A DNA stretch of 64,000 bases from Alphaproteobacteria bacterium (GTDB taxonomy: Bacteria > Pseudomonadota > Alphaproteobacteria > DSM-16000 > Inquilinaceae), in assembly GCA_028277405.1 (NCBI GenBank), contig JANQGH010000100.1, positions 1-64,000 on the forward strand, given 5' to 3'. Each line of letters begins with the position of its first letter. The stretch's first letter is position 1. The notes under the pieces were generated by a model. That model saw only the letters and a program-made list of their open reading frames with translations. It ran no database searches and was not told where the DNA came from. Positions 1 to 64,000 of the stretch are shown one piece after another. Both the position numbers and the translations under genes were made by a program.

Positions 1-95
1 TGGCGGTCGATATAGAGAATGGAACTTCCATCCTCCTGCTCATGCACCACATGAGAGTCCCAGATCTTGTCGAACATCGTGCGCGGCGCCGTCAT
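1..95 (-). CDS. leuC: LeuC, 3-isopropylmalate dehydratase large subunit (N-terminal fragment)
   Basis: Only the first 31 codons are present; the gene runs off the left edge. The reading starts [17 protein letters not shown] and continues with a [10 protein letters not shown]-like stretch, which is the characteristic N-terminus of LeuC, the aconitase-family [4Fe-4S] enzyme that isomerises 2- and 3-isopropylmalate in leucine synthesis. The ATG at 93-95 is followed by an uninterrupted frame to the edge. It is divergent from the XpaC-like gene at 160. Being near rplS and trmD is a common arrangement in Rhodospirillales-type genomes. Confidence 0.85.
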
Positions 96-159
96 CGCCT
101 TATTCCTTTCCCGTAAAATCCTGGCCTCACGGCGGGAGGCGCCGGAGATATAGCGTTAG

Positions 160-900
160 GTGGCCCTTGGCGGAAGGTCGCAAAAGCAGAATATTGTCCC
201 CCCGGACACCGATCATTTGGGGTCTTTGCCCGAACCGAAAGCACAGAAGGACGCATCATTGACCTGGTGGCAGAAGAACCGACGCATCCTGGCGCCGCTT
301 TCGGCGGCCGTATTGGCCGCCGTGCTTTACGGTCCGGCCGGGGCCGGCATGCTCTGGTCGATCGTGGCGTTCTTTTTCTTCTGGATCATCGCCGCGCGCC
401 TCTTGCGGCCAGACCCGTACGCCGCGCTGTTCGACCAGGCCGAGGGCCTGTTGGTCGACCCCAAGCTGCTGGCCCAGGAACTGCGCGTGGCGGAAGGCCG
501 TCTGCGCACGATCCGGCGCGACAGCTTCCGGCTGAACGATCGCGATATCCGGCAGACGGTGGGGGCGATCAGTGGCTCGGCCAAACAGATGATCCGCGAG
601 GTCAAGGCCAACCCGGCGGAGTTTCCGCGCGTCCAAAAGGCGCTGGGCAGCTATCTGGGGCATCTGGAAACGGTGACCGGCAGCCTGCTGACCCTGCAGC
701 GCGAGGGCGAGGACAGCCAGGCGCTGACCGACCGCACGCGCCAGACCCTCGACGAGCTGGCCGAAACCTTCGACAAGTACCGCCGCAAGATGGTCGACGA
801 CGACCGGCTTGAGCTGGATGTCCGGCTGGAACTGCTTGAACGATCGATGCAGCGCGACGGCCTGAAACGGGCGGCCACGGATCTCAACCGAAGGTCTTGA
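160..900 (+). CDS. XpaC-like (5-bromo-4-chloroindolyl phosphate hydrolysis family) membrane protein
   Basis: Protein of 246 residues. After a polar N-terminus there are two adjacent hydrophobic segments (about residues 42-62 and 65-80), then a long charged, mostly helical cytoplasmic part. The C-terminal block with TFDKYRRKMVDDDRLELD and LLERSMQRDGL resembles the end of XpaC-family proteins, whose molecular role is unclear. The first usable codon is GTG at 160, about 20 bases after a GGGAGG; an internal TTG at 259 just before the membrane segment is an alternative. No partner is visible; it stands alone between leuC and a repeat element. Confidence 0.6.
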   Translation: MALGGRSQKQNIVPPDTDHLGSLPEPKAQKDASLTWWQKNRRILAPLSAAVLAAVLYGPAGAGMLWSIVAFFFFWIIAARLLRPDPYAALFDQAEGLLVDPKLLAQELRVAEGRLRTIRRDSFRLNDRDIRQTVGAISGSAKQMIREVKANPAEFPRVQKALGSYLGHLETVTGSLLTLQREGEDSQALTDRTRQTLDELAETFDKYRRKMVDDDRLELDVRLELLERSMQRDGLKRAATDLNRRS

Positions 901-960
901 AGCCGGTTTCCGCCCAACCCGCTGGCGCCCATTTCGGTTGATGTGATAGCGTCGGGCTAA

Positions 961-1222
961 TACCAACTTGCGATGATAATGATCCATGTGACAGCGTTGT
1001 CTTGTTTGCTGGTCAGGCGCGTGTCGCGCCGTGGTGTGGATGCACCACAAGCGGCGCGCAACGCAGCCAGCGGGCAAGACAACGCGGCCTTCGGTGGGGC
1101 CAAATCGCTCCACGGCTGCGTTGCGCTGCTTGCCCGATGCTGAAGCATCGCGCTGCGCGACGCGCCTTGCCGTGAACCGATTTGGTCGCCATCACATGGG
1201 TCATTATCATCGCAAGTTGGTA
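961..1222. repeat. Palindromic MITE-like element with 31-bp terminal inverted repeats
   Basis: The ends 961-991 and 1192-1222 are inverted copies, 30 of 31 positions matching (mismatch at 983/1200), both starting TACCAACTTGCGATGATAAT from the outside. TAA lies directly outside each end (958-960 and 1223-1225), consistent with a 3-bp target duplication. The interior continues as a degraded palindrome: AGGCGCGT-GTCGCGC near 1016 is mirrored near 1160, and GCAACGCAGCC/CGGGCAAG blocks near 1058-1078 recur inverted near 1113-1130. No transposase is inside, so it would be non-autonomous. It ends about 50 bp before the secreted-protein gene at 1274 and may affect its expression. I do not know its family. 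Confidence 0.75.
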
Positions 1223-1273
1223 TAACTCGCTTATTGGGCAAACCTAAGCCGGCAGGGTCGGAGCGGCGCGGGA

Positions 1274-1738
1274 ATGAAGTCTTTCTTGTTGGCCGTCGCG
1301 CTCACCGCGCTTACCCAGATCGGACAGGCCCAAAGTCTCGGCCAGTCGCCGACCTATGGCAGCATCAGCCTGAATGCCGGCTTTCCCCTCGACCCGTTCT
1401 TCGTTCGCGTCAGCCCGGGCGGCGCCATCGATGCCCGCCAGACGCTGGGCGGCAACTGCCGGGGCCAGATCGCCGGTCCGCCGGATTTTCAACTAAACTA
1501 CAATGCCGGAACCGTCTTCCCCCTGCACATCTTCGTGCAGTCCGGCATCGACACGACGCTGATCGTGAACGACCCGTCCGGCACCTGGCGCTGCGATGAT
1601 GACGGCATGGGCGGCCTGAACCCGATGATCACCTACGCCAACCCGCAGTCCGGCCTCTACAACATCTGGGTCGGCGCGCTTTTGCCGGAAACCAGCCCGG
1701 TACAGGCGACTCTGTTCATCACCGAACTTCAGCCCTGA
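1274..1738 (+). CDS. Secreted single-domain protein, paralogue of the three-domain protein at 1995
   Basis: Protein of 154 residues with a signal peptide (charged MKS, hydrophobic stretch, likely cleavage after GQA around residue 19). The mature part is one copy of the domain found three times in the neighbouring protein: a TYGSISLNAGF opening, AGG-like turn, NCRG cysteine, DTTLIVNDPSG core, W-C-DDD acidic cluster, GLNP, then QSGLYNIWVG. The two conserved cysteines probably form a disulfide in the periplasm or outside the cell; the Asp cluster could bind calcium. The fold is probably a beta-sandwich like PPC-type domains, but I do not recognise the family with certainty. Start ATG 1274 follows GGAG at about 14 bases. 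Confidence 0.8.
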   Translation: MKSFLLAVALTALTQIGQAQSLGQSPTYGSISLNAGFPLDPFFVRVSPGGAIDARQTLGGNCRGQIAGPPDFQLNYNAGTVFPLHIFVQSGIDTTLIVNDPSGTWRCDDDGMGGLNPMITYANPQSGLYNIWVGALLPETSPVQATLFITELQP

Positions 1739-1994
1739 CGATGGAATCGAACGATCATCCGTCAAGTGATCGCGATAACGCCTACGGAAGTATATGACCT
1801 GAACGGGCTATTCTATTTCTCACTTGAGCGTATATTCGCGTATTTAACGCATCTTTAACGCCAGCTTCACAGTAGTCTGCCAACGTTTTTTGCGCCGAAA
1901 TCAATAAAATGCGATTTTCGGTGCCTAGTTCTTTTATGCACACCGTTCCCGGTGTTAGCTTCAATTTGTCCAATCAGCATGTGGAGGGTTCATC
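1739..1994. other. AT-rich intergenic region upstream of the three-repeat secreted protein
   Basis: About 255 bases, clearly more AT-rich than its surroundings, between two paralogous secreted-protein genes. It holds a small hairpin (ACACCG at 1940-1945 against CGGTGT at 1950-1955) in the probable leader, and a GGAGG at about 1982-1986 placed for the ATG at 1995. It presumably contains the promoter of the downstream gene, but no -35/-10 pair is convincing enough to mark. A 63-codon minus-strand frame (1782-1973, TTG start) has no support. Confidence 0.5.
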
Positions 1995-3362
1995 ATGAGG
2001 CGTTTGTTTGCGGCTGCAGTGGCCACGGCCCTGTCAGTGACCGCGTTCCAGGGTGCGGAGGCCCAGAACTACCGGCTAAACCCGACCTTCGGAACCGTTA
2101 ACCTGAACAGCGGCTTCCAGCCCAACCCCTACACGACCAGCTTGCAAGCGGGCGGCTCCATCGCCGCCAGCAATGTCGGCTCGAACTGCCGCGGCTATGT
2201 CGCCGACGCGCCGGACTACCGGCTTTACTATCAGTCGGGCGGCTTTCCGTTGCACATTTTTGCCCAGTCGGGATCCGACACCACGCTGGTCATCAACGAC
2301 CCCAGCGGCCGCTGGTTTTGCGACGATGACGGCTATGGCAGCCTGAACCCTCTGGTCACCTTCAACAACCCGGCTTCCGGTCAATACGACATCTGGGTCG
2401 GCACCTACTCGTCCGGTGGCGGCTTCCCACAGGCGACCCTGTCGATTTCCGAGGTTAGCTCCCATGGCGGTGGCGGTGGCGGCGGTGGCGGCACTGTCGC
2501 CGGTAGCCCGAACTACAACCTTCAGCCGACATACGGCACCGTCAACCTGAACAGCGGCTTTTCGCCCGACCCCTACAATGTCTCGGTGCAGGCCGGCGGC
2601 AATCTGGCCGCCAGCACTGTCGGCGGCAACTGCCGGGGCTATGTGGCCGAGGCGCCGGACTATCGGCTTTATTACCAGGCCGGCAACGGCTGGCCGCTGA
2701 ACATCTTCGCCCAGTCCGGCAGCGACACAACCCTCGTGGTCAACGACCCGTCGGGGCGCTGGTATTGCGATGACGACAGCTACGGCAGTCTCAACCCGCT
2801 GGTCACGTTAAACAGCCCACAGTCGGGCCAGTATGACATCTGGGTCGGCACCTACTCGTCCGGCGGCGGCTTCCCACAGGCGACCCTGTCGATCTCTGAA
2901 TTGAACCAAGGCGGCGGCTCGGCCGGCGGCGGTGGCGGTGGCGCCAACATGCCGAACTGGAACCTGCAGCCAGCCTTCGGGTCGGTGAACCTGAACACCG
3001 GCTATACGCCCGACCCTTATGTCGTCTCGATCCAGGCCGGCGGCGACATCCCGGCCAGCAATGTCGGCAGCAACTGCCGCGGCTACGTGGCCGAGGCGCC
3101 GGACTATCGGCTTTACTATCAGGCCGGCAATGCCTACCCGCTGTACCTCTATGCGATCTCCAACAGTGATACGACGCTGGTGGTCAACGGCCCGAACGGC
3201 CAATGGTACTGCGATGACGATGGCGGCAACGGCCTGAACCCGTCGCTGACGTTCAACGGCCCGCAGTCGGGTCAGTACGATATCTGGGTCGGCACTTACT
3301 CGTCCGGTGGCGGGTTCCCGCAGGCGAACCTGTACATCTCCGAGGTGCAGGCGACGCAGTAA
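1995..3362 (+). CDS. Secreted protein with three tandem beta-rich domains joined by poly-Gly linkers
   Basis: Protein of 455 residues: signal peptide with likely cleavage after AEA (residue 23), then three repeats at about 26-153, 174-302 and 322-450. Each repeat has VNLNSGF/VNLNTGY, NCRGYVA-APDYRLYYQ, SDTTLVVN, a W(F/Y)CDDD cluster, SLNP and SGQYDIWVGTYSSGGGFPQA. Each has one cysteine pair (65/109, 212/258, 361/406), suggesting one disulfide per domain. The linkers are runs of up to nine glycines. The enlarged copy of the gene at 1274, it is presumably an exported surface or periplasmic binding/adhesive protein. No catalytic motif is visible and no function is assigned. A strong terminator follows. 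Confidence 0.85.
   Translation: MRRLFAAAVATALSVTAFQGAEAQNYRLNPTFGTVNLNSGFQPNPYTTSLQAGGSIAASNVGSNCRGYVADAPDYRLYYQSGGFPLHIFAQSGSDTTLVINDPSGRWFCDDDGYGSLNPLVTFNNPASGQYDIWVGTYSSGGGFPQATLSISEVSSHGGGGGGGGGTVAGSPNYNLQPTYGTVNLNSGFSPDPYNVSVQAGGNLAASTVGGNCRGYVAEAPDYRLYYQAGNGWPLNIFAQSGSDTTLVVNDPSGRWYCDDDSYGSLNPLVTLNSPQSGQYDIWVGTYSSGGGFPQATLSISELNQGGGSAGGGGGGANMPNWNLQPAFGSVNLNTGYTPDPYVVSIQAGGDIPASNVGSNCRGYVAEAPDYRLYYQAGNAYPLYLYAISNSDTTLVVNGPNGQWYCDDDGGNGLNPSLTFNGPQSGQYDIWVGTYSSGGGFPQANLYISEVQATQ
2070..3344 (+). repeat. Three tandem intragenic repeats (~384 bp each)
   Basis: Units at about 2070-2453, 2514-2900 and 2958-3344 encode the same ~128-residue domain; long stretches are near-identical at DNA level, for example the segments coding GQYDIWVGTYSSGGGFPQA. 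Units are separated by GGC/GGT-rich linkers. Such similarity makes unequal recombination and copy-number change plausible. Confidence 0.85.
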
Positions 3363-3404
3363 CACGCGCCGAACGCCTTGGGACCCTCCCGTCCCACCAA
3401 GAAG

Positions 3405-3433
3405 AAAGCCGCCCTCAACGGGGCGGCTTTTTT
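3405..3433. terminator. Rho-independent terminator between the secreted repeat protein and rplS
   Basis: Perfect 10-bp stem AAAGCCGCCC (3405-3414) and GGGCGGCTTT (3421-3430), loop of six, followed by T residues to 3433. The A-run on the left arm means it can also work for the converging rplS transcript. Confidence 0.9.
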
Positions 3434-3458
3434 CGTGACTTCGTAACCTTGGGACCGG

Positions 3459-3851
3459 TCAGGACTTGCCGGTGTTTTTCTTCATGCCGTGGCCGGTGGT
3501 GCGCTCGGCAATGCGTGCCGACTTGCCCCGGCGATCGCGCAGGTAATACAGCTTGGCCCGGCGAACGGCGCCGCGCCGGACGACCTCGATGGAATCGATC
3601 CGGGGGCTGTACAGCGGAAACACGCGCTCAACGCCCTCGCCATAGGAAATCTTGCGCACGGTGAAGCTGGAATTGATGCCGTCATTCTTGCGCGCGATGC
3701 ACACGCCCTCATAGGCCTGCACGCGTTCGCGCGTGCCCTCGACCACCTTCACGTTTACCCGCACGGTGTCGCCGGCGGAAAACTCCGGCACCGGCCGTTC
3801 GGCGGTCAGCTTTTCGACCTGCTCCTGGCCGATCTGTTCGACGATGTTCAT
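3459..3851 (-). CDS. rplS: 50S ribosomal protein L19
   Basis: Protein of 130 residues, the usual length for L19 with a slightly extended lysine-rich tail. Family features are clear: [29 protein letters not shown] near the N-terminus, [26 protein letters not shown] in the middle, and the [18 protein letters not shown] end. L19 sits at the interface of the ribosomal subunits. It lies 24 bases downstream of trmD on the same strand, the conserved trmD-rplS pairing. Confidence 0.97.
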
Positions 3852-3875
3852 GGCTTCGATACTCCTTCAAACGTC

Positions 3876-4646
3876 TCAATCTTGTTGGTCTTCGTTGTTT
3901 TTGGCGGCCTCTTGCGAACCCGCCCGTTCGACACGACGCCACAGATCCGGCCGGCGCCGCTTGGTGACATCTTCCGCCTGCCCGCGCCGCCATGCGGCAA
4001 CCTCGGCATGATGGCCGGAGGTCAGCACCTCCGGCACCGCGCGGTCGACACCATCCGGCCCTCGCCAAACAGCGGGTCGCGTGTAGTGGGGATATTCCAG
4101 CAAGCCGGAATGGTCCCCGAAACTCTCCTCCTCCGCGCTGTCCGCGTTGCCCATGACACCGGGCACCAGGCGAACGATGGCGTCGATCATGGCGATCGCC
4201 GCCGGCTCGCCGCCGGACAGGACGAAATCGCCCAAACTCATCTCTTCCAGCCCGTGGGCCTCGATCACCCGCTGATCCAGCCCTTCATAGCGGCCGCACA
4301 GCAGGATGATGTCCCGTCGTCCGGCCAGGTCACGGGCCACCGCTTGATCGAAGACGCGACCACGCGGCGACAGGTAAATCGCCGCCGCATCCTGACCGCC
4401 GGCCGCCTTCGCGGCGCCCAGGGCATCGGATACGACATCGGGTTTCATGACCATGCCGGCGCCGCCCCCAAACGGGGTGTCGTCGACGGAGCGGTGCTTA
4501 TCGCGCGCAAAGTCGCGAATGTCCAGCGTTTCCAGCCGCCAGTCACCGCGCGCGAGCGCCTTTCCGGCCAAAGAAACGCCCAGCGGCCCCGGGAACATGT
4601 CGGGAAACAGGGTCAGCACCCGTACCGTCAGCCGAGGGACCGCCAT
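3876..4646 (-). CDS. trmD: tRNA (guanine-37-N1)-methyltransferase TrmD
   Basis: Methylates G37 next to the anticodon using S-adenosylmethionine, preventing +1 frameshifting. SPOUT-class trefoil-knot features are visible: [12 protein letters not shown], the [16 protein letters not shown] block, [24 protein letters not shown] and the FVLSGGE knot segment, then [10 protein letters not shown] and PEVLTSGHH. The start is taken at the ATG at 4644-4646 (MAVPRL, 256 residues), five bases after the upstream stop, rather than an in-frame codon overlapping the nitroreductase gene. It is unusual that rpsP and rimM are not next to it. Confidence 0.95.
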
Positions 4647-4651
4647 GATGT

Positions 4652-5263
4652 TCAGCCGCCCGCGGGCCCCGCCCACACCTCGGTCACGTCGGACAGGTCC
4701 GGGCGCGGCCGTTCGTCCGGCGCCTGGGCGCGGGTACCGATATAGATGAGGCCGACGATTTGATCGTTGTCGGGATCATGCCCCAGATGCCGGCACACCT
4801 CCGGCCGGTAAGCGGGCCACTCGGTCAGCCATTGGGCGCCATAGCCGAGCGCGTTGGCGGTATGCAGCAGGGTGGTGCACACGGCACCGGCGGACAAGAG
4901 CTGCTCAAGATCCGGGATCTTGTGGGGCGTCTTCGGCTTGGAGGTGACGACCAGCAACAGCGGTGCCCGCTGCGGCCGGTCCCGCTCGAACGCGATTTGC
5001 TTGTCGTTGGCCTCCGGTATCTCGCGTGCGAACAGGTCCGCCAGGAAATCGCCCAGGGCGGCCTGGCCCTGCTTCTCCAGCACCTGAATGCGCCAGGGGG
5101 TCAGCTTGCCATGGTCGGGCACGCGCGTCGCCGCCCGCAACAGCGCCTCCAGCTCATCCGGACCGGGGCCCGGCTCGACCAAATCGAAGGCCTTGGTCGA
5201 ACGGCGGGTGAGGATGAGGTCGAGCGCGCTGGGCGCTGTGTCGGCAGCGGGGGCGGCGGTCAT
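4652..5263 (-). CDS. Nitroreductase family FMN oxidoreductase
   Basis: Protein of 203 residues from the ATG at 5261-5263 ([14 protein letters not shown]); longer in-frame starts overlap the SDR gene and add low-complexity residues. The RRSTKAFD start of the domain, [41 protein letters not shown] and IVGLIYIGT are typical of YdjA-like members of the nitroreductase family, small dimeric FMN enzymes that reduce nitro compounds or quinones with NAD(P)H. The physiological substrate is unknown. It lies 13 bases after the SDR gene and 5 bases before trmD, so the three are probably cotranscribed. Confidence 0.85.
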
Positions 5264-5276
5264 GGGCTCTCCGGCA

Positions 5277-6230
5277 CTACGGCGTTGACGGGGACGGACC
5301 GCTGCGAGATGGGGGTGAGGCGGGGCCATTTCCACCGCCCTTTTCGCCGGCCAGCTGCGCGCGCAGCCCCTCGCGATAGGTCGGATGGGCCAAGCGCACC
5401 CCAAGCTCCCGCTTGATCAACCCATTGTCGGTGCGCTTGTTTTCGGCATAGAAGCTGCGGCCCATCGGCGACAGCTCGGCCTGGTCGAAGGGCACCAGGG
5501 GCGGCGGCGCGACCCCCAGCAGTTCGGCGGCATGGGCAACCACCTCATGGCTCGGCGCTGGATCGTCGTCGGCGCAGTTATAGACGGCACCGCCGCGCGG
5601 GCTGTTCATCGAGGCCTGGACGATCGTCACAATGTCCTCGACATGGATCCGGTTGAACACCTGGCCCGGCTTGTCGATGCGGCGCGCCGTACCGCGCCGA
5701 AGCTGATCGATGGCGCTGCGGCCGGGACCGTAAATGCCGGCCAGCCGAAAGCAGTGAACCGGCACGCCCGTCTCGCGCGCGCCATCCTGCCAGGCCCGTT
5801 CCGCCGCGATCCTGCGCCGCCCGCGCGCGGACGTGGCGCCTAGCGGTGCGGACTCATCGGTCCAGGCGCCATCGCGATCGCCATAGACCGAGGTCGTCGA
5901 CAGGTATCCGACCCATCGCAGCGACTGCTTGATAGCGGCGATGTCGTCGTCATGGGCGGCGAGAACCGGATCAACGCAATCGGCCTCACCGTTCGTGCCT
6001 CGTCCCGGTGCAATCGATGACAGGAGGTGGGTCGCGCCGGCCAGCGCCGCCAGCGGGTCCGCCAGCGGCCGACCGTCATCGAACCGAAAGGCGTCTATGC
6101 CTTCGTCTTGCAGGGCCTTCCGCTTGTCTTCGCCGCGGCACGTTCCCGCGACGGTCCAGCCCCCTTGCCTCAGCCGCCGCGCCAAGACGAGAGCCGTATA
6201 CCCCAGACCAAAGCAAAACAGTCGCGGCAC
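5277..6230 (-). CDS. SDR-family NAD-dependent epimerase/dehydratase-like protein (YeeZ type)
   Basis: Protein of 317 residues from a GTG start. The N-terminal FCFGLGYTALVLARRL is an atypical GxGYxx dinucleotide-binding motif seen in YeeZ-like extended SDRs. VGYLSTTSVYGDRDGAW and PVHCFRLAGIYGPGRSAI follow; the usual YxxxK appears weakened, with RGRRRIAAERAW in that region. A HVEDIV block and a NCADDDP segment match the extended SDR C-terminal half. Substrate unknown. It is the first gene of the probable SDR-nitroreductase-trmD-rplS transcript. Confidence 0.75.
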   Translation of the reverse strand: MPRLFCFGLGYTALVLARRLRQGGWTVAGTCRGEDKRKALQDEGIDAFRFDDGRPLADPLAALAGATHLLSSIAPGRGTNGEADCVDPVLAAHDDDIAAIKQSLRWVGYLSTTSVYGDRDGAWTDESAPLGATSARGRRRIAAERAWQDGARETGVPVHCFRLAGIYGPGRSAIDQLRRGTARRIDKPGQVFNRIHVEDIVTIVQASMNSPRGGAVYNCADDDPAPSHEVVAHAAELLGVAPPPLVPFDQAELSPMGRSFYAENKRTDNGLIKRELGVRLAHPTYREGLRAQLAGEKGGGNGPASPPSRSGPSPSTP

Positions 6231-6330
6231 GGATTGACCTCTCTGGCATCACGCGCGTCCGTTCATCGGACCGCCACGATCGCCCTTCACCCTATTGGCG
6301 TTTAAGAACAATCGACTGATATAAGGCGCC

Positions 6331-7137
6331 ATGCATCGCCATCTCAAGAAGCGCCTGGTTTGGGCCGCGCCGTTTGCCGCCGCCATGATGATGTCATGGC
6401 CAGCCCCTGCCCAGGAAACCGCCGAGGACAGGCCCCGCCTGATCGAGGTGCCGGATCTGGCGCCGCAGGAGCGTTTCCGCCAATGCCTGCAGCAGGCGGA
6501 GAGGTCACCGGTCGCTGCCCTGATCGACGCCGAACGGTGGGAAACCGACGGCGGCGGCAATCTGGCGCGCGAGTGCGCGGCAACGGCCCTGGCCAGCAAT
6601 GGCGAAGAGGATGAAGCCGCCCGCCGGTTCGAAACGCTGGCGCGCGACCTGGCGGAAATCGACGGCGACTACGCGGCGGGGCTGTTTCGCGAGGCCGGCC
6701 GGCTGTGGCTGCGCGCGGACGTCCCGCAGCGCGCGGTGTTCGCGCTGGAGGCGGCCGGCGAAATCGCCGAGCCCGATCCGCAACTTCTGGTCGAGAGGGC
6801 ACGGGCGCGCCAGGCATTGGACGATGACGAGGGCGCGTTGGCAGACCTGCAGGAGGCGACGGACCTGGCACCCGACCGGCCGGATCTGCTGGCCCTGCGC
6901 GCCTCCGCGTTCCAACGCCTCAACAGGCCCGACGCGGCCATCGATGATCTGACCCAGGCCATTGAGTTGGGCGGCGACCTTGCCGAACTGACGTTGGAGC
7001 GGGGAATCGTCCGGGCCCGGCAAGGCGACAGCGCGGGTGCGCGGCGCGACTTTCAGGCTGTATTGGACGAGGCGCCCGACAGCGTGTCCGCCGAGATCGC
7101 ACGGCGCGAAATCAGCCTGCTGGAAGAACCCGGCTAG
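6331..7137 (+). CDS. Exported tetratricopeptide-repeat protein
   Basis: Protein of 268 residues with a signal peptide: KKRLVW, a hydrophobic stretch with a Met cluster, likely cleavage after PAPAQ near residue 28. The rest is helical and acidic, with TPR-like 34-residue repeats (for example DEGALADLQEATDLAPDRPDLLALRASAFQRLNRPDAAIDDLTQAIELGG). It presumably acts as a scaffold in the periplasm or envelope; no enzyme motif is visible. It converges with and overlaps the stop codon of the fzlA gene by four bases, so no terminator fits between them. Confidence 0.7.
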   Translation: MHRHLKKRLVWAAPFAAAMMMSWPAPAQETAEDRPRLIEVPDLAPQERFRQCLQQAERSPVAALIDAERWETDGGGNLARECAATALASNGEEDEAARRFETLARDLAEIDGDYAAGLFREAGRLWLRADVPQRAVFALEAAGEIAEPDPQLLVERARARQALDDDEGALADLQEATDLAPDRPDLLALRASAFQRLNRPDAAIDDLTQAIELGGDLAELTLERGIVRARQGDSAGARRDFQAVLDEAPDSVSAEIARREISLLEEPG

Positions 7138-7802
7138 AAATCCAAGTCGCGGTAATGGCGCGCGGGTGCCACTCCGGGCACAAGCTCGTCCAGGATCGGG
7201 CGAAAGCTGGGACGCGATTTTACGCGCGCATACCAGTTCTTGGCCTCATGGTACTTTTCCCAGGGAATGTCGCCCAGATAGTCGACCGCTGACAGATGGG
7301 CCGCCGCCACCAGGTCGGCATAGGTCAGGTCTTCGCCAGCCAGCCAGTTCCGCTGCTCGGCCAGATAGCCGATATAGTCGAGGTGAAAGCCGATACGTTC
7401 CTTGCCCTCGCGAATCCGGTCGGACACGGGCTGGCCGGTGCGGTAGAAGCGGCGCAACACCTTCTCGCCGACCAGATTGTCGGTGACCTCGCGGCCGAAC
7501 CGCTGGTCGAACCAGACCATCAGTCGGCGGGTCTCGGCCCTGGCCAAAGGGTCGTCGCCCAGCAAGGGTACATCCGGATAGACCTCGTCCAGATACTCCG
7601 TAATCACCCAAAGCTCGGTCAGGGTCGTGCCGTCCGGTTCGATCAGAACGGGGACGTCGCCCGCCGGATTGACGGCGAGAAAGTCGTCGCGCTGTTCCCA
7701 GATCCGCTCGGCCTTGAGATCGACCTCGAGCTTCTTTTCGCCCAGCGCGCTGCGCACAATGCGGCAGGCCGGCAAAAGGGTGAAATGATACAGGGTTCGC
7801 AT
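7134..7802 (-). CDS. fzlA: Glutathione S-transferase-fold protein, probable FtsZ-localized protein FzlA
   Basis: Protein of 222 residues with the thioredoxin-like N-terminal domain (LYHFTLLPACRIVRSALGEKK, NPAGDVPVLIEPDG, LTELWVITEYLDEVYP) and an all-helical C-terminal domain (WLAGEDLTYADLVAAAHLSAVDYLGDIPWEKY). The C-terminal end, HYRDLDF, resembles the conserved tail of FzlA, which in Caulobacter binds FtsZ and is needed for constriction; FzlA does not bind glutathione as ordinary GSTs do. I assign FzlA from overall resemblance and this tail. The start codon lies inside a perfect 12-bp dyad (7798-7834). Confidence 0.72.
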   Translation of the reverse strand: MRTLYHFTLLPACRIVRSALGEKKLEVDLKAERIWEQRDDFLAVNPAGDVPVLIEPDGTTLTELWVITEYLDEVYPDVPLLGDDPLARAETRRLMVWFDQRFGREVTDNLVGEKVLRRFYRTGQPVSDRIREGKERIGFHLDYIGYLAEQRNWLAGEDLTYADLVAAAHLSAVDYLGDIPWEKYHEAKNWYARVKSRPSFRPILDELVPGVAPARHYRDLDF

Positions 7803-7834
7803 GGCGCCCGGACACTATACCAGGGCGCCATGCG
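7798..7834 (-). promoter_or_regulatory. 12-bp perfect dyad covering the fzlA start codon and a -10-like box
   Basis: Arms 7798-7809 and 7823-7834 are perfect inverted copies (CGCATGGCGCCC / GGGCGCCATGCG) with a 13-base centre. On the fzlA strand the centre contains TATAGT, a good -10 hexamer ending about 11 bases before the ATG, so the message may be nearly leaderless. As DNA the dyad is centred on that box like an operator; as RNA it could fold only if transcription starts further upstream. A second palindrome (CGGGTTAACCCG, 7833-7844) abuts it. Confidence 0.5.
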
Positions 7835-7850
7835 GGTTAACCCGGATTTG

Positions 7851-8024
7851 TCAGGCGGCGGCCTTGCGGGACATGCCGGCATGCAGCCGTGGCCGCGAGA
7901 CGGACCGCAGCAAGACGCGGCCCAGCCGACGCAAACCCTGGCAAACGGCCTCGCCATGCAGCCGGCGGCCCCTCCGCAGATACGCAGCCATCCGGTCGTC
8001 ATGGCCTTCCGGTGTCACGATCAT
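7851..8024 (-). CDS. Small basic hypothetical protein (57 residues)
   Basis: ATG at 8022-8024 is preceded by GGGAGAG at the right distance (four bases of spacer), and the frame runs to TGA at 7851-7853. The product is strongly basic, with MAAYLRRGRRLHGEAV and LRRLGRVLLR segments that would form amphipathic helices, in the manner of the short arginine-rich proteins common in Alphaproteobacteria. I do not recognise a family. It is divergent from the LysR gene at 8134, which makes it a candidate target of that regulator. It is followed by the GTTAAC-centred palindrome at 7833-7844. Confidence 0.5.
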   Translation of the reverse strand: MIVTPEGHDDRMAAYLRRGRRLHGEAVCQGLRRLGRVLLRSVSRPRLHAGMSRKAAA

Positions 8025-8042
8025 GGTGCTCTCCCATGCTTC

Positions 8043-8100
8043 GGTATCTCGATATCGACACGATAGATGCTGGCCGTGAAGGACATAATCAGGTATCTCG
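8043..8100. promoter_or_regulatory. Candidate LysR operator region with duplicated GGTATCTCG
   Basis: The nonamer GGTATCTCG occurs at 8043-8051 and again at 8092-8100. The first copy is part of TATC-N13-GATA (8045-8065), which fits the loose T-N11-A dyad logic of LysR-type sites. It lies between the small divergent gene and the LysR gene. No footprint can be inferred beyond this. Confidence 0.3.
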
Positions 8101-8133
8101 GAACAGTATTATTGCCAAGACGGATAAAATATC

Positions 8134-9057
8134 ATGATGGAACGTTTGGCGGGAATGGATGTTCTGGTGCGGGTCGTCGACGATGGCAGTTTCTCCGCGG
8201 CGGCCCGCACCCTGGGCCTCACCCCTTCGGCGGTCTCGAAGCAGATATCGGCCTTGGAGGACCGGCTTGGCACCAGGTTGCTAAGCCGGACGACCAGGCG
8301 CTTGATGCTGACGGAGGCCGGCCGAACCTTGCTGGACCGCGCCCGGCCGATCCTGGAGGCCATGGCCGAGGCAGAGGAAAGCGTGACCGCGCTGGGCAGT
8401 TCGCCTCGCGGCCTGTTGAAGGTGAACATCCCGGTTGCTTTCGGCGAGACCCATATCGCGCCGATCCTGCCGGGCTTCCTGGCGCGCTATCCGGATATTC
8501 GCCTGGAGGTCGGCCAAGCGGACCGCTTCGTCGATCTGATTGAAGAGGGCATCGACGTCGCCATTCGCATTGCGGAGTTGAAGGATTCCAGCCTGATCGC
8601 GCGGCGGCTGGCGCCGATGCGGCGCATCGTTTGCGCCGCGCCCGGCTATCTGGAGCGCCACGGCACACCGGAACGGCCGGAGGATCTACGTGGCCACAAC
8701 TGCCTGACCTTCATCGAACGAACCCACCAACTGGCCTGGCGGTTCGGACCGAAGAGCGACCCGCAGGTGGTCGACGTCGACGGCACGCTCAGCACCAACG
8801 CCACGGAGACGTTGCGCCACGCCGCCCTGGCCGGCGTCGGCATCGTGCGCCTGTCGAACTATGTCGTGACGCCGGATCTGAAGACGGGCGCCCTGGTCCG
8901 GCTGCTGGTCGACTACGAAATCCAGGAATCGTCCGTCTATGCCGTGTTCCCGGCCAGCCGGCACCTGTCGCCCAAGACACGGGCGTTTGTCGACTATCTG
9001 ATCGAAACGGTCGGCCGCCCCCAATACTGGCAGGAAAGCGGCCTTGACGAGACCTAG
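8134..9057 (+). CDS. LysR-family transcriptional regulator
   Basis: Protein of 307 residues. The winged helix-turn-helix is at residues 1-65 (LVRVVDDGSFSAAARTLGLTPSAVSKQISALEDRLGTRLLSRTTRR) and the effector-binding domain follows from about 90 (GLLKVNIPVAFGETHIAPILPGFLARYPDIRLEV). It belongs to the large CrgA/DmlR-like group that often controls a divergent target. Two ATG codons open the frame. The stop overlaps the stop of the convergent membrane protein gene by four bases. Effector unknown. Confidence 0.93.
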   Translation: MMERLAGMDVLVRVVDDGSFSAAARTLGLTPSAVSKQISALEDRLGTRLLSRTTRRLMLTEAGRTLLDRARPILEAMAEAEESVTALGSSPRGLLKVNIPVAFGETHIAPILPGFLARYPDIRLEVGQADRFVDLIEEGIDVAIRIAELKDSSLIARRLAPMRRIVCAAPGYLERHGTPERPEDLRGHNCLTFIERTHQLAWRFGPKSDPQVVDVDGTLSTNATETLRHAALAGVGIVRLSNYVVTPDLKTGALVRLLVDYEIQESSVYAVFPASRHLSPKTRAFVDYLIETVGRPQYWQESGLDET

Positions 9058-9677
9058 CCGTGGCGGCTGGGTTCCAGACCCAGAAGCTCTTCCAGCGTTT
9101 CTTCCCGATCCAAATCGGTGGGAAGACTCGCTTGCGTCTGCGGCGGTGGCACTTGGCGAACCTGCTCAACGGCAACCGGCGCGGCAAGTGCTGGCTGGGC
9201 CGGTTTCTCGGTGATCTGCCTGTCGGTTGGATCGGGCGCATCGAGCGGCTGACCAGGCGGCGGCCGATCGACGATGGCGACAAGCGGGGGAATCATGAGG
9301 ATGGCGGAAACAACCAGTCCGCCGACGACGGTCTGAACCAGTGGCCAGAAGCTCATCGTCGCCGAGAAACCGGCAGCGAAATCCGGCACTTGAGGATTGA
9401 TCGCGGCGGCCGCCAGTTCAACAAACATGTATAGCAGGCCCAGTGTGGCCAGCAGCCAATAGGTCAGGAAGAGCGGGCGGAGATACGCGACAATATCGAC
9501 CTGTGCCCGGCCTCTTGTGACGTGATTGGCCAGCCCCCAGGCCACAAAGAAGTAGATCAGGACGCTGAAGCCAAACGAGAGGGGCGAACCGGTCGTCATC
9601 ATCCCGGCAACGCCAATGGCCGCCGCCCCGACGAGGACGCCGAGATTCAGCAAAACTCTGACCAGCCAGTACCTCAT
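9054..9677 (-). CDS. Hypothetical four-helix membrane protein with proline-rich cytoplasmic tail
   Basis: Protein of 207 residues. Four hydrophobic segments are visible at about residues 5-26, 32-49, 66-90 and 107-130. After PPLVAIVDRPPPG the chain becomes hydrophilic and Pro/Gln-rich, ending with an acidic LDREETLEELLGLEP. I do not recognise the family. It stands upstream of no obvious operon partner; gltB ends 90 bases away on the same strand side. Confidence 0.6.
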   Translation of the reverse strand: MRYWLVRVLLNLGVLVGAAAIGVAGMMTTGSPLSFGFSVLIYFFVAWGLANHVTRGRAQVDIVAYLRPLFLTYWLLATLGLLYMFVELAAAAINPQVPDFAAGFSATMSFWPLVQTVVGGLVVSAILMIPPLVAIVDRPPPGQPLDAPDPTDRQITEKPAQPALAAPVAVEQVRQVPPPQTQASLPTDLDREETLEELLGLEPSRHG

Positions 9678-9743
9678 GAGCGAGAATTCTCGGTGCGTCC
9701 GCGCGGCGCGGCCTCACATACACCGAACGGATGGCGAAGCCAA

Positions 9744-9762
9744 CCGGGCCGATAGGGCCCGG
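9744..9762 (-). terminator. GC-rich hairpin downstream of gltB
   Basis: Inverted repeat CCGGGCC (9744-9750) and GGCCCGG (9756-9762) with a five-base loop, just past the gltB stop codon. The T-run on the gltB strand is weak (TTGGCTT), so it may be a 3'-end stabiliser or an imperfect terminator. Confidence 0.4.
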
Positions 9763-9767
9763 CCGCC

Positions 9768-12700
9768 CTATTCAGCCGGCTGGCGCAACTCGATATCCGC
9801 CGCCCGGAACGGCTGCTCCAGCCGGTTGACCATCTCCTTGGGCACGACCTGCCAGAAACGGCCCTTGACCAGGTCCCAATCGGTCAGGATGCGGTACGCA
9901 TGCCGGCTCTGGGTCTCGTTGACATGATCGTTGATCAGGTTGACGACCAGTTGTTCGTAATGGTCGGTCTCGATCCGCTGCCAGACGATGCTGTCGGTGT
10001 TGATGCGATCCTCGAACGTGTCGTCTTCGTCATAGACGAAGGCCATGCCGCCGGTCATCCCCGCGGCGAAATTGTCGCCCACGCTGCCCAGGATCACGGC
10101 GAGGCCGCCGGTCATGTATTCGCACCCGTTCGACCCGCAGCCTTCCACGACGACGGTCGCGCCGGAATTGCGTACGGCGAAGCGCTCGCCCGCCTGGCCG
10201 GCCGCGAACAGGCGGCCCGCCGTGGCGCCGTACAGCACCGTATTGCCGATGATCGTGTTGCCGGCCGTGTCCATGGTCAGCGGGCTTGAGGTCAGGGGAC
10301 GCACCGTGATCGTGCCGCCGGACAGCCCCTTGCCGACATAGTCGTTGGCATCGCCAAAGACCTCCAGCTTCAGACCCTGCACCGCCCAGGCCCCTAGCGA
10401 CTGGCCGGCCGAGCCGCGCAGCCGCACGGTAACGTGGCCCGGCTTCAGGCCCCACATGCCGAACTTGCGCGTGATCATGGCCGACAGGCGCGTACCGATC
10501 GCCCGGTAGGTGTTGCGGACGTTGTAGGTCAGCTGCATTTTCTCGCCGACCTCGAACAGCGGCTTGGCGTCGCTGATGATGCGCGCGTCCAGCGTGTCCG
10601 GCACCTCGTTGCGGCCCTCGCGTGTGCAATACATCGCCTGGTCGCCCGGGTCGGCCTTGGTCAACAGCGGGTTGAGGTCGAGATCGTCCAGATGTGCCGC
10701 CCCCCGGCTGACCTGGTGCAGCAGCTCGGTCCGGCCGATAATCTCGTTCAGGGTCCGGTAGCCGAGCCGGGACAGATACTCGCGCACCTCTTCGGCCATG
10801 AAGGTGAACAGGTTCACGACCTTTTCCGGCGTGCCCGTGAATTTCTCCCGCAGGGCCGGGTCCTGGACACAGACGCCGACCGGACAGGTGTTCGAATGGC
10901 ACTGACGCACCATGATGCAGCCCATGGCAACCAGCGAGGCCGTGCCGACGCCATATTCTTCCGCGCCCAGGATCGCGGCGATGACCACGTCGCGACCGGT
11001 CTTGATGCCGCCATCGGTACGCAGCCGCACCCGGTGACGCAGCCGGTTCAACGTCAGGACCTGATGGACCTCCGACAGGCCCATCTCCCACGGCACGCCG
11101 GCGAACTTGATCGAGGTCTGCGGGCTGGCGCCCGTGCCGCCCGTATTGCCGGAGACGAGGATGGTGTCCGCCCCGGCCTTGGCGACACCAGCCGCGATGG
11201 TGCCGATGCCGGTCCGTGAGACCAGCTTGACCGTCACCGTGGCGTCCGGGTTGATCTGCTTCAAATCGTAGATCAGCTGGGCCAGATCCTCGATCGAGTA
11301 GATGTCGTGGTGCGGCGGCGGGCTGATCAGCATCACGCCCGGCGTCGAATGGCGCAGCTTGGCGATCTCCACCGTGACCTTGAAGCCGGGAAGCTGGCCG
11401 CCCTCGCCGGGCTTCGCGCCCTGGGCGACCTTGATCTCAATCTCACGGCACTGGTTCAGATACTCCGCCGTGACGCCGAACCGGCCGGAAGCGATCTGCT
11501 TGATCGCCGAGTTCCAGTTGTCGCCGTTGGCGTCGGGCTTGAACCGTGCCGGGTCCTCGCCCCCTTCACCGGAATCCGACTTCGCGCCGATCCGGTTCAT
11601 GGCCACGTTCAGGGTGCCGTGCGCCTCCGGCGACAGGGCGCCCAGGGACATGCCCGGCGTCACGAAGCGCTTGCGGATCTCCGTAATGCTCTCGACCTCC
11701 TCCGGCTCCACCGGGGTGCCGCCATCCTTGAAGTCGAGCAGATCGCGCAGGTTGATCGGCGAGGTTTTACCCACCGCGTCGGAGTATTTCTTGAACGCGA
11801 AATAGCTGTCCGTGGCCACGGCGTTTTGCAGCATGTGCACCAGTTCGCCCTCATAGGCGTGCTGCTCGCCGCCGCGACGATAGCGGTAAAAGCCGCCGAC
11901 GGGCAGCGCCACGACCGTCTGGTTCCAGGCCTTGCGGTGAACCTCGATGACCTTCTTCTGGATGCCGCCGAGACCGATGCCGGAGATGCGACTGGACATG
12001 CCGGGGAAGTATTCCGCGACCATCGAGCGGCTGAGGCCCACGGCCTCGAAATTGCAGCCGCCGCGATAGGACGACACGATCGAGATGCCCATCTTGGACA
12101 TGATCTTCAACAGGCCGTCATCGACCGCCTTCTTGAACCGGGTCAGGCACTGGTCCAGCGTCTGGTCGCCGAACAGGCCGCGCCGGTGCCGGTCGGCGAT
12201 CGACTCTTGCGCGACATAGGCATTGACAGTGGTGGCGCCCACGCCGATCAGCACGGCGTAATAGTGCACGTCCAGGCATTCCATGGAGCGCACGTTCAAC
12301 GACGTGAAGGTGCGCAGGGATTGCTTGACCAGATGCGTGTGCACCGCGCCGGTCGCCAGGATCATCGGCATGGCGACCCGGTCCGGGGCAACGCCGGCAT
12401 CGGTCAGGATCAGGTGGGTGGCACCGCCGCGCACGGCGTCGTCTGCCTCCTGGCAGATTCGGCGCAGCCCGTCGCGCAGCGCGTTGTCGCCGTCATCCAC
12501 GCCGATGGTGCAATCAATCTCGGCGGCCGTGTCGCCCATGTATTTGCGCATGGCCCGGAACTCGCCGGTCGTCAAAACCGGGCTTTCCAGTTGCAGCATG
12601 TCGCACTGGGAAGCGTCCTCGTCGAGGATGTTGCCGAGATTGCCAAGCCGCGTGCGCAGGCTCATCACCCGCCGCTCGCGCAGCGAATCGATCGGCGGGT

Positions 12701-14324
12701 TGGTGACCTGGCTGAAATTCTGCCGGAAGAAGTGGTGCATGCCGCGATAATGGTCCGACAGCACGGCGAGCGGCGTATCGTCGCCCATCGACCCGGTCGC
12801 CTCCTTCGCGTCGGCCACCATCGGATGCAGGATCAGTTCCAGATCCTCCATGGTGACGCCGCAGGAGACGTGCCGGCGACGCAGCTCGTCGCGGTCCATC
12901 TCCACCGGCTCCACCGCCTTGTCGGCGATCAGCTGGTCCAGGACCTTGGTGCGCTCGACCCATTGGCGGAACGGCTTTTCGGCGGCCAGGACGTCCTTGA
13001 TCTCACCGTCGTGGTAGACGCGCCCCTCCTTCAGATCGACCGCGATCATCTGGCCGGGGCCAAGCCTGCCCTTTTCGACCACCTTGGCCTCGTCGATGCG
13101 GACCATGCCCGCCTCCGACCCGGCGATCAGAAGGCCACCGCCATCCTCCGACGTACCGCCGACAATGACATAGCGCATCGGCCGCAGCCCGTTGCGGTCC
13201 ATGCCGCCGACGACCCATCGGCCGCCGCCGGCCGCAATCGCCGCCGGACCGTCCCACGGCTCCATCACCGTGTTGCAGTATTGGATCAGGGCGCGATGCT
13301 CGTCCTTCATCAGCTTGTTGGCGGACAGGGCCTCGGGGATCAGCAGGGCCTTGGCCATCGGCGTCGACCGGCCCGCGCGCAACAGCGCCTCGAACACAGC
13401 GTCCAGTGCTGCGGAGTCTGAACTGTTGCCCTGGATGATCGGCTTGATGTCGTCGACATTATCGCCGAACGCTTCTGCCGCCAGGCGGGTCTCGTGCGCC
13501 CGCATCCAGTTGACGTTGCCCTTCAGCGTGTTGATTTCGCCGTTATGGGCCAAGACGCGGAACGGCTGGGCCAAACGCCAGGTCGGGAACGTGTTGGTCG
13601 AATAGCGCTGGTGATAAATGGCGAAGTTGGACTCAAACCGGTCGTCCAACAGATCGGGATAGAAATCGGTCAACTGCTCGGCCAGGAACATGCCCTTGTA
13701 GATCACCGAGCGGCAGGACAGGGAGCAGATGTAAAAGCCGTCGCCGATGCCGGCGGCGGTGACCGCCTTTTCGATGCGGCGGCGGATGACATACAGGTCG
13801 CGCTCGAACTCGGCGTTCGACTGGTCCTGGTGGTGACCCAGCATGATCTGCTCGATTTCGGGCCGCGTGGCGTTTGCCTTCTCGCCGATGATCGAGACGT
13901 CGACCGGCACCTGGCGCCAGCCATAGATGTAATAGCCCTCTTTGAGGATCTCGCCCTCGACGATGCAGCGGCATTGCTCCTGGGCATCGAAATCCGTGCG
14001 CGGCAGGAACACCATGCCGACCGCGACCGGGCCGTCCATGGGCTCGTGCCCGGTGGCCTCGATCTGCTCGCGGAAGAACGCTTGCGGGATCTGCACATGG
14101 ATGCCGGCACCGTCGCCGGTCTTGCCGTCGGCATCGACCGCGCCCCGATGCCAGACCGCCTTCAGGGCATCGATGCCGGCCTGCACCACCGCGCGCCTGG
14201 GCGTACCATCGATCGAGGCGACAAAGCCCACGCCGCAGGCATCGTGCTCGTCCGCCGGATCATAGGCGTGACCGTCGATCAGACGCTGGCGGTTGGCTTC
14301 GTACTGTTGGGCGATCTTGTCCAT
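9768..14324 (-). CDS. gltB: Glutamate synthase (NADPH) large subunit
   Basis: Protein of 1518 residues, the full length for bacterial GltB. A glutaminase domain starts at the Cys of HDACGVGF (about residue 30, exposed after propeptide removal); the central and FMN-binding synthase domains follow, with GEGGEDPARFKPDANG and the CIMVRQCHSNTCPVGVC cluster that binds [3Fe-4S]; the C-terminal beta-helix ends the protein (GGTITVRP, GNTVLYGATAGRLFAAGQAGERFAVRNSGA). It converts glutamine plus 2-oxoglutarate to two glutamates with GltD. Start ATG 14322-14324 has AAGGAGA upstream. It lies 77 bases after gltD. Confidence 0.97.
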   Translation of the reverse strand: MDKIAQQYEANRQRLIDGHAYDPADEHDACGVGFVASIDGTPRRAVVQAGIDALKAVWHRGAVDADGKTGDGAGIHVQIPQAFFREQIEATGHEPMDGPVAVGMVFLPRTDFDAQEQCRCIVEGEILKEGYYIYGWRQVPVDVSIIGEKANATRPEIEQIMLGHHQDQSNAEFERDLYVIRRRIEKAVTAAGIGDGFYICSLSCRSVIYKGMFLAEQLTDFYPDLLDDRFESNFAIYHQRYSTNTFPTWRLAQPFRVLAHNGEINTLKGNVNWMRAHETRLAAEAFGDNVDDIKPIIQGNSSDSAALDAVFEALLRAGRSTPMAKALLIPEALSANKLMKDEHRALIQYCNTVMEPWDGPAAIAAGGGRWVVGGMDRNGLRPMRYVIVGGTSEDGGGLLIAGSEAGMVRIDEAKVVEKGRLGPGQMIAVDLKEGRVYHDGEIKDVLAAEKPFRQWVERTKVLDQLIADKAVEPVEMDRDELRRRHVSCGVTMEDLELILHPMVADAKEATGSMGDDTPLAVLSDHYRGMHHFFRQNFSQVTNPPIDSLRERRVMSLRTRLGNLGNILDEDASQCDMLQLESPVLTTGEFRAMRKYMGDTAAEIDCTIGVDDGDNALRDGLRRICQEADDAVRGGATHLILTDAGVAPDRVAMPMILATGAVHTHLVKQSLRTFTSLNVRSMECLDVHYYAVLIGVGATTVNAYVAQESIADRHRRGLFGDQTLDQCLTRFKKAVDDGLLKIMSKMGISIVSSYRGGCNFEAVGLSRSMVAEYFPGMSSRISGIGLGGIQKKVIEVHRKAWNQTVVALPVGGFYRYRRGGEQHAYEGELVHMLQNAVATDSYFAFKKYSDAVGKTSPINLRDLLDFKDGGTPVEPEEVESITEIRKRFVTPGMSLGALSPEAHGTLNVAMNRIGAKSDSGEGGEDPARFKPDANGDNWNSAIKQIASGRFGVTAEYLNQCREIEIKVAQGAKPGEGGQLPGFKVTVEIAKLRHSTPGVMLISPPPHHDIYSIEDLAQLIYDLKQINPDATVTVKLVSRTGIGTIAAGVAKAGADTILVSGNTGGTGASPQTSIKFAGVPWEMGLSEVHQVLTLNRLRHRVRLRTDGGIKTGRDVVIAAILGAEEYGVGTASLVAMGCIMVRQCHSNTCPVGVCVQDPALREKFTGTPEKVVNLFTFMAEEVREYLSRLGYRTLNEIIGRTELLHQVSRGAAHLDDLDLNPLLTKADPGDQAMYCTREGRNEVPDTLDARIISDAKPLFEVGEKMQLTYNVRNTYRAIGTRLSAMITRKFGMWGLKPGHVTVRLRGSAGQSLGAWAVQGLKLEVFGDANDYVGKGLSGGTITVRPLTSSPLTMDTAGNTIIGNTVLYGATAGRLFAAGQAGERFAVRNSGATVVVEGCGSNGCEYMTGGLAVILGSVGDNFAAGMTGGMAFVYDEDDTFEDRINTDSIVWQRIETDHYEQLVVNLINDHVNETQSRHAYRILTDWDLVKGRFWQVVPKEMVNRLEQPFRAADIELRQPAE

Positions 14325-14401
14325 GGTCTTGATCTCCTTCGGCGCCCGATGGGCGCTAGGCCGCGTGCCCGAATAAAGGGGGTATCAGGCCCGCGGCGCG
14401 C

Positions 14402-15844
14402 CTATTCCGCCGCGATCGCGACGCCGGCGGTCTTGGCTTGCAGATACGCGTGCATCGAGGCGGCGGCATCGCGACCATCGCGCACGCCCCAGACGACGAG
14501 CGAGGCGCCGCGAACGATATCGCCGGCGGCGAACACGCCGTCCAGGTTGGTCATCATGGTGGCCCAGCTGACCGACACCGTGCCCCAGCGGCTGACCTTC
14601 AGTTCGGGGCAGCCGAACAGGCCGGGCAGATCCTCCGGATCGAAGCCAAGCGCCTTGATCACCAGATCGGCGTCCAGCGTTTCCGACGATCCCTCGATCA
14701 CCTCCGGGGTTTGCCGACCGGTAGCGTCGGGCGCGCCGAGACGCATGCCGTGGGCGCGCACGCCGCTGACCGTGCCGTCGCCGAGAAACGCTTCCGGCGC
14801 CGTCTGCCAGACGAACTCCACGCCTTCCTCTTCGGCGTTGGTCACCTCGCGCTGCGAGCCGGGCATGTTCGCCTTGTTGCGGCGATAGAGGCATTTGACC
14901 GAGGTCGCGCCCTGGCGCACCGCGGTGCGCACGCAGTCCATCGCCGTATCGCCGCCACCAATCACCACGACGCGCTTGCCCGCCGCGTTCAGGCTGCCAT
15001 CGTCAAAGGCCGGCACGTCATCACCCAGCCCCTTGCGGTTGGACGCAATCAGGAAGTCCAGCGCGGCGACCACATTGTCCAGGCCAACGCCCGGCGCCTG
15101 CAGGTCGCGGGCCTTGTAGACGCCGGTCGCGATCAGGACAGCGTCGTGCTTGGCGCGCAGCTCTTCCAGGCTGGCGTCGCGACCGACCTCGAAATTGGTG
15201 TGCAGGTGAATGCGCGCGTCCGCCAGCAGCTTGGTCCGGCGCTCGACCACCGGCTTCTCCAGCTTGAAGTTGGGAATGCCGTAGATCATCAGGCCGCCCA
15301 TCCGGTCGTAGCGGTCGTAGATATGCACCTGATAGCCATGCCGGCGCATTTCCTCCGCCGCCGCCATGCCCGCCGGCCCGCCGCCGATGATGCCGATCGA
15401 CTGGTCGCGTTCCGCCACGGGCTGGACCGGCTTGACCCAGCCCTTCTCCCACGCGGTATCGGTGATGTATTTCTCGATCGAGCCGATCGTGACCGTGCCG
15501 TGCCCGGCCTGTTCGATCACGCAATTGCCTTCGCACAGCCGGTCCTGCGGACAGATGCGGCCACAAATCTCCGGCATGTTGTTGGTCGCGGACGAGACCT
15601 CGTAGGCCTCTTCCAGCCGGCCCTCGGCCGTCAGCATCAACCAGTCGGGAATGTTGTTTTGCAGCGGGCAATGGACCTGACAGAACGGAATGCCGCATTG
15701 CGAGCAGCGCGAGGCCTGCTCCTCCGCCTTGGTGCGGGCATACTCGGCATAGACCTCCTGCCAATCGTCACGCCGGACATCGGCCGGACGCTTTTCGGGC
15801 ATCTGGCTTTCCGTGTGCACGAATTTCAGCATTTTGTCGGTCAT
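14402..15844 (-). CDS. gltD: Glutamate synthase (NADPH) small subunit
   Basis: Protein of 480 residues from the ATG at 15842-15844 (MTDKMLKFVHTE), chosen because upstream in-frame codons add a non-conserved basic extension. The N-terminal domain carries two [4Fe-4S] cysteine sets (CSQCGIPFCQVHC and CGRICPQDRLCEGNC); then an FAD Rossmann motif GIIGGGPAGMAAAEEM and an NADPH motif VVVIGGGDTAMDC. It delivers electrons from NADPH to GltB. The order gltD-gltB on one strand is a single operon, with gltD first. Confidence 0.97.
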   Translation of the reverse strand: MTDKMLKFVHTESQMPEKRPADVRRDDWQEVYAEYARTKAEEQASRCSQCGIPFCQVHCPLQNNIPDWLMLTAEGRLEEAYEVSSATNNMPEICGRICPQDRLCEGNCVIEQAGHGTVTIGSIEKYITDTAWEKGWVKPVQPVAERDQSIGIIGGGPAGMAAAEEMRRHGYQVHIYDRYDRMGGLMIYGIPNFKLEKPVVERRTKLLADARIHLHTNFEVGRDASLEELRAKHDAVLIATGVYKARDLQAPGVGLDNVVAALDFLIASNRKGLGDDVPAFDDGSLNAAGKRVVVIGGGDTAMDCVRTAVRQGATSVKCLYRRNKANMPGSQREVTNAEEEGVEFVWQTAPEAFLGDGTVSGVRAHGMRLGAPDATGRQTPEVIEGSSETLDADLVIKALGFDPEDLPGLFGCPELKVSRWGTVSVSWATMMTNLDGVFAAGDIVRGASLVVWGVRDGRDAAASMHAYLQAKTAGVAIAAE

Positions 15845-16161
15845 GGCGTCGCTCCGTCCCCGGTATCGATCGTCTGATCGGCCGCTGCTGACAAACCCCG
15901 CCGGCTTGGGTGCCAGGCGGGGCTTTCGAAGCTTCATAACCGGCTCCGACGCAAAATGCCAGCATAATCGACCATTCATGTCAGAATTACTGACTTATAT
16001 AGCAGACAAACCTTCTTTGGTGAGCGGCCCGACTCTCGAATACGGCCGCTTTAGGTCCGAAACGAGACTAATTGCTCTTTTCCATGTCTGCTATCCCTAG
16101 TGGTCCGTCGACCGGCCGAGATGCTATATAGCCGATCCCGCCCGTGACCGGATGACCACCC
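15845..16161. promoter_or_regulatory. gltD/uppP divergent intergenic region with a leader hairpin and inverted repeats
   Basis: About 317 bases between divergent genes. On the gltD side there is a hairpin CCCCGCC (15896-15902) / GGCGGGG (15916-15922), followed on that strand by TTTGT, in the likely leader. Further out are a perfect small dyad GTCAG-N5-CTGAC (15980-15994) and a 10-bp inverted pair ATAGCAGACA (15999-16008) / TGTCTGCTAT (16085-16094). These are candidates for nitrogen- or amino-acid-responsive control of gltDB, but I cannot name the factor. Confidence 0.4.
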
Positions 16162-16959
16162 TTGCCGCTGCTACAGCTTTTTGTTCTCGCGCTGGTCCAA
16201 GGGATCACGGAGTTCCTGCCGATCAGTTCCAGCGCCCATCTGGTGCTGGTGCCCTACTTCACCGGCTGGGACGATCAGGGCCTGCTGATCGATGTCGCCG
16301 TCCATGTCGGCACCTTGCTGGCGGTCCTGATCTATTTCCGCCGCGACGTCATCGATATGATCGTCGGCATTGTCGGCCTGCTCAGCGGCCGTCGCCGGGA
16401 AGGGGCGCGTCTGGCGGCGCAGGTCATCGTTGCCTCGATCCCCGTGGTCATCGCCGGCGCGGCGCTGCATCGCTTTGGGCCGGACATTTTTCGAAATGTC
16501 GAGATCATCGCCTGGGCCACCATCGGTTTCGGCATCCTGCTGGGCGCCGCCGATCGCCTGTTTCCGGCCACGGGACGGGTCGGCGAAATGAGTTACGGCG
16601 GCGCGCTGTTCGTCGGCCTGGCCCAGTGTCTGGCCCTGATCCCGGGCACCAGCCGGTCGGGCATCACGATGACCGCCGGCCGGGTCCTTGGACTGCAACG
16701 GCGCGAGGCGGCGCGCTTTGCGCTCCTGCTGTCCATTCCGGCGATTTTGGGCGCCGGAACGCTGGCGGGCGTCGATCTGGCAAGTGCCGGCGATACCCGG
16801 CTGACCCTCGACGCGCTGATCGCCGGAGCGCTGGCCTTCGTCGCCGCGCTTATCGCCATTGCCGCCATGATGGCCTGGCTGAAGCGGGCCAGCTTCACGC
16901 CCTTCGTGATTTACCGCGTGGCCCTCGGCGTGCTGCTCCTTTACCTCATCTACGCCTAA
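16162..16959 (+). CDS. uppP: Undecaprenyl-diphosphatase UppP (BacA)
   Basis: Protein of 265 residues, polytopic throughout. The two active-site motifs are present: LVQGITEFLPISSSAHLVL near residue 12 and PGTSRSGITMTAGR near residue 160. The enzyme recycles the lipid carrier for peptidoglycan and other envelope polymers by dephosphorylating undecaprenyl pyrophosphate at the inner membrane. The only in-frame start near the conserved N-terminus is TTG at 16162; a GTG 18 bases upstream is followed by a stop. The esterase gene begins 20 bases downstream. Confidence 0.95.
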   Translation: MPLLQLFVLALVQGITEFLPISSSAHLVLVPYFTGWDDQGLLIDVAVHVGTLLAVLIYFRRDVIDMIVGIVGLLSGRRREGARLAAQVIVASIPVVIAGAALHRFGPDIFRNVEIIAWATIGFGILLGAADRLFPATGRVGEMSYGGALFVGLAQCLALIPGTSRSGITMTAGRVLGLQRREAARFALLLSIPAILGAGTLAGVDLASAGDTRLTLDALIAGALAFVAALIAIAAMMAWLKRASFTPFVIYRVALGVLLLYLIYA

Positions 16960-16979
16960 GCGAAATCGGGAACCCGGCA

Positions 16980-18005
16980 ATGCGCCACCGTCACGACCTA
17001 CCGACCGGAACCGTCCATCGGCTCTGGTGCGACAGCAAGCTTCTGGGCGCCAACATGCTGGGCGATCCGGCAAGGCGCGGCATAGATGTCTATGTGCCGG
17101 CGGGGCATGACGGGGCCGGGCTGCCGCTGCTCGTCGACCTGGTGGGCTTTACCGGCAGCGGGTACGGCCATACGAACTGGAAGAACTTCTCCGAAAACGT
17201 GCCCCAGCGGCTCGACCGCCTGATCGCCGACGACGAGATGCCGCCGGCCGTCGTCGCCTTCCCGGATTGTTTCACCCGGCTGGGCGGCAACCAGTACATC
17301 AACTCCGTCGCCATGGGTCCGTGGGAGGACTATCTGCTGCAAGAGGCCGTGCCGCTTGTCGAACGCGAGTTCGGCTGTGGCGGGCAGGATCGGCGCGGCG
17401 TGTTCGGTAAGAGCTCCGGCGGCTATGGCGCGATCGTGCATGCGCTCCGCCATGGCGGCACCTTCTGGGCCGCCGCGGCCTGCCATTCCGGCGATATGGG
17501 CTTTGAGTTGCTGTTTGCCGGCGACATGCCGAATACCGTGCGCGCCGTCGCCAAGCACGGCTCGATCGAGGCGTTCATGACGGCGTTCGAGGAAAACCAG
17601 AACCCGTCCGGCGACGACATTCACGCCCTGATGGTGCTGGCCATGGCGGCGACGTACGACCCCGACCCGGATGCCTTCCTGGGCATTCGCCTGCCGGTGA
17701 CCCTCGACACCTGCGAGTTCATCGCGGATCGCTGGGCCAATCATCTGGCCTGGGACCCGCTGACCATGGTCGACCGCCACGCCGACAATCTAAAGGCGCT
17801 GAAGGCCCTGTTCATCGATTGCGGCACGCGCGACCAGTACAATCTGCTCTACGGCGCACGGCGCATGCACCGAAAGTTGGACGAACTGGCGATCGACCAC
17901 GAATACCAGGAATTCGACGGCACCCATTCCAGCATCGATTACCGGATGGACGAGAGCCTGCCGTTCTTGGCCAAGGCCCTTACGCCCGACGCACCAGCAG
18001 GATAA
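16980..18005 (+). CDS. Alpha/beta-hydrolase esterase (esterase D/PHB depolymerase-like family)
   Basis: Protein of 341 residues from the ATG at 16980-16982 (MRHRHDLPTG). The nucleophile elbow GKSSGGYGA and a late GTHSSIDYR that supplies the catalytic histidine place it in the putative esterase family (PF00756-like); an acid residue would be in the LFIDCGTRDQYN strand. Substrate unknown. An overlapping longer frame opens at 16152, but its first part is only antisense-like noise over uppP. The 3' end overlaps a convergent small membrane-protein gene by 26 bases. Confidence 0.85.
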   Translation: MRHRHDLPTGTVHRLWCDSKLLGANMLGDPARRGIDVYVPAGHDGAGLPLLVDLVGFTGSGYGHTNWKNFSENVPQRLDRLIADDEMPPAVVAFPDCFTRLGGNQYINSVAMGPWEDYLLQEAVPLVEREFGCGGQDRRGVFGKSSGGYGAIVHALRHGGTFWAAAACHSGDMGFELLFAGDMPNTVRAVAKHGSIEAFMTAFEENQNPSGDDIHALMVLAMAATYDPDPDAFLGIRLPVTLDTCEFIADRWANHLAWDPLTMVDRHADNLKALKALFIDCGTRDQYNLLYGARRMHRKLDELAIDHEYQEFDGTHSSIDYRMDESLPFLAKALTPDAPAG

Positions 18006-18201
18006 ACGCCAGGCCGATCAGCCAGACCGCGACGATGATCCACACGCCCAAACCCAGAATGAAGCTGATCAGCCAGCCCAGGATGGGCACGGAGGTCAGC
18101 CCGATCGTCGTCATGATCCACGCGATCAGGCTGACGACGCCGTAGCCGCCCCAGCAAATCAGGCTCCAGATGGCCGCGATGCCCCAGCTTAACCCGCGCA
18201 T
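17980..18201 (-). CDS. Small two-helix membrane protein (73 residues)
   Basis: A very hydrophobic product with segments at about residues 5-32 and 38-68 (ILGWLISFILGLGVWIIVAVWLIGLAFILLV) and a short basic tail (VRRA). The start ATG follows the frame MRGLSWGIAAIW. No family is recognised. The gene overlaps the 3' end of the esterase gene on the opposite strand, so its last residues are constrained by both. Confidence 0.6.
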   Translation of the reverse strand: MRGLSWGIAAIWSLICWGGYGVVSLIAWIMTTIGLTSVPILGWLISFILGLGVWIIVAVWLIGLAFILLVRRA

Positions 18202-18228
18202 GCGTCGATCCCTCGTTCGCGCCGGCGC

Positions 18229-19215
18229 TTAGGCGCCCGACCCATTATCGGACGCCAAGCCGCTGGGCGCGTAACGCCCACCCACCCGGTACTTGTCCAG
18301 ATAGGTCGGCACGATCGTCTCGACCGGCGTCGCCTCGATGCCGAGATCGGCCAGGGTCTTGGCGTCTTCCGCAACCACATTGTCGGATTGCAGCAGCACC
18401 ACCTGGTCGCGGGTCAGCAGCGGCTTGGGCATCATGCTCAGAACCGAGCCCTGCAGCTTCGCGATCGACCAGGGCACCGAGATCAGGGCGCGTTTGCGCC
18501 GTGTTTCCTTCAGGATCAGGGCCATCAGCTCCTTGAAGCTGTAGACCTTCGGGCCGCCAAGTTCGAACGTCTGGCCTTCCGTTTTCGGATCGTCGAGACA
18601 GGCCATGACGGCGGCCGCCACGTCGCCGACATAGACCGGCTGGAACCGGGTCCTGCCGCCGCCGATCAGCGGCAGCGCCGGCGCGTAGCGCGACAGCCGC
18701 GCGAACAGGTTGAAGAACCCGTCCTCCGGCCCGAATACGATCGAGGGCCGCAGGATCGTCGCCTCGGGAAACGCCGCCAGCACGCCTTCCTCGGCCTCGG
18801 CCTTCGTCTTGGCGTATTTCGAGGGCGAGGTCCGCAAGGCGCCAACCGCGGAAACATGGATCATGCGGCCGACGCCCGCCTCTTTGGCCAGGCGCGCAAC
18901 GCGCGGCGCGCCCTCGGAATGGGCGGCGGCAAAGGTCTGGCGCCCGCGTTCGTACAGCAGGCCGACCAGGTTGATCACCATATCCGAGCCGGCGACCGAG
19001 GCAGCCACCGAGGCATCGTCACGGATGTTGCAGAAAATCGGCACGATCTGGCCAACGCCGCCCATCGGCCGCAGGAACAAGGCCCGGTCGGTATTGCGCA
19101 CGGCGACCCGCACGCGCCAGCCGCGCTGGGCCAGGTCATGCACGATGTAGCGGCCGATGAAGCCGGACCCTCCCACCACCGTCACGGTTTTCGGCACATC
19201 GGCGCGGTAGGCCAT
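18229..19215 (-). CDS. NAD(P)H-binding NDUFA9-like / atypical SDR protein
   Basis: Protein of 328 residues from the ATG at 19213-19215 (MAYRADVPKTV). It has a clear TVVGGSGFIGRYIV Rossmann motif, MVINLVGLLYE, MIHVSAVGA, SKYAKTKAEAEE (YxxxK equivalent) and RPSIVFGPEDGFFNLFA. This is the signature of the complex I NDUFA9 subunit-like family, common as a single gene in Alphaproteobacteria and thought to be associated with respiratory complex I. No complex I genes are adjacent here. Confidence 0.88.
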   Translation of the reverse strand: MAYRADVPKTVTVVGGSGFIGRYIVHDLAQRGWRVRVAVRNTDRALFLRPMGGVGQIVPIFCNIRDDASVAASVAGSDMVINLVGLLYERGRQTFAAAHSEGAPRVARLAKEAGVGRMIHVSAVGALRTSPSKYAKTKAEAEEGVLAAFPEATILRPSIVFGPEDGFFNLFARLSRYAPALPLIGGGRTRFQPVYVGDVAAAVMACLDDPKTEGQTFELGGPKVYSFKELMALILKETRRKRALISVPWSIAKLQGSVLSMMPKPLLTRDQVVLLQSDNVVAEDAKTLADLGIEATPVETIVPTYLDKYRVGGRYAPSGLASDNGSGA

Positions 19216-19415
19216 GGCAGATGCCCTCTTCGAATGGGTTGCCGATTGGCTAGGATCGGCGATTGCTTCGCCGCTTATATCGAAGCGCACGGCTTTTCGC
19301 CAGATGCCCGTCCCAGATACCCGTCGATGCGTGGCCTTTTGGCACCCCGCGCAACCGGTGCGGCGGTTGACAAGCCGGGGCCAGGTGAATACCTATCGTG
19401 CCCTTACGATGCGAA

Positions 19416-19502
19416 GCCCAGATGGCGGAATTGGTAGACGCGCAGGTTTCAGGTACCTGTGACCGCAAGGTCGTGGAAGTTCGAGTCTTCTTCTGGGCAC
19501 CA
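19416..19502 (+). tRNA. tRNA-Leu (anticodon CAG)
   Basis: An 87-base cloverleaf. The acceptor arms GCCCAGA (19416-19422) and TCTGGGC (19492-19498) pair perfectly and are followed by A and an encoded CCA (19500-19502). The D-loop has TTGGTAGACG, the anticodon stem CAGGT/ACCTG encloses TTCAGGT with anticodon CAG, the long variable arm (TGACCGCAAGGTCG) is as expected for a class II leucine tRNA, and GTTCGAGTC forms the T-arm. Confidence 0.96.
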
Positions 19503-19589
19503 TCCTCTTCGCAGCCGCACCCCCTTCAATACCCGCCTAAACCGGCGGGCGTTGCCTATTAAGGCGTTGGCACCAGAGGCGAGGGAAAA

Positions 19590-20225
19590 GTGGCAGCAGC
19601 GATGACCCAATCCGGTACGATCAACTTGCATGTCGGCGATCTGCCCGACGATCTGGATCTTGGCGCTGTCGTCGCCGTCGATACCGAGACGATGGGCCTG
19701 CGCCCCGGCCGCGACCGTTTGTGCGTGGTGCAGCTCTCGGCCGGCGACGGCACGGCCCATCTGGTGCAGTTGCCCCAGGACAGCTACGCCGCTCCAAATC
19801 TCGTCCGCCTCTTGGGCGATGCCGACCGGCTGAAGCTGTTTCATTTCGCCCGGTTCGACCTCGCGGTGCTGAAGGCCTATCTGGGCGTCGATTGCCGGCC
19901 GGTCTGGTGCACCAAGATCGCGTCGAAGCTGGTGCGCACCTTTACCGATCGGCACGGCCTGCGCGACCTTTGCCGGGACCTGATCGATGTCGACATCTCC
20001 AAACAACAGCAATCGTCCGATTGGGGCGCCGCGACGCTGACGCGCGAGCAAATGAGCTACGCCGCTGGCGACGTACTATATCTCCATCGGTTGAAAGAAC
20101 GCCTGGAAGAAATGCTTCAACGAGAGGGTCGGCTGGCTCTGGCCGAATCCTGCTTTGATTTCTTGCCGACGCGGGCCGCTTTAGACCTGGCAGGCTGGCC
20201 CGAAGAGGACATATTTGCCCACTAA
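19590..20225 (+). CDS. RNase D-like 3'-5' exonuclease (DEDD family)
   Basis: Protein of 211 residues containing only the exonuclease domain of RNase D, without the HRDC domain. Catalytic motifs are visible: VAVDTETMGL (ExoI DxE), FHFARFDLAVL (ExoII) and MSYAAGDVLYLHRL (ExoIII, Y-x3-D). It likely trims tRNA or other RNA 3' ends. GTG at 19590 is preceded by GAGGGA; an ATG at 19602 is an alternative. It lies shortly after a tRNA gene and 69 bases before kdsD. Confidence 0.9.
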   Translation: MAAAMTQSGTINLHVGDLPDDLDLGAVVAVDTETMGLRPGRDRLCVVQLSAGDGTAHLVQLPQDSYAAPNLVRLLGDADRLKLFHFARFDLAVLKAYLGVDCRPVWCTKIASKLVRTFTDRHGLRDLCRDLIDVDISKQQQSSDWGAATLTREQMSYAAGDVLYLHRLKERLEEMLQREGRLALAESCFDFLPTRAALDLAGWPEEDIFAH

Positions 20226-20294
20226 TTGGTCAAAGTTCGATAATCTAGCGGATCAAGACGCCGCCGCGACCGCGGTGGGCAAGAGGGTTTTCTA

Positions 20295-21290
20295 ATGGCC
20301 GTTGGCGCCACCAAAAAGCACGCGATCGAGAGCCACAGCGAAACAAGGCAGGCCGGGGTTGAGGTTCTGCAACTCGAGGCCGAAGCATTGCAAGCGGTGG
20401 CTTCGACGCTCGACGACACGTTCGAGGCGGCCGTCGAGGCCATCTACAACGCCAAGGGCCGCACGGTCGTCACCGGCCTCGGCAAAAGCGGTCTGGTCGG
20501 CCGCAAGATCGCGGCCACCTTGGCCTCGACGGGCACCCCGTCCCACTTCCTCCATGCCGCCGAAGCCAGCCATGGCGATTTGGGCATGATCGGGCGCGAC
20601 GATCTGGTGATCGCGCTGTCCAACTCCGGCACCACGTCGGAACTGGCCAACATCATCACCTTTGCCAAGCGCTTCGGCCAAACGCTGATCGCCGTCACCG
20701 GCCGGCCAGACAGCCCGCTGGGCGACCAGGCGGATATTGCGCTGAGGCTGCCGGACGTGGCGGAGGCCTGCCCGCTGAACCTGGCCCCGACCACATCGAC
20801 CGCGATGATGATGGCCTTGGGCGATGCCCTGGCGATCGCCTTGTTGCGCCGGCGCGGCTTCTCGTCGGAAGATTTCAGTGTCTTCCATCCCGGTGGCGCG
20901 CTGGCCGCCCGGCTGAAGCGGGTCGGCGACCTGATGCACTCGGGCGATACCATCCCGCTGGCCAAGCCCGACGACAAGGTCAGCGACGCGCTGTTGGAAA
21001 TGACGGCAAAGACATTCGGTGTCGTGGGCGTGGTCGATGATGCCGGCCGGTTGGTCGGTATCCTGACGGACGGCGATCTGCGGCGCCACATGGCGACAGA
21101 CCTGCTCAGCCGCACGGTTCGCGACGTCATGACCGCGAACCCCAGAACGATCGGGGCCGGCGCGCTGGCCCAGGAAGCCCTGCGGACGATGAACGACATC
21201 GGCATCACCAGCCTGTTCATCGTGGACACAAAGCAGCAGCCGATCGGCATTCTGCACATGCATGACTGCCTGAGAGCGGGCGTCGCGTGA
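20295..21290 (+). CDS. kdsD: Arabinose-5-phosphate isomerase KdsD (KpsF family)
   Basis: Protein of 331 residues. A sugar-isomerase (SIS) domain occupies about 45-180 (VVTGLGKSGLVGRKIAATLASTGTP, ALSNSGTTSEL), followed by two CBS domains (VGDLMHSGD onward and VRDVMTANPRTI onward). It converts ribulose 5-phosphate to arabinose 5-phosphate, the first step to Kdo of the LPS core. It overlaps lptC by four bases (GTGA), starting a run of envelope genes that read as one operon through lptB. Confidence 0.96.
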   Translation: MAVGATKKHAIESHSETRQAGVEVLQLEAEALQAVASTLDDTFEAAVEAIYNAKGRTVVTGLGKSGLVGRKIAATLASTGTPSHFLHAAEASHGDLGMIGRDDLVIALSNSGTTSELANIITFAKRFGQTLIAVTGRPDSPLGDQADIALRLPDVAEACPLNLAPTTSTAMMMALGDALAIALLRRRGFSSEDFSVFHPGGALAARLKRVGDLMHSGDTIPLAKPDDKVSDALLEMTAKTFGVVGVVDDAGRLVGILTDGDLRRHMATDLLSRTVRDVMTANPRTIGAGALAQEALRTMNDIGITSLFIVDTKQQPIGILHMHDCLRAGVA

Positions 21291-22009
21291 CCTCATCGCT
21301 GGAAACGCTGGACAATGCCGATGCCGGGCGCGGCGGATCCGCAGCCAAGAGGGCCGGCGAGAGGCTTTCCCGCTTCACGCCGCGCGCGCGCAAGGTCAGG
21401 GGCGGGCGCGGCCATTCCGTCCTCGTCGGCATCCTCAAGCTGCTGTTGCCGCTGCTGGCCGTGGTGCTGATCGGGCTGGTCATCATGTGGCCGACGATCG
21501 AGGAACAGGTCGAGGCCGGGTCCGGGCCGGACACGCCGGAATACCAGGCCAGCGGCGAGGCGCAGATCATCAATCCACGGTTCACGGGCCTGGACGACGA
21601 GGGCCGGCCGTTCGAGATCGAAGGCGATCTCGCCTATCAGGACATCAACGATCCCGAATTGATCGATCTCGACAATCTGCGCGGCACGATCACGTTGTCG
21701 GAGGGGGAAACGGCGCGCGTGGAATCGCAGTTCGGTCACTTCGACCGTACCAAAGGGCGGGTGGAGCTGCGTGGCAACGTCGTCGTCTCCCACGATCAGG
21801 GCGCGGTGTTCCGCACCGAGGAAATCATGGTCGACATCAACGCCAACGAGGTGTGGGGCGACCAGCCGGTCGAGGCCGTATCGGACGAGGCGACCGTGAA
21901 CGCGACCGGTTTTGAAGTGCAGGACGGCGGCGCCACGATTGTCTTTCGGGGGCCGGCCCGTATGGTGGTAGACCGCAGCGGCGCAGCGGCGCCGGCCACC
22001 GACAATTGA
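21287..22009 (+). CDS. lptC: LPS export protein LptC
   Basis: Protein of 240 residues from a GTG that overlaps the kdsD stop. A cytoplasmic basic segment precedes one transmembrane helix (VLVGILKLLLPLLAVVLIGLVIMW, about residues 44-68). The periplasmic part is beta-jellyroll-like (NPRFTGLDDEGRPFEIEGDLAYQD, GRVELRGNVVVSHDQG). LptC passes LPS from LptBFG to LptA. Its identity is from size, topology and position between kdsD and lptA; the family is weakly conserved. Confidence 0.9.
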   Translation: MTSSLETLDNADAGRGGSAAKRAGERLSRFTPRARKVRGGRGHSVLVGILKLLLPLLAVVLIGLVIMWPTIEEQVEAGSGPDTPEYQASGEAQIINPRFTGLDDEGRPFEIEGDLAYQDINDPELIDLDNLRGTITLSEGETARVESQFGHFDRTKGRVELRGNVVVSHDQGAVFRTEEIMVDINANEVWGDQPVEAVSDEATVNATGFEVQDGGATIVFRGPARMVVDRSGAAAPATDN

Positions 22010-22028
22010 TGCCCCGGGGGGCGCGAGC

Positions 22029-22838
22029 ATGAAGATGCGATCGACACTGTTCTGGCTCGCCGCTGGCGCTTGGCTGCTGGCCGCTCAGACGGCATCGGCC
22101 CAGCTGTTGAATCTGGAAACCGGCGACGGGCCGATCGAGATCGATGCCAGCGAGGCGCTGGAATGGCGCAGCGAGGACCAGCAATATGTCGCCCAGGGTG
22201 ACGCGCGCGTTCGCCAGGGCGAGAACGAGGTCCGGGCCGACACGCTGACGGCGGACTATCGCGACGATGCCGACGGCAACACGGAGATCTATCGCCTGAC
22301 CGCCGAGGGCAGCGTCGAAATCGACTCCGAACAGGCCAGGATTCGCGGCGATCGGGCGGTCTACAATCTCACGGACGAGACATTCGTCCTGACGGGCAGC
22401 AACATTCTGCTCGAGACCGACGAGGATCGCGTCACCGCCTCGGACCGGCTGGAATACAACCAGCGAACCGGCGTCGCCGTGGCCCGCGGCAATGCGACGG
22501 TGGAGCGCGAGGGCCAGCAGGTCCAGGCCGACACTATCACCGCCTATGTTGTAACCGGCGCGGACGGTGGGCAGGAGCTGGACCGCGTTCTGGCCCAAGG
22601 CAACGTCCGCGTTTCCAGCCCCGACGGCATCGCCACAGCGGAAGAGGGGGTCTACGACGCCGTCAACAATGTCGCGACCCTGTCCGGTTCGGTGCGCATC
22701 ACGCGCGGGGAAACCGTGCTGTCCGGCGACATGGCGGAGGTCAATCTGGATACCGGCGTCAGCCGGCTGTTGGCGCAATCCGACGGCCAGGGCCTGGTCG
22801 GCGGCGTCCTGGTCCCGGAAGACGCACCATCCGAATGA
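22029..22838 (+). CDS. lptA: LPS transport periplasmic protein LptA
   Basis: Protein of 269 residues with a signal peptide (cleavage likely after ASAQ near residue 25). The mature part is made of beta-strand repeats characteristic of the OstA/LptA family: YVAQGDARVRQGENEVRADTLTADY, AEGSVEIDSEQARIRGDRAVYN and ATLSGSVRITRGETVLSGDMAEVNLDTG. It forms the periplasmic LPS bridge to LptD. Longer than E. coli LptA, as is usual in Alphaproteobacteria. Overlaps lptB start (ATGA). Confidence 0.94.
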   Translation: MKMRSTLFWLAAGAWLLAAQTASAQLLNLETGDGPIEIDASEALEWRSEDQQYVAQGDARVRQGENEVRADTLTADYRDDADGNTEIYRLTAEGSVEIDSEQARIRGDRAVYNLTDETFVLTGSNILLETDEDRVTASDRLEYNQRTGVAVARGNATVEREGQQVQADTITAYVVTGADGGQELDRVLAQGNVRVSSPDGIATAEEGVYDAVNNVATLSGSVRITRGETVLSGDMAEVNLDTGVSRLLAQSDGQGLVGGVLVPEDAPSE

Positions 22839-23671
22839 CCATGTCGCAGGACGAGATCGGGCCGCCGGGGACGGTGGCTGACGCCGGCGCGGCCGCCGGG
22901 TCAGACGGCGCGTCGGACAGCGCAGCCAAACCGCGCCTGGTCAGCGAGAACAAGGGCCTGGTCGCCCACAATCTGGGTAAGCAGTACCGCAAGCGGCCCG
23001 TTTTGCGGGACGTTTCGCTGCGGTTGCAGCGGGGCGAGGCGGTCGGCCTGCTGGGCCCCAACGGGGCCGGCAAGACCACGTGCTTTTACATCGTCATGGG
23101 GCTGATCGCGGCCGATACCGGCACGATCGAGTTGGACGGGCAGGACCTGACCCATCTGCCGATGTACCGGCGGGCGCGGCTGGGCATCGGCTATCTGCCG
23201 CAAGAGGCCTCCATCTTTCGTGGCATGACGGTCGAGCAGAACATCCGCGCCGTCATCGAGGTGACCGAGCCGAACCGCGAGGCGCGGGATGTGATCCTGG
23301 ACGATTTGCTGGCCGAGTTCTCGTTGACCCATTTGCGCCGGGCGTCAGCCTTGGCGCTGTCCGGCGGTGAGCGGCGGCGTGTCGAAATCGCGCGGGCGCT
23401 GGCCTCGCACCCCCATTTCATGCTGTTGGACGAGCCGCTGGCCGGCATTGACCCGATCGCGGTGGGCGACATCCGCGACCTGGTTAGCCATTTGCGCGAT
23501 CGCGGCATCGGCGTCCTGATCACCGACCACAATGTGCGCGAGACTTTGGATATCGTCGACCGGGCCTATATCCTGCATGATGGTCGTGTTTTGATGGAAG
23601 GCCAGCCAAGCGACATCGTGGCGAACAAGGATGTGCGTCGCGTCTATCTTGGCGAGCGTTTCAGCCTTTAG
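22835..23671 (+). CDS. lptB: LPS export ABC transporter ATP-binding protein LptB
   Basis: Protein of 278 residues with an N-terminal Ala/Gly-rich extension of about 35 residues before the ABC domain. Walker A GPNGAGKTT, Q-loop YLPQEASIFR, signature LSGGERRRVEIA, Walker B FMLLDEPLAGIDP and switch histidine ITDHNVRETL are intact. It powers extraction of LPS from the inner membrane with LptFG. The order lptB-rpoN-hpf-ptsN downstream is widely conserved. Confidence 0.97.
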   Translation: MTMSQDEIGPPGTVADAGAAAGSDGASDSAAKPRLVSENKGLVAHNLGKQYRKRPVLRDVSLRLQRGEAVGLLGPNGAGKTTCFYIVMGLIAADTGTIELDGQDLTHLPMYRRARLGIGYLPQEASIFRGMTVEQNIRAVIEVTEPNREARDVILDDLLAEFSLTHLRRASALALSGGERRRVEIARALASHPHFMLLDEPLAGIDPIAVGDIRDLVSHLRDRGIGVLITDHNVRETLDIVDRAYILHDGRVLMEGQPSDIVANKDVRRVYLGERFSL

Positions 23672-23686
23672 GTCCCTCTTTGCCCC

Positions 23687-25210
23687 ATGGCCCTGACCCA
23701 GCGCCTCGATCTTCGCCAGTCTCAATCGCTGGTGATGACGCCGCAATTGCAGCAAGCCATCAAGCTGTTGCAATTGTCGAACATCGAGCTTGCGGCCTAT
23801 GTCGATAAGGAACTGGCGGAAAACCCCCTGCTTGAGCTTGCGGACGAGGAGGGGGGCGACGTTCCTGTCGCGCCGGAACAAGCGGTCCAGGCCGAGGCGC
23901 CGTTAGCACCGACCGACAAGGTCACCGATAACGCGAGCACAAGCGACGCCGCCGACCAGGCACTCGACCTCGATCAAGCCAACCTTTGGAACGCGGAAAA
24001 ACCGGCTGATGCCGCCGAGCCGGAAGCGGGCTGGCAGCTCGGCAGTTGGGGCGAGCCAGGTGGACAGGCACCACAAGACGCTCGCGGCGCCGATTGGGCC
24101 GATTGGGAGGACATCGCAAGCGCGTCGGAAAGCTTACGCGACCACCTGCTGCGCCAAGTTCAGACCGAGATCGAGGAAAGCGAAGCCCGCCTGATCGCAG
24201 GGTATCTGGTCGATTGCCTTGACGAGGCCGGCTATCTGGCCGTTTCGGTGGCCGAGGTCGCCTTGGCCCTGGGCACGACGACCAAACGGGTGGCGCACGC
24301 GCTGGAACAGTGCCAGCGCTTCGATCCGCCCGGCCTGTTCGCCCGGTCCTTGCGCGAATGCCTGGCCCTGCAGTTGGCGGAACGCAACCGGCTGGACCCG
24401 GCCATGGCGACGATGCTGGACCATCTCGATCTGTTGGCCCAGCGCAACCATGCCGTTCTCGGCCGGCTTTGCGGGCTGGACCGGTCGGACATCATCGACA
24501 TGGTCGGCGAAATCCGCGCGCTTGACCCCAAGCCGGCGGAGCGGTTCACCAGGAACGTGGCGCAAACGGTCGTGCCGGATGTCATTGTCACCGGCGATCG
24601 GGCCGGCGGTTGGGCCGTGCGGCTGAACCAGGAGACCTTGCCGCGCCTGTTGGTCAACCGCGACTACCACGCCGCCGTGCGCCGGTCGGCAAGAAGCGCG
24701 ACGGATCGCCATTATCTGAACGACCGGCTGGCCAGTGCGAACTGGCTGGTCAAGGCGCTGGACCAGCGCGCCACCACGATCCTGCGCGTCGCGACCGAAC
24801 TTGTCCGACAGCAAGGCGCGTTTCTCGACCACGGCATCGGCGGCCTGAAACCCCTGATTCTGCGAGACATTGCCGACGCGATCGACATGCACGAAAGCAC
24901 GATCAGCCGTGTCACCAGCAACAAATTCATCGCCACACCGCGTGGGGTTTTCGAACTTAAATACTTCTTCACCACGGCCTTGGCATCGACCGCCGGCGAT
25001 GGCGCGCACTCCGCCGAGACGGTGCGCCATCGCATAAAGTCGCTGATTGCGTCGGAAACGCCGGATGCGGTGTTGTCGGACGACCAGATCGCCGCCATGT
25101 TAGGTGAGGGAGGAATTGAAATAGCTCGCCGAACGGTGGCAAAATACCGCGAAGGCATGAGCATCCCGTCATCGACCCGAAGACGGCGTGAAAAAGCGCT
25201 GGGGCTGTGA
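23687..25210 (+). CDS. rpoN: RNA polymerase sigma-54 factor RpoN
   Basis: Protein of 507 residues. Region I is recognisable (LDLRQSQSLVMTPQLQQAIKLLQLSN), followed by an acidic region II, the core-binding part, the helix-turn-helix with IADAIDMHESTISRVTSNKFIATPRG, and the RpoN box ARRTVAKYREGMSIPSSTRRR at the C-terminus, which reads the -24 element. It directs enhancer-dependent transcription, including nitrogen control. It is 15 bases downstream of lptB. Confidence 0.97.
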   Translation: MALTQRLDLRQSQSLVMTPQLQQAIKLLQLSNIELAAYVDKELAENPLLELADEEGGDVPVAPEQAVQAEAPLAPTDKVTDNASTSDAADQALDLDQANLWNAEKPADAAEPEAGWQLGSWGEPGGQAPQDARGADWADWEDIASASESLRDHLLRQVQTEIEESEARLIAGYLVDCLDEAGYLAVSVAEVALALGTTTKRVAHALEQCQRFDPPGLFARSLRECLALQLAERNRLDPAMATMLDHLDLLAQRNHAVLGRLCGLDRSDIIDMVGEIRALDPKPAERFTRNVAQTVVPDVIVTGDRAGGWAVRLNQETLPRLLVNRDYHAAVRRSARSATDRHYLNDRLASANWLVKALDQRATTILRVATELVRQQGAFLDHGIGGLKPLILRDIADAIDMHESTISRVTSNKFIATPRGVFELKYFFTTALASTAGDGAHSAETVRHRIKSLIASETPDAVLSDDQIAAMLGEGGIEIARRTVAKYREGMSIPSSTRRRREKALGL

Positions 25211-25357
25211 TTTTCTAGCTTTATCAATGGGTTAAAAACAAGTCAGGACACAGGTTGACATTGGCCGCCCGCCGACCATATTTTCCGCGCCCTCTGCCGA
25301 ACATGACGCTATGATGTCAGCCTGGTTGGTCGGCGGCCCTGAGTTTCTGGACAGTCA

Positions 25358-25945
25358 ATGCAGCTAACCGTCAAAGGCAAACATATCGACGTGGGCGACG
25401 CCTTGCGCAGCCACGTTGAAGAAAGCCTTCAGTCAACCGCGACAAAATACTTCAACAACGCCGTCGATGCGTCCGTCGTATTTTCGCGGGAAAAACATTT
25501 GTTCCATGCCGACCTAAAGGTTCATGTCGGCAAGAACATCCAGATGCAGACCAACGGCGAGGCCGATGGTCCGTACGCCGCCTTCGACAAGGCGGCCGAC
25601 AAGATGGCCAAGCGGCTGCGCCGCTACAAGCGGCGGCTGATCGACCATCACAAGCATGGCCATGCCGAACCCGCGATCGAGGCCAGCGCCTTCGTGCTGC
25701 AAGCGGAGATCGACGAACGGCCCGATGGCCAAGAAGAGCCGGACCAACCGGTCGTTATCGCCGAGATGACCGAGCCAGTGGACACGCTGACGGTCAGCGA
25801 AGCCGTTATGCGCCTGGATCTGGGCGAACTGCCCGCGCTGATGTTCCGAAACCGCGCGCATGGCGGCCTGAACATGATCTATCGCCGACGGGACGGGAAT
25901 GTCGGCTGGGTCGACCCACGCGGAACCCGCGAAACCACTCGCTGA
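25358..25945 (+). CDS. hpf: Ribosome hibernation-promoting factor, long form
   Basis: Protein of 195 residues: an N-terminal HPF/YfiA domain (VGDALRSHVEESLQSTATKYFNNAVDASVVF, IQMQTNGEADGPYAAFDKAADKMAKRLRRYKRR) and the C-terminal dimerisation domain of the long form (TLTVSEAVMRLDLGELPALMFRNRAHGGLNMIYRRRDGNVGWVDP). It binds the 30S subunit and dimerises 70S ribosomes into inactive 100S particles in stationary phase. It lies in the conserved rpoN-hpf-ptsN order. Confidence 0.96.
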   Translation: MQLTVKGKHIDVGDALRSHVEESLQSTATKYFNNAVDASVVFSREKHLFHADLKVHVGKNIQMQTNGEADGPYAAFDKAADKMAKRLRRYKRRLIDHHKHGHAEPAIEASAFVLQAEIDERPDGQEEPDQPVVIAEMTEPVDTLTVSEAVMRLDLGELPALMFRNRAHGGLNMIYRRRDGNVGWVDPRGTRETTR

Positions 25946-25989
25946 TGTCGCGCGCGGCCGGTTTGGCCGCGGCGTAACAGGGGTATTGA

Positions 25990-26448
25990 ATGTTTGGACT
26001 TCTAACCGACAGTTCCGTGATCGTGGATATGCACGCCACCAGCAAAAAGCAGGCGTTGCAGGAGTTAGCCTCTAAAGCCTCCAAGATCACGGGCCAGCCG
26101 GAGCGGGTCATCTTCGACACGCTTCTTGAACGCGAACGCTTGGGCACGACCGGTGTCGGTCGGGGCATCGCCATTCCGCATGGCAAGCTGCCCGACCTGA
26201 ACAAGGTCTATGGCATCTTCGCGAAGCTGAGGGAGCCGGTCGATTTCGACTCCGTCGACGACCAGCCCGTCGACCTGATCTTTCTGTTGCTGGCCCCGAC
26301 GGAAGCCGGGGCCGACCACCTCAAGGCACTCGCCCGGGTGGCGCGCCTGCTGCGCAATGACGGCCTGTGCCGAAAGCTGCGCGGCTGCGACCACATCGAT
26401 GGCGTGCTGGCGCTCGTCAACGAAACGGCCGAAGCCCACGCCGCTTAA
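25990..26448 (+). CDS. ptsN: Nitrogen-regulatory PTS EIIA protein PtsN
   Basis: Protein of 152 residues, one EIIA-Ntr domain. The phosphorylated histidine is in GRGIAIPHGKLPDL (about residue 64). LLERERLGTTGVG and DLIFLLLAPTEAGADHLKALARVARLLRN are family blocks. It receives phosphate through PtsP and NPr and modulates potassium transport and nitrogen/carbon responses. It is the last gene of the rpoN block. Confidence 0.96.
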   Translation: MFGLLTDSSVIVDMHATSKKQALQELASKASKITGQPERVIFDTLLERERLGTTGVGRGIAIPHGKLPDLNKVYGIFAKLREPVDFDSVDDQPVDLIFLLLAPTEAGADHLKALARVARLLRNDGLCRKLRGCDHIDGVLALVNETAEAHAA

Positions 26449-26485
26449 GGCAGCGCGATCTCCATTCGCGCCGAAGCTGGTTTGG

Positions 26486-26707
26486 TTAGTGGACGCTGAG
26501 CGGTTCTAGATCGTTCTGCCGAACGACGGCGAACGCCTTTTCCAGACTGTCGACGACGAGATGCTGTGTGCCGTCGGCGCTGTGGATCGCGTAGGCCGCC
26601 TGGCCGTTCTCGACGACCGGCTTGACGTAGGCGATCTGTTGGGCGCCCAAGGCCGCGAAATCCGTCGGCGTCATGGCACGCATGGAAACAGTGTCGTTGG
26701 GGGTCAT
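26486..26707 (-). CDS. DUF1150 family protein
   Basis: Small protein of 73 residues starting at ATG 26705-26707 with GAGG upstream; a TTG 21 bases earlier is a less likely start. The text FAALGAQQIAYVKPV and AYAIHSADGTQHLVVDSLEKAFAVVRQNDLEPLSVH is typical of DUF1150, an alphaproteobacterial family regularly found beside small heat shock genes. Function unknown. It is 32 bases downstream of hsp20 and probably cotranscribed. Confidence 0.9.
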   Translation of the reverse strand: MTPNDTVSMRAMTPTDFAALGAQQIAYVKPVVENGQAAYAIHSADGTQHLVVDSLEKAFAVVRQNDLEPLSVH

Positions 26708-26739
26708 ACCTTGGTCCTCAATACTCAAGAGCCTGATCG

Positions 26740-27207
26740 TCAGTCGGCGTCCACCGCATCGGCGCCGACATCGATGGTCTGGCCAGCATCGTGCTTGGCC
26801 TCGGGCTTGATCTCGATCTTGCGCACCTTCACCGCCGGCATCGGCCGGCGCAGGTCGACATGCAGCAAGCCATTGTCCAGCGAGGCGTTTTCGACCTCAA
26901 TGCCCTCGGCAAGAACGAAACTGCGCTGGAACTGTCGTGCGGCAATGCCGCGATGCAGATAGTTCCGGTCGCGATCGTCCTGCTGCTTGCCCCGGATGAC
27001 CAGCTGATCATCCTCGATCTGGACCTGCAGATCGTCCTGGGTGAACCCGGCCACGGCAACGGTGATCCGCAGCCTTTCGTCGGACAGTTTTTCGATGTTG
27101 TACGGCGGGTAACCGTCGGCCGACGACTTGGCGACGCGGTCCAGACTGCGCTCGATACGCTCAAACCCCAGCAACAGGGGACTGTTGAACAAAGACAAAC
27201 GAGTCAC
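26740..27207 (-). CDS. Small heat shock protein, Hsp20/IbpA family
   Basis: Protein of 155 residues from the GTG at 27205-27207 (TRLSLFNSPLLLGFERIERSLDRV), which has GAGGAGA upstream; a longer frame to 27303 adds a non-conserved Gly/Arg extension. It has the IbpA-type N-terminus, the NIEKLSDERLRITVAVAGF alpha-crystallin strands, the AARQFQRSFVLAEGIEVENASLDNGLLHVDLRRP core and a basic-acidic tail. It holds unfolded proteins for ATP-dependent chaperones, with DUF1150 downstream. Confidence 0.93.
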   Translation of the reverse strand: MTRLSLFNSPLLLGFERIERSLDRVAKSSADGYPPYNIEKLSDERLRITVAVAGFTQDDLQVQIEDDQLVIRGKQQDDRDRNYLHRGIAARQFQRSFVLAEGIEVENASLDNGLLHVDLRRPMPAVKVRKIEIKPEAKHDAGQTIDVGADAVDAD

Positions 27208-27353
27208 GCTCTCATCTCCTCTTGCATGAGCGAGATAGGGTCGTGGGCCCAGCCCAATGCCGGCGCCCTTGCCCACGGCCCTCTCGGCGCCGCGGCCCTT
27301 CATATTTGGTGCGCAATGCGTGGGCGATCAACCCAGCGCTTGAACAGGCCAGT

Positions 27354-29207
27354 CTACGCGACCTGAATGACGTCGCCTTCAGGCGCCTCGGCCATGACCC
27401 GGTCCACCAAGTCAGCGCGCCTTTCGCGGACGGCTCTCTGGTTGATGTAGCCCTTGTCGGTGATCTCGTTGGCGTCGATCGACGGCGGCTCGGCCATCAG
27501 GAAAGCACGGGCGATCGCGGTCGAACTGGCCGGGTTGCTCGCGTTGTGCCGAAGCAGGGCCTCACGGACATGGCCGCGGACGGCTTGGTCGCTCAGAACC
27601 TGCTCAATCGGCGCATCGTCCGCCAGACCGGCAAGCGCGCGGCAGCCAGGCAGGTTCGGGAAGATCAGCGCGCCAGCATGGTCGCCATTCTCGCCCACGA
27701 GAACGATGTCCTGTACCGCCGGCGCGCAGGCCGCGATCAGGGCGATGCGCAGAGCGCCGACATGCACCCAGGTGCCCGTCGACAGCTTGAAATCCTCCGC
27801 CGTGCGCCCGTCGAACACGACACCCGCGCATGCGTCGTCCTGGTCCAACAAACGGCCGGCATCGCCGATCTTGTAGTAGCCCTCGTCATCGAACGCCGCC
27901 TCGGTCAGATCCGGCCGCTGCCAATAGCCGGGCGTGACGTTCGGGCCCTTCACCCGCATTTCCAGTTTGCTGCCGGCGGGCACCATCTTCAGCGCCACGC
28001 CGGGGCCAGGCAGACCGATGACACCGGCGCGCTCAATCGGGAAATGCACGGTCGTGACCATGGGCGCCGTCTCGGTCGAACCCCAGGCTGAGATCATCGG
28101 CACGCGCACGCCGCGTTCGGCCACCGACAGATCCTCCAGCCGTTCCCACAGATTCTGCGGCAGGGCCGCGCCGGCATAGAACAGCAGGTCCAAACGCTCG
28201 AAGAAGTTGGCCCGCAACTCGGCGTCGGCCTCCAGATGGTCCAGTAGGACGGCGAAGCCGATCGGCACATTGAAATAGAGCGTTGGCGATATCTCACGCA
28301 GGTTGGCGACCGTCCGGTCGATCAACGCAGGCACCGGCTTGCCGTCATCGATGTAGAGCGTGCCGCCATGGCGCAGCACCATATTGAAGTTGTGGTTGGC
28401 GCCGAAGGTGTGGTTCCAGGGCAGCCAGTCGACGATCACCGGCGGTTTTTCACCGAGAAACCGCCAAAGCTGGGCAATCATCTGCTGGTTGGACACCAGC
28501 ATGCGCTGGGTGTTGATCACGCCTTTCGGCGCCCCGGTTGACCCGGAGGTGAACAGGATTTTCGCAATGCTGTCCGGACTGACGCCGGCAAAGGCGAAGT
28601 CGACCGCGTCCGTCTTCGCAGTCTTCAGCAGATCGTCGATCGTCACCGTGCCCGGCTGCGGAACGGACGTGACCAGCCGGTCAGGGCCGGCGCCGATTGC
28701 CTGCAAGGCGGCCGCGAACGGTCCGGCATTCTTGGCGTAGACCAGGCTGGGCTGCACCAGTTCGTGGATCGCCTTCAGCTTGGCGTGGTCCTGGCTCATC
28801 AGGGAATAAGCCGGCGACACCGGCACGGCGGGCGCGCCGATATGCTGGGCGGCGAGTTGCAACAGTGCGTTGTCGACGCCGTTGTCGGACAGGATCATCA
28901 AGGTGCGGCCCGGCCCGAAACCCCGGTCCAGCAGGGCCTGGGCCAGGCGTTCGACCTGGTCCAAGGCCTGGGCATAGGTCAGCTCGCGCCAGCCGCCCGT
29001 GCCGTCGCGTTCGGCCAAGAACACGCGCGTCGGGGCCAGCGCCGCCCAATCGACCAAGTAGTCGCCCATTTTCGCATCACACGCACCGAGTTTCTGCGGC
29101 GATCGCAGGATCATGCCGCCATCGGCCAGGCGTTCGACATCGACCGCCGCCGGCGCGAAATCCAGCGGGGCGAACGCGGGTTTGGGATCGGCGTGCGGTG
29201 CGGTCAT
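27354..29207 (-). CDS. Feruloyl-CoA synthase-like AMP-forming ligase
   Basis: Protein of 617 residues in the ANL superfamily. ATP-binding A3 motif ILFTSGSTGAPKGV, A5 region SAWGSTETAPM, and an atypical C-terminal half with VFDGRTAEDFKLSTGTWVHVGALR that is shared with feruloyl-CoA synthases instead of the usual GRxKE. These ligases activate ferulate, p-coumarate or caffeate with CoA. It is 21 bases upstream of a complete Liv-type importer, which then most likely imports hydroxycinnamates. No feruloyl-CoA hydratase/vanillin-forming aldolase is beside it; the hydratase and dehydrogenase at 35083-37430 could provide a beta-oxidative route instead. Confidence 0.82.
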   Translation of the reverse strand: MTAPHADPKPAFAPLDFAPAAVDVERLADGGMILRSPQKLGACDAKMGDYLVDWAALAPTRVFLAERDGTGGWRELTYAQALDQVERLAQALLDRGFGPGRTLMILSDNGVDNALLQLAAQHIGAPAVPVSPAYSLMSQDHAKLKAIHELVQPSLVYAKNAGPFAAALQAIGAGPDRLVTSVPQPGTVTIDDLLKTAKTDAVDFAFAGVSPDSIAKILFTSGSTGAPKGVINTQRMLVSNQQMIAQLWRFLGEKPPVIVDWLPWNHTFGANHNFNMVLRHGGTLYIDDGKPVPALIDRTVANLREISPTLYFNVPIGFAVLLDHLEADAELRANFFERLDLLFYAGAALPQNLWERLEDLSVAERGVRVPMISAWGSTETAPMVTTVHFPIERAGVIGLPGPGVALKMVPAGSKLEMRVKGPNVTPGYWQRPDLTEAAFDDEGYYKIGDAGRLLDQDDACAGVVFDGRTAEDFKLSTGTWVHVGALRIALIAACAPAVQDIVLVGENGDHAGALIFPNLPGCRALAGLADDAPIEQVLSDQAVRGHVREALLRHNASNPASSTAIARAFLMAEPPSIDANEITDKGYINQRAVRERRADLVDRVMAEAPEGDVIQVA

Positions 29208-29228
29208 GGCGACCCTCGAAGCATTGGT

Positions 29229-29933
29229 CTAAAGGCCCAGATAGGCCTGGCGCAGGCGGTCATCGTCCAAGAGCGCCCGGCCGCTGCCCGCCATGGCGAT
29301 CTGGCCATTCTCCAGGACATAGGCGCGATCGGCCAGTTTCAGCGACCCGACCACATTCTGTTCGACCAAGACCACGGTCAGCCCGTCGGTGTTGAGCTGG
29401 TGCACGATGCGAAAGACCTCCTGCACGATCGTCGGCGCCAGGCCCAGCGACGGTTCGTCCAGCATGATCAGCCGGGGTTGCCCCATCAGGCAACGGCCGA
29501 TCGCCAGCATCTGCTGTTCGCCGCCGGACAGGGTCCCGGCGTCCTGCCGCACGCGTTCGGCCAAACGCGGGAAGATGGTGAAGACACGCTCCATCGTCGA
29601 GGCGGCTAGCTTGCGCGCGCGGGGGATCACGGCGCCCATTTCCAGGTTTTCCCGCACCGTCATGCTGGGGAAGATCTGGCGGCCCTCCGCGACCTGGCCG
29701 ATGCCCAGATCGCACACCAGATGGCTCGGCCAGCCGGTGATGTCCTCACCCTCGAACGTGATCCGGCCCCGTGTCGGGCGGTAGATGCCGGCGATGGTGG
29801 AGATCAGCGAGCTTTTGCCGGCACCGTTGGCGCCGATGATGGCGACGATCTCGCCCTCTTCGACGGTCAGCGAGACGTCCGACAGGGCCTGCGCGTCGCC
29901 ATAGTGCAGATCGACGGCTTCGATCGTCAGCAC
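29229..29933 (-). CDS. Branched-chain amino acid-type ABC transporter ATP-binding protein LivF
   Basis: Protein of 234 residues from GTG. Walker A GANGAGKSS, Q-loop VAEGRQIFPSMTVRENL, signature LSGGEQQMLAIGR, Walker B LIMLDEPSLGLAP. The family serves amino acids but also many aromatic acids. Its start overlaps the livG stop by one base (TAGTG). Together with the four genes upstream it forms one importer, here linked to hydroxycinnamate activation by the ligase gene downstream. Confidence 0.93.
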   Translation of the reverse strand: MLTIEAVDLHYGDAQALSDVSLTVEEGEIVAIIGANGAGKSSLISTIAGIYRPTRGRITFEGEDITGWPSHLVCDLGIGQVAEGRQIFPSMTVRENLEMGAVIPRARKLAASTMERVFTIFPRLAERVRQDAGTLSGGEQQMLAIGRCLMGQPRLIMLDEPSLGLAPTIVQEVFRIVHQLNTDGLTVVLVEQNVVGSLKLADRAYVLENGQIAMAGSGRALLDDDRLRQAYLGL

Positions 29934-30649
29934 TAGTCCGCCTCCTGCCCCAGATAGCAGTCCAGCACGGCCTGATCGCGCACGACCTGGTCCGGCGGGC
30001 CTTCCGCGATCAGCGAGCCGTAGTTGATCACCGTGACATGGCCGGACAAGGCCATCACGGCCCGCATCACATGCTCAATCAGCAGGATGGTCAGGCCCGT
30101 CTCCTGGTTCAGACGCCGAAAGACCTCGACCATCTGGTCGGTCTCGGTCGGCCTGAGGCCTGCCATGACCTCGTCGAGCAGCAGGATGCGCGGCTTGGTG
30201 GCCAGCGCCTTGGCGACCTCCAGCCGCTTGCGGTCCGGCAGGGTCAGCTCATGGGCGGGCTTGGTTGCCTCGCGCCCGAAGGCCAGCAGGTCCAGCACGC
30301 GCCTTGCCTCGACCCTCGCCTCGGCCACGCCGCGCGCTGCACGCAGGGCGCCGATCATGACGTTTTCCTCGACCGTCAGATCGTTCAGCGGCTTGGCGAC
30401 CTGGAACGTTCGGCCGATGCCGTCCCGGCAGGCCTGGTCCGGGCGGCGGCCGGTGATGTCCTTGCCGTCCAGCAGCACCTGGCCGCGATCCGGCCGCAAG
30501 GCACCGGTGATCAGATTGAACACCGTGGTCTTGCCGGCGCCGTTGGGGCCGATCAGGGCGCCGATCGAGCCTTTGGCGACAGCGAAGCTGAGCTCGTTGA
30601 CCGCCACCAGGCCCCGAAAGCTCTTGTGCAGGCCGCGCACCTCAAGCAT
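29933..30649 (-). CDS. Branched-chain amino acid-type ABC transporter ATP-binding protein LivG
   Basis: Protein of 238 residues from the ATG at 30647-30649 (MLEVRGLHKSF), overlapping the end of livM by eight bases. Walker A GPNGAGKTT, Q-loop RTFQVAKPLNDLTVEENVMIGAL, a variant signature LTLPDRKRLEVAKAL without the usual LSGGQ (normal for LivG proteins), Walker B ILLLDEVMAGLRP and IEHVMRAVMAL with the switch histidine. Confidence 0.93.
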   Translation of the reverse strand: MLEVRGLHKSFRGLVAVNELSFAVAKGSIGALIGPNGAGKTTVFNLITGALRPDRGQVLLDGKDITGRRPDQACRDGIGRTFQVAKPLNDLTVEENVMIGALRAARGVAEARVEARRVLDLLAFGREATKPAHELTLPDRKRLEVAKALATKPRILLLDEVMAGLRPTETDQMVEVFRRLNQETGLTILLIEHVMRAVMALSGHVTVINYGSLIAEGPPDQVVRDQAVLDCYLGQEAD

Positions 30650-31667
30650 CGGGCCGCCGCTCTTCCATGCCCAGCAGGCGCCGCAGCCAGGGCCATAGTC
30701 CGGCAGGGCGGAACAGGATGATCGCCAGCATCGCCACGCCATAGGTCAACAGCTTCAGCCCGGCGATGTCGAACCACTCCTGGGTGATCGACAGGCCCTC
30801 GCCCAGCCAAGTCAACGCGAACGCCCCCAGGATCGGGCCGAACAGCGTGCCGATGCCGCCAATGATGACCCCCAGCAACAGCTCGATCGATCGGTCGATC
30901 GAGAAGATCGATTCCGGATACAGCGTGTTGTTGTAGAAGGCGTAGAAGACGCCCCCGAAGGCCGTCATCATGGCGGAGATGACCACGGCCAGCAGCTTGT
31001 AGCGCAGTACGTTGATGCCCATGGCTTGGGCCGCCTCCTGGTCCTCCCGAATGGCCAGCCAGTAATAGCCGACGCGCGTGCGCATAAGCAGGCGAACGGT
31101 CACCAGGCAGGCGACCATGCCGGTCAGTATGACGTAATAGAAGACCCAGTTCGGGCCGCGCAGGGTCCAAAACGCGTTGGCGATCGACGCGGCATCCATA
31201 TCGATGTTGCGGTTCTGAACCAGCAGGAACATGCCGCTGGAACCGCCGATCCAGCCCCAATGGTCGAACAGAATGCGCACGAATTCGGCAAAGGCGATGG
31301 TCAACAGCGCGAAATAGACGCCGCGAATGCCGAACCGAAAGCCCAGCCAGCCGATCAGCGCGCCCATTGCGCCCGCGACGATGAAGGCCGGGATCAGGCC
31401 GATCCATGGCCCCAGCCCGAAATGAAAAAACAGGGCACCGGACGCATAGGCACCAAGACCGATGTAAAGGGCGTGGCCGAGCGAAAGCTGGCCGGCAAAG
31501 CCCATCATCACGTTCCAGGCCTGGCCCAGCACCGCCAGATAGCAGCACAGGATCAGGACCGAGAGCACATAGCCACCGAAAACCAGGGGCGCGAGATACA
31601 AGAGGACGATCACACAGACCAACCCCCATGCCGCGCGGGCCGGCACGCCTTCGAACAGGGACCTCAC
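30642..31667 (-). CDS. Branched-chain amino acid-type ABC transporter permease LivM
   Basis: Protein of 341 residues with eight to ten membrane segments. GQLSLGHALYIGLGAYASG and the cytoplasmic LRTRVGYYWLAIREDQEAAQAMGINVLRYKLLAVVISAMMTAFGGVFYAFY loop (EAA-like coupling helix) are diagnostic. It forms the transmembrane pore with LivH; it overlaps the livH stop by four bases. Confidence 0.93.
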   Translation of the reverse strand: MRSLFEGVPARAAWGLVCVIVLLYLAPLVFGGYVLSVLILCCYLAVLGQAWNVMMGFAGQLSLGHALYIGLGAYASGALFFHFGLGPWIGLIPAFIVAGAMGALIGWLGFRFGIRGVYFALLTIAFAEFVRILFDHWGWIGGSSGMFLLVQNRNIDMDAASIANAFWTLRGPNWVFYYVILTGMVACLVTVRLLMRTRVGYYWLAIREDQEAAQAMGINVLRYKLLAVVISAMMTAFGGVFYAFYNNTLYPESIFSIDRSIELLLGVIIGGIGTLFGPILGAFALTWLGEGLSITQEWFDIAGLKLLTYGVAMLAIILFRPAGLWPWLRRLLGMEERRPDA

Positions 31668-32539
31668 GATGACCGTTTGCCCAACAGGCCGTTCGGCCGC
31701 AGCAGCAACACCAGGATCAGCAAGCCAAAGCTGAAGCTGGATTTCAGCGAAGGCTGGATCAGGATGCCCGCCATTGCCTCCGAAACGCCGATCAACAGGC
31801 CGCCGAGCAGGGCGCCGGTCATGCTGCCCAGGCCGCCGATGATGACGATGGTGAAGGCCAGCAGGGTGAAGTCCGCGCCCAGATGCGGGGTCACGTCGAT
31901 CACCATGATCAAAAGGCAGCCCGCCGCCCCGGCGCAGGCCGCTCCGATACCGAACGTAATCGCGTAGAGCCTGCTGACATTCAGGCCGACGACCTGGGCG
32001 CCGCGGTTGTTGTCCGCACAGGCGCGGATCGCCTTGCCGGTGAGCGTGTGGTTGAAGAACAGATACAAGAGCGCGATCAGCGCCAGTGCCGCGATCGCGG
32101 AATAGACGCGGACATTGTCGAGGAAGAACGGCCCGACCTCGAACGAGGCGAACGCGTACGGCACCTGCACGTTGCGCGCGTCCGGCCCGAAGATCATGTC
32201 GAGACCGTTGGTCAGGATCAGCGCGACGCCGATCAGGACCAGGAACTGCTGGTGTTCCGGTGCGGTGATGAAGCGATCGATCAGGCCGCGTTGCAGGGCC
32301 ACGCCGAACAGGAACATCACCAACGCGACGATCGGGATGGCCAGGATCGGGTCCAGGCCCAGCGTCACGAAGACGAGGTAGGCGCCGAACATGCCGGCGA
32401 CCAGCATCTCGCCATGGGCGAAGTTCACCACCCGCATGACGCCGAAGATGATCGACAGGCCGACCGCCAGCATGGCGTAGACCGATCCCGTCAACAACCC
32501 CTTGATGGCGGCGTCGAAATAGAACTCAATCGGCAGCAT
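31664..32539 (-). CDS. Branched-chain amino acid-type ABC transporter permease LivH
   Basis: Protein of 291 residues, polytopic. SVYAMLAVGLSIIFGVMRVVNFAHGEMLVAGMFGAYL at the N-terminus and KAIRACADNNRGAQVVGLNVSRLYAITFGIGAACAGAAGCLL in the coupling region are typical. The gene is separated from the binding-protein gene by 80 bases that contain a strong hairpin. Confidence 0.93.
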   Translation of the reverse strand: MLPIEFYFDAAIKGLLTGSVYAMLAVGLSIIFGVMRVVNFAHGEMLVAGMFGAYLVFVTLGLDPILAIPIVALVMFLFGVALQRGLIDRFITAPEHQQFLVLIGVALILTNGLDMIFGPDARNVQVPYAFASFEVGPFFLDNVRVYSAIAALALIALLYLFFNHTLTGKAIRACADNNRGAQVVGLNVSRLYAITFGIGAACAGAAGCLLIMVIDVTPHLGADFTLLAFTIVIIGGLGSMTGALLGGLLIGVSEAMAGILIQPSLKSSFSFGLLILVLLLRPNGLLGKRSS

Positions 32540-32569
32540 CGGCGGCGTCTATCCGTCCTGACCTGAACC

Positions 32570-32601
32570 GGGGCCGGCGATCCAAGAGAGACGCCAGCCC
32601 C
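32570..32601 (-). promoter_or_regulatory. Intercistronic hairpin between binding-protein gene and livH
   Basis: Arms 32570-32579 and 32592-32601 pair over ten positions; the single non-Watson-Crick position becomes a G-U pair in the RNA of the operon strand. There is no U-run, so it would protect the 3' end of the abundant binding-protein message or reduce read-through. The second Liv cluster has an equivalent at 60565. Confidence 0.5.
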
Positions 32602-32619
32602 AAGGCATGTCGAACGCGA

Positions 32620-33873
32620 TCAGCCCCGATCGGCCCAAGAAGGCACCGGGAAGACCGCCTCGGCGGTGGCGATGTCCACCGGCGCCGTCACCACCGGGCC
32701 GCCATCCTGGATCTGAACGACGACCGTGTCGATGTTCGGGTTCTGACCCTCCTCGTCGAACTGGATCGGGCCGCCATACATCGGGTGCTCGGCAATCTCG
32801 GTCGCCCGCAAGGCCGCCACCAGATCGTCGGCGTTGGTCGACCCCGCGCGCTGGGCCGCGTCGGCACAGATCATCAGCGCCTCGAACGTGAAGCCGGGGT
32901 TCAGCTCGAACGTTTGGTCCGGGAACTCGGCCACGAACTGGCTTTGCAGCTCGGTCGTGATCGGGCTCGTTGGGTTGAACCAGGGCACGGACGTGGTCGC
33001 GTATTCCGCATACGGGCCCAGCGTATCGGCGAACTGCTTTTCATACATGCCGGGGCTGCCGGGCGAGATGATGCCCATCGTGTCGAAGCGCTGGCGCACG
33101 CATTCGCGCACCAGCAGGATGGCATCGTTCAGGCGGGTGACGACCATCAGGAAGTCAGGGTCCAGCGCCCGGGCCCTGGATACCTCCACGGACAGGTCCC
33201 GCGCCTGCGGATCGTAGGAGATGGAGTCCAGGAACTCATACGGCACGCCGACCCGCGGCGCCAGGGCCTGGATGCCGCGCGACATGGCCGTGCCGAACGT
33301 GTCGTTGATGTGCATGAACACGGTCGTCCGCGGCGTCGTCCCCGTGACCTCGAACAAATTGTTGATCGAGCCCAGGCCCCGCATCACCAGGGTCGGCGCC
33401 TTGGGGAAGTTGCGGAAGACGTATTGATAGCCCTGCTCGGTAATCGCGGGGTCGGCGGCGATGTTGATCACGAACGGCATGCCGTTCTGCTCGGCCACCT
33501 GGGCGACTGCCGCCGTGGTGCCGGAATCGAAACAGCCGACCAGCATGTCGACGCCTTCGCGGATCAGGCGTTCGGCCTGGGTTCGGCCGGTGTCGGGGTT
33601 GGATTCCGTGTCCGCGCCGACGACCTCGACCGCCAGCCCCATGTCGGACAGGATGTTCGGCGCCAGTTCCGCGCCGCGCCAGCAGGCGGCCCCGATCGCG
33701 CTTAAGAAGCCGGAACGCGGCAGCAGCACGCCGACGCGCACGGGCGCCTGCGCGCGAACCAGGCGCAGCGGGTGCAGCACCGGCAGCGTCGCGGCACCGG
33801 CAATCGCCGCGCCGGTGAACTGCCGTCGGCCGATCCCGTGGGCGGGTTTCAGCGTCTTATCATCTGTCGTCAT
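32620..33873 (-). CDS. LivK-type substrate-binding protein with Tat signal
   Basis: Protein of 417 residues from the ATG at 33871-33873, which has GGGGAGGAG four to five bases upstream. The N-terminus has a twin-arginine signal (GIGRRQFTGAAIAGAATLPVL) with cleavage near RAQAPV. The mature part has the type I periplasmic fold (VRVGVLLPRSGFLSAIG, DMLVGCFDSGTTAAVAQVAEQNGMPFVINIAADPAI). Folded export by Tat is less common than Sec for this family. The probable ligands are aromatic acids, from the neighbouring ligase. Confidence 0.9.
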   Translation of the reverse strand: MTTDDKTLKPAHGIGRRQFTGAAIAGAATLPVLHPLRLVRAQAPVRVGVLLPRSGFLSAIGAACWRGAELAPNILSDMGLAVEVVGADTESNPDTGRTQAERLIREGVDMLVGCFDSGTTAAVAQVAEQNGMPFVINIAADPAITEQGYQYVFRNFPKAPTLVMRGLGSINNLFEVTGTTPRTTVFMHINDTFGTAMSRGIQALAPRVGVPYEFLDSISYDPQARDLSVEVSRARALDPDFLMVVTRLNDAILLVRECVRQRFDTMGIISPGSPGMYEKQFADTLGPYAEYATTSVPWFNPTSPITTELQSQFVAEFPDQTFELNPGFTFEALMICADAAQRAGSTNADDLVAALRATEIAEHPMYGGPIQFDEEGQNPNIDTVVVQIQDGGPVVTAPVDIATAEAVFPVPSWADRG

Positions 33874-34108
33874 CGAACTCCTCCCCTTCTTTGGCTTGTT
33901 CTTCGGCGTGTCGAAGCGATCCACCGCGATGTTGGCCCCGATATTGGCCACGGTGTTTACTGCCGCTATCTCACGCTATTGTCGCTAAGCGTGCAATGGC
34001 CGATCACGCCACGTGGTAGCCGTTTCTTCCATCATAAATAGTTTGTCCTACCAACAGTTTCCGGATGGTACAGCCGGTTGACGAAACAGCGCAATAAGGG
34101 AGACCGCC
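33874..34108. other. Divergent intergenic region, no gene seen
   Basis: About 235 bases between the binding-protein gene (minus) and the RNase H-like gene (plus). It includes the Shine-Dalgarno of the former and AAGGGAG at 34097-34102 for the latter. It must contain the promoter of the Liv/ligase operon. I see no dyad similar to the operators found at 37521 or 42274. Confidence 0.4.
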
Positions 34109-35074
34109 CTGCAGCCCATCGCTAGGCACGCTTGGCCCGGCATCGTCGCCCATGCGGATTGGAGCACCGACCCCGCCAAGCGCTGGATCTCGGTGGCGGC
34201 AAGGGCCGGCGACACCTACCGGCTTGAGGAGGCGTGCGTGTGCCCACAGACGTCGGGGTTGCTCGACGGCCTGAGACACCGCTCGACGGATCGAAGCGTC
34301 ATGCTCGGCTTCGATTTCCCGGTCGGGTTGCCAAAGGTCCTTGGGTCTGCGCTGACGGTGACCGCTTTTCGCCAGGTCTTGCGGAACCTGGTTGACGGCG
34401 TTTGGCCCGATTTTCTCCAGCCGGCGGAAACGATCGATCAGGTCGGCCCGACCCGGCCCTTCTTTCCGGCGCGCAATCTGCCCAAAGGCGTGGTGTCGCG
34501 CCAAGGGCTGGCAGGGGCGTTGGGCGCAGCCTCGTACGACGATCTCCTGCGGCGGAGCGACCGGCCGAGTGCCGAGCGGCGCGCGACGTCCAGCCTGTTC
34601 TTCCTGGTCGGCGGCCAGCAGGTCGGCAAAGCGGCCATCGCCGGCTGGCGCGAGCTGATCGCGCCGTACGCAGGCGACGCGGCAACCGCGTTTTGGCCGT
34701 TCGACGGTGCGCTGGCCGAACTGCTAGCGCCCGAACGAACGGTCTTGTGCGAGACCTATCCGGGACAGTTCACCCGCCCCCTCGGTCTGACCGTCGGCAC
34801 GGGTGGCCGCAGCAAGCGGCGGCAGGCTGACCGGCAAGCGCAGACGACGGCGTTGCTAGGAAAAGCCGCCGAAATGGATCTGGTCCTGGAACCTGCGCTG
34901 CGACAGCAGATCGAGGACGGATTCGGCCCCGGCCCGCAAGGCGAGGATGCGTTTGACAGCCTGATCGGCCTGCTGGGCATGTTTCTGATTCTGACAGGAC
35001 GCCTCGGCGAGGGCTGCCCGTGGGACGACCCGGACCTGGCCCTGGAGGGTTGGATCCTAGGGCACCAGGCTTAA
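34109..35074 (+). CDS. DUF429-like predicted RNase H-fold nuclease, probable CTG start
   Basis: From the CTG at 34109 the product has 321 residues. The first canonical start, GTG at 34193, would remove the segment GIVAHADWSTDPAKRWISVAA, which looks like the first strand of an RNase H fold with its catalytic Asp. AAGGGAG lies seven bases upstream of the CTG, the frame is closed by a TGA at 34079, and no ATG/GTG/TTG lies between. Later blocks are VMLGFDFPVGLPK, QVGPTRPFFPARNLPKG, FWPFDGALAELL and ETYPGQF, then EDAFDSLIGLLG. Function unknown. It is convergent with the dehydrogenase gene at 35083. Confidence 0.6.
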   Translation: MQPIARHAWPGIVAHADWSTDPAKRWISVAARAGDTYRLEEACVCPQTSGLLDGLRHRSTDRSVMLGFDFPVGLPKVLGSALTVTAFRQVLRNLVDGVWPDFLQPAETIDQVGPTRPFFPARNLPKGVVSRQGLAGALGAASYDDLLRRSDRPSAERRATSSLFFLVGGQQVGKAAIAGWRELIAPYAGDAATAFWPFDGALAELLAPERTVLCETYPGQFTRPLGLTVGTGGRSKRRQADRQAQTTALLGKAAEMDLVLEPALRQQIEDGFGPGPQGEDAFDSLIGLLGMFLILTGRLGEGCPWDDPDLALEGWILGHQA

Positions 35075-35082
35075 CCGACGCG

Positions 35083-36591
35083 TCAATCCGGCGTGCGCGC
35101 GCTTAAGCCCAGCAAGGCCCGCCGGCGCAGCCATAGCGACGGCCTATAGCGGTCGTCGCCGGTGATCTGCTGCATGCGCATCAGCATGTCATGCACCCGG
35201 CCCGGCCCCATCTCGTCGACAAGTTCCAGCGGGCCCATCGGGTAGTTCAGGCCCAGCTTCATCGCCGTGTCGATGTCCGCCGGGCTGGCCAGACCCCGCT
35301 GGGCGATCTCGCAGCCGAGATTGCCGACCATCGCTTGAATGCGCTGGGCAATGAACCCCGGCGAATCCTGAATTGCCGTAACCGCGACCCCGCTGGCGGT
35401 CAGCCAGGCCGCCACGCTTTGCAGACTGTCGAAGTCGGCCCCCGGCGGCACCATGACGACCAGCCGCTTCGACGTATCGAACTCTGTGTCGACCGCCACC
35501 AGGCGCGACGGTTCCACTCCGGTGTCGAACGCCGCCTGCGTCGCGTCGCGGCCGCGCGGCAGGGCGGTCACGATCGGGCTTTCGCCGTCGTCGGCCGCCA
35601 GGATCTCGATCTCGGCCGCCAGCGCCAGATCCGTCAGTTCCGGGTCGTCGACCAGCAGCACGATCTTGGCCGGCGGCTCGGCGTTGGTGACGAGGTCGAC
35701 CGGCTGTTCCGCCGGCTTGCCGTCGTCATAGGTGAAGAACCCGGCACCGGTCTTGCGACCGAGGCGGCCGGCGTCCAACAGCGAGCGGTGATCCGGCGTG
35801 CTGCGCAGGCGCGGATCATAGAAAAAGCCGCGATGGATGATCTCCGTGACCGGAAAGTTGACGTCGATGCCGGTCAGATCCATCAGCTCGAACGGCCCCA
35901 TGCGGTAGCCGCAGCAATCCCGCATCACGGCATCGATCTGTGCCGGCATGGCGACCCCCTCCTGGACGATGTGCAGCGCCTCGGTGACATAGGCGCGGCC
36001 GCCCAGATTGACCAGAAAGCCGGGCGTGTCCTTCACCCGCACCGGCGTGCGCCCCATGCGCTGGGCGAGCGCCGCCAGCGCGTCCAAGGTCTCCGGCGTG
36101 GTCTCGCGGGCCTCGACCAGCTCGACCAGCGCCATCAGCGGCACCGGGTTGAAGAAATGCATGCCGGCGATCCGGCCGGGCCGCTTGGCACCGGCGGCGA
36201 TCCGCGCGATGGGGATCGACGAGGTGTTGGACGCCAACAGGCAATCGGGCCCGACCAGGCCTTCAAGCTGTTCGAAGATGGCGCGCTTGACCGCGACATC
36301 CTCGGTCACGGCCTCGACCACAGCGTCGGCGTTTGCAAAACCGTCCAAGCCGTCGGCCAAGGTCAGGCGAGCCTTCGCGTCCGCCGCTGCGTCGGCGGCC
36401 ATCCTGCCCTTTTCGACCAACCGGTCCAGCCGCCCGGCGATCTGCTCGCCCGCCCGTTGCCGCGCCGCCGCGTCGAGATCGTAGAGCGTTACATGCAAGC
36501 CGCCGGTGAGCGCGACCTGGGCGATACCCTGGCCCATGGCACCGGCCCCCACGACGCCGATAACGGCTTGATCGGTTGCGAAGTCGACCAT
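35083..36591 (-). CDS. 3-hydroxyacyl-CoA dehydrogenase (PaaH/3-hydroxyadipyl-CoA type)
   Basis: Protein of 502 residues. An NAD-binding domain (IGVVGAGAMGQGIAQVALTGG) with the catalytic HFFNPVPLMALVELV, then two copies of the C-terminal 3HCDH domain, the second near QDSPGFIAQRIQAMVGNLGCEIAQRG. This double-domain size matches PaaH-type enzymes that oxidise 3-hydroxyadipyl-CoA to 3-oxoadipyl-CoA. It follows the hydratase gene by 68 bases. It could serve the lower phenylacetate/benzoyl-CoA (box) route or side-chain oxidation of hydroxycinnamoyl-CoA; the sequence alone does not decide. Confidence 0.9.
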   Translation of the reverse strand: MVDFATDQAVIGVVGAGAMGQGIAQVALTGGLHVTLYDLDAAARQRAGEQIAGRLDRLVEKGRMAADAAADAKARLTLADGLDGFANADAVVEAVTEDVAVKRAIFEQLEGLVGPDCLLASNTSSIPIARIAAGAKRPGRIAGMHFFNPVPLMALVELVEARETTPETLDALAALAQRMGRTPVRVKDTPGFLVNLGGRAYVTEALHIVQEGVAMPAQIDAVMRDCCGYRMGPFELMDLTGIDVNFPVTEIIHRGFFYDPRLRSTPDHRSLLDAGRLGRKTGAGFFTYDDGKPAEQPVDLVTNAEPPAKIVLLVDDPELTDLALAAEIEILAADDGESPIVTALPRGRDATQAAFDTGVEPSRLVAVDTEFDTSKRLVVMVPPGADFDSLQSVAAWLTASGVAVTAIQDSPGFIAQRIQAMVGNLGCEIAQRGLASPADIDTAMKLGLNYPMGPLELVDEMGPGRVHDMLMRMQQITGDDRYRPSLWLRRRALLGLSARTPD

Positions 36592-36659
36592 CGATTTCCC
36601 CAGTTTGCGAACGGCCCGCGCTACCCCTACCCGATCGTGGCGATGGGCGAAAGCGCCCG

Positions 36660-37430
36660 TTAGCGGCCGTCGAAGACGGGCTTGCGCTTTTCCATGAAGG
36701 CCGAGATGCCCTCGCGCTTGTCGTCGGTGGCGAACAGGAACTGAAAGGCCCTGCGTTCGAACGCCAGGGCCTGGTCCAACGGCGCGGCGTCGGCCATGCG
36801 AACCGCCTGCTTGATCGACTTCAGGGCCACGGGCGGCAGCGCGGCAATTTCGCCCGCGATTTCAATCGCCGTGTCGATGACCGCATCGTCGGCGACCACC
36901 TCGCTGACCAGCCCCATCTCCAGGGCGGTTCTTGCATCAAACATACGGCCCGTCATCAGGTACAAATTGGCGCGGAACTTGCCGACCGACCGCGTCAGCC
37001 GCTGGGTGCCGCCGCCGCCGGGCATCAACCCCACCTTCGGCTCCGGCTGGCCGAACCGTGCGCCCTCGCCGGCAATGATGATGTCGCAATGCATCGCCAG
37101 TTCGCAGCCGCCGCCCAGCGCAAATCCGTTAACGGCGGCAATCACCGGCTTGGAGATGTTGGCGATCCGGTCCCACACGGCGCCCGTGTTGCGGTTCAGC
37201 ATCTCCACCGGGCCGGCCTCCGCCATCTCTGCCAGGTCGGCGCCGGCGGCGAAGGCCTTTTCCGTGCCGGTCAGGACGATCGCCCGGACGGCGCTGTCGG
37301 CGTCCAGCGCCTCCAACCGCTCGGCCATGTCCGCGCGAATCCCAGCGGACAGCGCGTTGCGGGCCTCCGGCCGTTCGTATCGCAACAGGGCCACGCCGGC
37401 CGCCGGGGTCTCTACCGTGAGCATCAGCAT
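36660..37430 (-). CDS. Enoyl-CoA hydratase (PaaF-like crotonase)
   Basis: Protein of 256 residues. The oxyanion-hole motif AFAAGADLAEMA and the catalytic block VAAVNGFALGGGCELAMHCDIIIAGEGARFGQPEPKVGLMPGGGG carry both glutamates expected of a true hydratase (CEL... and ...QPEP). MLML offers two ATG starts (37430 and 37424). It is the first gene of a two-gene operon with the dehydrogenase and is divergent from the Rieske cluster, sharing its 141-bp promoter region. Confidence 0.93.
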   Translation of the reverse strand: MLMLTVETPAAGVALLRYERPEARNALSAGIRADMAERLEALDADSAVRAIVLTGTEKAFAAGADLAEMAEAGPVEMLNRNTGAVWDRIANISKPVIAAVNGFALGGGCELAMHCDIIIAGEGARFGQPEPKVGLMPGGGGTQRLTRSVGKFRANLYLMTGRMFDARTALEMGLVSEVVADDAVIDTAIEIAGEIAALPPVALKSIKQAVRMADAAPLDQALAFERRAFQFLFATDDKREGISAFMEKRKPVFDGR

Positions 37431-37494
37431 TCCGTTTTCAGTCGTTGAGGGGGCGCCATGGTGCTGACGCTTCCCGCGTGACGCAAGTTGCCGA

Positions 37495-37555
37495 TTGAAA
37501 AGGGACGCCGATCCGTGATAGTTTCAAAAAAGGATCACAGTTTCAAATATGGAAC
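37495..37555 (+). promoter_or_regulatory. Promoter and tandem IclR-type operators upstream of the Rieske operon
   Basis: TTGAAA (37495-37500) and GATAGT (37517-37522) with 16 bases between form a plausible promoter. It is followed by two related 16-bp sites, GTTTCAAAAAAGGATC (37521-37536) and GTTTCAAATATGGAAC (37540-37555), whose starts are 19 bp apart and which agree at 13 of 16 positions. The pattern GTTYCA-N4-TGGAAC is the kind of palindrome bound by IclR-family proteins, and an IclR gene is four genes downstream. The position over and after the start point suggests repression. Confidence 0.6.
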
Positions 37556-37571
37556 AGCAGCGGAGGCCCGC

Positions 37572-37874
37572 ATGTGGCACGATGTCGGGGCGGCGGATGA
37601 GGTCGCGGAGGAAGAGCCGATATCGGTGAAGGTAGCCGACCAGGAAATCGGCATCTACCGGGTCGGCGGCAAGCTCTACGCGATGGAAGACATTTGCCCG
37701 CACGCCTACGCGTTGCTGAGCATGGGCTTTGTCGAGGGCGAGGAGGTCGAATGCCCCTTGCACGGCGCCCTGTTCCACATTCCCACCGGCAAATGCCTGG
37801 CCGAGCCGGCCGACCGAGACGTCGCCACCTTTCCGGTGCGCGAGGAAAACGGCCGCATCATGGTCGAGGTTTAG
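37572..37874 (+). CDS. Rieske-type [2Fe-2S] ferredoxin of an aromatic-ring oxygenase
   Basis: Protein of 100 residues from ATG 37572, which has GGAGG six bases upstream; a longer frame overlaps the operator. Rieske ligands are C42, H44 (CPHAYA) and C61, H64 (CPLHGA). Such soluble ferredoxins (BphA3/CarAc type) carry electrons from a flavin reductase to the oxygenase. The oxygenase (38199) and the reductase (41013) are in the same operon, giving a three-component system. Confidence 0.92.
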   Translation: MWHDVGAADEVAEEEPISVKVADQEIGIYRVGGKLYAMEDICPHAYALLSMGFVEGEEVECPLHGALFHIPTGKCLAEPADRDVATFPVREENGRIMVEV

Positions 37875-37886
37875 GAGCGACACGCC

Positions 37887-38183
37887 ATGGACCACAACCC
37901 GCACCTGAAGAGCTGGGCCGTGCCGACGCCGAACAAGGTCGCCGGCAAGGGCCATGTGGAGATCCCGGCCGAGGCGGAGAACATCGTCTGGCAGACCCGG
38001 GCCGCACCCCCGTCGGATTATGAGAACGCCCTTGGCGACGCGATCGAAACGGCGTTCGGCGAGGGGCATTACGACCTGGCACCGCTCGTCGCGCGCATCA
38101 ACGCGTTGGGCGTCATGTCGCCCGAGGGCACGCCATGGACCGAGGACCGGTTCAAGACCGAAATGGCCCGGCTGGGCTACTAG
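37887..38183 (+). CDS. Small recombinase-like helix-turn-helix protein in oxygenase operon
   Basis: Protein of 98 residues. The C-terminal part APLVARINALGVMSPEGTPWTEDRFKTEMARLGY resembles the short helical segment of serine-recombinase C-terminal regions (N-x-x-G-...-P-x-G-x-x-W), but there is no catalytic domain. Proteins of this kind occur as small companions in aromatic oxygenase operons; the role is unknown. It lies between the ferredoxin and oxygenase genes (12- and 15-base gaps), so it is probably part of or accessory to the oxygenase. Confidence 0.7.
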   Translation: MDHNPHLKSWAVPTPNKVAGKGHVEIPAEAENIVWQTRAAPPSDYENALGDAIETAFGEGHYDLAPLVARINALGVMSPEGTPWTEDRFKTEMARLGY

Positions 38184-38198
38184 GCAGGGGGAGGCAGG

Positions 38199-39245
38199 AT
38201 GATGACGACCGACACGCTTGAGGCCCTGGCCGAAGACAGGCTGAACAAGGGGTTGCTGAACCTGTGGTACCCGGTGCTGCCAAGCTGGGCGGTGCAGGGC
38301 GCGCCGGTCGGCATCACACGCCTGTCCCAGAACATCGTCGTCTGGCGCGACGCGGACGGGCAGGTCCACGCCATCGAGGATCGTTGCCCCCATCGCGGCG
38401 CCCGGCTGTCCATGGGCTGGAATCTGGGCGACCGGCTGGCCTGCTGGTATCACGGGGTCGAGGTCGACGGCACCGGCACGGTCGTCGACGTGCCGGCGGT
38501 GAATGATTGCCCCCTGGTCGGCCAGTCATGCGTGAAATCCTATCCGGCCGAAGAGCGCAACGACGCCATCTTTCTTTATTTCGGCGACGCGCTGCATGCC
38601 GAACCGCCGGCGCTGGATCTGCCCGAACAGCTCACGTCGGACGAGTACAGCGCCTTCCTCTGCACCGCGATTTGGAAGTGCAACTACCGCTATGCGGTCG
38701 ACAATGTCATGGACCCGATGCACGGCGCCTATCTGCACGCGCAGTCGCACTCCATGGCTTTCGGCGACAAGCAGGCGGACATGCGGGTCCGCAAGACCGA
38801 CACCGGCTTCATCTTCGAAAAGACGGGCCAGAAGGACGTCAATTTCGACTGGGTCGAATATGGCGAAAGCGGCGCCATCTGGCTGCGCCTGTCGATTCCG
38901 TACCGCAAGCAGCACGGGCCGGGCGGCTCGTTCTACATCATCGGCTTCGCCACGCCGATGGACGAAAACCACACCCAGGTCTTCTTCTGGCGTGTCCGCA
39001 AGGTCCAGGGCTGGCAGCGCGACGTTTGGCGTTTCCTCTACCGCAACCGGCTGGAAGGATTGCATTGGGCGGTGCTGGAGCAGGACCGCGTGGTTCTAGA
39101 GCGCATGGCGCCCGACGCGCGCGGCCATGAATTCCTCTACCAGCACGATGTCGGCTTGAGCCGGCTGCGCCGGGTCATGGAAAAGCAGGCGCACAGCCAG
39201 GTTGCGGCGCTGAACGACGCCGCCCCCGCAGAGGCGGCCGAATGA
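38199..39245 (+). CDS. Rieske non-heme iron oxygenase, terminal (alpha) component
   Basis: Protein of 348 residues, the size of the phthalate dioxygenase/vanillate demethylase group. Rieske ligands are C63, H65 (CPHRGARL) and C82, H85 (CWYHG). The catalytic iron motif DNVMDPMHGAYLH gives H175 and H180 with the bridging Asp near 172. No beta subunit gene is present. Together with the ferredoxin and an FAD reductase it should hydroxylate an aromatic ring or remove an O-alkyl group. The next gene, the IclR regulator, overlaps it by four bases (ATGA). Confidence 0.93.
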   Translation: MMTTDTLEALAEDRLNKGLLNLWYPVLPSWAVQGAPVGITRLSQNIVVWRDADGQVHAIEDRCPHRGARLSMGWNLGDRLACWYHGVEVDGTGTVVDVPAVNDCPLVGQSCVKSYPAEERNDAIFLYFGDALHAEPPALDLPEQLTSDEYSAFLCTAIWKCNYRYAVDNVMDPMHGAYLHAQSHSMAFGDKQADMRVRKTDTGFIFEKTGQKDVNFDWVEYGESGAIWLRLSIPYRKQHGPGGSFYIIGFATPMDENHTQVFFWRVRKVQGWQRDVWRFLYRNRLEGLHWAVLEQDRVVLERMAPDARGHEFLYQHDVGLSRLRRVMEKQAHSQVAALNDAAPAEAAE

Positions 39246-40060
39246 CGGCGGAGCGCAAATCCGAACCCGCCTATCCCGTTCCCGGGCTGGAACGCGGCAT
39301 CCGAATCTTGCAGATGTTCAATGCGGGCCGGCGCAGCATCGCCCCGCCGGAAATTGCTCGCGAGTTGGGCCTGCCGCGCACGACCGTCTACCGCCTGGTT
39401 CAGGCCTTGGAGCATCTGGGGCTGTTGGAACGGCTGGAGGGGGGCTCGTCGTTCCGTCCCGGCCTGGCGATCCTCAGCCTGGGCTTTGAATGCCTGGCAT
39501 CACTGGACATCAGCGAGTTGGGTCGGCCGGTGCTGGACGAGTTGAGCGATCAGACGGGACTGGCCAGCCATCTGGTGCTGCGCGACGGTGTCGACGTCGT
39601 GGTGGTGCAAAAGGCGCAAGGCAAGTCGCCCTTTGCCAGCGCCCTGCAGATCGGCACGCGCCTGCCGGTGCACGGCACCGTGCTTGGCCGGATGAGCCTG
39701 ATCGACATGCCGAAGGATGAGCTGGACCAGCTTTTCGACAACCAGGACATGTCGGCCTTCACAGAACAGACGCCGCGGACCGTCGACGCGCTGGCCGCCA
39801 TGCTGGTGCTCGACGCCAAGCGCGGCTACGCGGTCAGCGATTCGTTCTTCGAGCAAGGCATCTCGACGATCGCCGCACCGGTGCGCGACCAAAGCGGCCT
39901 GTCGGTCGGGGCGGTCAACGTGACGCTGCGGGGCGCGCCCTCGTCCGATCCGGCGTTCGACGCGCTGGTCGACCAGGTGGTCAAAGCCGGCACCGCCTTG
40001 TCGCGCTCGCTGCGCTATCAGCGCGCGTTCACGCGCGAACCCATGCCGCACGCCGGATAG
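39242..40060 (+). CDS. IclR-family transcriptional regulator
   Basis: Protein of 272 residues. The winged helix-turn-helix is at about 15-75 (LERGIRILQMFNAGRRSIAPPEIARELGLPRTTVYRLVQALEHLGLLERL), followed by the GAF-like effector domain (ELGRPVLDELSDQTGLASHLVLRDGVDVVVVQ, RGYAVSDSFFEQGISTIAAPVRD). IclR proteins of the PcaR/PobR kind often govern aromatic catabolism. It is translationally coupled to the oxygenase gene, and palindromes that fit the family occur at both promoters of the cluster (37521, 42274), so it is probably autoregulated. Confidence 0.94.
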   Translation: MTAERKSEPAYPVPGLERGIRILQMFNAGRRSIAPPEIARELGLPRTTVYRLVQALEHLGLLERLEGGSSFRPGLAILSLGFECLASLDISELGRPVLDELSDQTGLASHLVLRDGVDVVVVQKAQGKSPFASALQIGTRLPVHGTVLGRMSLIDMPKDELDQLFDNQDMSAFTEQTPRTVDALAAMLVLDAKRGYAVSDSFFEQGISTIAAPVRDQSGLSVGAVNVTLRGAPSSDPAFDALVDQVVKAGTALSRSLRYQRAFTREPMPHAG

Positions 40061-40075
40061 GCAGGAGATCTAACC

Positions 40076-40999
40076 ATGCGCTTCACCGGTATCGACGGTG
40101 TCACCTTCGGCGTAGCCGACTTCCCGGAATGCGAACGCTTTCTGGACGATTGGGGCCTGGCCCGCGCAGCCGACGAGGCCGACGCCAAGGTCTGGACGAC
40201 GCTGGATGGCGGCGAAGTGCGGCTGCGCCCGATCGACGCCGACGATCTACCGCCCCCCTTCGAGGACGGCCCCACCTTGCGCCAGGTCGTGTGGGGCCTG
40301 GCGGATGAGGCCTCGCTGGCGGAGGCCCGTGGCACGCTGCGTGAACGCCCCGATTTCCGTGAAGGCGACGACTGGGTGTCGGTTACCGACCCCAACGGCA
40401 TGGGCCTGAGGCTGCAGGTCAGCCGGCGCCACGACCCGCAGATCGGCGGCTCGCCGACGAACACGGCCGGCAATATGGTGCGTATCGATGAACGCAGCCC
40501 GGTCTACGAACGGGCGCACCCGATCTCGATCGGCCATGTGGTCTTTTTCACCGCCGATATCGAGGCGACGCTGGCGTTCTACACGGACGTGCTCGGCTTT
40601 CGCGTTTCCGACAGCTATCCGAAGGCGGGCTATTTTCTGCGCTGCAAGGCCGAGGGCGGGCACCACAACCTCTTCCTGCTGCAGACGCCGGACAAGAAGC
40701 GCGGCCTGAACCATGTCGCCTTCACCGTGCGCGATATCCACGAGGTCTTCGGCGGCGGCGTGCACATGAGCGGCAAGGGCTGGCCGACCCAAATCGGCCC
40801 CGGCCGTCACCCGATCTCGTCGGCCTATTTCTGGTACTTCCACAATCCGTGCGGCGGCTTGGCGGAGTATTACGCCAACGAGGATTATTGCACCGACGCC
40901 TGGCAGCCAAAGGAATGGCAGCGCAGCACCGCCAACTTCGCCGAATGGGCCGTGGCCGGCGGCATCGACGGCGAGACCCGTCGGCAAAAGGCCAAGTGA
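40076..40999 (+). CDS. Extradiol (type I, VOC-fold) ring-cleavage dioxygenase
   Basis: Protein of 307 residues with two vicinal-oxygen-chelate modules. The second module has all three iron ligands: H154 (IGHVVFF), H213 (LNHVAFTVRD) and E264 (GGLAEYY), as in BphC/catechol 2,3-dioxygenases. The first module has lost them, as is usual. It would cleave a catechol-type product next to its hydroxyl groups. Its position after the Rieske genes suggests it acts on the product of that oxygenase. Confidence 0.88.
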   Translation: MRFTGIDGVTFGVADFPECERFLDDWGLARAADEADAKVWTTLDGGEVRLRPIDADDLPPPFEDGPTLRQVVWGLADEASLAEARGTLRERPDFREGDDWVSVTDPNGMGLRLQVSRRHDPQIGGSPTNTAGNMVRIDERSPVYERAHPISIGHVVFFTADIEATLAFYTDVLGFRVSDSYPKAGYFLRCKAEGGHHNLFLLQTPDKKRGLNHVAFTVRDIHEVFGGGVHMSGKGWPTQIGPGRHPISSAYFWYFHNPCGGLAEYYANEDYCTDAWQPKEWQRSTANFAEWAVAGGIDGETRRQKAK

Positions 41000-41012
41000 G
41001 CAGGGTTTTCGT

Positions 41013-42224
41013 GTGACCGAGTCCATCGTCATCGTCGGGGCCGGCCAGGCCGGCGGCTGGGTCGCCAAGACGCTGCGCGACAAGGGCTATGGCGGCGCGC
41101 TGACCTTGATCGGCGACGAGCCCCATCGGCCTTACGAACGACCTCCGCTCTCCAAGGCCGTGCTGGCCGGCGAGGCGGCGGACGACAGCGTCCACCTGTT
41201 CGCCCATGACGTGTTCGACGGGTTGGACATCGACTTCCGGCCCAACCAATCGGCCCGATCCATCGACCGGGAGCAGAAGCGGGTTCTTCTGGACGATGGC
41301 GCGGTCCCCTATGACCGGCTGGTCCTGGCGACGGGCGGGCGGCCGCGCCTGCTGCCCATGCCGGAGGCGATCGCGGACCGTGTCCATACGCTGCGCGACT
41401 TGGCCGATGCCAATGCCCTGCGCGCGACCCTGCAAAATGGCGGCCACCTGACGATCATCGGCGGCGGCTGGATCGGCCTCGAGGTCGCCGCGACCGCCCG
41501 CAAGCTGGGCTGTGAGGTCACGGTGATCGAAGCCGCGCCGCGCCTGTGCTCGCGCGCCGCCAGCGAACTGCTCAGCGCCTATTTGCTTGAGCTTCACCAG
41601 GCCAACGGGGTCGACGTCCGTCTTGAAACCAGCGTGACCGAACTGGACGAGCGGGACGGCCGCATCGTTTGCACGCTGTCCGATGGGCAGAGGCAGGAAA
41701 CCGACGCGCTTCTGATCGGCATCGGCATCGTGCCCAACGTGGAACTGGCCGACGCGGCGGGCTTGGCCATCGACAATGGCATCGTCGTCGACGCGCGCGG
41801 CCAGACCGAGGATCCGTCGATCTTCGCGGTCGGGGACGTCGCCCATCGCTTCAGTGATTTGGCGGGCCATCATCGACGCCTGGAAAGCTGGGCCAACGCC
41901 CAGAATGAAGGCATCGCCGTCGGCCACGCCCTGCTCGGCCTCGGCCGCCCGGCGGAAGACATCCCCTGGTTCTGGTCCGACCAGCACGGCACCAACATCC
42001 AGATCCTCGGCACGCCGCCCGACCATGCGACCACGATCGTTCGAGACGGCGATAGCGATCACACCTGCTTCTACCTGGTCGACGGCGCCCTGGTCGGCGT
42101 TCATGCCTGCAACAACCCGATCGCCATCAGGGTCGCGACGCGCCTGATCGCGCGAGGCATTCCGGTCACGGCCGATCAGCTGGCCGATCCGTCGATCCCG
42201 CTCAAATCGCTGCTGAAGTCATGA
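41013..42224 (+). CDS. FAD-dependent ferredoxin reductase (BphA4 type)
   Basis: Protein of 403 residues from GTG. The FAD motif IVIVGAGQAGGWVAKTLR, the NAD motif LTIIGGGWIGLEVAATARKLG and the second FAD block IFAVGDVAHRF are intact. Glutathione-reductase-like reductases of this type pass electrons from NADH to the Rieske ferredoxin encoded at 37572. It is the last gene of the first transcription unit of the cluster; a promoter with operators follows. Confidence 0.93.
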   Translation: MTESIVIVGAGQAGGWVAKTLRDKGYGGALTLIGDEPHRPYERPPLSKAVLAGEAADDSVHLFAHDVFDGLDIDFRPNQSARSIDREQKRVLLDDGAVPYDRLVLATGGRPRLLPMPEAIADRVHTLRDLADANALRATLQNGGHLTIIGGGWIGLEVAATARKLGCEVTVIEAAPRLCSRAASELLSAYLLELHQANGVDVRLETSVTELDERDGRIVCTLSDGQRQETDALLIGIGIVPNVELADAAGLAIDNGIVVDARGQTEDPSIFAVGDVAHRFSDLAGHHRRLESWANAQNEGIAVGHALLGLGRPAEDIPWFWSDQHGTNIQILGTPPDHATTIVRDGDSDHTCFYLVDGALVGVHACNNPIAIRVATRLIARGIPVTADQLADPSIPLKSLLKS

Positions 42225-42245
42225 CCCCAAATCGCGCCCTTCAGC

Positions 42246-42308
42246 TTGACTCAGCCGCGCGCTGCAATACACTGTTCCAATGATAGTCTATCGTTCCATA
42301 TCTGGAAC
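42246..42308 (+). promoter_or_regulatory. Promoter and IclR-type operators upstream of the ABC importer operon
   Basis: TTGACT (42246-42251) and TACACT (42268-42273) with 16 bases between are a plausible promoter. Directly after it come a half-site GTTCCA (42274-42279) and a perfect palindrome GTTCCATATCTGGAAC (42293-42308; arms GTTCCA/TGGAAC). The sites start 19 bp apart, the same spacing and the same position relative to the -10 box as at 37521/37540. The shared layout indicates one regulator, probably the IclR protein at 39242. Confidence 0.62.
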
Positions 42309-42344
42309 AGACTGCCGATTTGACGCCGGTGGTCGGCCCCCGTC

Positions 42345-43214
42345 ATGACCGTCGTGCAAATGGCGGATTCGGGCGACAGGCCGGACACCGTGGCGGAGCC
42401 CACGCGGCTGACCTTTGAGCAGGTCACGAAGCAGTTTCCTCAGCGCGGCAACCGGCGCCAGCGCAAGCGGATGATCACGGCCGTCCAAGATCTCAGCCTG
42501 ATCTGCCATGACCAGGAGGTGGTGACCATCATCGGCCCCAGCGGCTGCGGCAAGAGTACGCTACTGAACATGGCCTCCGGGCTCGATCGGCCCACCAAGG
42601 GGCGCATCACAGTGGATGACGAGCCGGTCGACGGGCCGAACAGCCATGTCGCCTTCATGCTGCAGAAGGACCTGCTGCTGCCCTGGCGCACGATCCGCGA
42701 GAATGTCGAGTTCGGGCAGGAGATCCAGGGCGTGTCGCGGGCCGAACGCCGCGCGCGTGCGCACGAATTGCTGGCGCAGTACCGGCTGGACGAATTCGCC
42801 GACTATTACCCGCACCAGATATCCGGCGGCATGCGCCAGCGGGCGGCCCTGGCCCGCACCCTGGCCAACGACCCCGACGTCTTGCTGATGGACGAACCCT
42901 TCTCTGCCCTGGACGCCCAGACCAAGATGATCCTGCAGCGGGATCTGGCGCAGACGCTGATCGCGCGCCAGAAGACGGCTTTGTTCATCACCCACGATCT
43001 GGAAGAGGCGGTGGCCCTGTCCGACCGGGTGCTGGTGATGTCGAACCGGCCCGGAACGATCATCGAGGAGATCATCATCGATCTGCCCGACCGGGACGAG
43101 CCGTTCGCCCGCCGGCAACATCCGCGCATGGCCGGCTTCACTCGACGCCTGATGGAATTGCTGCATCTCGGCGACGCGCCGGAGCAGACGACGGCCAAGC
43201 AAAGGCCGCACTAA
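42345..43214 (+). CDS. ABC transporter ATP-binding protein (SsuB/TauB/NrtD type)
   Basis: Protein of 289 residues. Walker A GPSGCGKST, Q-loop FMLQKDLLLPWRTI, signature ISGGMRQRAALARTLAND, Walker B VLLMDEPFSALDAQT, switch histidine ITHDLEEAV. The family imports sulfonates, nitrate, pyrimidine precursors and also phthalate-type acids. It begins the second transcription unit of the cluster and presumably imports the compound attacked by the Rieske oxygenase. Confidence 0.92.
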   Translation: MTVVQMADSGDRPDTVAEPTRLTFEQVTKQFPQRGNRRQRKRMITAVQDLSLICHDQEVVTIIGPSGCGKSTLLNMASGLDRPTKGRITVDDEPVDGPNSHVAFMLQKDLLLPWRTIRENVEFGQEIQGVSRAERRARAHELLAQYRLDEFADYYPHQISGGMRQRAALARTLANDPDVLLMDEPFSALDAQTKMILQRDLAQTLIARQKTALFITHDLEEAVALSDRVLVMSNRPGTIIEEIIIDLPDRDEPFARRQHPRMAGFTRRLMELLHLGDAPEQTTAKQRPH

Positions 43215-43230
43215 ACAGGAGGCTTCAACA

Positions 43231-44220
43231 ATGACATCACTGTCCCTTCGAACCCTTAGCGCCGCGCTGCTGGGCGGCGCGGTGGCCGTTTCGGCCCCAG
43301 CAACCGCACAGGACCTGACGCCCGTTACCTATCTGCTGCCCGCACCCCAGTTCCTGGTGGCGTTCGCGCCGATGAACCTGGCCGCCTCGCGCGGCTATTT
43401 CGAAGACGAGGGCGTGGACCTTGAGTTCATCACCGTGCGTGGCGGTGCGGAGGTGGCGACCCAGGTCGGCGCCGGCAACGCGCTGGTCGGCGGCGGCATC
43501 GGTGATACCTCGATCATCGTCCGTCCCAACGGCGTGCCGGTGAAGTCGGTCGCGGTTCTCGGCGGCGGCGCCTTAACCACCGTGGTCGCGCGCGGCGACC
43601 GCGACATCGGTTCGCTCGCCGATCTGGAGGGCCGCACCATCTCCGTCCAGTCCTTCCAGGACACGACCTTCTATTCCCTGCTCGGCAATATGGGTACGGA
43701 GGGGTTGAGCCAGTCCGACGCCGACATCCAGGCGCACGGGCCGGCGGGGGTCTGGCAGCTGTTCGTCGCCGGCGAGGTCGACGCCATGTCGGCGGTGCCG
43801 GACTGGATTTATCTGGCGGACGCGCAAGGCGTCGAGGTGGTCACCCTGTCGTCTACCGAGATCTTCCCCAGCATGGCCCAGGCCATCATCGCGTCGGATG
43901 ACGGCATCGCCAATCAGCCAGACGCGGTCTGCGGCGTCGTGCGGGCGATCAGCCGGGCGGTGGAAGACATCATGAACGACCCGGAGAGCGCGGCGACGGA
44001 CTTCATCGCCTTTATGGAAGAAAACGAGTTCCCGGTGCAGCCGGACAGCGTGCTGCCGATCATGCAGTCCTACGCCGAGACGGTCTATTCCGGCCAGGAC
44101 ACGCTTGGCATGGCCGACGCGGACCGCATCAGCACGGTCCAGGACTTCTATCTCGACGCCGGCATCATCCGCGAGGCCACACCAGTGGAAGATCTCTACA
44201 CCAATGAGTGTATCCAGTAG
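43231..44220 (+). CDS. ABC transporter substrate-binding protein (NMT1/SsuA-like)
   Basis: Protein of 329 residues with a Sec signal (cleavage likely after ATAQ near residue 27). The NMT1/ThiY-type fold is indicated by FLVAFAPMNLAASRGYFEDEGVDLEFITVRGGAEVATQVGAGNALVGGGIGD. AGGAGG lies upstream of the ATG. It delivers an unidentified, probably aromatic, solute to the adjoining permease and ATPase. Confidence 0.9.
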   Translation: MTSLSLRTLSAALLGGAVAVSAPATAQDLTPVTYLLPAPQFLVAFAPMNLAASRGYFEDEGVDLEFITVRGGAEVATQVGAGNALVGGGIGDTSIIVRPNGVPVKSVAVLGGGALTTVVARGDRDIGSLADLEGRTISVQSFQDTTFYSLLGNMGTEGLSQSDADIQAHGPAGVWQLFVAGEVDAMSAVPDWIYLADAQGVEVVTLSSTEIFPSMAQAIIASDDGIANQPDAVCGVVRAISRAVEDIMNDPESAATDFIAFMEENEFPVQPDSVLPIMQSYAETVYSGQDTLGMADADRISTVQDFYLDAGIIREATPVEDLYTNECIQ

Positions 44221-45052
44221 CGACCTGACCGATACCGGCGCAGGCGTCTCGACGTCCGGTGGCTGGGCCGAGAGGCTGTGGGCGACCTTCACCTCCCTGA
44301 AGGTCGCCGGCAGCCTCGGCCTGGCCGTGCTGATCCTGGCCGGCTGGGAATGGCTGCCGGGCCTGCTGGGCATTCCGGTCTTCATCATCCCGCCGGCCTC
44401 CGATGTCTGGGCGGAGTTCCTGTGGATGATCGACCGCAGCGCGTTGCTCTACCACACCTTCATCACCTTCATGCTCGTGGTGGTCGGCTTCGTGATCGGC
44501 TGCCTGCTGGGGGCGGCCGGCGGCTATCTCCTGGGCATCTCGCGCAACGCCGAGATCGTGCTGTCGCCGTACATCCTGGCCTTGCAGATCGCGCCGAAGG
44601 TGGCGTTCGCGCCGCTGTTCGTCTTGTGGTTCGGCTATACCTTCACGCCGAAGATCCTGGTCGCCGTCCTGATCGTTTTCTTCCCGGTTTTGATCAACGT
44701 GCTGGGCGCCGTGCGCGCCGTCGACCAGCAACAGGTCGACCTGGCGCGGTCGTTCAAGGCCAACCGCCTGCAGATCTTCTCCAAGATCGAATTGCCCGCC
44801 TCCATGCCCGCCTTCTTCGCCGGCCTGCGCATCGGTTCGACGCTCGCCGTCATCGGCGTCGTCGTGGGCGAGCTTGTCGGCGGCAATACCGGGCTTGGTT
44901 ATCTGCTCACCTTCGCCCAAGGCCAGGCCAACACGCCGGCCGTTTTCGTCACCATCAGCCTGCTGACCTTGATCGGCATCATCGTCTATCTGGCGGTGGT
45001 GGTGGTCGAGGGGCGGGTCCTTCGTTACATGAACCGCCGACCGGAGTTTTGA
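44204..45052 (+). CDS. ABC transporter permease (SsuC/TauC type)
   Basis: Protein of 282 residues from the ATG at 44204, overlapping the binding-protein stop by 17 bases; a longer in-frame start at 44105 would lie deep in the previous gene. Six membrane helices are visible, with the coupling segment AVRAVDQQQVDLARSFKANRLQIFSKIELPASMPAFFAGLRIG. It completes the importer with 42345 and 43231. Confidence 0.92.
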   Translation: MSVSSSDLTDTGAGVSTSGGWAERLWATFTSLKVAGSLGLAVLILAGWEWLPGLLGIPVFIIPPASDVWAEFLWMIDRSALLYHTFITFMLVVVGFVIGCLLGAAGGYLLGISRNAEIVLSPYILALQIAPKVAFAPLFVLWFGYTFTPKILVAVLIVFFPVLINVLGAVRAVDQQQVDLARSFKANRLQIFSKIELPASMPAFFAGLRIGSTLAVIGVVVGELVGGNTGLGYLLTFAQGQANTPAVFVTISLLTLIGIIVYLAVVVVEGRVLRYMNRRPEF

Positions 45053-45055
45053 TCC

Positions 45056-45640
45056 ATGCAAGATGCCGACCTTCCCATCCCCAGCCAGGAAAACCCCGAG
45101 TTCAAGAGCTGGAAAATGCCCGCCGGCAAGTCGCTTGGCGAGTGGCTATCCTCTCGCGTCGCCCGCTATGAGGAACGGACCTATGACTGGAACGCCCTGT
45201 CGTGGCAGGCGGAGGTCGACCCGAAATACCGGCGGGCGCAAACCCGCTATATCGGCACCGGTGCCGCCGGCGTGCGCAACGATACCAACACCATCCCGGC
45301 CGAACATTTCACCTTCTCGACCATGATCCTGCCGGCCGGCTGCGAAGGCCCGCTGCATGTTCATCACGATGTCGAAGAGGCGTTCTTCATCCTGAAGGGA
45401 CGGCATGTCCGCCTGTTCTTCGAATATGAGGGCGAAAGCTGGGAGACGGAGCTTGGCGAGCGCGACGTGATCTCCGTGCCGCCCGGCATCTATCGCGGCC
45501 TGCGCAACGAAAGCCAGGAAGAGGCCCTAATGTGCGTCATGCTGGGCCGCAACGTGCCGGACCTGCCGGACTATCCCGACGACCACCCGATCGCCATCGC
45601 CAAGGCGGAGCGCAAGAAGCAGGCGGCCAAGGCCGGCTAA
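45056..45640 (+). CDS. Cupin-domain protein
   Basis: Protein of 194 residues. A single cupin barrel is seen: motif 1 GCEGPLHVHHDVEEAFFILKGRHVRLFFE supplies three metal-binding histidines/glutamate (H-x-H-x4-E), and motif 2 RDVISVPPGIYRGLRNES keeps the PPG-x-R part but lacks the usual final His, having Arg instead. It may be an isomerase, decarboxylase or ring-processing enzyme of the pathway, or a metabolite sensor. It starts three bases after the permease gene. Confidence 0.8.
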   Translation: MQDADLPIPSQENPEFKSWKMPAGKSLGEWLSSRVARYEERTYDWNALSWQAEVDPKYRRAQTRYIGTGAAGVRNDTNTIPAEHFTFSTMILPAGCEGPLHVHHDVEEAFFILKGRHVRLFFEYEGESWETELGERDVISVPPGIYRGLRNESQEEALMCVMLGRNVPDLPDYPDDHPIAIAKAERKKQAAKAG

Positions 45641-45652
45641 AGGATCGGCGGC

Positions 45653-46408
45653 TTGGGCCAGTTAGAGAACAGGACGGTCGTGGTGACCGGCGCCGGCCGC
45701 GGCCTGGGGCGTGCCTTTGCCGAGGCCTGCGCCGCCGAGGGCGCGCGCGTGCTGATCGGGGATGTGCTCGACGACCTCGGCCGCGAGGCGGAACGTACGC
45801 TGCGCGAAGCCGGGTACAAGGCCGATTTTCATCCGCTCGATATCGGCGACCCGGAAAGCGTGACCGAATTCGGCGACTGGCTGGGCGAGATCGCCGGACC
45901 GATCCACGGCCTGATCAACAACGCCGCGATCGCCACGGGCATCGGCGGCAGCCTGTTCGACGAAATCGACATCGAGACCTGGGACAAAGTCATGCGGGTG
46001 AATGTCCGCGGCACCTGGCTGATGGTGCGCGCGGTGGCACCTCTGATGACCGATGACGTGGGCGGCGGCATCGTCAATCTGGCCTCCGACACTGCGCTGT
46101 GGGGCGCCCCCCGGCTGCTGCACTATGTCTCCAGCAAGGGCGCGATCATCGCCATGACAAGGTCGCTGGCCCGCGAACTGGGCGAACGGAAGATCGCGGT
46201 GAACGCCCTGGCGCCGGGCCTGGTCCGGGTCGAGGCGACGGAGTATGTGCCTCAGCACAGGCACGAGCTTTACGAGAGCGGCCGGGCGATGCCGCGCGCG
46301 CAATTCCCCGACGATGTGGTCGGCGCCGCGATCTTCCTGGTCTCCGACGCCGCCCGCTTCGTCACCGGTCAGGTGCTGCCGGTCAATGGAGGCTTCGTCT
46401 TCAATTGA
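45653..46408 (+). CDS. Short-chain dehydrogenase/reductase
   Basis: Protein of 251 residues from TTG (AGGA upstream). TGAGRGLGRAFA is the cofactor motif, NNAAI the structural motif, Ser in NLASDTALWG and YVSSKGA (YxxxK) the catalytic residues. C-terminal VTGQVLPVNGGFVFN is typical of classical SDRs. In a Rieske pathway it could rearomatise a cis-diol to a catechol, but oxidation of another alcohol intermediate is possible. Its stop overlaps the hydrolase start. Confidence 0.9.
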   Translation: MGQLENRTVVVTGAGRGLGRAFAEACAAEGARVLIGDVLDDLGREAERTLREAGYKADFHPLDIGDPESVTEFGDWLGEIAGPIHGLINNAAIATGIGGSLFDEIDIETWDKVMRVNVRGTWLMVRAVAPLMTDDVGGGIVNLASDTALWGAPRLLHYVSSKGAIIAMTRSLARELGERKIAVNALAPGLVRVEATEYVPQHRHELYESGRAMPRAQFPDDVVGAAIFLVSDAARFVTGQVLPVNGGFVFN

Positions 46409-47226
46409 CCGAGACGATCGCCATCACCGAACACACTGTCGATCTGGGCGGCCGCACCCTGTCCGTCGTCGAGGCCGGCGAAGGGCCTGGCACGCTGGTC
46501 TTGCTGCACGGCATCGGCTCAAGCGCCCGGTCCTGGACCGACCTGTTGCCGTTGCTTGCGCCCCACGCGCGCTGTCTCGCCTGGGATCTTCCCGGCTATG
46601 GCGGGTCCGATCCGCTGGACGTCGAGCACCCGGTGGCGGCCGATTATCTGGCGGTGCTGGACAGGTGGCTCGACGTTGAGCGCGTCCAGACATGCGTCCT
46701 GCTGGGCCACTCGCTAGGTGCCCTGATCGCGGGGGAGGCGGCGCGCCAATGGCCGGACCGCGTCGCCGGTATGGTGCTGGCCGACCCGGGATCTGGCAGC
46801 GGCCTCAGCGTCAATGAGCCCTGGCCCGACCGGTTAACCAGCCGGATCAGCGATTTGCAGGCGCTGGGCCAACCAGACTTTGCGGCAGCCCGTGCGCCCC
46901 GAATGTGTGCGCCGGGCGCCCCCGAACACGCACGGGCCGTGACGCAGCGCGAGATGGCGCGGGTCAAGTTGCCCGGCTACGCCCAGGCCGTCGCGCTGCT
47001 GGCGCAGGCCGACCTGGCGGCGACCCTGCCGCACACACGCTGCCCGCTGACCCTGATGGTCGGGTCGGACGACATCATCACGCCGCCCGAAAGTGTCCGC
47101 CGCCTGGCGGACCAGCGGCCGGACGCGACCTATCTGGAACTGCCGGGCCTCGGCCATGCCGGCTATGTCGAGGCGCCCGCGCTCTACGCGGAACCCATCC
47201 TGGCGATGCTGGAGCGGGTGCGATGA
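46405..47226 (+). CDS. Alpha/beta-hydrolase (MhpC/BphD-like)
   Basis: Protein of 273 residues from the TTG at 46405, overlapping the SDR stop by four bases (TTGA). HGIGSSARSW gives the oxyanion strand, LLGHSLGALIAGEAA the nucleophile serine, MVGSDDIITPP the acid, and ELPGLGHAGYVEAP the histidine. In meta-cleavage pathways such enzymes hydrolyse the C-C bond of the ring-fission product, which suits the extradiol dioxygenase at 40076. It overlaps the next gene by four bases (ATGA). Confidence 0.88.
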   Translation: MTETIAITEHTVDLGGRTLSVVEAGEGPGTLVLLHGIGSSARSWTDLLPLLAPHARCLAWDLPGYGGSDPLDVEHPVAADYLAVLDRWLDVERVQTCVLLGHSLGALIAGEAARQWPDRVAGMVLADPGSGSGLSVNEPWPDRLTSRISDLQALGQPDFAAARAPRMCAPGAPEHARAVTQREMARVKLPGYAQAVALLAQADLAATLPHTRCPLTLMVGSDDIITPPESVRRLADQRPDATYLELPGLGHAGYVEAPALYAEPILAMLERVR

Positions 47227-48902
47227 CCCTGGTCGATCCGACAATCCACCCCAGCACGACAGAGGAAGCGGCACCCAAGACCGTGGGCGACATCATCGTC
47301 GCCACCTTGGCGGCTGCGGGCGTCGCCGAGGCCTTTGGCGTCATCTCGATCCACAATATGCCGATCCTGGACGCGATCGCACGGACGGGCGCGCTACGCT
47401 TCACGACCGCGCGCGGGGAGGCTGGTGCCGTCAACATGGCCGATGCGGCCAGCCGGGTCAGCGGCAAGCCGGCGGTCGCCATCACAAGCACCGGAACGGG
47501 CGCAGGCAATGGCTGCGGCGGATTGATCGAGGCCGCCAGCGCGGGCTCGCCCCTGCTACACCTGACGGGTCAGATCGACAGCGCCTATCTGGACCGGGGC
47601 TGGGGCTTCATCCACGAAGCCAAGGACCAGCCAGGTTGGCTCGAATCAGTATCAAAGGCGTTCTACCGCATCGACCGGCCGGAAACGGCATCTTCCGTCG
47701 TCGCGCACGCCATCGCGACCGCGCTGACGCCACCGATGGGCCCGGTCAGCATTGAAATCCCGATCGACGTTCAAAAGGCTCACGTTTCCGGTCCCGCGCC
47801 GCCGCCGGTCGGCACGCCGAAGCAAGTTGCGACCGTCGGCGGCATGGACGCGATCGTCGAGATCGTGCGCGCGGCCAAACGCCCGCTTCTATGGCTGGGC
47901 GGCGGCGCGAAAGGCGCCGGCGGGCCGGCGCTCATGCTGGCGGACATGGGATTTGGCGTCGTGACCAGCGTTCAGGGGCGCGGCACGCTGGATGAACGGC
48001 ACGACCGCTCGCTGGGCAGCTTCACGGCGACACCCGCTACCGAGGCCCTCTATCGCCAATCGGACCTGCTGATCGTCGCCGGGTCGCACCTGCGATCGAA
48101 CGAAACCCGGACCTATGGCCTGCCTTTGCCGGACACTCTCGTCCGCATCGACATCGATCCCGAGGCGCGCCACCGAAGCTATCGCGCGGCCGCCTTCTGC
48201 GAGGCCGACTGCGCCGCCGCATTAGAGGTTCTGGCGAACCGGTTGGACGGTCAGTTCCATGTCGATGACGCGTGGGATGCGGCGATCTCGACGGCGAAGG
48301 CTGACAATCTCGCCCGCCTGCGTCGCGATGCCGGGCCTTACGCGGCCCTCCTGGATGCGATCGAGGCGACCTTGCCGTCCGACGGCCTGTGGGTGCGCGA
48401 CATCACCCTGTCCAACAGCATTTGGGGCAATCGCTGGCCATTGCTCGACCGGCCGGGCCGGCTGGCCCATGCGGTCGGCGGCGGCATCGGGCAAGGCCTG
48501 ACCCAGGCGATCGGCGCCGGCATGGCGACCGGAAAGCCGGTTTTGGCCCTGATCGGCGATGGCGGTTTCATGCTGAACCCCGGTGAGTTGGCCACAGCCA
48601 CGGAGGCCGGGCTGGACCTGACCATCCTGCTCATGAACGACCGTGGCTACGGCGTCATTCGCAACATTCAGGACGCTGCTTATGGCGGCCGCCGCGCCTA
48701 TACCGACCTAGCCCTGCCGGATTTTGAGAGCCTGGCCAAAGCATTCGGCTGCACCTATCGCCGGATTGACGATCTCGGCCTGGCCGAACAGGCCCTGGCG
48801 GACCGGTTCGCCGAGGGCGGCGTCGGCATTCTGGAGATCGACATGGCCGCGATCGGACCGTTCGGCATTGCCTTCGCCGGGCCGCCCGTGGCCAAGGGTT
48901 AG
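47223..48902 (+). CDS. ThDP-dependent enzyme of the benzoylformate decarboxylase/acetolactate synthase family
   Basis: Protein of 559 residues from the ATG at 47223. The N-terminal PYR domain has the catalytic Glu (E66, in ARGEAGAVNMADAASR), a central domain follows, and the C-terminal PP domain has the ThDP/metal motif GDGGFMLNPGELATATEAGLDLTILLMNDRGYG at about 445-477. Members decarboxylate 2-oxo acids or ligate carbonyl compounds. Its neighbours, an aspartate-dehydrogenase-like protein and an aldehyde dehydrogenase, suggest 2-oxo acid to aldehyde to acid; the substrate is unknown. Confidence 0.88.
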   Translation: MTLVDPTIHPSTTEEAAPKTVGDIIVATLAAAGVAEAFGVISIHNMPILDAIARTGALRFTTARGEAGAVNMADAASRVSGKPAVAITSTGTGAGNGCGGLIEAASAGSPLLHLTGQIDSAYLDRGWGFIHEAKDQPGWLESVSKAFYRIDRPETASSVVAHAIATALTPPMGPVSIEIPIDVQKAHVSGPAPPPVGTPKQVATVGGMDAIVEIVRAAKRPLLWLGGGAKGAGGPALMLADMGFGVVTSVQGRGTLDERHDRSLGSFTATPATEALYRQSDLLIVAGSHLRSNETRTYGLPLPDTLVRIDIDPEARHRSYRAAAFCEADCAAALEVLANRLDGQFHVDDAWDAAISTAKADNLARLRRDAGPYAALLDAIEATLPSDGLWVRDITLSNSIWGNRWPLLDRPGRLAHAVGGGIGQGLTQAIGAGMATGKPVLALIGDGGFMLNPGELATATEAGLDLTILLMNDRGYGVIRNIQDAAYGGRRAYTDLALPDFESLAKAFGCTYRRIDDLGLAEQALADRFAEGGVGILEIDMAAIGPFGIAFAGPPVAKG

Positions 48903-48905
48903 GCC

Positions 48906-49679
48906 GTGCCTGGGATCGGTCTTATCGGCTATGGCGGCATCGCCCGCATCGCGGCGCGGCTGGTCCACGAGCAGGACGCCGGGCCCATCGTCGCGGCCTT
49001 GGTCCGCCCGGGCCGCGAGGACACGGTGCCCGCCGGCGTGCAGCCGGTGACGTCGGCCGAGGCGTTGATCGCGGCGGGGCCTGATATCGTCGCGGAATGC
49101 GCCGGTCAGCCATCCGTCGGTGAATTCGGCCCCAAGATCCTCGCCGCCGGCATCGACCTCATGGTTATCTCGATCGGCGCCTTGGCCGATCCGACGGTGG
49201 AGGACGCGTTGCGCGACGCGGCCCAGCGCGGCACCAGCCACATCCTGCTGCCGGCCGGTGCCATTGGCGGCATCGATGCGCTGGCCGCCATGAGGCTGGC
49301 GGGGTTGGAGCGGGTAGCCTACCGCTCGCGCAAGCCGCCGCGCGCCTGGGGCAAGGACGCCGACATCGCCGAGACGGCGGAACCGGTGGTCCTTTACAGC
49401 GGCAGCGCCCGAGAGGCCGCGCTGCGTTATCCGAAAAACGCCAACGTCGCGGCAACCGTCGCCTTGGCCGGGCTAGGCCTTGATGAGACCAAGGTCGAAC
49501 TGGTGGCCGATCCGAAGGCTCCCGGCAACGTCCACGAGATCGAGGCCGAAGGCCCCAGCGGCACGTTCAAGATCACGCTTCAGGGCAAACCCAGCCCCGA
49601 AAACCCCAGGACCTCCGCCCTGACGGCGCTGAGCGTCGCCCGCGCTTTGATCAATCGCAGCGCGACGATCCAGATCTGA
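48906..49679 (+). CDS. Aspartate dehydrogenase-like (NadX family) oxidoreductase
   Basis: Protein of 257 residues from GTG. The N-terminal Rossmann motif is GIGLIGYGGIARIAARLV; DIVAECAGQPSVGEFG, HILLPAGAIGGIDALAAMRLAG and YRSRKPPRAWG are typical of L-aspartate dehydrogenase, and VALAGLGLDETKVELVADP of its C-terminal domain. Characterised members interconvert aspartate and iminoaspartate/oxaloacetate. No nadA or nadC is nearby, so a role in NAD synthesis is unlikely; here it should act on a catabolic amino or imino acid. Confidence 0.85.
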   Translation: MPGIGLIGYGGIARIAARLVHEQDAGPIVAALVRPGREDTVPAGVQPVTSAEALIAAGPDIVAECAGQPSVGEFGPKILAAGIDLMVISIGALADPTVEDALRDAAQRGTSHILLPAGAIGGIDALAAMRLAGLERVAYRSRKPPRAWGKDADIAETAEPVVLYSGSAREAALRYPKNANVAATVALAGLGLDETKVELVADPKAPGNVHEIEAEGPSGTFKITLQGKPSPENPRTSALTALSVARALINRSATIQI

Positions 49680-49683
49680 GACC

Positions 49684-51150
49684 ATGTCCGACGCCAGGAA
49701 ACCGATCTTCATCGCCGGCGAATGGCGCCCCGGGTCCGGCGCGGACATGCCGTCCCACTTTCCCGGCGATGGCACCCTCACGGCGGTCGTCGCAGCCGCG
49801 TCCCGTGCCGACGCCGAGTATGCCATTGCAGCCGGCAAGGACGCGATGATGGCGCCAGCCTGGCGCGATCTGAAACCCCATGAGCGGGCCAAGTATCTCT
49901 ACGCCATCGCCGACGGTTTGGCCGACCGGCAGGAGCAGATTGCCCAGACCCAGACGCGCGACACCGGCAAGACGCTGGCCGAGACGCGGGCACTGGCGGC
50001 CAGCGCCTCGGCCACCTTCCGCTATTTCGGCGCGGCACTGGAAACACTGGAAGACGACATAACGCCGGCGCGCGGCGACTATCTGACCATGAGCGTCCAC
50101 GAGCCCATGGGCGTCATCGCCGCGATCACGCCGTGGAACTCGCCGATCGCGTCCGACGCCCAGAAGGTCGCGCCCGCCTTGGCGGCCGGCAACGCGGTGG
50201 TCTTGAAACCGTCCGGCTGGTCGCCGCTGGTCTGCCTGGAACTGGCTAAAGTGATCGAGGCGGCGGGCCTGCCGAAGGGCCTGTTCTCCGCCCTGCCGGG
50301 GCCCGGCCGCGAAATCGGCGACGCGCTGGTGCGTCACGAGCATGTCGCCAAGGTGGCGTTCACCGGCGGCACGTCGACCGGCCGCGCCATCGCCAGGGCC
50401 GCCGCCGACAAGCTGATGCCGGTCTCGCTGGAGCTGGGCGGCAAGTCCCCGACGGTCGTCTTCGCCGATGCGGACCGCGCGCAGGCCATCGCCGGCATCC
50501 TGTTCGGCATCTTTTCCTCGTCCGGCCAGTCCTGCATCGCCGGATCGCGCCTGTTCGTCGAACGCGCGATCTTCGATCCGTTCGTCGAGGAACTGGTCGC
50601 ATGCACCAAGGCCCTGCGGGTCGGCGATCCTTACGATCCAGCAACTCAGGTCGCGCCCCTGATCACGCGCGAGCATCGAGAGAGTGTCGCTGGGCATGTC
50701 GGCCGGGCGCGTGAAGAAGGCGGTGAGATTCTGGCCGGCGGCGATGCGCTCGAGGGGACCGGCTACTACTATCTGCCGACGATCGTCGCCGGACTGGACA
50801 ATCAGAGCGACACCGCCCAGCGGGAGATCTTCGGACCCGTTCTGACCGTGATGCCGTTCGACGACGAGGACGATCTGGTCGCCCAGGCCAATGACAGCGT
50901 CTATGGTCTCGCCGCCGGCCTGTGGTCGTCGGACTATCGCAAGATCTGGCGCGTCGCGTGCCGGCTGCAGATCGGCACGGTGTGGATCAACACCTACAAG
51001 CAGTTCTCGATCGCGACCCCGTTCGGCGGGGTGAAGGAGAGCGGCATCGGCCGGGAAAAAGGGCGCCTGGGCATCCGCCAATACATGAACCAGAAGAGCC
51101 TGTATTGGGGTCTGTCGGATAATCCGCTGCCCTGGGCCGGCCCAGCCTGA
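49684..51150 (+). CDS. Aldehyde dehydrogenase family protein
   Basis: Protein of 488 residues. Cofactor and active-site motifs are present: ITPWNSPIASDAQKVAPALAAGNAVVLKPS, FTGGTSTGRAIA, the general base Glu in LELGGKSPTVVF and the nucleophile Cys in SSSGQSCIAGSRLFVE. EIFGPVLTVMPFDDE and PFGGVKESGIGREKG follow. It resembles betaine-aldehyde/hydroxymuconic-semialdehyde type enzymes rather than BoxD. It closes the 42345-51150 transcription unit and converges with the box operon with an 18-bp gap. Confidence 0.93.
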   Translation: MSDARKPIFIAGEWRPGSGADMPSHFPGDGTLTAVVAAASRADAEYAIAAGKDAMMAPAWRDLKPHERAKYLYAIADGLADRQEQIAQTQTRDTGKTLAETRALAASASATFRYFGAALETLEDDITPARGDYLTMSVHEPMGVIAAITPWNSPIASDAQKVAPALAAGNAVVLKPSGWSPLVCLELAKVIEAAGLPKGLFSALPGPGREIGDALVRHEHVAKVAFTGGTSTGRAIARAAADKLMPVSLELGGKSPTVVFADADRAQAIAGILFGIFSSSGQSCIAGSRLFVERAIFDPFVEELVACTKALRVGDPYDPATQVAPLITREHRESVAGHVGRAREEGGEILAGGDALEGTGYYYLPTIVAGLDNQSDTAQREIFGPVLTVMPFDDEDDLVAQANDSVYGLAAGLWSSDYRKIWRVACRLQIGTVWINTYKQFSIATPFGGVKESGIGREKGRLGIRQYMNQKSLYWGLSDNPLPWAGPA

Positions 51151-51168
51151 CCGCAGGCGCTAAGCCTT

Positions 51169-52407
51169 CTACGAGTGTGCCGCCGCGATCATCTCTTCAA
51201 TCGTCGTGAACTTGTGGCGCGGGCGATCCCCGGTCGCGCGGGCGGTTTCGGCGGTGTCGATGCGCCCCCAGCCGTCGAGATCGACGATACGATCGCCAAC
51301 CCGTTCGATCAGCCCCGCCGCCCCGGGCCGGCCCGCCGCTTGCGTCTCCGCCGCGACCCGGTTGGCGACGGCATGGGATTCCGCGCGATTGGTCGGGATC
51401 GTCCCGCTCGGCCCGCGCTTGGCCCAACCGACCACATAGAGCCCGCCCTGGATCTTGCCGTCCTGATTGGCGAAAACGCCGGATGCCGGCTCCAGGTTGC
51501 CGCAAGCGACACTGTCATAACCGATGCAGGTGATCGCCAACTGCGCCGGCAGAACCGCCTCGGTCCCATCGGCGGTCACGACCCGGACTCCGGTAAGCCG
51601 ACCAGATCCTGCGAAAGCCAGGGGTCGCGTGTGGAATAGGAAATGGACGCCTAACGACCGGTCGTCCCGCTGGGCGCTGGAAAATCCGCGCAGGATTGAA
51701 AGCGGTTTGGCCTCGCCAGCGGACGCCGGCGGCATGGTCTGCTGGTCGACGACCGGCTGCGCCCCCTCCAAATCCCCCATCTCGGAAAGCTCCAAGGCGG
51801 TGAACTTGGCATCTTCCGGCCCTCGCCGGCCAAGCAGGGTGATCGACTTCAGAGTCAGCCCTGCAAGCGCCTCGGCCACATCGGGCGCCAGATCGGCGGC
51901 GGCCAACTCGGCCGGCGACTTCGCGAAGATGCGCGCGACGTCCAACGCGACATTGCCGACGCCGATCACGACCACGTCCGTTAGATTGTCCAGATCAATC
52001 GCCAGACCGGCGTCGTCCGGATGGCCATTCAGCCAGCCGACAAAGGCGCCAGAGCCATGGACGCCGGGAAGATCCTCGCCGGGAATCCCCAGCCGCCGGT
52101 CGCGGGGCGCGCCCGTGGCGAGGATGACCGCGTCGTAGCAGCGGCGCAGATCGGCAAGCGCCACATCACGCCCCACCATGACATTGCCAACGAAGCTGAC
52201 ATTGTCCCGGCCCAGCGCGCGGCCCAGCACGCGCGTCACAGCCTTGGTCGACTGATGGTCGGCGGCAACGCCATGGCGCACCAGCCCGAACGGCACCGGC
52301 AGGCGATCGATCACGTCGATGCGGTCATCGGGCGCGATCCGCGCCAGCCGTTCGGCGGCGTAGATGCCGGCCGGCCCGCTGCCAACGATGGCGAAGTGCC
52401 GGGCCAT
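51169..52407 (-). CDS. Adrenodoxin-reductase-type (FprA-like) NADPH oxidoreductase in the box operon
   Basis: Protein of 412 residues. HFAIVGSGPAGIYAAERLAR is the FAD motif; VDVIDRLPVPFGLVRHGVAADHQSTKAVTRVL is highly characteristic of FprA/adrenodoxin reductases; VVVIGVGNVALDVARIF is the NADP motif; GWAKRGPSGTIPTNRAES is the second signature. It has no iron-sulfur cysteines. It starts one base after the boxB stop, so it belongs to the boxCB operon, exactly where BoxA, the ferredoxin-containing reductase of BoxB, is expected. I infer it feeds electrons to BoxB through a carrier, possibly the flavodoxin-like protein at 56675. Confidence 0.9.
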   Translation of the reverse strand: MARHFAIVGSGPAGIYAAERLARIAPDDRIDVIDRLPVPFGLVRHGVAADHQSTKAVTRVLGRALGRDNVSFVGNVMVGRDVALADLRRCYDAVILATGAPRDRRLGIPGEDLPGVHGSGAFVGWLNGHPDDAGLAIDLDNLTDVVVIGVGNVALDVARIFAKSPAELAAADLAPDVAEALAGLTLKSITLLGRRGPEDAKFTALELSEMGDLEGAQPVVDQQTMPPASAGEAKPLSILRGFSSAQRDDRSLGVHFLFHTRPLAFAGSGRLTGVRVVTADGTEAVLPAQLAITCIGYDSVACGNLEPASGVFANQDGKIQGGLYVVGWAKRGPSGTIPTNRAESHAVANRVAAETQAAGRPGAAGLIERVGDRIVDLDGWGRIDTAETARATGDRPRHKFTTIEEMIAAAHS

Positions 52408-52408
52408 T

Positions 52409-53833
52409 TCAGCCCAGATGCACGTACTCGTAGTCGACCGGCAGATTGTTGATGCCGCGATCGGGCGGCGCGATCCAACTCGCCATCTTGCCGGGCGCTG
52501 TCACCTGGCGCATCAGGCTGTGAACGAACTGCTGGTCCGCCTCGGTCGGCAGCCATTCGTTCACCCGCGCATTCCAGGCCTCTTCGTCGATCGGCGTGCC
52601 ATCGGGCATGACACTGAAGCCCGCCCAGCTGCCGATCTGACGACGGAACCGGGTCGAGGGCAGGGTCAGTTCGAACGGCTTCCCCGCCTTCGCGATCGAC
52701 CGGTTCCAGCGCTTCACTCCGATCATGCAGTCCTTCACATAGGCGTTGCGCGTGACCTCGTTCATGGCGTTGCGCAGCGGTACGGTTTCCGTTTCCACGC
52801 CGCCCTTGCCATCCGGCTTGTCGAGGTCGAAGACATCTTCGACGCAGACATGATCTTCATAGCGCCCCTCGTCGGGCCGGCCCTTCAGGCCGTTGGCGAA
52901 GACGGTCGCCGCGTTCGACGACACATCCGAACCGAAGAGGTCCAGCGAGGACGAGAACCAGAAGTTCAGATATTTCTGCACGGTCGGCAGGTCGATTGCG
53001 CCGGCCTTGCGCAAAGCCTCCGGATCGTCGGAGTTGATCTCGTCCATCACCTCCAACGTGCGCCGGATGACACGGCCGATGCCGGTCTCGCCCACGAACA
53101 TGTGGTGCGCTTCCTCGGTCAGCATGAACTGGCAGGTGCGCGCCAACGGGTCGAAGCCGCTTTCCGCCAGGCTTTTGAGCTGGAACTTGCCGTCGCGGTC
53201 GGTGAAATAGGTGAACATGTAGAAGCTGAGCCAGTCGGAAATCGGCTCGTTGAACGTGCCCAGGATGCGCGGCTTGTCGGCGTCACCGGAATGGCGGGCC
53301 AACAGCTCCTCCGCCTCCTCACGGCCGTCGCGGCCGAAATAGGCGTGCAGCAGATAGACCATGGCCCACAGATGCCGGCCTTCCTCGACATTCACCTGGA
53401 ACAGGTTGCGCAGGTCGTAGAGCGACGGGCAGATCTGGCCCAAAAGGCGCTGCTGTTCGACCGATGCCGGCTCGGTATCGCCTTGCGTGACGATCAACCG
53501 GCGCAGGGTCGAGCGGAAATCGCCGGGCACCTGGTCCCAGGCCGGCTTGCCGTAAAAGTCGCCGAACCCGATCCGCCGGTCCGCCGTCTGCTCGGCCAGG
53601 AAGATGCCCCAGCGATAGTCCGGCATCTTCACCTTGCCATAGGTCGCCCAGCCCTTGGCATCGACCGACGTGGCGGTGCGCAGATAGACGTCGGCGGCCT
53701 GAAACCCCTCCGGCCCCAGATCCTGCCACCAGGTCAGGAATTTCGGCTGCCAATGTTCCAGCGCCCGCTGCAGCGAGCGGTTGGTGCCGAGATCGACATT
53801 GTTGGGGATACGGTCGCGATAGTTCAGCGACAT
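52409..53833 (-). CDS. boxB: Benzoyl-CoA 2,3-epoxidase, oxygenase component BoxB
   Basis: Protein of 474 residues from the ATG at 53831-53833 (MSLNYRDRIPNNVDLG). It is a diiron oxygenase that epoxidises benzoyl-CoA. The iron ligands I recall for Azoarcus BoxB (E120, E150, H153, D211, E240, H243) are all matched one position later: E121, E151 and H154 (EEGRH), D212, E241 and H244 (EEAHH). Blocks such as MPDYRWGIFLAEQTADRRIGFG are typical. The full set of ligands argues that it is active. It lies 4 bases after boxC and 1 base before the reductase. Confidence 0.96.
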   Translation of the reverse strand: MSLNYRDRIPNNVDLGTNRSLQRALEHWQPKFLTWWQDLGPEGFQAADVYLRTATSVDAKGWATYGKVKMPDYRWGIFLAEQTADRRIGFGDFYGKPAWDQVPGDFRSTLRRLIVTQGDTEPASVEQQRLLGQICPSLYDLRNLFQVNVEEGRHLWAMVYLLHAYFGRDGREEAEELLARHSGDADKPRILGTFNEPISDWLSFYMFTYFTDRDGKFQLKSLAESGFDPLARTCQFMLTEEAHHMFVGETGIGRVIRRTLEVMDEINSDDPEALRKAGAIDLPTVQKYLNFWFSSSLDLFGSDVSSNAATVFANGLKGRPDEGRYEDHVCVEDVFDLDKPDGKGGVETETVPLRNAMNEVTRNAYVKDCMIGVKRWNRSIAKAGKPFELTLPSTRFRRQIGSWAGFSVMPDGTPIDEEAWNARVNEWLPTEADQQFVHSLMRQVTAPGKMASWIAPPDRGINNLPVDYEYVHLG

Positions 53834-53837
53834 GGTC

Positions 53838-55496
53838 TCACACCCTTTCCCAATCGAAATGCGCCTTGCTGCCGGAGCCGAACAGGCGCAGCGCGCCCTG
53901 CTCGCCGACCGCGTTGGGCCGGTTGAAGACCCAGTTCTGCCAGGCCGACAGCCGGCCAAAGATCTTGGTTTCCATGGTCTCGGTGCCGGCGAAGCGCAGG
54001 CTGGCCTCCATGCCCGTCAAGGCATCCGGCGACAGGCCGGCGCGTTCTTCCAGCGCCAGCCGAATCTCGTCGTCCCAGTCGAGATCGTCCGGCGCCACGG
54101 TGATCAGGCCGGCGGCCAGGGCCGCCTGGGCATCCAGCCGCTCACCAATCCGCTCGCGCAAGCCTTCCATCACCACGGGGTCTTTGCCGAACCGCGTCTG
54201 CAGCCGGGTCAAATGATTGACCATCAGATACGGCCCGAAATTCATCGGCGAGAGGACGATCATCGGGGCGTCCTGCCCCTCCTCCTCCGCGTCCGGCAGG
54301 TCGAGCATGTAGGACCGGTCGGCGGCAAACTCGAGTTCCGCCAGGGTGCCGGCAAAGCAGCTGCCCTCGTCGATGATGGCGTACAGGCTGCGCGACGTGA
54401 CCTCCAGGCGCGCGAACGTGCGCCGCAACATGCCGATCACCTCGCGCACGAACCAATCAGCCTGATGGGTTTCCAGCGCCGCGTCGACGGCCATGACCGC
54501 ATCGATCTCGCCGCGCGTCTTCAGCACGATGGTGCCGACATCAGCGAAGTTGTGGCGCAGATGCAAGAGCGCGTCGTCAAGCTGCCGGGCCATCGCCAGC
54601 GGCCACCACTCGGCACCGGCTTGCCTTATGGCATCGATATGCGAAGGCTGCTCGCTGTCAGGGGCCTCGACCGTCACCGTCGCGGTCCGGCCGCTCCGGT
54701 CGATCGCTACTGCCACATGCTCGTACGCGATCGACGCCTCGTCCATCCGCCGCTTCAACGGCGTCAGCGTCACACCCTGCGCGTGATCGGGTCGATCGGA
54801 CCGATCGGCCAAACCCTGGGCGTGGATTTGCACGGTTTCCTCGAAACGCGAGGGCGGCGCGATGGCGTCGACCAGACCCCATTCCTTGGCCCGTTCGGCC
54901 TTGACCCCGTCGGCGTTGGTGCAAAACAGGTCGGCCAGGTCGCGCCGGACGCCGCGCTTGTCCACCACGCGCGTCAGGCCCCCGGTGCCGGGCAGCACGC
55001 CCAACAGCGGCACCTCCGGCAGGCTGACGGTCGAGGATCGATCGTCGATCATGACGATCTCGTCGCAGGCCAGCGCGATCTCGTAACCGCCGCCGGCACA
55101 GGTGCCATTGATCGCGGCCAGGAACCTGAGGCCGGAATGGGCGCTGGAATCCTCCAGCCCGTTGCGCGTTTCGTTGGTGAACTTGCAGAAATTGACCTTC
55201 CAGGCATGGCTGGAGGTGCTGAGCATGTAGATGTTGGCGCCGGCGCAAAACATGCGCTCCTTCGCGCTGGTCAGAACGACCGCCTTGACCGTCGGATGCT
55301 CGAACCGGAGCCGTTGCACGATATCGTGCAGCTCGATATCGACGCCGAGATCGTAGGAGTTCAGCTTCAACTGATAGCCATCGACCAGGCCGCTATCCTC
55401 GTCGACATCCATCGACAAGGTCGCCAGCGGACCGTCAATGGCCACTTTCCAGTGGCGATACTGGTCCGAATCGCGATCGAAACTGACAAAAGACAC
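53838..55496 (-). CDS. boxC: 2,3-epoxybenzoyl-CoA dihydrolase BoxC
   Basis: Protein of 552 residues, normal for BoxC. Two crotonase-like halves are recognisable: KAVVLTSAKERMFCAGANIYML and AAINGTCAGGGYEIALACDEIVMIDDRSSTVSLPEVPLLGVLPGTGGLTRVVDKR in the first half. It opens the epoxide ring, giving 3,4-dehydroadipyl-CoA semialdehyde and formate. It is the first gene of the boxC-boxB-reductase operon, with its promoter at 55540-55567. Confidence 0.95.
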   Translation of the reverse strand: MSFVSFDRDSDQYRHWKVAIDGPLATLSMDVDEDSGLVDGYQLKLNSYDLGVDIELHDIVQRLRFEHPTVKAVVLTSAKERMFCAGANIYMLSTSSHAWKVNFCKFTNETRNGLEDSSAHSGLRFLAAINGTCAGGGYEIALACDEIVMIDDRSSTVSLPEVPLLGVLPGTGGLTRVVDKRGVRRDLADLFCTNADGVKAERAKEWGLVDAIAPPSRFEETVQIHAQGLADRSDRPDHAQGVTLTPLKRRMDEASIAYEHVAVAIDRSGRTATVTVEAPDSEQPSHIDAIRQAGAEWWPLAMARQLDDALLHLRHNFADVGTIVLKTRGEIDAVMAVDAALETHQADWFVREVIGMLRRTFARLEVTSRSLYAIIDEGSCFAGTLAELEFAADRSYMLDLPDAEEEGQDAPMIVLSPMNFGPYLMVNHLTRLQTRFGKDPVVMEGLRERIGERLDAQAALAAGLITVAPDDLDWDDEIRLALEERAGLSPDALTGMEASLRFAGTETMETKIFGRLSAWQNWVFNRPNAVGEQGALRLFGSGSKAHFDWERV

Positions 55497-55539
55497 TGCA
55501 TTCCTCCTGGCCGTCGCTCTTCGCGATCTTATGACAGGA

Positions 55540-55583
55540 ACAATAGTGCATGACTAGGCTTCGTCAAGAAGTATGATGCATTC
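55540..55583 (-). promoter_or_regulatory. boxC promoter with TGCA-type BoxR sites
   Basis: On the minus strand TTGACG (55567-55562) and TATTGT (55545-55540) with 16 bases between form a good sigma-70 promoter, giving a leader of about 37 bases. TGCAT elements flank it: ATAGTGCATGA (55543-55553) overlaps the -10/spacer, and ATGATGCAT (55574-55582) lies just above the -35. BzdR/BoxR operators are known to be built of TGCA elements, and ATAGTGC(A/T)TGA recurs at the boxR promoter (56557-56567). Confidence 0.6.
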
Positions 55584-55598
55584 GATCTGTGAAAGCGA

Positions 55599-56525
55599 TC
55601 AGCTTTCCAGCAGGGCCTCCAGCTTCGCAAAACTATCGGCGATGTCGTTGCCGGCGGTGTCCAGGCGCGCGTCGGCCTTGGCGTAGAGCGGTGCGCGTTC
55701 CTGCAGGATCAAGCGCAGATCATCCATGGCCTCGGGATTGTCCGCCATCGGCCGGCGGTCGCCCTGCGCGATGACGCGGGCCATGTGGTCTTCTGGCGTG
55801 GCGGTGACCCAGACCGTGAAGCAGTTCGACAGCAGAAGTTCATAGTTCGCGGGCTCGGCGACAAGCCCGCCACCGGTGGCGATAACCGCGCTCTCATGGG
55901 CGACAAGCACGCGTTCCAGCGCGCGCCGCTCATACCGCCGATACATGGCCTGTCCGCCCAAGGCCATGATCTCTGCCAGCGCCATGCCGGCATCGGCCTC
56001 GATCTCCTTGGTCAACTCGACGAACGGGACATCACGGCCCTTGGCCAGCACCCGGCCGAGCGTGGACTTGCCGGCGCCGCGCAGGCCGATCAACGCGATC
56101 CTCTGGCGACGCGCGTCCGGCCTGCCGTCACCGAAGGCGGCGACGAGCCGCGCCCTGGCATCGGCCAATTCCTCCGGCGTCAGGCGGGCGGCGAACTGGA
56201 CCAGCAGGCTCAGTTCCACCGGCGGGTCCGGCTCTTCGGTCACAAGGCCGGAGAGCGATACGCCCATCGCCTGGGCGACCTGCCGCAGCAACATAATCGA
56301 GATGTTGCCTTCACCGGATTCGAGCTGGGCCAGGTAGCGTTCCGACACGCCGGATTCGCGGGCCAGGATCTTACGGGTCATGCCCCGCCGGCTGCGGGTC
56401 GCGCGAATGCGATCGCCCAACAGGGTCAGGAAAGCGCTGTCCTCTGAACCGCTTTCCCGCCGGGTCCTTCGTCCGTTCGACTGCGGCTGTGCGCTTCGAG
56501 GCGGCGCGTGGAGTGTTTCGGCCAT
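55599..56525 (-). CDS. boxR: BoxR, benzoyl-CoA-responsive regulator (HTH plus shikimate kinase-like domain)
   Basis: Protein of 308 residues from the ATG at 56523-56525 (MAETLHAPPR). A longer start at 56552 is rejected because the sequence TATAAT ends two bases before it and would be its own promoter. An XRE-type helix-turn-helix is at about 35-92 (IRATRSRRGMTRKILARESGVSERYLAQLESG); the C-terminal domain looks like shikimate kinase with IGLRGAGKSTLG as P-loop, the fold that senses benzoyl-CoA in BzdR/BoxR. It represses box genes until benzoyl-CoA binds. Confidence 0.95.
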   Translation of the reverse strand: MAETLHAPPRSAQPQSNGRRTRRESGSEDSAFLTLLGDRIRATRSRRGMTRKILARESGVSERYLAQLESGEGNISIMLLRQVAQAMGVSLSGLVTEEPDPPVELSLLVQFAARLTPEELADARARLVAAFGDGRPDARRQRIALIGLRGAGKSTLGRVLAKGRDVPFVELTKEIEADAGMALAEIMALGGQAMYRRYERRALERVLVAHESAVIATGGGLVAEPANYELLLSNCFTVWVTATPEDHMARVIAQGDRRPMADNPEAMDDLRLILQERAPLYAKADARLDTAGNDIADSFAKLEALLES

Positions 56526-56548
56526 GTCACCCGATCCGTGTCGGTGAG

Positions 56549-56592
56549 GCATGAATTATAGTGCTTGATCTCTCAGATGCATGAATTATTTT
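56549..56592. promoter_or_regulatory. Overlapping boxR/flavodoxin promoters with repeated GCATGAATTAT
   Basis: On the minus strand TATAAT (56560-56555) serves boxR. On the plus strand TTGATC (56565-56570) and TATTTT (56587-56592), 16 bases apart, serve the flavodoxin-DUF4863-ligase operon. The 11-mer GCATGAATTAT occurs at 56549-56559 and 56579-56589, exactly 30 bp (three helical turns) apart, and ATAGTGCTTGA (56557-56567) matches the motif at boxC. One BoxR complex could therefore control both directions. Confidence 0.58.
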
Positions 56593-56674
56593 GGAGGGCA
56601 ACAAGACCTGCGGCTGTGGCAATTGACGGCACCGCCGAAAACAGGGCACCAAACCTGCAACAGGTGGTGATGCG

Positions 56675-57151
56675 ATGCCAGTGAAGCTGACGATCTATGT
56701 GGGAACCATGACCGGCACCGCCGAACTGGTGGCGCAGGAGATCGAGGACTGGCTGACCGGCGAGGGCGGCGAGGCCGAGATCGTGCTGATGGACGATCTG
56801 GACCACGCATCGTTCAGCGAAGAGGGTCCGTACCTGATCTGCACCTCGACCTACGGCCAGGGTGACGTTCCGGACAATGCGCAATCCCTGTTCGACGCGC
56901 TGTCCGATCAGCGGCCGGACCTCGCGCACATCCGATACGGGCTGATCGGCCTGGGCGACAGCACCTATCAGCAGACTTTCTGCTACGGCGGCAAGCGTTT
57001 CGACGCGCTGTTGGAGGAGCTTGGCGCGCGGCGCGTCGGCACCTCCTTCTATCACGACGCCTCATCGGGCGAGATGCCGGAAGACGAGGCGCTGGAATGG
57101 TTCAAGGCGTGGCTGCCCTCCCTGCTGGACGAGCGGCGCGAAGCAGCCTGA
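56675..57151 (+). CDS. Flavodoxin-like (MioC-type) electron carrier in the box cluster
   Basis: Protein of 158 residues with one flavodoxin domain. The phosphate-binding loop is YVGTMTGTAELVA (residues 8-20); isoalloxazine-contact loops are CTSTYGQGDVPDNAQ and GLGDSTYQQTFCYGGKRFD, as in MioC and the FMN domain of sulfite reductase. AGGTGG precedes the ATG. It is first in an operon with DUF4863 and benzoate-CoA ligase and shares its promoter region with boxR. A dedicated flavodoxin here, with an FprA-type reductase at the end of the boxCB operon, suggests that it reduces BoxB. Confidence 0.88.
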   Translation: MPVKLTIYVGTMTGTAELVAQEIEDWLTGEGGEAEIVLMDDLDHASFSEEGPYLICTSTYGQGDVPDNAQSLFDALSDQRPDLAHIRYGLIGLGDSTYQQTFCYGGKRFDALLEELGARRVGTSFYHDASSGEMPEDEALEWFKAWLPSLLDERREAA

Positions 57152-57178
57152 AAGGGCTGACGCACGCCGGCAGCGACA

Positions 57179-57652
57179 ATGGCCACCGAGCAACACTTTA
57201 TCGACCTGATGACCGGTCTGGCGGCCGATATCGCCGACCGGCCTCTGAATGACGACCTGGCCGGCTTTCTGAACGATCGCTACGGCGCCGACACCGAGCG
57301 GTTTCGAGCCATCGAGACCGCCTGCAAGCAGGGCATCGAAGCCGGCTGGCTGGCCAATCGCGAGGCGACCCCCCAACTTCGCTTCAGCCGGCCCATGAAG
57401 CCGGGAGAGACCACCCACGGCTTTTCCGTCGACGTTGTTCAAATGGACGATGTGGTCGGCCCGCATCACCGCCATCCGAACGGCGAGATCGACATGATCA
57501 TGCCCGTCGACGGCAACGCGCTGTTTGACGGCAAGGGGAAGGGCTGGCTGGTCTATGGTCCCGACACGTCCCACCACCCGACGGTCACGAACGGGACCGC
57601 AATCATCTTGTACTTGCTGCCCGACGGCGCGATAGAATTCACCAAGCAATAA
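57179..57652 (+). CDS. DUF4863 family protein of box clusters
   Basis: Protein of 157 residues. The pattern VQMDDVVGPHHRHPNGEIDMIMPVDGNALFDGKGKGWLVYGPDTSHHPTVTNG looks like a cupin-like barrel with several histidines that could bind a metal. The family is regularly found beside box genes, but its role is unknown; a lactone- or aldehyde-processing or metal-sensing role would be a guess. It lies 27 bases after the flavodoxin gene. Confidence 0.82.
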   Translation: MATEQHFIDLMTGLAADIADRPLNDDLAGFLNDRYGADTERFRAIETACKQGIEAGWLANREATPQLRFSRPMKPGETTHGFSVDVVQMDDVVGPHHRHPNGEIDMIMPVDGNALFDGKGKGWLVYGPDTSHHPTVTNGTAIILYLLPDGAIEFTKQ

Positions 57653-57656
57653 GTCG

Positions 57657-57674
57657 GCCGGGCTTCAACCCGGC
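57657..57674 (+). promoter_or_regulatory. Short hairpin between DUF4863 and benzoate-CoA ligase genes
   Basis: GCCGGG and CCCGGC enclose CTTCAA immediately after the DUF4863 stop. There is no T-run, so it is more likely a processing or stability element than a full terminator. GGAGG at about 57716-57720 then serves the ligase ATG at 57731. Confidence 0.35.
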
Positions 57675-57730
57675 TTCGGCGCCCCGATCCCACCACCGCG
57701 TGGGGCGCGAGAAGACGGAGGACGAAGTTC

Positions 57731-59299
57731 ATGGCGGTTTCCCCCGCCAGCCTGCCCCAGGGCTATTACAACGCCGCGCTCGACCTGTTGGACCGCAACC
57801 TCGCCGAGGGCCGGGCCGACAAGCTGGCGGTCATCGACGACCGTGGAAGCTATACCTATGGCGAGGTCACCGCGCGGGCCAACCGGTTCGCGAACGCGCT
57901 GACGGCGCTGGGTATCGAGCGCGAGCAGCGGATCTTGCTCTGCCTTCTGGACAGCGTCGACTTCCCCGCCGCCTTTCTCGGCGCGATGAAGGCCGGCGTC
58001 ATTCCGGTCTGCGTGAACACGCTGCTGACCGCCCATGATTACGACTACATGCTGGAGGATACGTCGGCCAAGGCGCTGATCGTGTCCTCCGCCCTGCTGC
58101 CGGTCTTCGAGCCCATCCTGGACAAGCATCGCGACACGCTGAAGCATGTCGTGGTCTCGGGCGCCGATGCCGGCGGTCACGAGTCGATGGATGCCCTGCT
58201 TGCGCAGGCATCGGACAGCCACGAGCCGGCGCGGACGAAAGAGGACGACTTCGCCTTCTGGCTCTACTCGTCCGGCTCCACCGGCCGGCCCAAGGCCGCG
58301 GTGCACCTGCACGCCCACCCGATGCGCACGGCCGACGCGTTCGCCAAGCCGATCCTGGGCATTCGCGAGGACGATGTCGTGTTCTCGGCCGCCAAGCTGT
58401 TCTTTGCCTACGGCCTTGGAAACAATCTGACCTTTCCCTTCTCCGTCGGCGCGACCGCCGTCTTGATGGCGGAACGGCCAACGCCGGAGGCGTGCTTCAA
58501 GCGTTTGCTGGACCATCGGGCCACAGTCTTCTACGGCGTGCCGACGCTGTTCGGACTGATGCTTGCCAACCCCGAAATGCCGGCGGGCGGGGCGTTGAAC
58601 CTGCGCATCTGCACTTCGGCCGGCGAGGCCTTGCCCGCCGACCTCTACCGTCGTTGGAAAGACGCGACCGGCGTCGAGGTGCTGGACGGCATCGGCTCCA
58701 CCGAAATGTTGCACGTCTTCATCACCAATCGGCCCGACGACGTCCGCCCAGGATCGTCCGGCACGCCGGTGCCGGGCTATGAGGCACGGTTGATCGGCGA
58801 CGATGGGCAGGAGGTTGGTCCCGGCGAGATCGGCGAGCTTCAGATCAACGGCCCCACCTGCTGTGTCATGTATTGGCGCCAGCGCGAGAAGAGCCGTCAG
58901 ACCTTCATGGGACCCTGGACGCGTACGGGCGACAAGTACATGGTCAGCGAGGATGGGACATACACCTATTGCGGCCGCACCGACGACATGATGAAGGTCA
59001 GCGGCCAGTATGTTTCGCCATTCGAGGTCGAGGCCGCGCTGATCACCCATGACGCCGTCTTGGAGGCGGCGGTCGTCGGGCAAAAGGACGACGAACGCCT
59101 GATCAAGCCCAAGGCGTACATCGTGCTGGCCCCGGGGGCGTCGTCGGAGGACATGGCGGGCGCCCTGAAGGCCCATGTCCAGTCGCAGATCGCGCCTTAC
59201 AAATACCCGCGTTGGTTCGAATTCGTCGACGCCTTGCCGAAGACGGCGACGGGCAAGATCCAGCGGTTCAAGCTGCGCGCCATGACCGATGACGCATGA
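57731..59299 (+). CDS. bclA: Benzoate-CoA ligase
   Basis: Protein of 522 residues, typical for BclA/BadA. A3 motif WLYSSGSTGRPKAAVHLH, KLFFAYGLGNNLTFPFSVGATAVLM (family-specific), A5 DGIGSTEMLHVFIT, A7 TRTGDKYMVSEDGTYTYCGRTDDMMKVSGQYVSPFEVE, and the C-terminal catalytic lysine in LPKTATGKIQRFKLR. It activates benzoate with CoA and ATP, the entry step of the box pathway. Located downstream of the flavodoxin and DUF4863 genes in one operon. Confidence 0.95.
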   Translation: MAVSPASLPQGYYNAALDLLDRNLAEGRADKLAVIDDRGSYTYGEVTARANRFANALTALGIEREQRILLCLLDSVDFPAAFLGAMKAGVIPVCVNTLLTAHDYDYMLEDTSAKALIVSSALLPVFEPILDKHRDTLKHVVVSGADAGGHESMDALLAQASDSHEPARTKEDDFAFWLYSSGSTGRPKAAVHLHAHPMRTADAFAKPILGIREDDVVFSAAKLFFAYGLGNNLTFPFSVGATAVLMAERPTPEACFKRLLDHRATVFYGVPTLFGLMLANPEMPAGGALNLRICTSAGEALPADLYRRWKDATGVEVLDGIGSTEMLHVFITNRPDDVRPGSSGTPVPGYEARLIGDDGQEVGPGEIGELQINGPTCCVMYWRQREKSRQTFMGPWTRTGDKYMVSEDGTYTYCGRTDDMMKVSGQYVSPFEVEAALITHDAVLEAAVVGQKDDERLIKPKAYIVLAPGASSEDMAGALKAHVQSQIAPYKYPRWFEFVDALPKTATGKIQRFKLRAMTDDA

Positions 59300-59337
59300 A
59301 CTGCGCCGTACCTGCAACAAAATGCATGCGGACGTCG

Positions 59338-59357
59338 ATATTTTAAGGTTAAAATAT
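59338..59357. promoter_or_regulatory. AT-rich palindrome upstream of the second livK-type gene
   Basis: ATATTTTA (59338-59345) and TAAAATAT (59350-59357) with a four-base centre, in an otherwise GC-rich region, preceded by an ATGCATGC at 59322-59329 that resembles the TGCA elements at the box promoters. A GGGAGGAG serves the ATG at 59384. This is probably the promoter/operator of the benzoate importer, but no clear -35 is seen. Confidence 0.4.
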
Positions 59358-59383
59358 ATCCACCAACAGGGAGGAGACGGTCG

Positions 59384-60541
59384 ATGACCATCGCAACGAA
59401 ACTCATGAGCGCGGCAATCGCGCTGGCCGCAATCGGCGGCACGGCCATGGCGCAGGACACGCCGATCCGCATCGGCGTCATGCTGCCCTATTCCGGCACG
59501 TTCGCGCTTTTGGGCCAGAACATCACCGAGGCCATGGAACTGGCCATGGCCGAGCGGAACAATGGCGGCTGCAATGTCGAGTACATTCAGCTCGATTCCG
59601 AGGCCGACCCCTCGCGCGGCCCGGAAAATGCCCGCCGGCTGATCGACCGCGACCTGGTCGACATCCTGGTCGGGCCGGTCCATTCCGGCGTCGCCATGGG
59701 CATGGTTCAGGTCGTGCGCGAGACCGGCACGCCGCTGATCATTCCCAATGCCGGCGTCCGCCAGGCGACGGCGGAGCTGTGCGCGCCGAACATCTTCCGT
59801 ACCTCCTTTTCCAACTGGCAGCCGGCGTATCCGTCAGGCACCGTCGCCTATGATCGCGGCGCGCGGACGGCCGTGACCCTGTCGTGGGATTACGGGGCCG
59901 GTCATCAGGCGACCGAGGCGTTTGCGGAATCGTTCGAGGCCGCCGGCGGCGAGGTGGTCGAACAGCTGTTCATTCCGTTCCCGGACACCAACTTCCAGCC
60001 GCTGCTGACGCAGATCGCGGGTATCCAGCCTGACGCCGTCTTCGTCTTCTTCGCCGGCGGCGGTGCCGTTCAGTTCGTCAACGATTATGACGACGCCGGC
60101 TTGAAGGACACGATCCCGCTTTACGGCTCCGGCTTTCTGACCGAGGGCGTGCTCGACGCGCAAGGCGATGCCGCCGAAGGCCTGCTGACCACGCTCCACT
60201 ATGCCGATGGTCTCGACAATCCGGTCGACGCCCATTTCCGCGAAGCGTTTGAGGCGGCGACCGGGCGCGAGTCCGACGTCTATGCCATGCAGGGCTACGA
60301 CACGGGCCAGTTGATCGCCCAGGCGCTGGAGGCCGTCTCGTGCAATGTCGGCGATCTGGACGCGCTGAGCGAAGCCATGGCGAGCGCCACGATCGAAAGC
60401 CCGCGCGGCACGTTCAACATGTCCAGCTCGCACAATCCGGTGCAGGACATCTATCTGCGCGAGGCCCGCGATGGCCAGAATGTGGTGATCGAAATCGCCG
60501 CCCCGGCGCTTGAGGATCCGGCCCCCGGTTGCTCGATGTAA
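59384..60541 (+). CDS. LivK-type substrate-binding protein, probable benzoate importer
   Basis: Protein of 385 residues with a Sec signal (cleavage after AMAQ near residue 22). IRIGVMLPYSGTFALLGQNITEAMELAMAERNNGG opens the type I binding fold; DILVGPVHSGVAMGMVQVVRETGTPLIIPNAG follows. Proteins of this branch occur beside benzoate-CoA ligase genes. It heads the second Liv-type importer of the window. Confidence 0.9.
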   Translation: MTIATKLMSAAIALAAIGGTAMAQDTPIRIGVMLPYSGTFALLGQNITEAMELAMAERNNGGCNVEYIQLDSEADPSRGPENARRLIDRDLVDILVGPVHSGVAMGMVQVVRETGTPLIIPNAGVRQATAELCAPNIFRTSFSNWQPAYPSGTVAYDRGARTAVTLSWDYGAGHQATEAFAESFEAAGGEVVEQLFIPFPDTNFQPLLTQIAGIQPDAVFVFFAGGGAVQFVNDYDDAGLKDTIPLYGSGFLTEGVLDAQGDAAEGLLTTLHYADGLDNPVDAHFREAFEAATGRESDVYAMQGYDTGQLIAQALEAVSCNVGDLDALSEAMASATIESPRGTFNMSSSHNPVQDIYLREARDGQNVVIEIAAPALEDPAPGCSM

Positions 60542-60564
60542 GGAACGGCTTGCGTTTTGAAGGC

Positions 60565-60586
60565 GGGGCCGGCAACGTCCGGCCCC
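60565..60586 (+). promoter_or_regulatory. Intercistronic hairpin between livK- and livH-type genes
   Basis: Perfect 8-bp stem GGGGCCGG (60565-60572) / CCGGCCCC (60579-60586) with a six-base loop, followed only by GTCGGTTTT. It parallels the hairpin at 32570 in the other Liv cluster and probably keeps the binding-protein message in excess. Confidence 0.5.
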
Positions 60587-60612
60587 GTCGGTTTTCCCCC
60601 TGAAGCCCGGGC

Positions 60613-61509
60613 TTGCCGCGGATGAGTTTCGACGTCTTCGCCGACCCGGCGATCTTCCTGGTTCAGCTACTGAACGCGACGCAGCAGGGCCTCTTGCTGT
60701 TCCTGATCGCCAGCGGCCTGACTCTGATTTTCGGCATCATGGGCATCATCAATCTTGCCCATGGCAGCTTCTACATGGTCGGCGCCTATGCGGCCTATGC
60801 CGTCGCCGAGGCGACCGGGTCGTTCTGGCTGGCCCTGCCCATCGGCGTGGCCGCCGGCATCGCGCTGGGTTACGTGTTGGAACGGCTGCTGTTCCGGTTC
60901 TTCTACGAACGCGACCACCTGTACCAGGTCCTGCTGACCTTCGGCCTGATCCTGATCTTCGAAGAGGTCAGGGGCATGATGTTCGGCGAGGACACGCACC
61001 GCGCCCTGACGCCCGAGGCGCTGGATTTCTCGATCCCACTGCTGGGCGTCCAATCCTATCCGGCCTACCGGCTGGCGATCTCGGTGATCTGCCTCTTGGT
61101 CGCGCTGGGGCTCTATCTTCTGATCAGCCGTACGCGCCTCGGCATGATGATCCGCGCCGGCGCCTACAACCGCGAGATGGTGCAGGCGCTGGGCATCAAC
61201 ATCACCTTCGTCTACGCGGCGGTCTTCGGCCTCGGCACCGGCCTCGCCGCACTGGCCGGACTGCTTGAGGCGCCCGTCGCCTCGGTGGAACCCGGGATCA
61301 GCGGCCGTTACCTGATCATCTCCTTCGTCGTCGTCGTTATCGGCGGCATCGGGTCGGTGAAGGGCGCCTTCTACGGTGCCCTGCTGATCGGCTTCGTCGA
61401 CACCTTCGCCAAGGTCATCGTGCCCGAGGCGGCGGGCATGTCGGTCTACCTGCTGATGGCTGCGGTCCTGCTGTGGCGGCCGACCGGCCTGTTCGGACGG
61501 CCCGCCTGA
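60613..61509 (+). CDS. Branched-chain amino acid-type ABC transporter permease LivH
   Basis: Protein of 298 residues if TTG 60613 is used; ATG at 60622 (MSFDVFADPAIF) is an equally good start. GLTLIFGIMGIINLAHGSFYMVGAYAAY and RLGMMIRAGAYNREMVQALGINITFVYAAVFGLGTGLAALAGLL are typical. Its stop overlaps the livM start by one base (TGATG). Confidence 0.92.
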   Translation: MPRMSFDVFADPAIFLVQLLNATQQGLLLFLIASGLTLIFGIMGIINLAHGSFYMVGAYAAYAVAEATGSFWLALPIGVAAGIALGYVLERLLFRFFYERDHLYQVLLTFGLILIFEEVRGMMFGEDTHRALTPEALDFSIPLLGVQSYPAYRLAISVICLLVALGLYLLISRTRLGMMIRAGAYNREMVQALGINITFVYAAVFGLGTGLAALAGLLEAPVASVEPGISGRYLIISFVVVVIGGIGSVKGAFYGALLIGFVDTFAKVIVPEAAGMSVYLLMAAVLLWRPTGLFGRPA

Positions 61510-62627
61510 TGATCGGCGCCACCACAACGGATAACGGCGCCAACGGGCTGGTGCGGCTGTTCCTACTCGTCGGCCTGGGCGTATTCGCATTGTTCCCGCT
61601 GGTCGGCAGCACCTTCTACGTCCAACTCGGCACCAAGGTGATGGTCTTCGCCATCCTGGCGATGAGCCTGAACCTGCTGGTCGGCTTCACCGGCCTGGTC
61701 AGCCTTGGCCACGCCGCGTTCTTCGGCATCGCGGCCTATTCGGTCTACTTCTTCACGCCCGGCTTCACCGCCGCCAGCGTTTGGTGGACCCTTCCCGCAG
61801 CCGTCGGTTTGGCGGGTCTCGCCGCCCTAGTCATCGGCGCCCTGTCCCTGCGTACAAAGGGCATCTTCTTCCTGATGGTCACCTTGGCCTTCGGGCAGAT
61901 GGTGTTCTTCCTATTCCACGACACGCCCATCGGAGGCAGCCCGGACGGCGTCTATGTCAATGCCGTGCCGACGTTCGACGCGCTGGGCATCGACCTGCCG
62001 GAACTGCGCGATCGCTACCAACTGATCGAGGGCGGCGCGCGGGCGCCGTTCACGCTCTACTACGTCACGCTGGCCTGCATGCTGGCCGTGTACGCCTTCC
62101 TGGCCGTCTTGCTGCGATCCCTCTTCGGTCACGTGATCAAGGGCATTCGCGTGAACGAGCACCGCATGCGGGCGCTCGGCTATCCGGTTTATGGCTACAA
62201 GCTGGCCAGCTTCGTCATCGCGGGTCTGCTGGGCGGGCTCGCCGGCTATCTGTGGGCGGTGCAAAGCCTGTTCGTGAACCCGGAGCTGGCCGGCTGGCAC
62301 ATGTCCGCCGAGATCCTGCTGATGGTCATTCTGGGCGGCATGGGCACGATCTACGGGCCGATCCTTGGCGCGCTCGCTCTGGAGGCGCTGAGGGAACTGG
62401 CCGAAATCGCCATCGAGTACGGCGTGACGGCCTCCAACGCGATCGGCCTGACGGAGATGGACCCCCATCGTGCCGCCACCGACTATTACCTGCTGGTCGA
62501 GGGCGTGGTGATCATCGCCATCGTGATCGTCCTACCGCGCGGCCTGTCCGGCCTGATCGAGGATCTCGCCGCCTATCTGCGGTCCGGCCGCCGGTCAGCC
62601 AAAGGCGAGGCGGAGCAGGCGACGTGA
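61509..62627 (+). CDS. Branched-chain amino acid-type ABC transporter permease LivM
   Basis: Protein of 372 residues from the ATG at 61509. GFTGLVSLGHAAFFGIAAYSVYF and the coupling region IRVNEHRMRALGYPVYGYKLASFVIAGLLGGLAGYLWA are diagnostic. It pairs with LivH in the probable benzoate importer and overlaps livG by four bases (GTGA). Confidence 0.92.
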   Translation: MIGATTTDNGANGLVRLFLLVGLGVFALFPLVGSTFYVQLGTKVMVFAILAMSLNLLVGFTGLVSLGHAAFFGIAAYSVYFFTPGFTAASVWWTLPAAVGLAGLAALVIGALSLRTKGIFFLMVTLAFGQMVFFLFHDTPIGGSPDGVYVNAVPTFDALGIDLPELRDRYQLIEGGARAPFTLYYVTLACMLAVYAFLAVLLRSLFGHVIKGIRVNEHRMRALGYPVYGYKLASFVIAGLLGGLAGYLWAVQSLFVNPELAGWHMSAEILLMVILGGMGTIYGPILGALALEALRELAEIAIEYGVTASNAIGLTEMDPHRAATDYYLLVEGVVIIAIVIVLPRGLSGLIEDLAAYLRSGRRSAKGEAEQAT

Positions 62628-63382
62628 GCGAAACGCTGCTCCGTACCGATACGCTGTCGAAAAGCTTCGGCGGCCTGCGCGCCGTCAGCGACGTGTCGCT
62701 TGAGTTTCCGGTCGGGCTCTTGCACGCGGTGATCGGGCCGAATGGCGCGGGCAAGACCACGCTTATCAACATGCTGTCGGGCGACCTGAAACCGTCCAGC
62801 GGCGCCATCTACCTGAACGGCGAGAACATCGCCGGCCTGCGCGCCGATCAGGTCTCGAAAAAGGGCGTCGGCCGGTCCTACCAGAAGACCAACATTCTCG
62901 CGGAGATGACCGCGCTGGAGAATGTCCGCCTGGCCGCCCAGTCCCGCGTCGGCGGCGGGCTTGGGTTGATCACTGCCGTAAAGCGCCGGGGCGACCTAAT
63001 CGACCGCGCGCACGCCGCCTTGGAACGGGTCGGCTTGCGCGCCGCCGACGACCGGCCGGCCTCGGCGCTCAGCCATGGCGAGCAAAGGCAGCTAGAAATC
63101 GCCATGACATTGGCGACCGAGCCGAACGTCCTCTTGCTGGACGAGCCGCTTGCCGGCATGGGGCCGGAAGAGACGGAGCGCATGGTCGCGCTGCTGAGAA
63201 GCCTAGTCGCCGGCCACGCCGTCGTCCTGGTCGAGCATGACATGGACGTGGTGTTCTCCGTGGCTGACCGCCTGACCGTCATGGTCAACGGCGCGGTGTT
63301 GGAGAGCGGGTCGCCGCAGGCCATCCGCGCAAGCGCCGTCGTGCGCGAGGCCTATCTCGGCGAGGACGAGGACGATGCCTAG
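62624..63382 (+). CDS. Branched-chain amino acid-type ABC transporter ATP-binding protein LivG
   Basis: Protein of 252 residues from GTG 62624; a much longer frame opening at 61781 is only the shifted reading of livM. Walker A GPNGAGKTT, signature ALSHGEQRQLEIAMTL, Walker B VLLLDEPLAGMGP, VEHDMDVVFSV switch. It overlaps the livF start by eight bases. Confidence 0.92.
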   Translation: MSETLLRTDTLSKSFGGLRAVSDVSLEFPVGLLHAVIGPNGAGKTTLINMLSGDLKPSSGAIYLNGENIAGLRADQVSKKGVGRSYQKTNILAEMTALENVRLAAQSRVGGGLGLITAVKRRGDLIDRAHAALERVGLRAADDRPASALSHGEQRQLEIAMTLATEPNVLLLDEPLAGMGPEETERMVALLRSLVAGHAVVLVEHDMDVVFSVADRLTVMVNGAVLESGSPQAIRASAVVREAYLGEDEDDA

Positions 63383-64000
63383 CGCCGCGCCCGCCTCCTC
63401 GCCGACGGCCGACTTCGGCCCCGCCCTGCTGGAGGCCGTCGGCATCCATACCTTCTACGGCGCCAGCCACATCCTCCACGGGGTCGATTTTCGCATCGGG
63501 CCGGGCGAGACGGTCGGCCTGATGGGCCGTAACGGCATGGGCAAGTCGACCCTGATCCGCTCCATGCTGGGCATCGTCCCGGTCCGCGAGGGCCGCATCC
63601 TCGCGGGCGGGCAGGACCTGACCGGCCGGCCGTCCTATCAGATCGTCCGTACCGGCATCGCCTACGTGCCCGAGGGGCGTGGCATCTTCGGCAATCTGTC
63701 GGTGCGCGAGAATTTGGTGATGTCCGCGCGGCCGGCACCCAACGGTTCCACAGATTGGACTTTGGACCGCGTGCTGGCCACCTTCCCGCGCCTGGCCGAG
63801 CGGCTGGGCCAAGCCGGCGACCAGCTGTCGGGTGGCGAACAGCAGATGCTGGCCATCGGCCGTGCGCTGATGACCAACCCGCTGCTGCTGGTCCTGGACG
63901 AGGCGACGGAGGGGCTGGCGCCGCTGATCCGCAAGGAAATCTGGCGCATCGTCCGGCTGGTACGCGACACCGGCATCGCCACCTTGATCGTCGACAAGAA
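63375..64000 (+). CDS. Branched-chain amino acid-type ABC transporter ATP-binding protein LivF (3' truncated by window)
   Basis: ATG at 63375-63377; 208 codons are present before the right edge. After a short Ala/Ser/Pro-rich start the ABC domain reads VGIHTFYGASHILHGVDF, Walker A GRNGMGKST (a common LivF variant), YVPEGRGIFGNLSVRENL, signature LSGGEQQMLAIGRAL and Walker B LLVLDEATEGLAP. It completes the second importer. Confidence 0.92.
   Translation, partial: MPSAAPASSPTADFGPALLEAVGIHTFYGASHILHGVDFRIGPGETVGLMGRNGMGKSTLIRSMLGIVPVREGRILAGGQDLTGRPSYQIVRTGIAYVPEGRGIFGNLSVRENLVMSARPAPNGSTDWTLDRVLATFPRLAERLGQAGDQLSGGEQQMLAIGRALMTNPLLLVLDEATEGLAPLIRKEIWRIVRLVRDTGIATLIVDK

Follow-up and report, generated by a model that had tools for sequence, protein, structure and literature searches.

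A multicopy, MITE-like palindromic element of Alphaproteobacteria with a conserved cloverleaf fold

The ERIC, RUP and NEMIS/Correia elements are intergenic palindromic mobile repeats of 100-200 bp, the RIMEs of rhizobia are intergenic mosaic elements with more than one palindrome, and the inverted terminal repeats of AAV are T-shaped palindromes with two arms, i.e., viral telomeres that do not transpose. REPINs combine two inverted conserved modules with stems that may vary as long as they remain complementary (PMC3116915). For Alphaproteobacteria, REPs are described as CGTC-tagged short hairpins with an 8-9 bp stem starting with AT (PMC3733652), and Br-REP1 as an intergenic repeat with more than one palindrome (PMC5082802).

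Here we describe a palindromic element of 262 bp at positions 961-1222 of the window (the whole 64,000-nucleotide stretch of an Inquilinaceae genome that was analysed). Its terminal inverted repeats (961-991 vs. 1192-1222) agree in 30 of 31 bases, with no error in the outer 22 bp, and TAA stands at 958-960 on the left and 1223-1225 on the right, which bears out the 31-bp inverted ends and TAA duplication read from the window in a preliminary description. A repeat search of the window gave arms at 960-996/1187-1223 (complementarity 92%), and the 22-mer end was found at two sites only, both of them element ends (0 in 100 shuffles). The interior, previously taken for a degraded palindrome, is instead made of two inverted hairpin arms and a mini-hairpin that are strongly conserved among copies, while the short ORFs over the element look like chance when their translations are read by eye. 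The features of the window element are as follows:

958-960, no strand: left TAA target duplication (from the sequence; among 60 pairings, 107 of 120 flanks have TNA)
961-991, plus strand: left terminal inverted repeat, forming the outer stem on its 5' side (30/31 vs. the right end, outer 22 perfect)
992-1086, plus strand: hairpin arm 1, a variable paired stem and head (fold and covariation; limits approximate)
1011-1068, plus strand: head 1, AGG ... apical hairpin ... AACGC (covariance model R1, 59.7 bits, E 4.5e-11)
1087-1095, plus strand: central mini-hairpin GCC-TTC-GGT (columns 128-138 of alignment A1, 98.1% of cells paired)
1096-1190, minus strand: hairpin arm 2, homologous to arm 1 but inverted (fold and minus-strand head match; limits approximate)
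1114-1171, minus strand: head 2, in the opposite orientation to head 1 (67.4 bits with covariance model R1, E 8.5e-13)
1192-1222, minus strand: right terminal inverted repeat, forming the outer stem on its 3' side (repeat search and end comparison)
1223-1225, no strand: right TAA target duplication (from the sequence)

Upstream of the element is a gene ending at 900 (Halogen_Hydrol, PF10112) and downstream a gene starting at 1274, without Pfam match; this copy lies off the stop codon of its neighbour gene. The translations of 1274-1738 and 1995-3362 are adjoining secreted-type proteins with a common repeat unit (NCRG ... DPSG.W.CDDD ... L.P), and the second of these includes three copies of the NCRG unit and a weak PPC domain match.

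The element is multicopy in its own genome (6.2 Mb). The end pattern, with up to 3 mismatches, occurred 9 times forward and 7 times in reverse (reversed control pattern, 0), and BLAST recovered 11 complete copies at different sites as well as two contig-end halves (C93 and C96), which excludes the single fixed copy that had been raised as the refuting case. Flanking triplets were identical in 8 of these 11 copies and one base apart in the remaining ones, so that the genome search first proposed as a check returned both copy number and duplication. All 11 had at least 22 perfect terminal bp despite at least 5 different end sequences, and such perfect matching of ends that vary in sequence indicates that left and right ends changed together. 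Shortened forms include ~31-bp scars with both ends kept (C28, C66:155952, C88) and short or single-ended remnants (C42, C66:169112, C2, C68). Additional small hairpins are seen in the arms of three own copies (C11, C51 and C87_67683). Own copies L057:1321-1624 and L058:1385-1687 have three extra mini-hairpins with AGCTT-like centres at equivalent arm places, and L056 has one.

A scan of named genomes with the pattern TCATTATCAWCGNNNNTTGGTA yielded at least 114 stretches, those listed being mostly alphaproteobacterial MAGs, Kiloniellales and Pelagibius among them, plus some chance matches in unrelated phyla. Based on organism and context, 15 of 114 (10 of the 80 listed and 5 of the 34 others) were excluded as chance hits before flanks, stop codons and orientations were counted, including one (L159) that is Hyphomicrobiales by title but holds no element sequence inside the end. 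Once the own loci were added, 190 ends and 60 end pairings were counted among the matches listed, and in this set the triplets were identical in 32 of 60 pairings, TNA was present at 107 of 120 flanks and C was favoured as the preceding base (92 of 190 ends), i.e., a C-TNA-G site. The 28 pairings with non-identical triplets suggest that many insertions are old, or that some pairings are wrong. Terminal inverted repeats, target-site duplication and dispersed copies without a transposase, which define a MITE, are thus all present, and multiple copies, target duplication and the lack of a transposase inside support the original reading of a non-autonomous mobile element.

Among 35 complete copies of the ordinary form (250-263 bp, 34 of them within 257-263), the fold consists of an outer stem, arm 1, a mini-hairpin near position 128 and arm 2, i.e., a cloverleaf, the mini-hairpin pattern being found at 126-130 in 32 copies. 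The consensus fold of these aligned copies comprises 71 pairs, of which 37 have changed on both sides with pairing kept, and 95.9% of cells are paired, a count inflated by the kinship of the copies. The covariation score was 0.401; 500 shuffles gave 0.172, none of them reaching the observed value, and sliding the structure by 1-3 columns gave no more than 0.093, a comparison in which the structure is favoured over its slid versions by being derived from the alignment used to score it. Variability is among the highest at terminal positions 7-10, and still each of these is paired in 34 of 35 copies. This suggests that the folded shape itself is the conserved trait, with stems and ends changing in sequence.

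Each arm ends in a 58-nt tip (hereafter head), and the two heads are homologous to each other in inverted orientation; they consist of AGG, a stem that varies, the apical hairpin GCGATGC/GCATCG and RACGC. A regular expression found 84 heads and missed 10 of 94 arms; 30 of the 84, picked for diversity and hand-trimmed, were used to build the covariance model R1, and both sides had changed in 16 of the 18 pairs of these 30 heads. In the window, R1 matched strongly at the two head positions only (next best E 0.18). Among 150 heads listed, all 19 neighbouring pairs less than 400 bp apart were inverted, with a span of 159-163 bp, and long forms with wider head spans occur among the named loci (e.g., L115, L133, L172, L209). 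At an E-value of 1e-5 or better, R1 matched 13 of 142 alphaproteobacterial genomes, each from another family and five of them with at least 30 heads; only three of the 13 (G000, G023 and G094) are known as sources of model sequences.

Relatives with the same core have other ends, namely TAGCCCGG, AACCTGCC, TAGAGC, AGAGCCC and other TACCAA types; further elements end in TAGTGTG, TAGCACCC, AGAACC or TAGAGCC, and the own genome holds two additional elements with TAGCCCC ends. Other-end elements are mostly 262-274 bp long, fold and heads are common to elements with ends as different as TAGCCC, TAGAGC, TAGTGTG and AGAACC, and all 12 hand-picked relatives had the same fold at 262-285 bp; among 18 other-end loci examined, the enclosing stem was absent or unconvincing in 7, and when 18 stretches were analysed for the whole plan, 6, mostly at contig ends, did not resolve, and L243 was without arm 2. 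A 272-bp member (L253:296-567) comes from a 1.9-Mb genome and has AT-rich stems, so that here composition shifts and the fold stays.

The distribution is patchy, with the exact core pattern in 8 of 385 genomes of the class. In a draw from the phylum, R1 at 1e-6 was positive in 2 of 200 genomes, both Alphaproteobacteria; the 22 rows listed for this draw were all from that class, and hence it says little about distribution outside it. The window element had no match among plasmids and phages, and of four other-end elements compared with plasmids, three had no match and one a 34% partial match in Nitratireductor. Five end-pattern matches on viral contigs had no partner end in the stretch examined. 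In one IMG/VR contig, a related element is present in full (L300:5530-5800), flanked by TGA on either side and close to the contig end, and this contig may be bacterial. A description of the family was not found in Rfam or in the literature searched, which is weak evidence, subscription papers being poorly covered.

Insertion sites are linked to gene ends. The flanking triplet reads as a stop codon at 94 of 190 ends among the matches listed, and 42 of these 94 flanks close an open frame 100 or more codons long, whereas in the named loci 2021 of 25794 TAA/TGA triplets do so (p 8e-22); in the CTRAG context, the background is 118 of 834 stop triplets. A stricter count of non-genic or stop sites, leaving out 40 flanks called inside ORFs by a crude gene caller that may count element ORFs as genes, gave 15 of 38 vs. 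317 of 3075 (p 3e-6). In L163, the element lies on the stop codon of a gene that we take from its translation to be lpxI, directly before what is presumably lpxB. Of 12 loci of relatives, 9 contained both genes, which were adjacent without the element in all 9, lpxB homology starting at most 26 bp past the lpxI stop; the other 3 loci had no lpxB match. This comparison replaces the empty site in a related strain that had been proposed as a check, as no true empty site was found for the window copy and an empty-site search for the C84 copy gave no syntenic match in 16 other family members. In two MAGs (L107 and L198), the element occupies one and the same stop codon, adjacent to an efflux-pump adaptor-like gene, with a flank identity of ~80%, and this common insertion site suggests that some copies have long been inherited. 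L107:6827-6969 is a 143-bp deletion form between the efflux-pump adaptor-like gene and an RND-pump-like gene.

Taken together, the element is multicopy, duplicates 3 bp (TNA) at its target, holds no transposase, and has inverted ends that match and a cloverleaf that is conserved, and we think it probable that it is a MITE-like element under selection for its DNA fold and moved in trans by an enzyme. The search for such an enzyme among gene-bearing relatives was negative: in the 80 listed loci (of at least 114), no gene was enclosed by paired ends at a distance of 700-4000 bp, single ends examined in the own genome and other loci had no partner end, and neither the own-genome scans nor the other loci, in assemblies that are incomplete, gave a gene-bearing element with these ends, so that a transposase gene bounded by the same ends, suggested earlier as a check, was not recovered. 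Transposase loci were checked for PF01609, PF01797 and PF13340, and the six DDE_Tnp_1 loci and one Y1_Tnp gene of the own genome are without these ends or heads. A 1410-bp pairing in L172, considered as an ORF-bearing element, was rejected, being two elements, and an IS5 family (IS1031/IS427-like) origin was likewise set aside, since the resolvable ends of 13 DUF4096 loci in 7 of 12 genomes differ. With no transposase between the ends anywhere examined, the element behaves as a non-autonomous mobile element.

These observations might also be read as a plain MITE, the autonomous parent IS of which is absent here; the fold would then be incidental, and the ends would match only because copies with matching ends are the ones that move. 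TNA duplication, terminal inverted repeats, high copy number and deletion forms of ~31-192 bp with intact ends are what such a MITE would display, but elements with unrelated ends, and those of different families, agree in the length of the interior, the place of the mini-hairpin and the inverted heads, covariation is strong deep in the arms, and the free variation of end positions 7-10 is not explained by a plain recognition site. We therefore regard this reading as unlikely.

A REPIN-like element, moved on a folded single strand by a REP-associated Y1 (tyrosine) transposase, seems rather improbable. To our knowledge, IS200/IS605-type insertion makes no target duplication, whereas the TNA on both sides fits one, and the Y1_Tnp gene of the own genome, the presence of which would suit this reading, has no head at its locus. 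Two inverted conserved modules on variable complementary stems do recall REPINs (PMC3116915), but the length of ~260 bp does not, and the alphaproteobacterial CGTC repeats have stems of 8-9 bp (PMC3733652). The head consensus differs from that description as well, and identity with CGTC REPs was rejected on this basis.

Single stem mismatches, counted from a folding without G-U pairs, were G.T in 51 and A.C in 41 cases (p 0.35), with G.T/A.C of 25/8 in arm 1 and 8/21 in arm 2; such opposite biases fit arms that are inverted copies, whereas one RNA strand would favour G.T throughout. Orientation relative to the preceding gene was 21 vs. 18 (3 unclear), no Rfam family reached its gathering score in window 700-1500, none of 15 element loci had an Rfam match, and a terminator search gave one weak terminator-like match vs. 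0.7 expected. The RNA structure once suggested near the gene at 1274 is thus not supported, and we favour selection or repair acting at the DNA level, with some room left for an RNA role by an RNA folding energy better on the plus strand in 25 of 35 copies. An element that acts as structured RNA (3'-UTR element, stabiliser or terminator), having spread by transposition and being retained because of that role, would account for the location at gene stop codons, the compensatory changes and this strand bias, but is the least plausible reading given the mismatch and orientation counts, the lack of an Rfam match, and copies within co-directional pairs (lpxI-lpxB), which speak against strong termination.

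Returning to a MITE-like element selected for its DNA fold, an enzyme supplied in trans would cut at the element ends and insert at C-TNA-G, selection or repair may act on the element in the form of a folded DNA strand or a cruciform, and the paired heads could be the feature recognised by a protein. As TAA and TGA are both TNA triplets, an element inserting on a stop codon restores that codon, which makes gene ends safe sites. One may speculate further that the element is defined by its shape, i.e., a DNA cloverleaf with two inverted heads read by a dedicated protein, all other stems, including the terminal repeats in contact with the target, being free to change as long as they pair, and the end families being one lineage that rewrites its ends via folded-strand copying or hairpin-templated repair; we put this forward tentatively, as a possibility somewhat doubtful in its entirety. 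If the fold is the conserved trait, this would be a mobile DNA family missed by searches for shared sequence or transposase ends, spanning at least 13 alphaproteobacterial families and often sitting on stop codons. How an element alters its ends and still moves would then become testable, as would the question of whether transposition proceeds through folded DNA in systems other than IS200/IS605 and REPINs, and the R1 head model offers a direct annotation route for the family.

Among known systems, the likeness to the AAV inverted terminal repeats is one of shape only. ERIC, RUP and NEMIS/Correia differ in that the present end family has a TNA rather than a TA duplication, a two-arm fold and other hosts. 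Rhizobial RIME and Br-REP are alike as alphaproteobacterial intergenic repeats with several palindromes, the Br-REP1 core given there (CCGGAATCTCGAGATTCCGG) being unlike the element heads. The nearest likeness in principle is to REPINs and REP-BIMEs (RAYT-associated), which also have a pair of inverted conserved modules at fixed distance; in contrast to these, no RAYT link was found at the one Y1_Tnp locus of the own genome, the heads are unlike CGTC REPs, and the element has ~260 bp, four helices and TNA on both sides. Bacterial MITEs (e.g., QMITE of Coxiella, MITEAba12) are likewise short and multicopy, with no transposase gene, inverted ends, a target duplication and deletion forms, whereas the element described here, for which no parent IS was found, has a cloverleaf interior with inverted heads, and ends that are variable but complementary.
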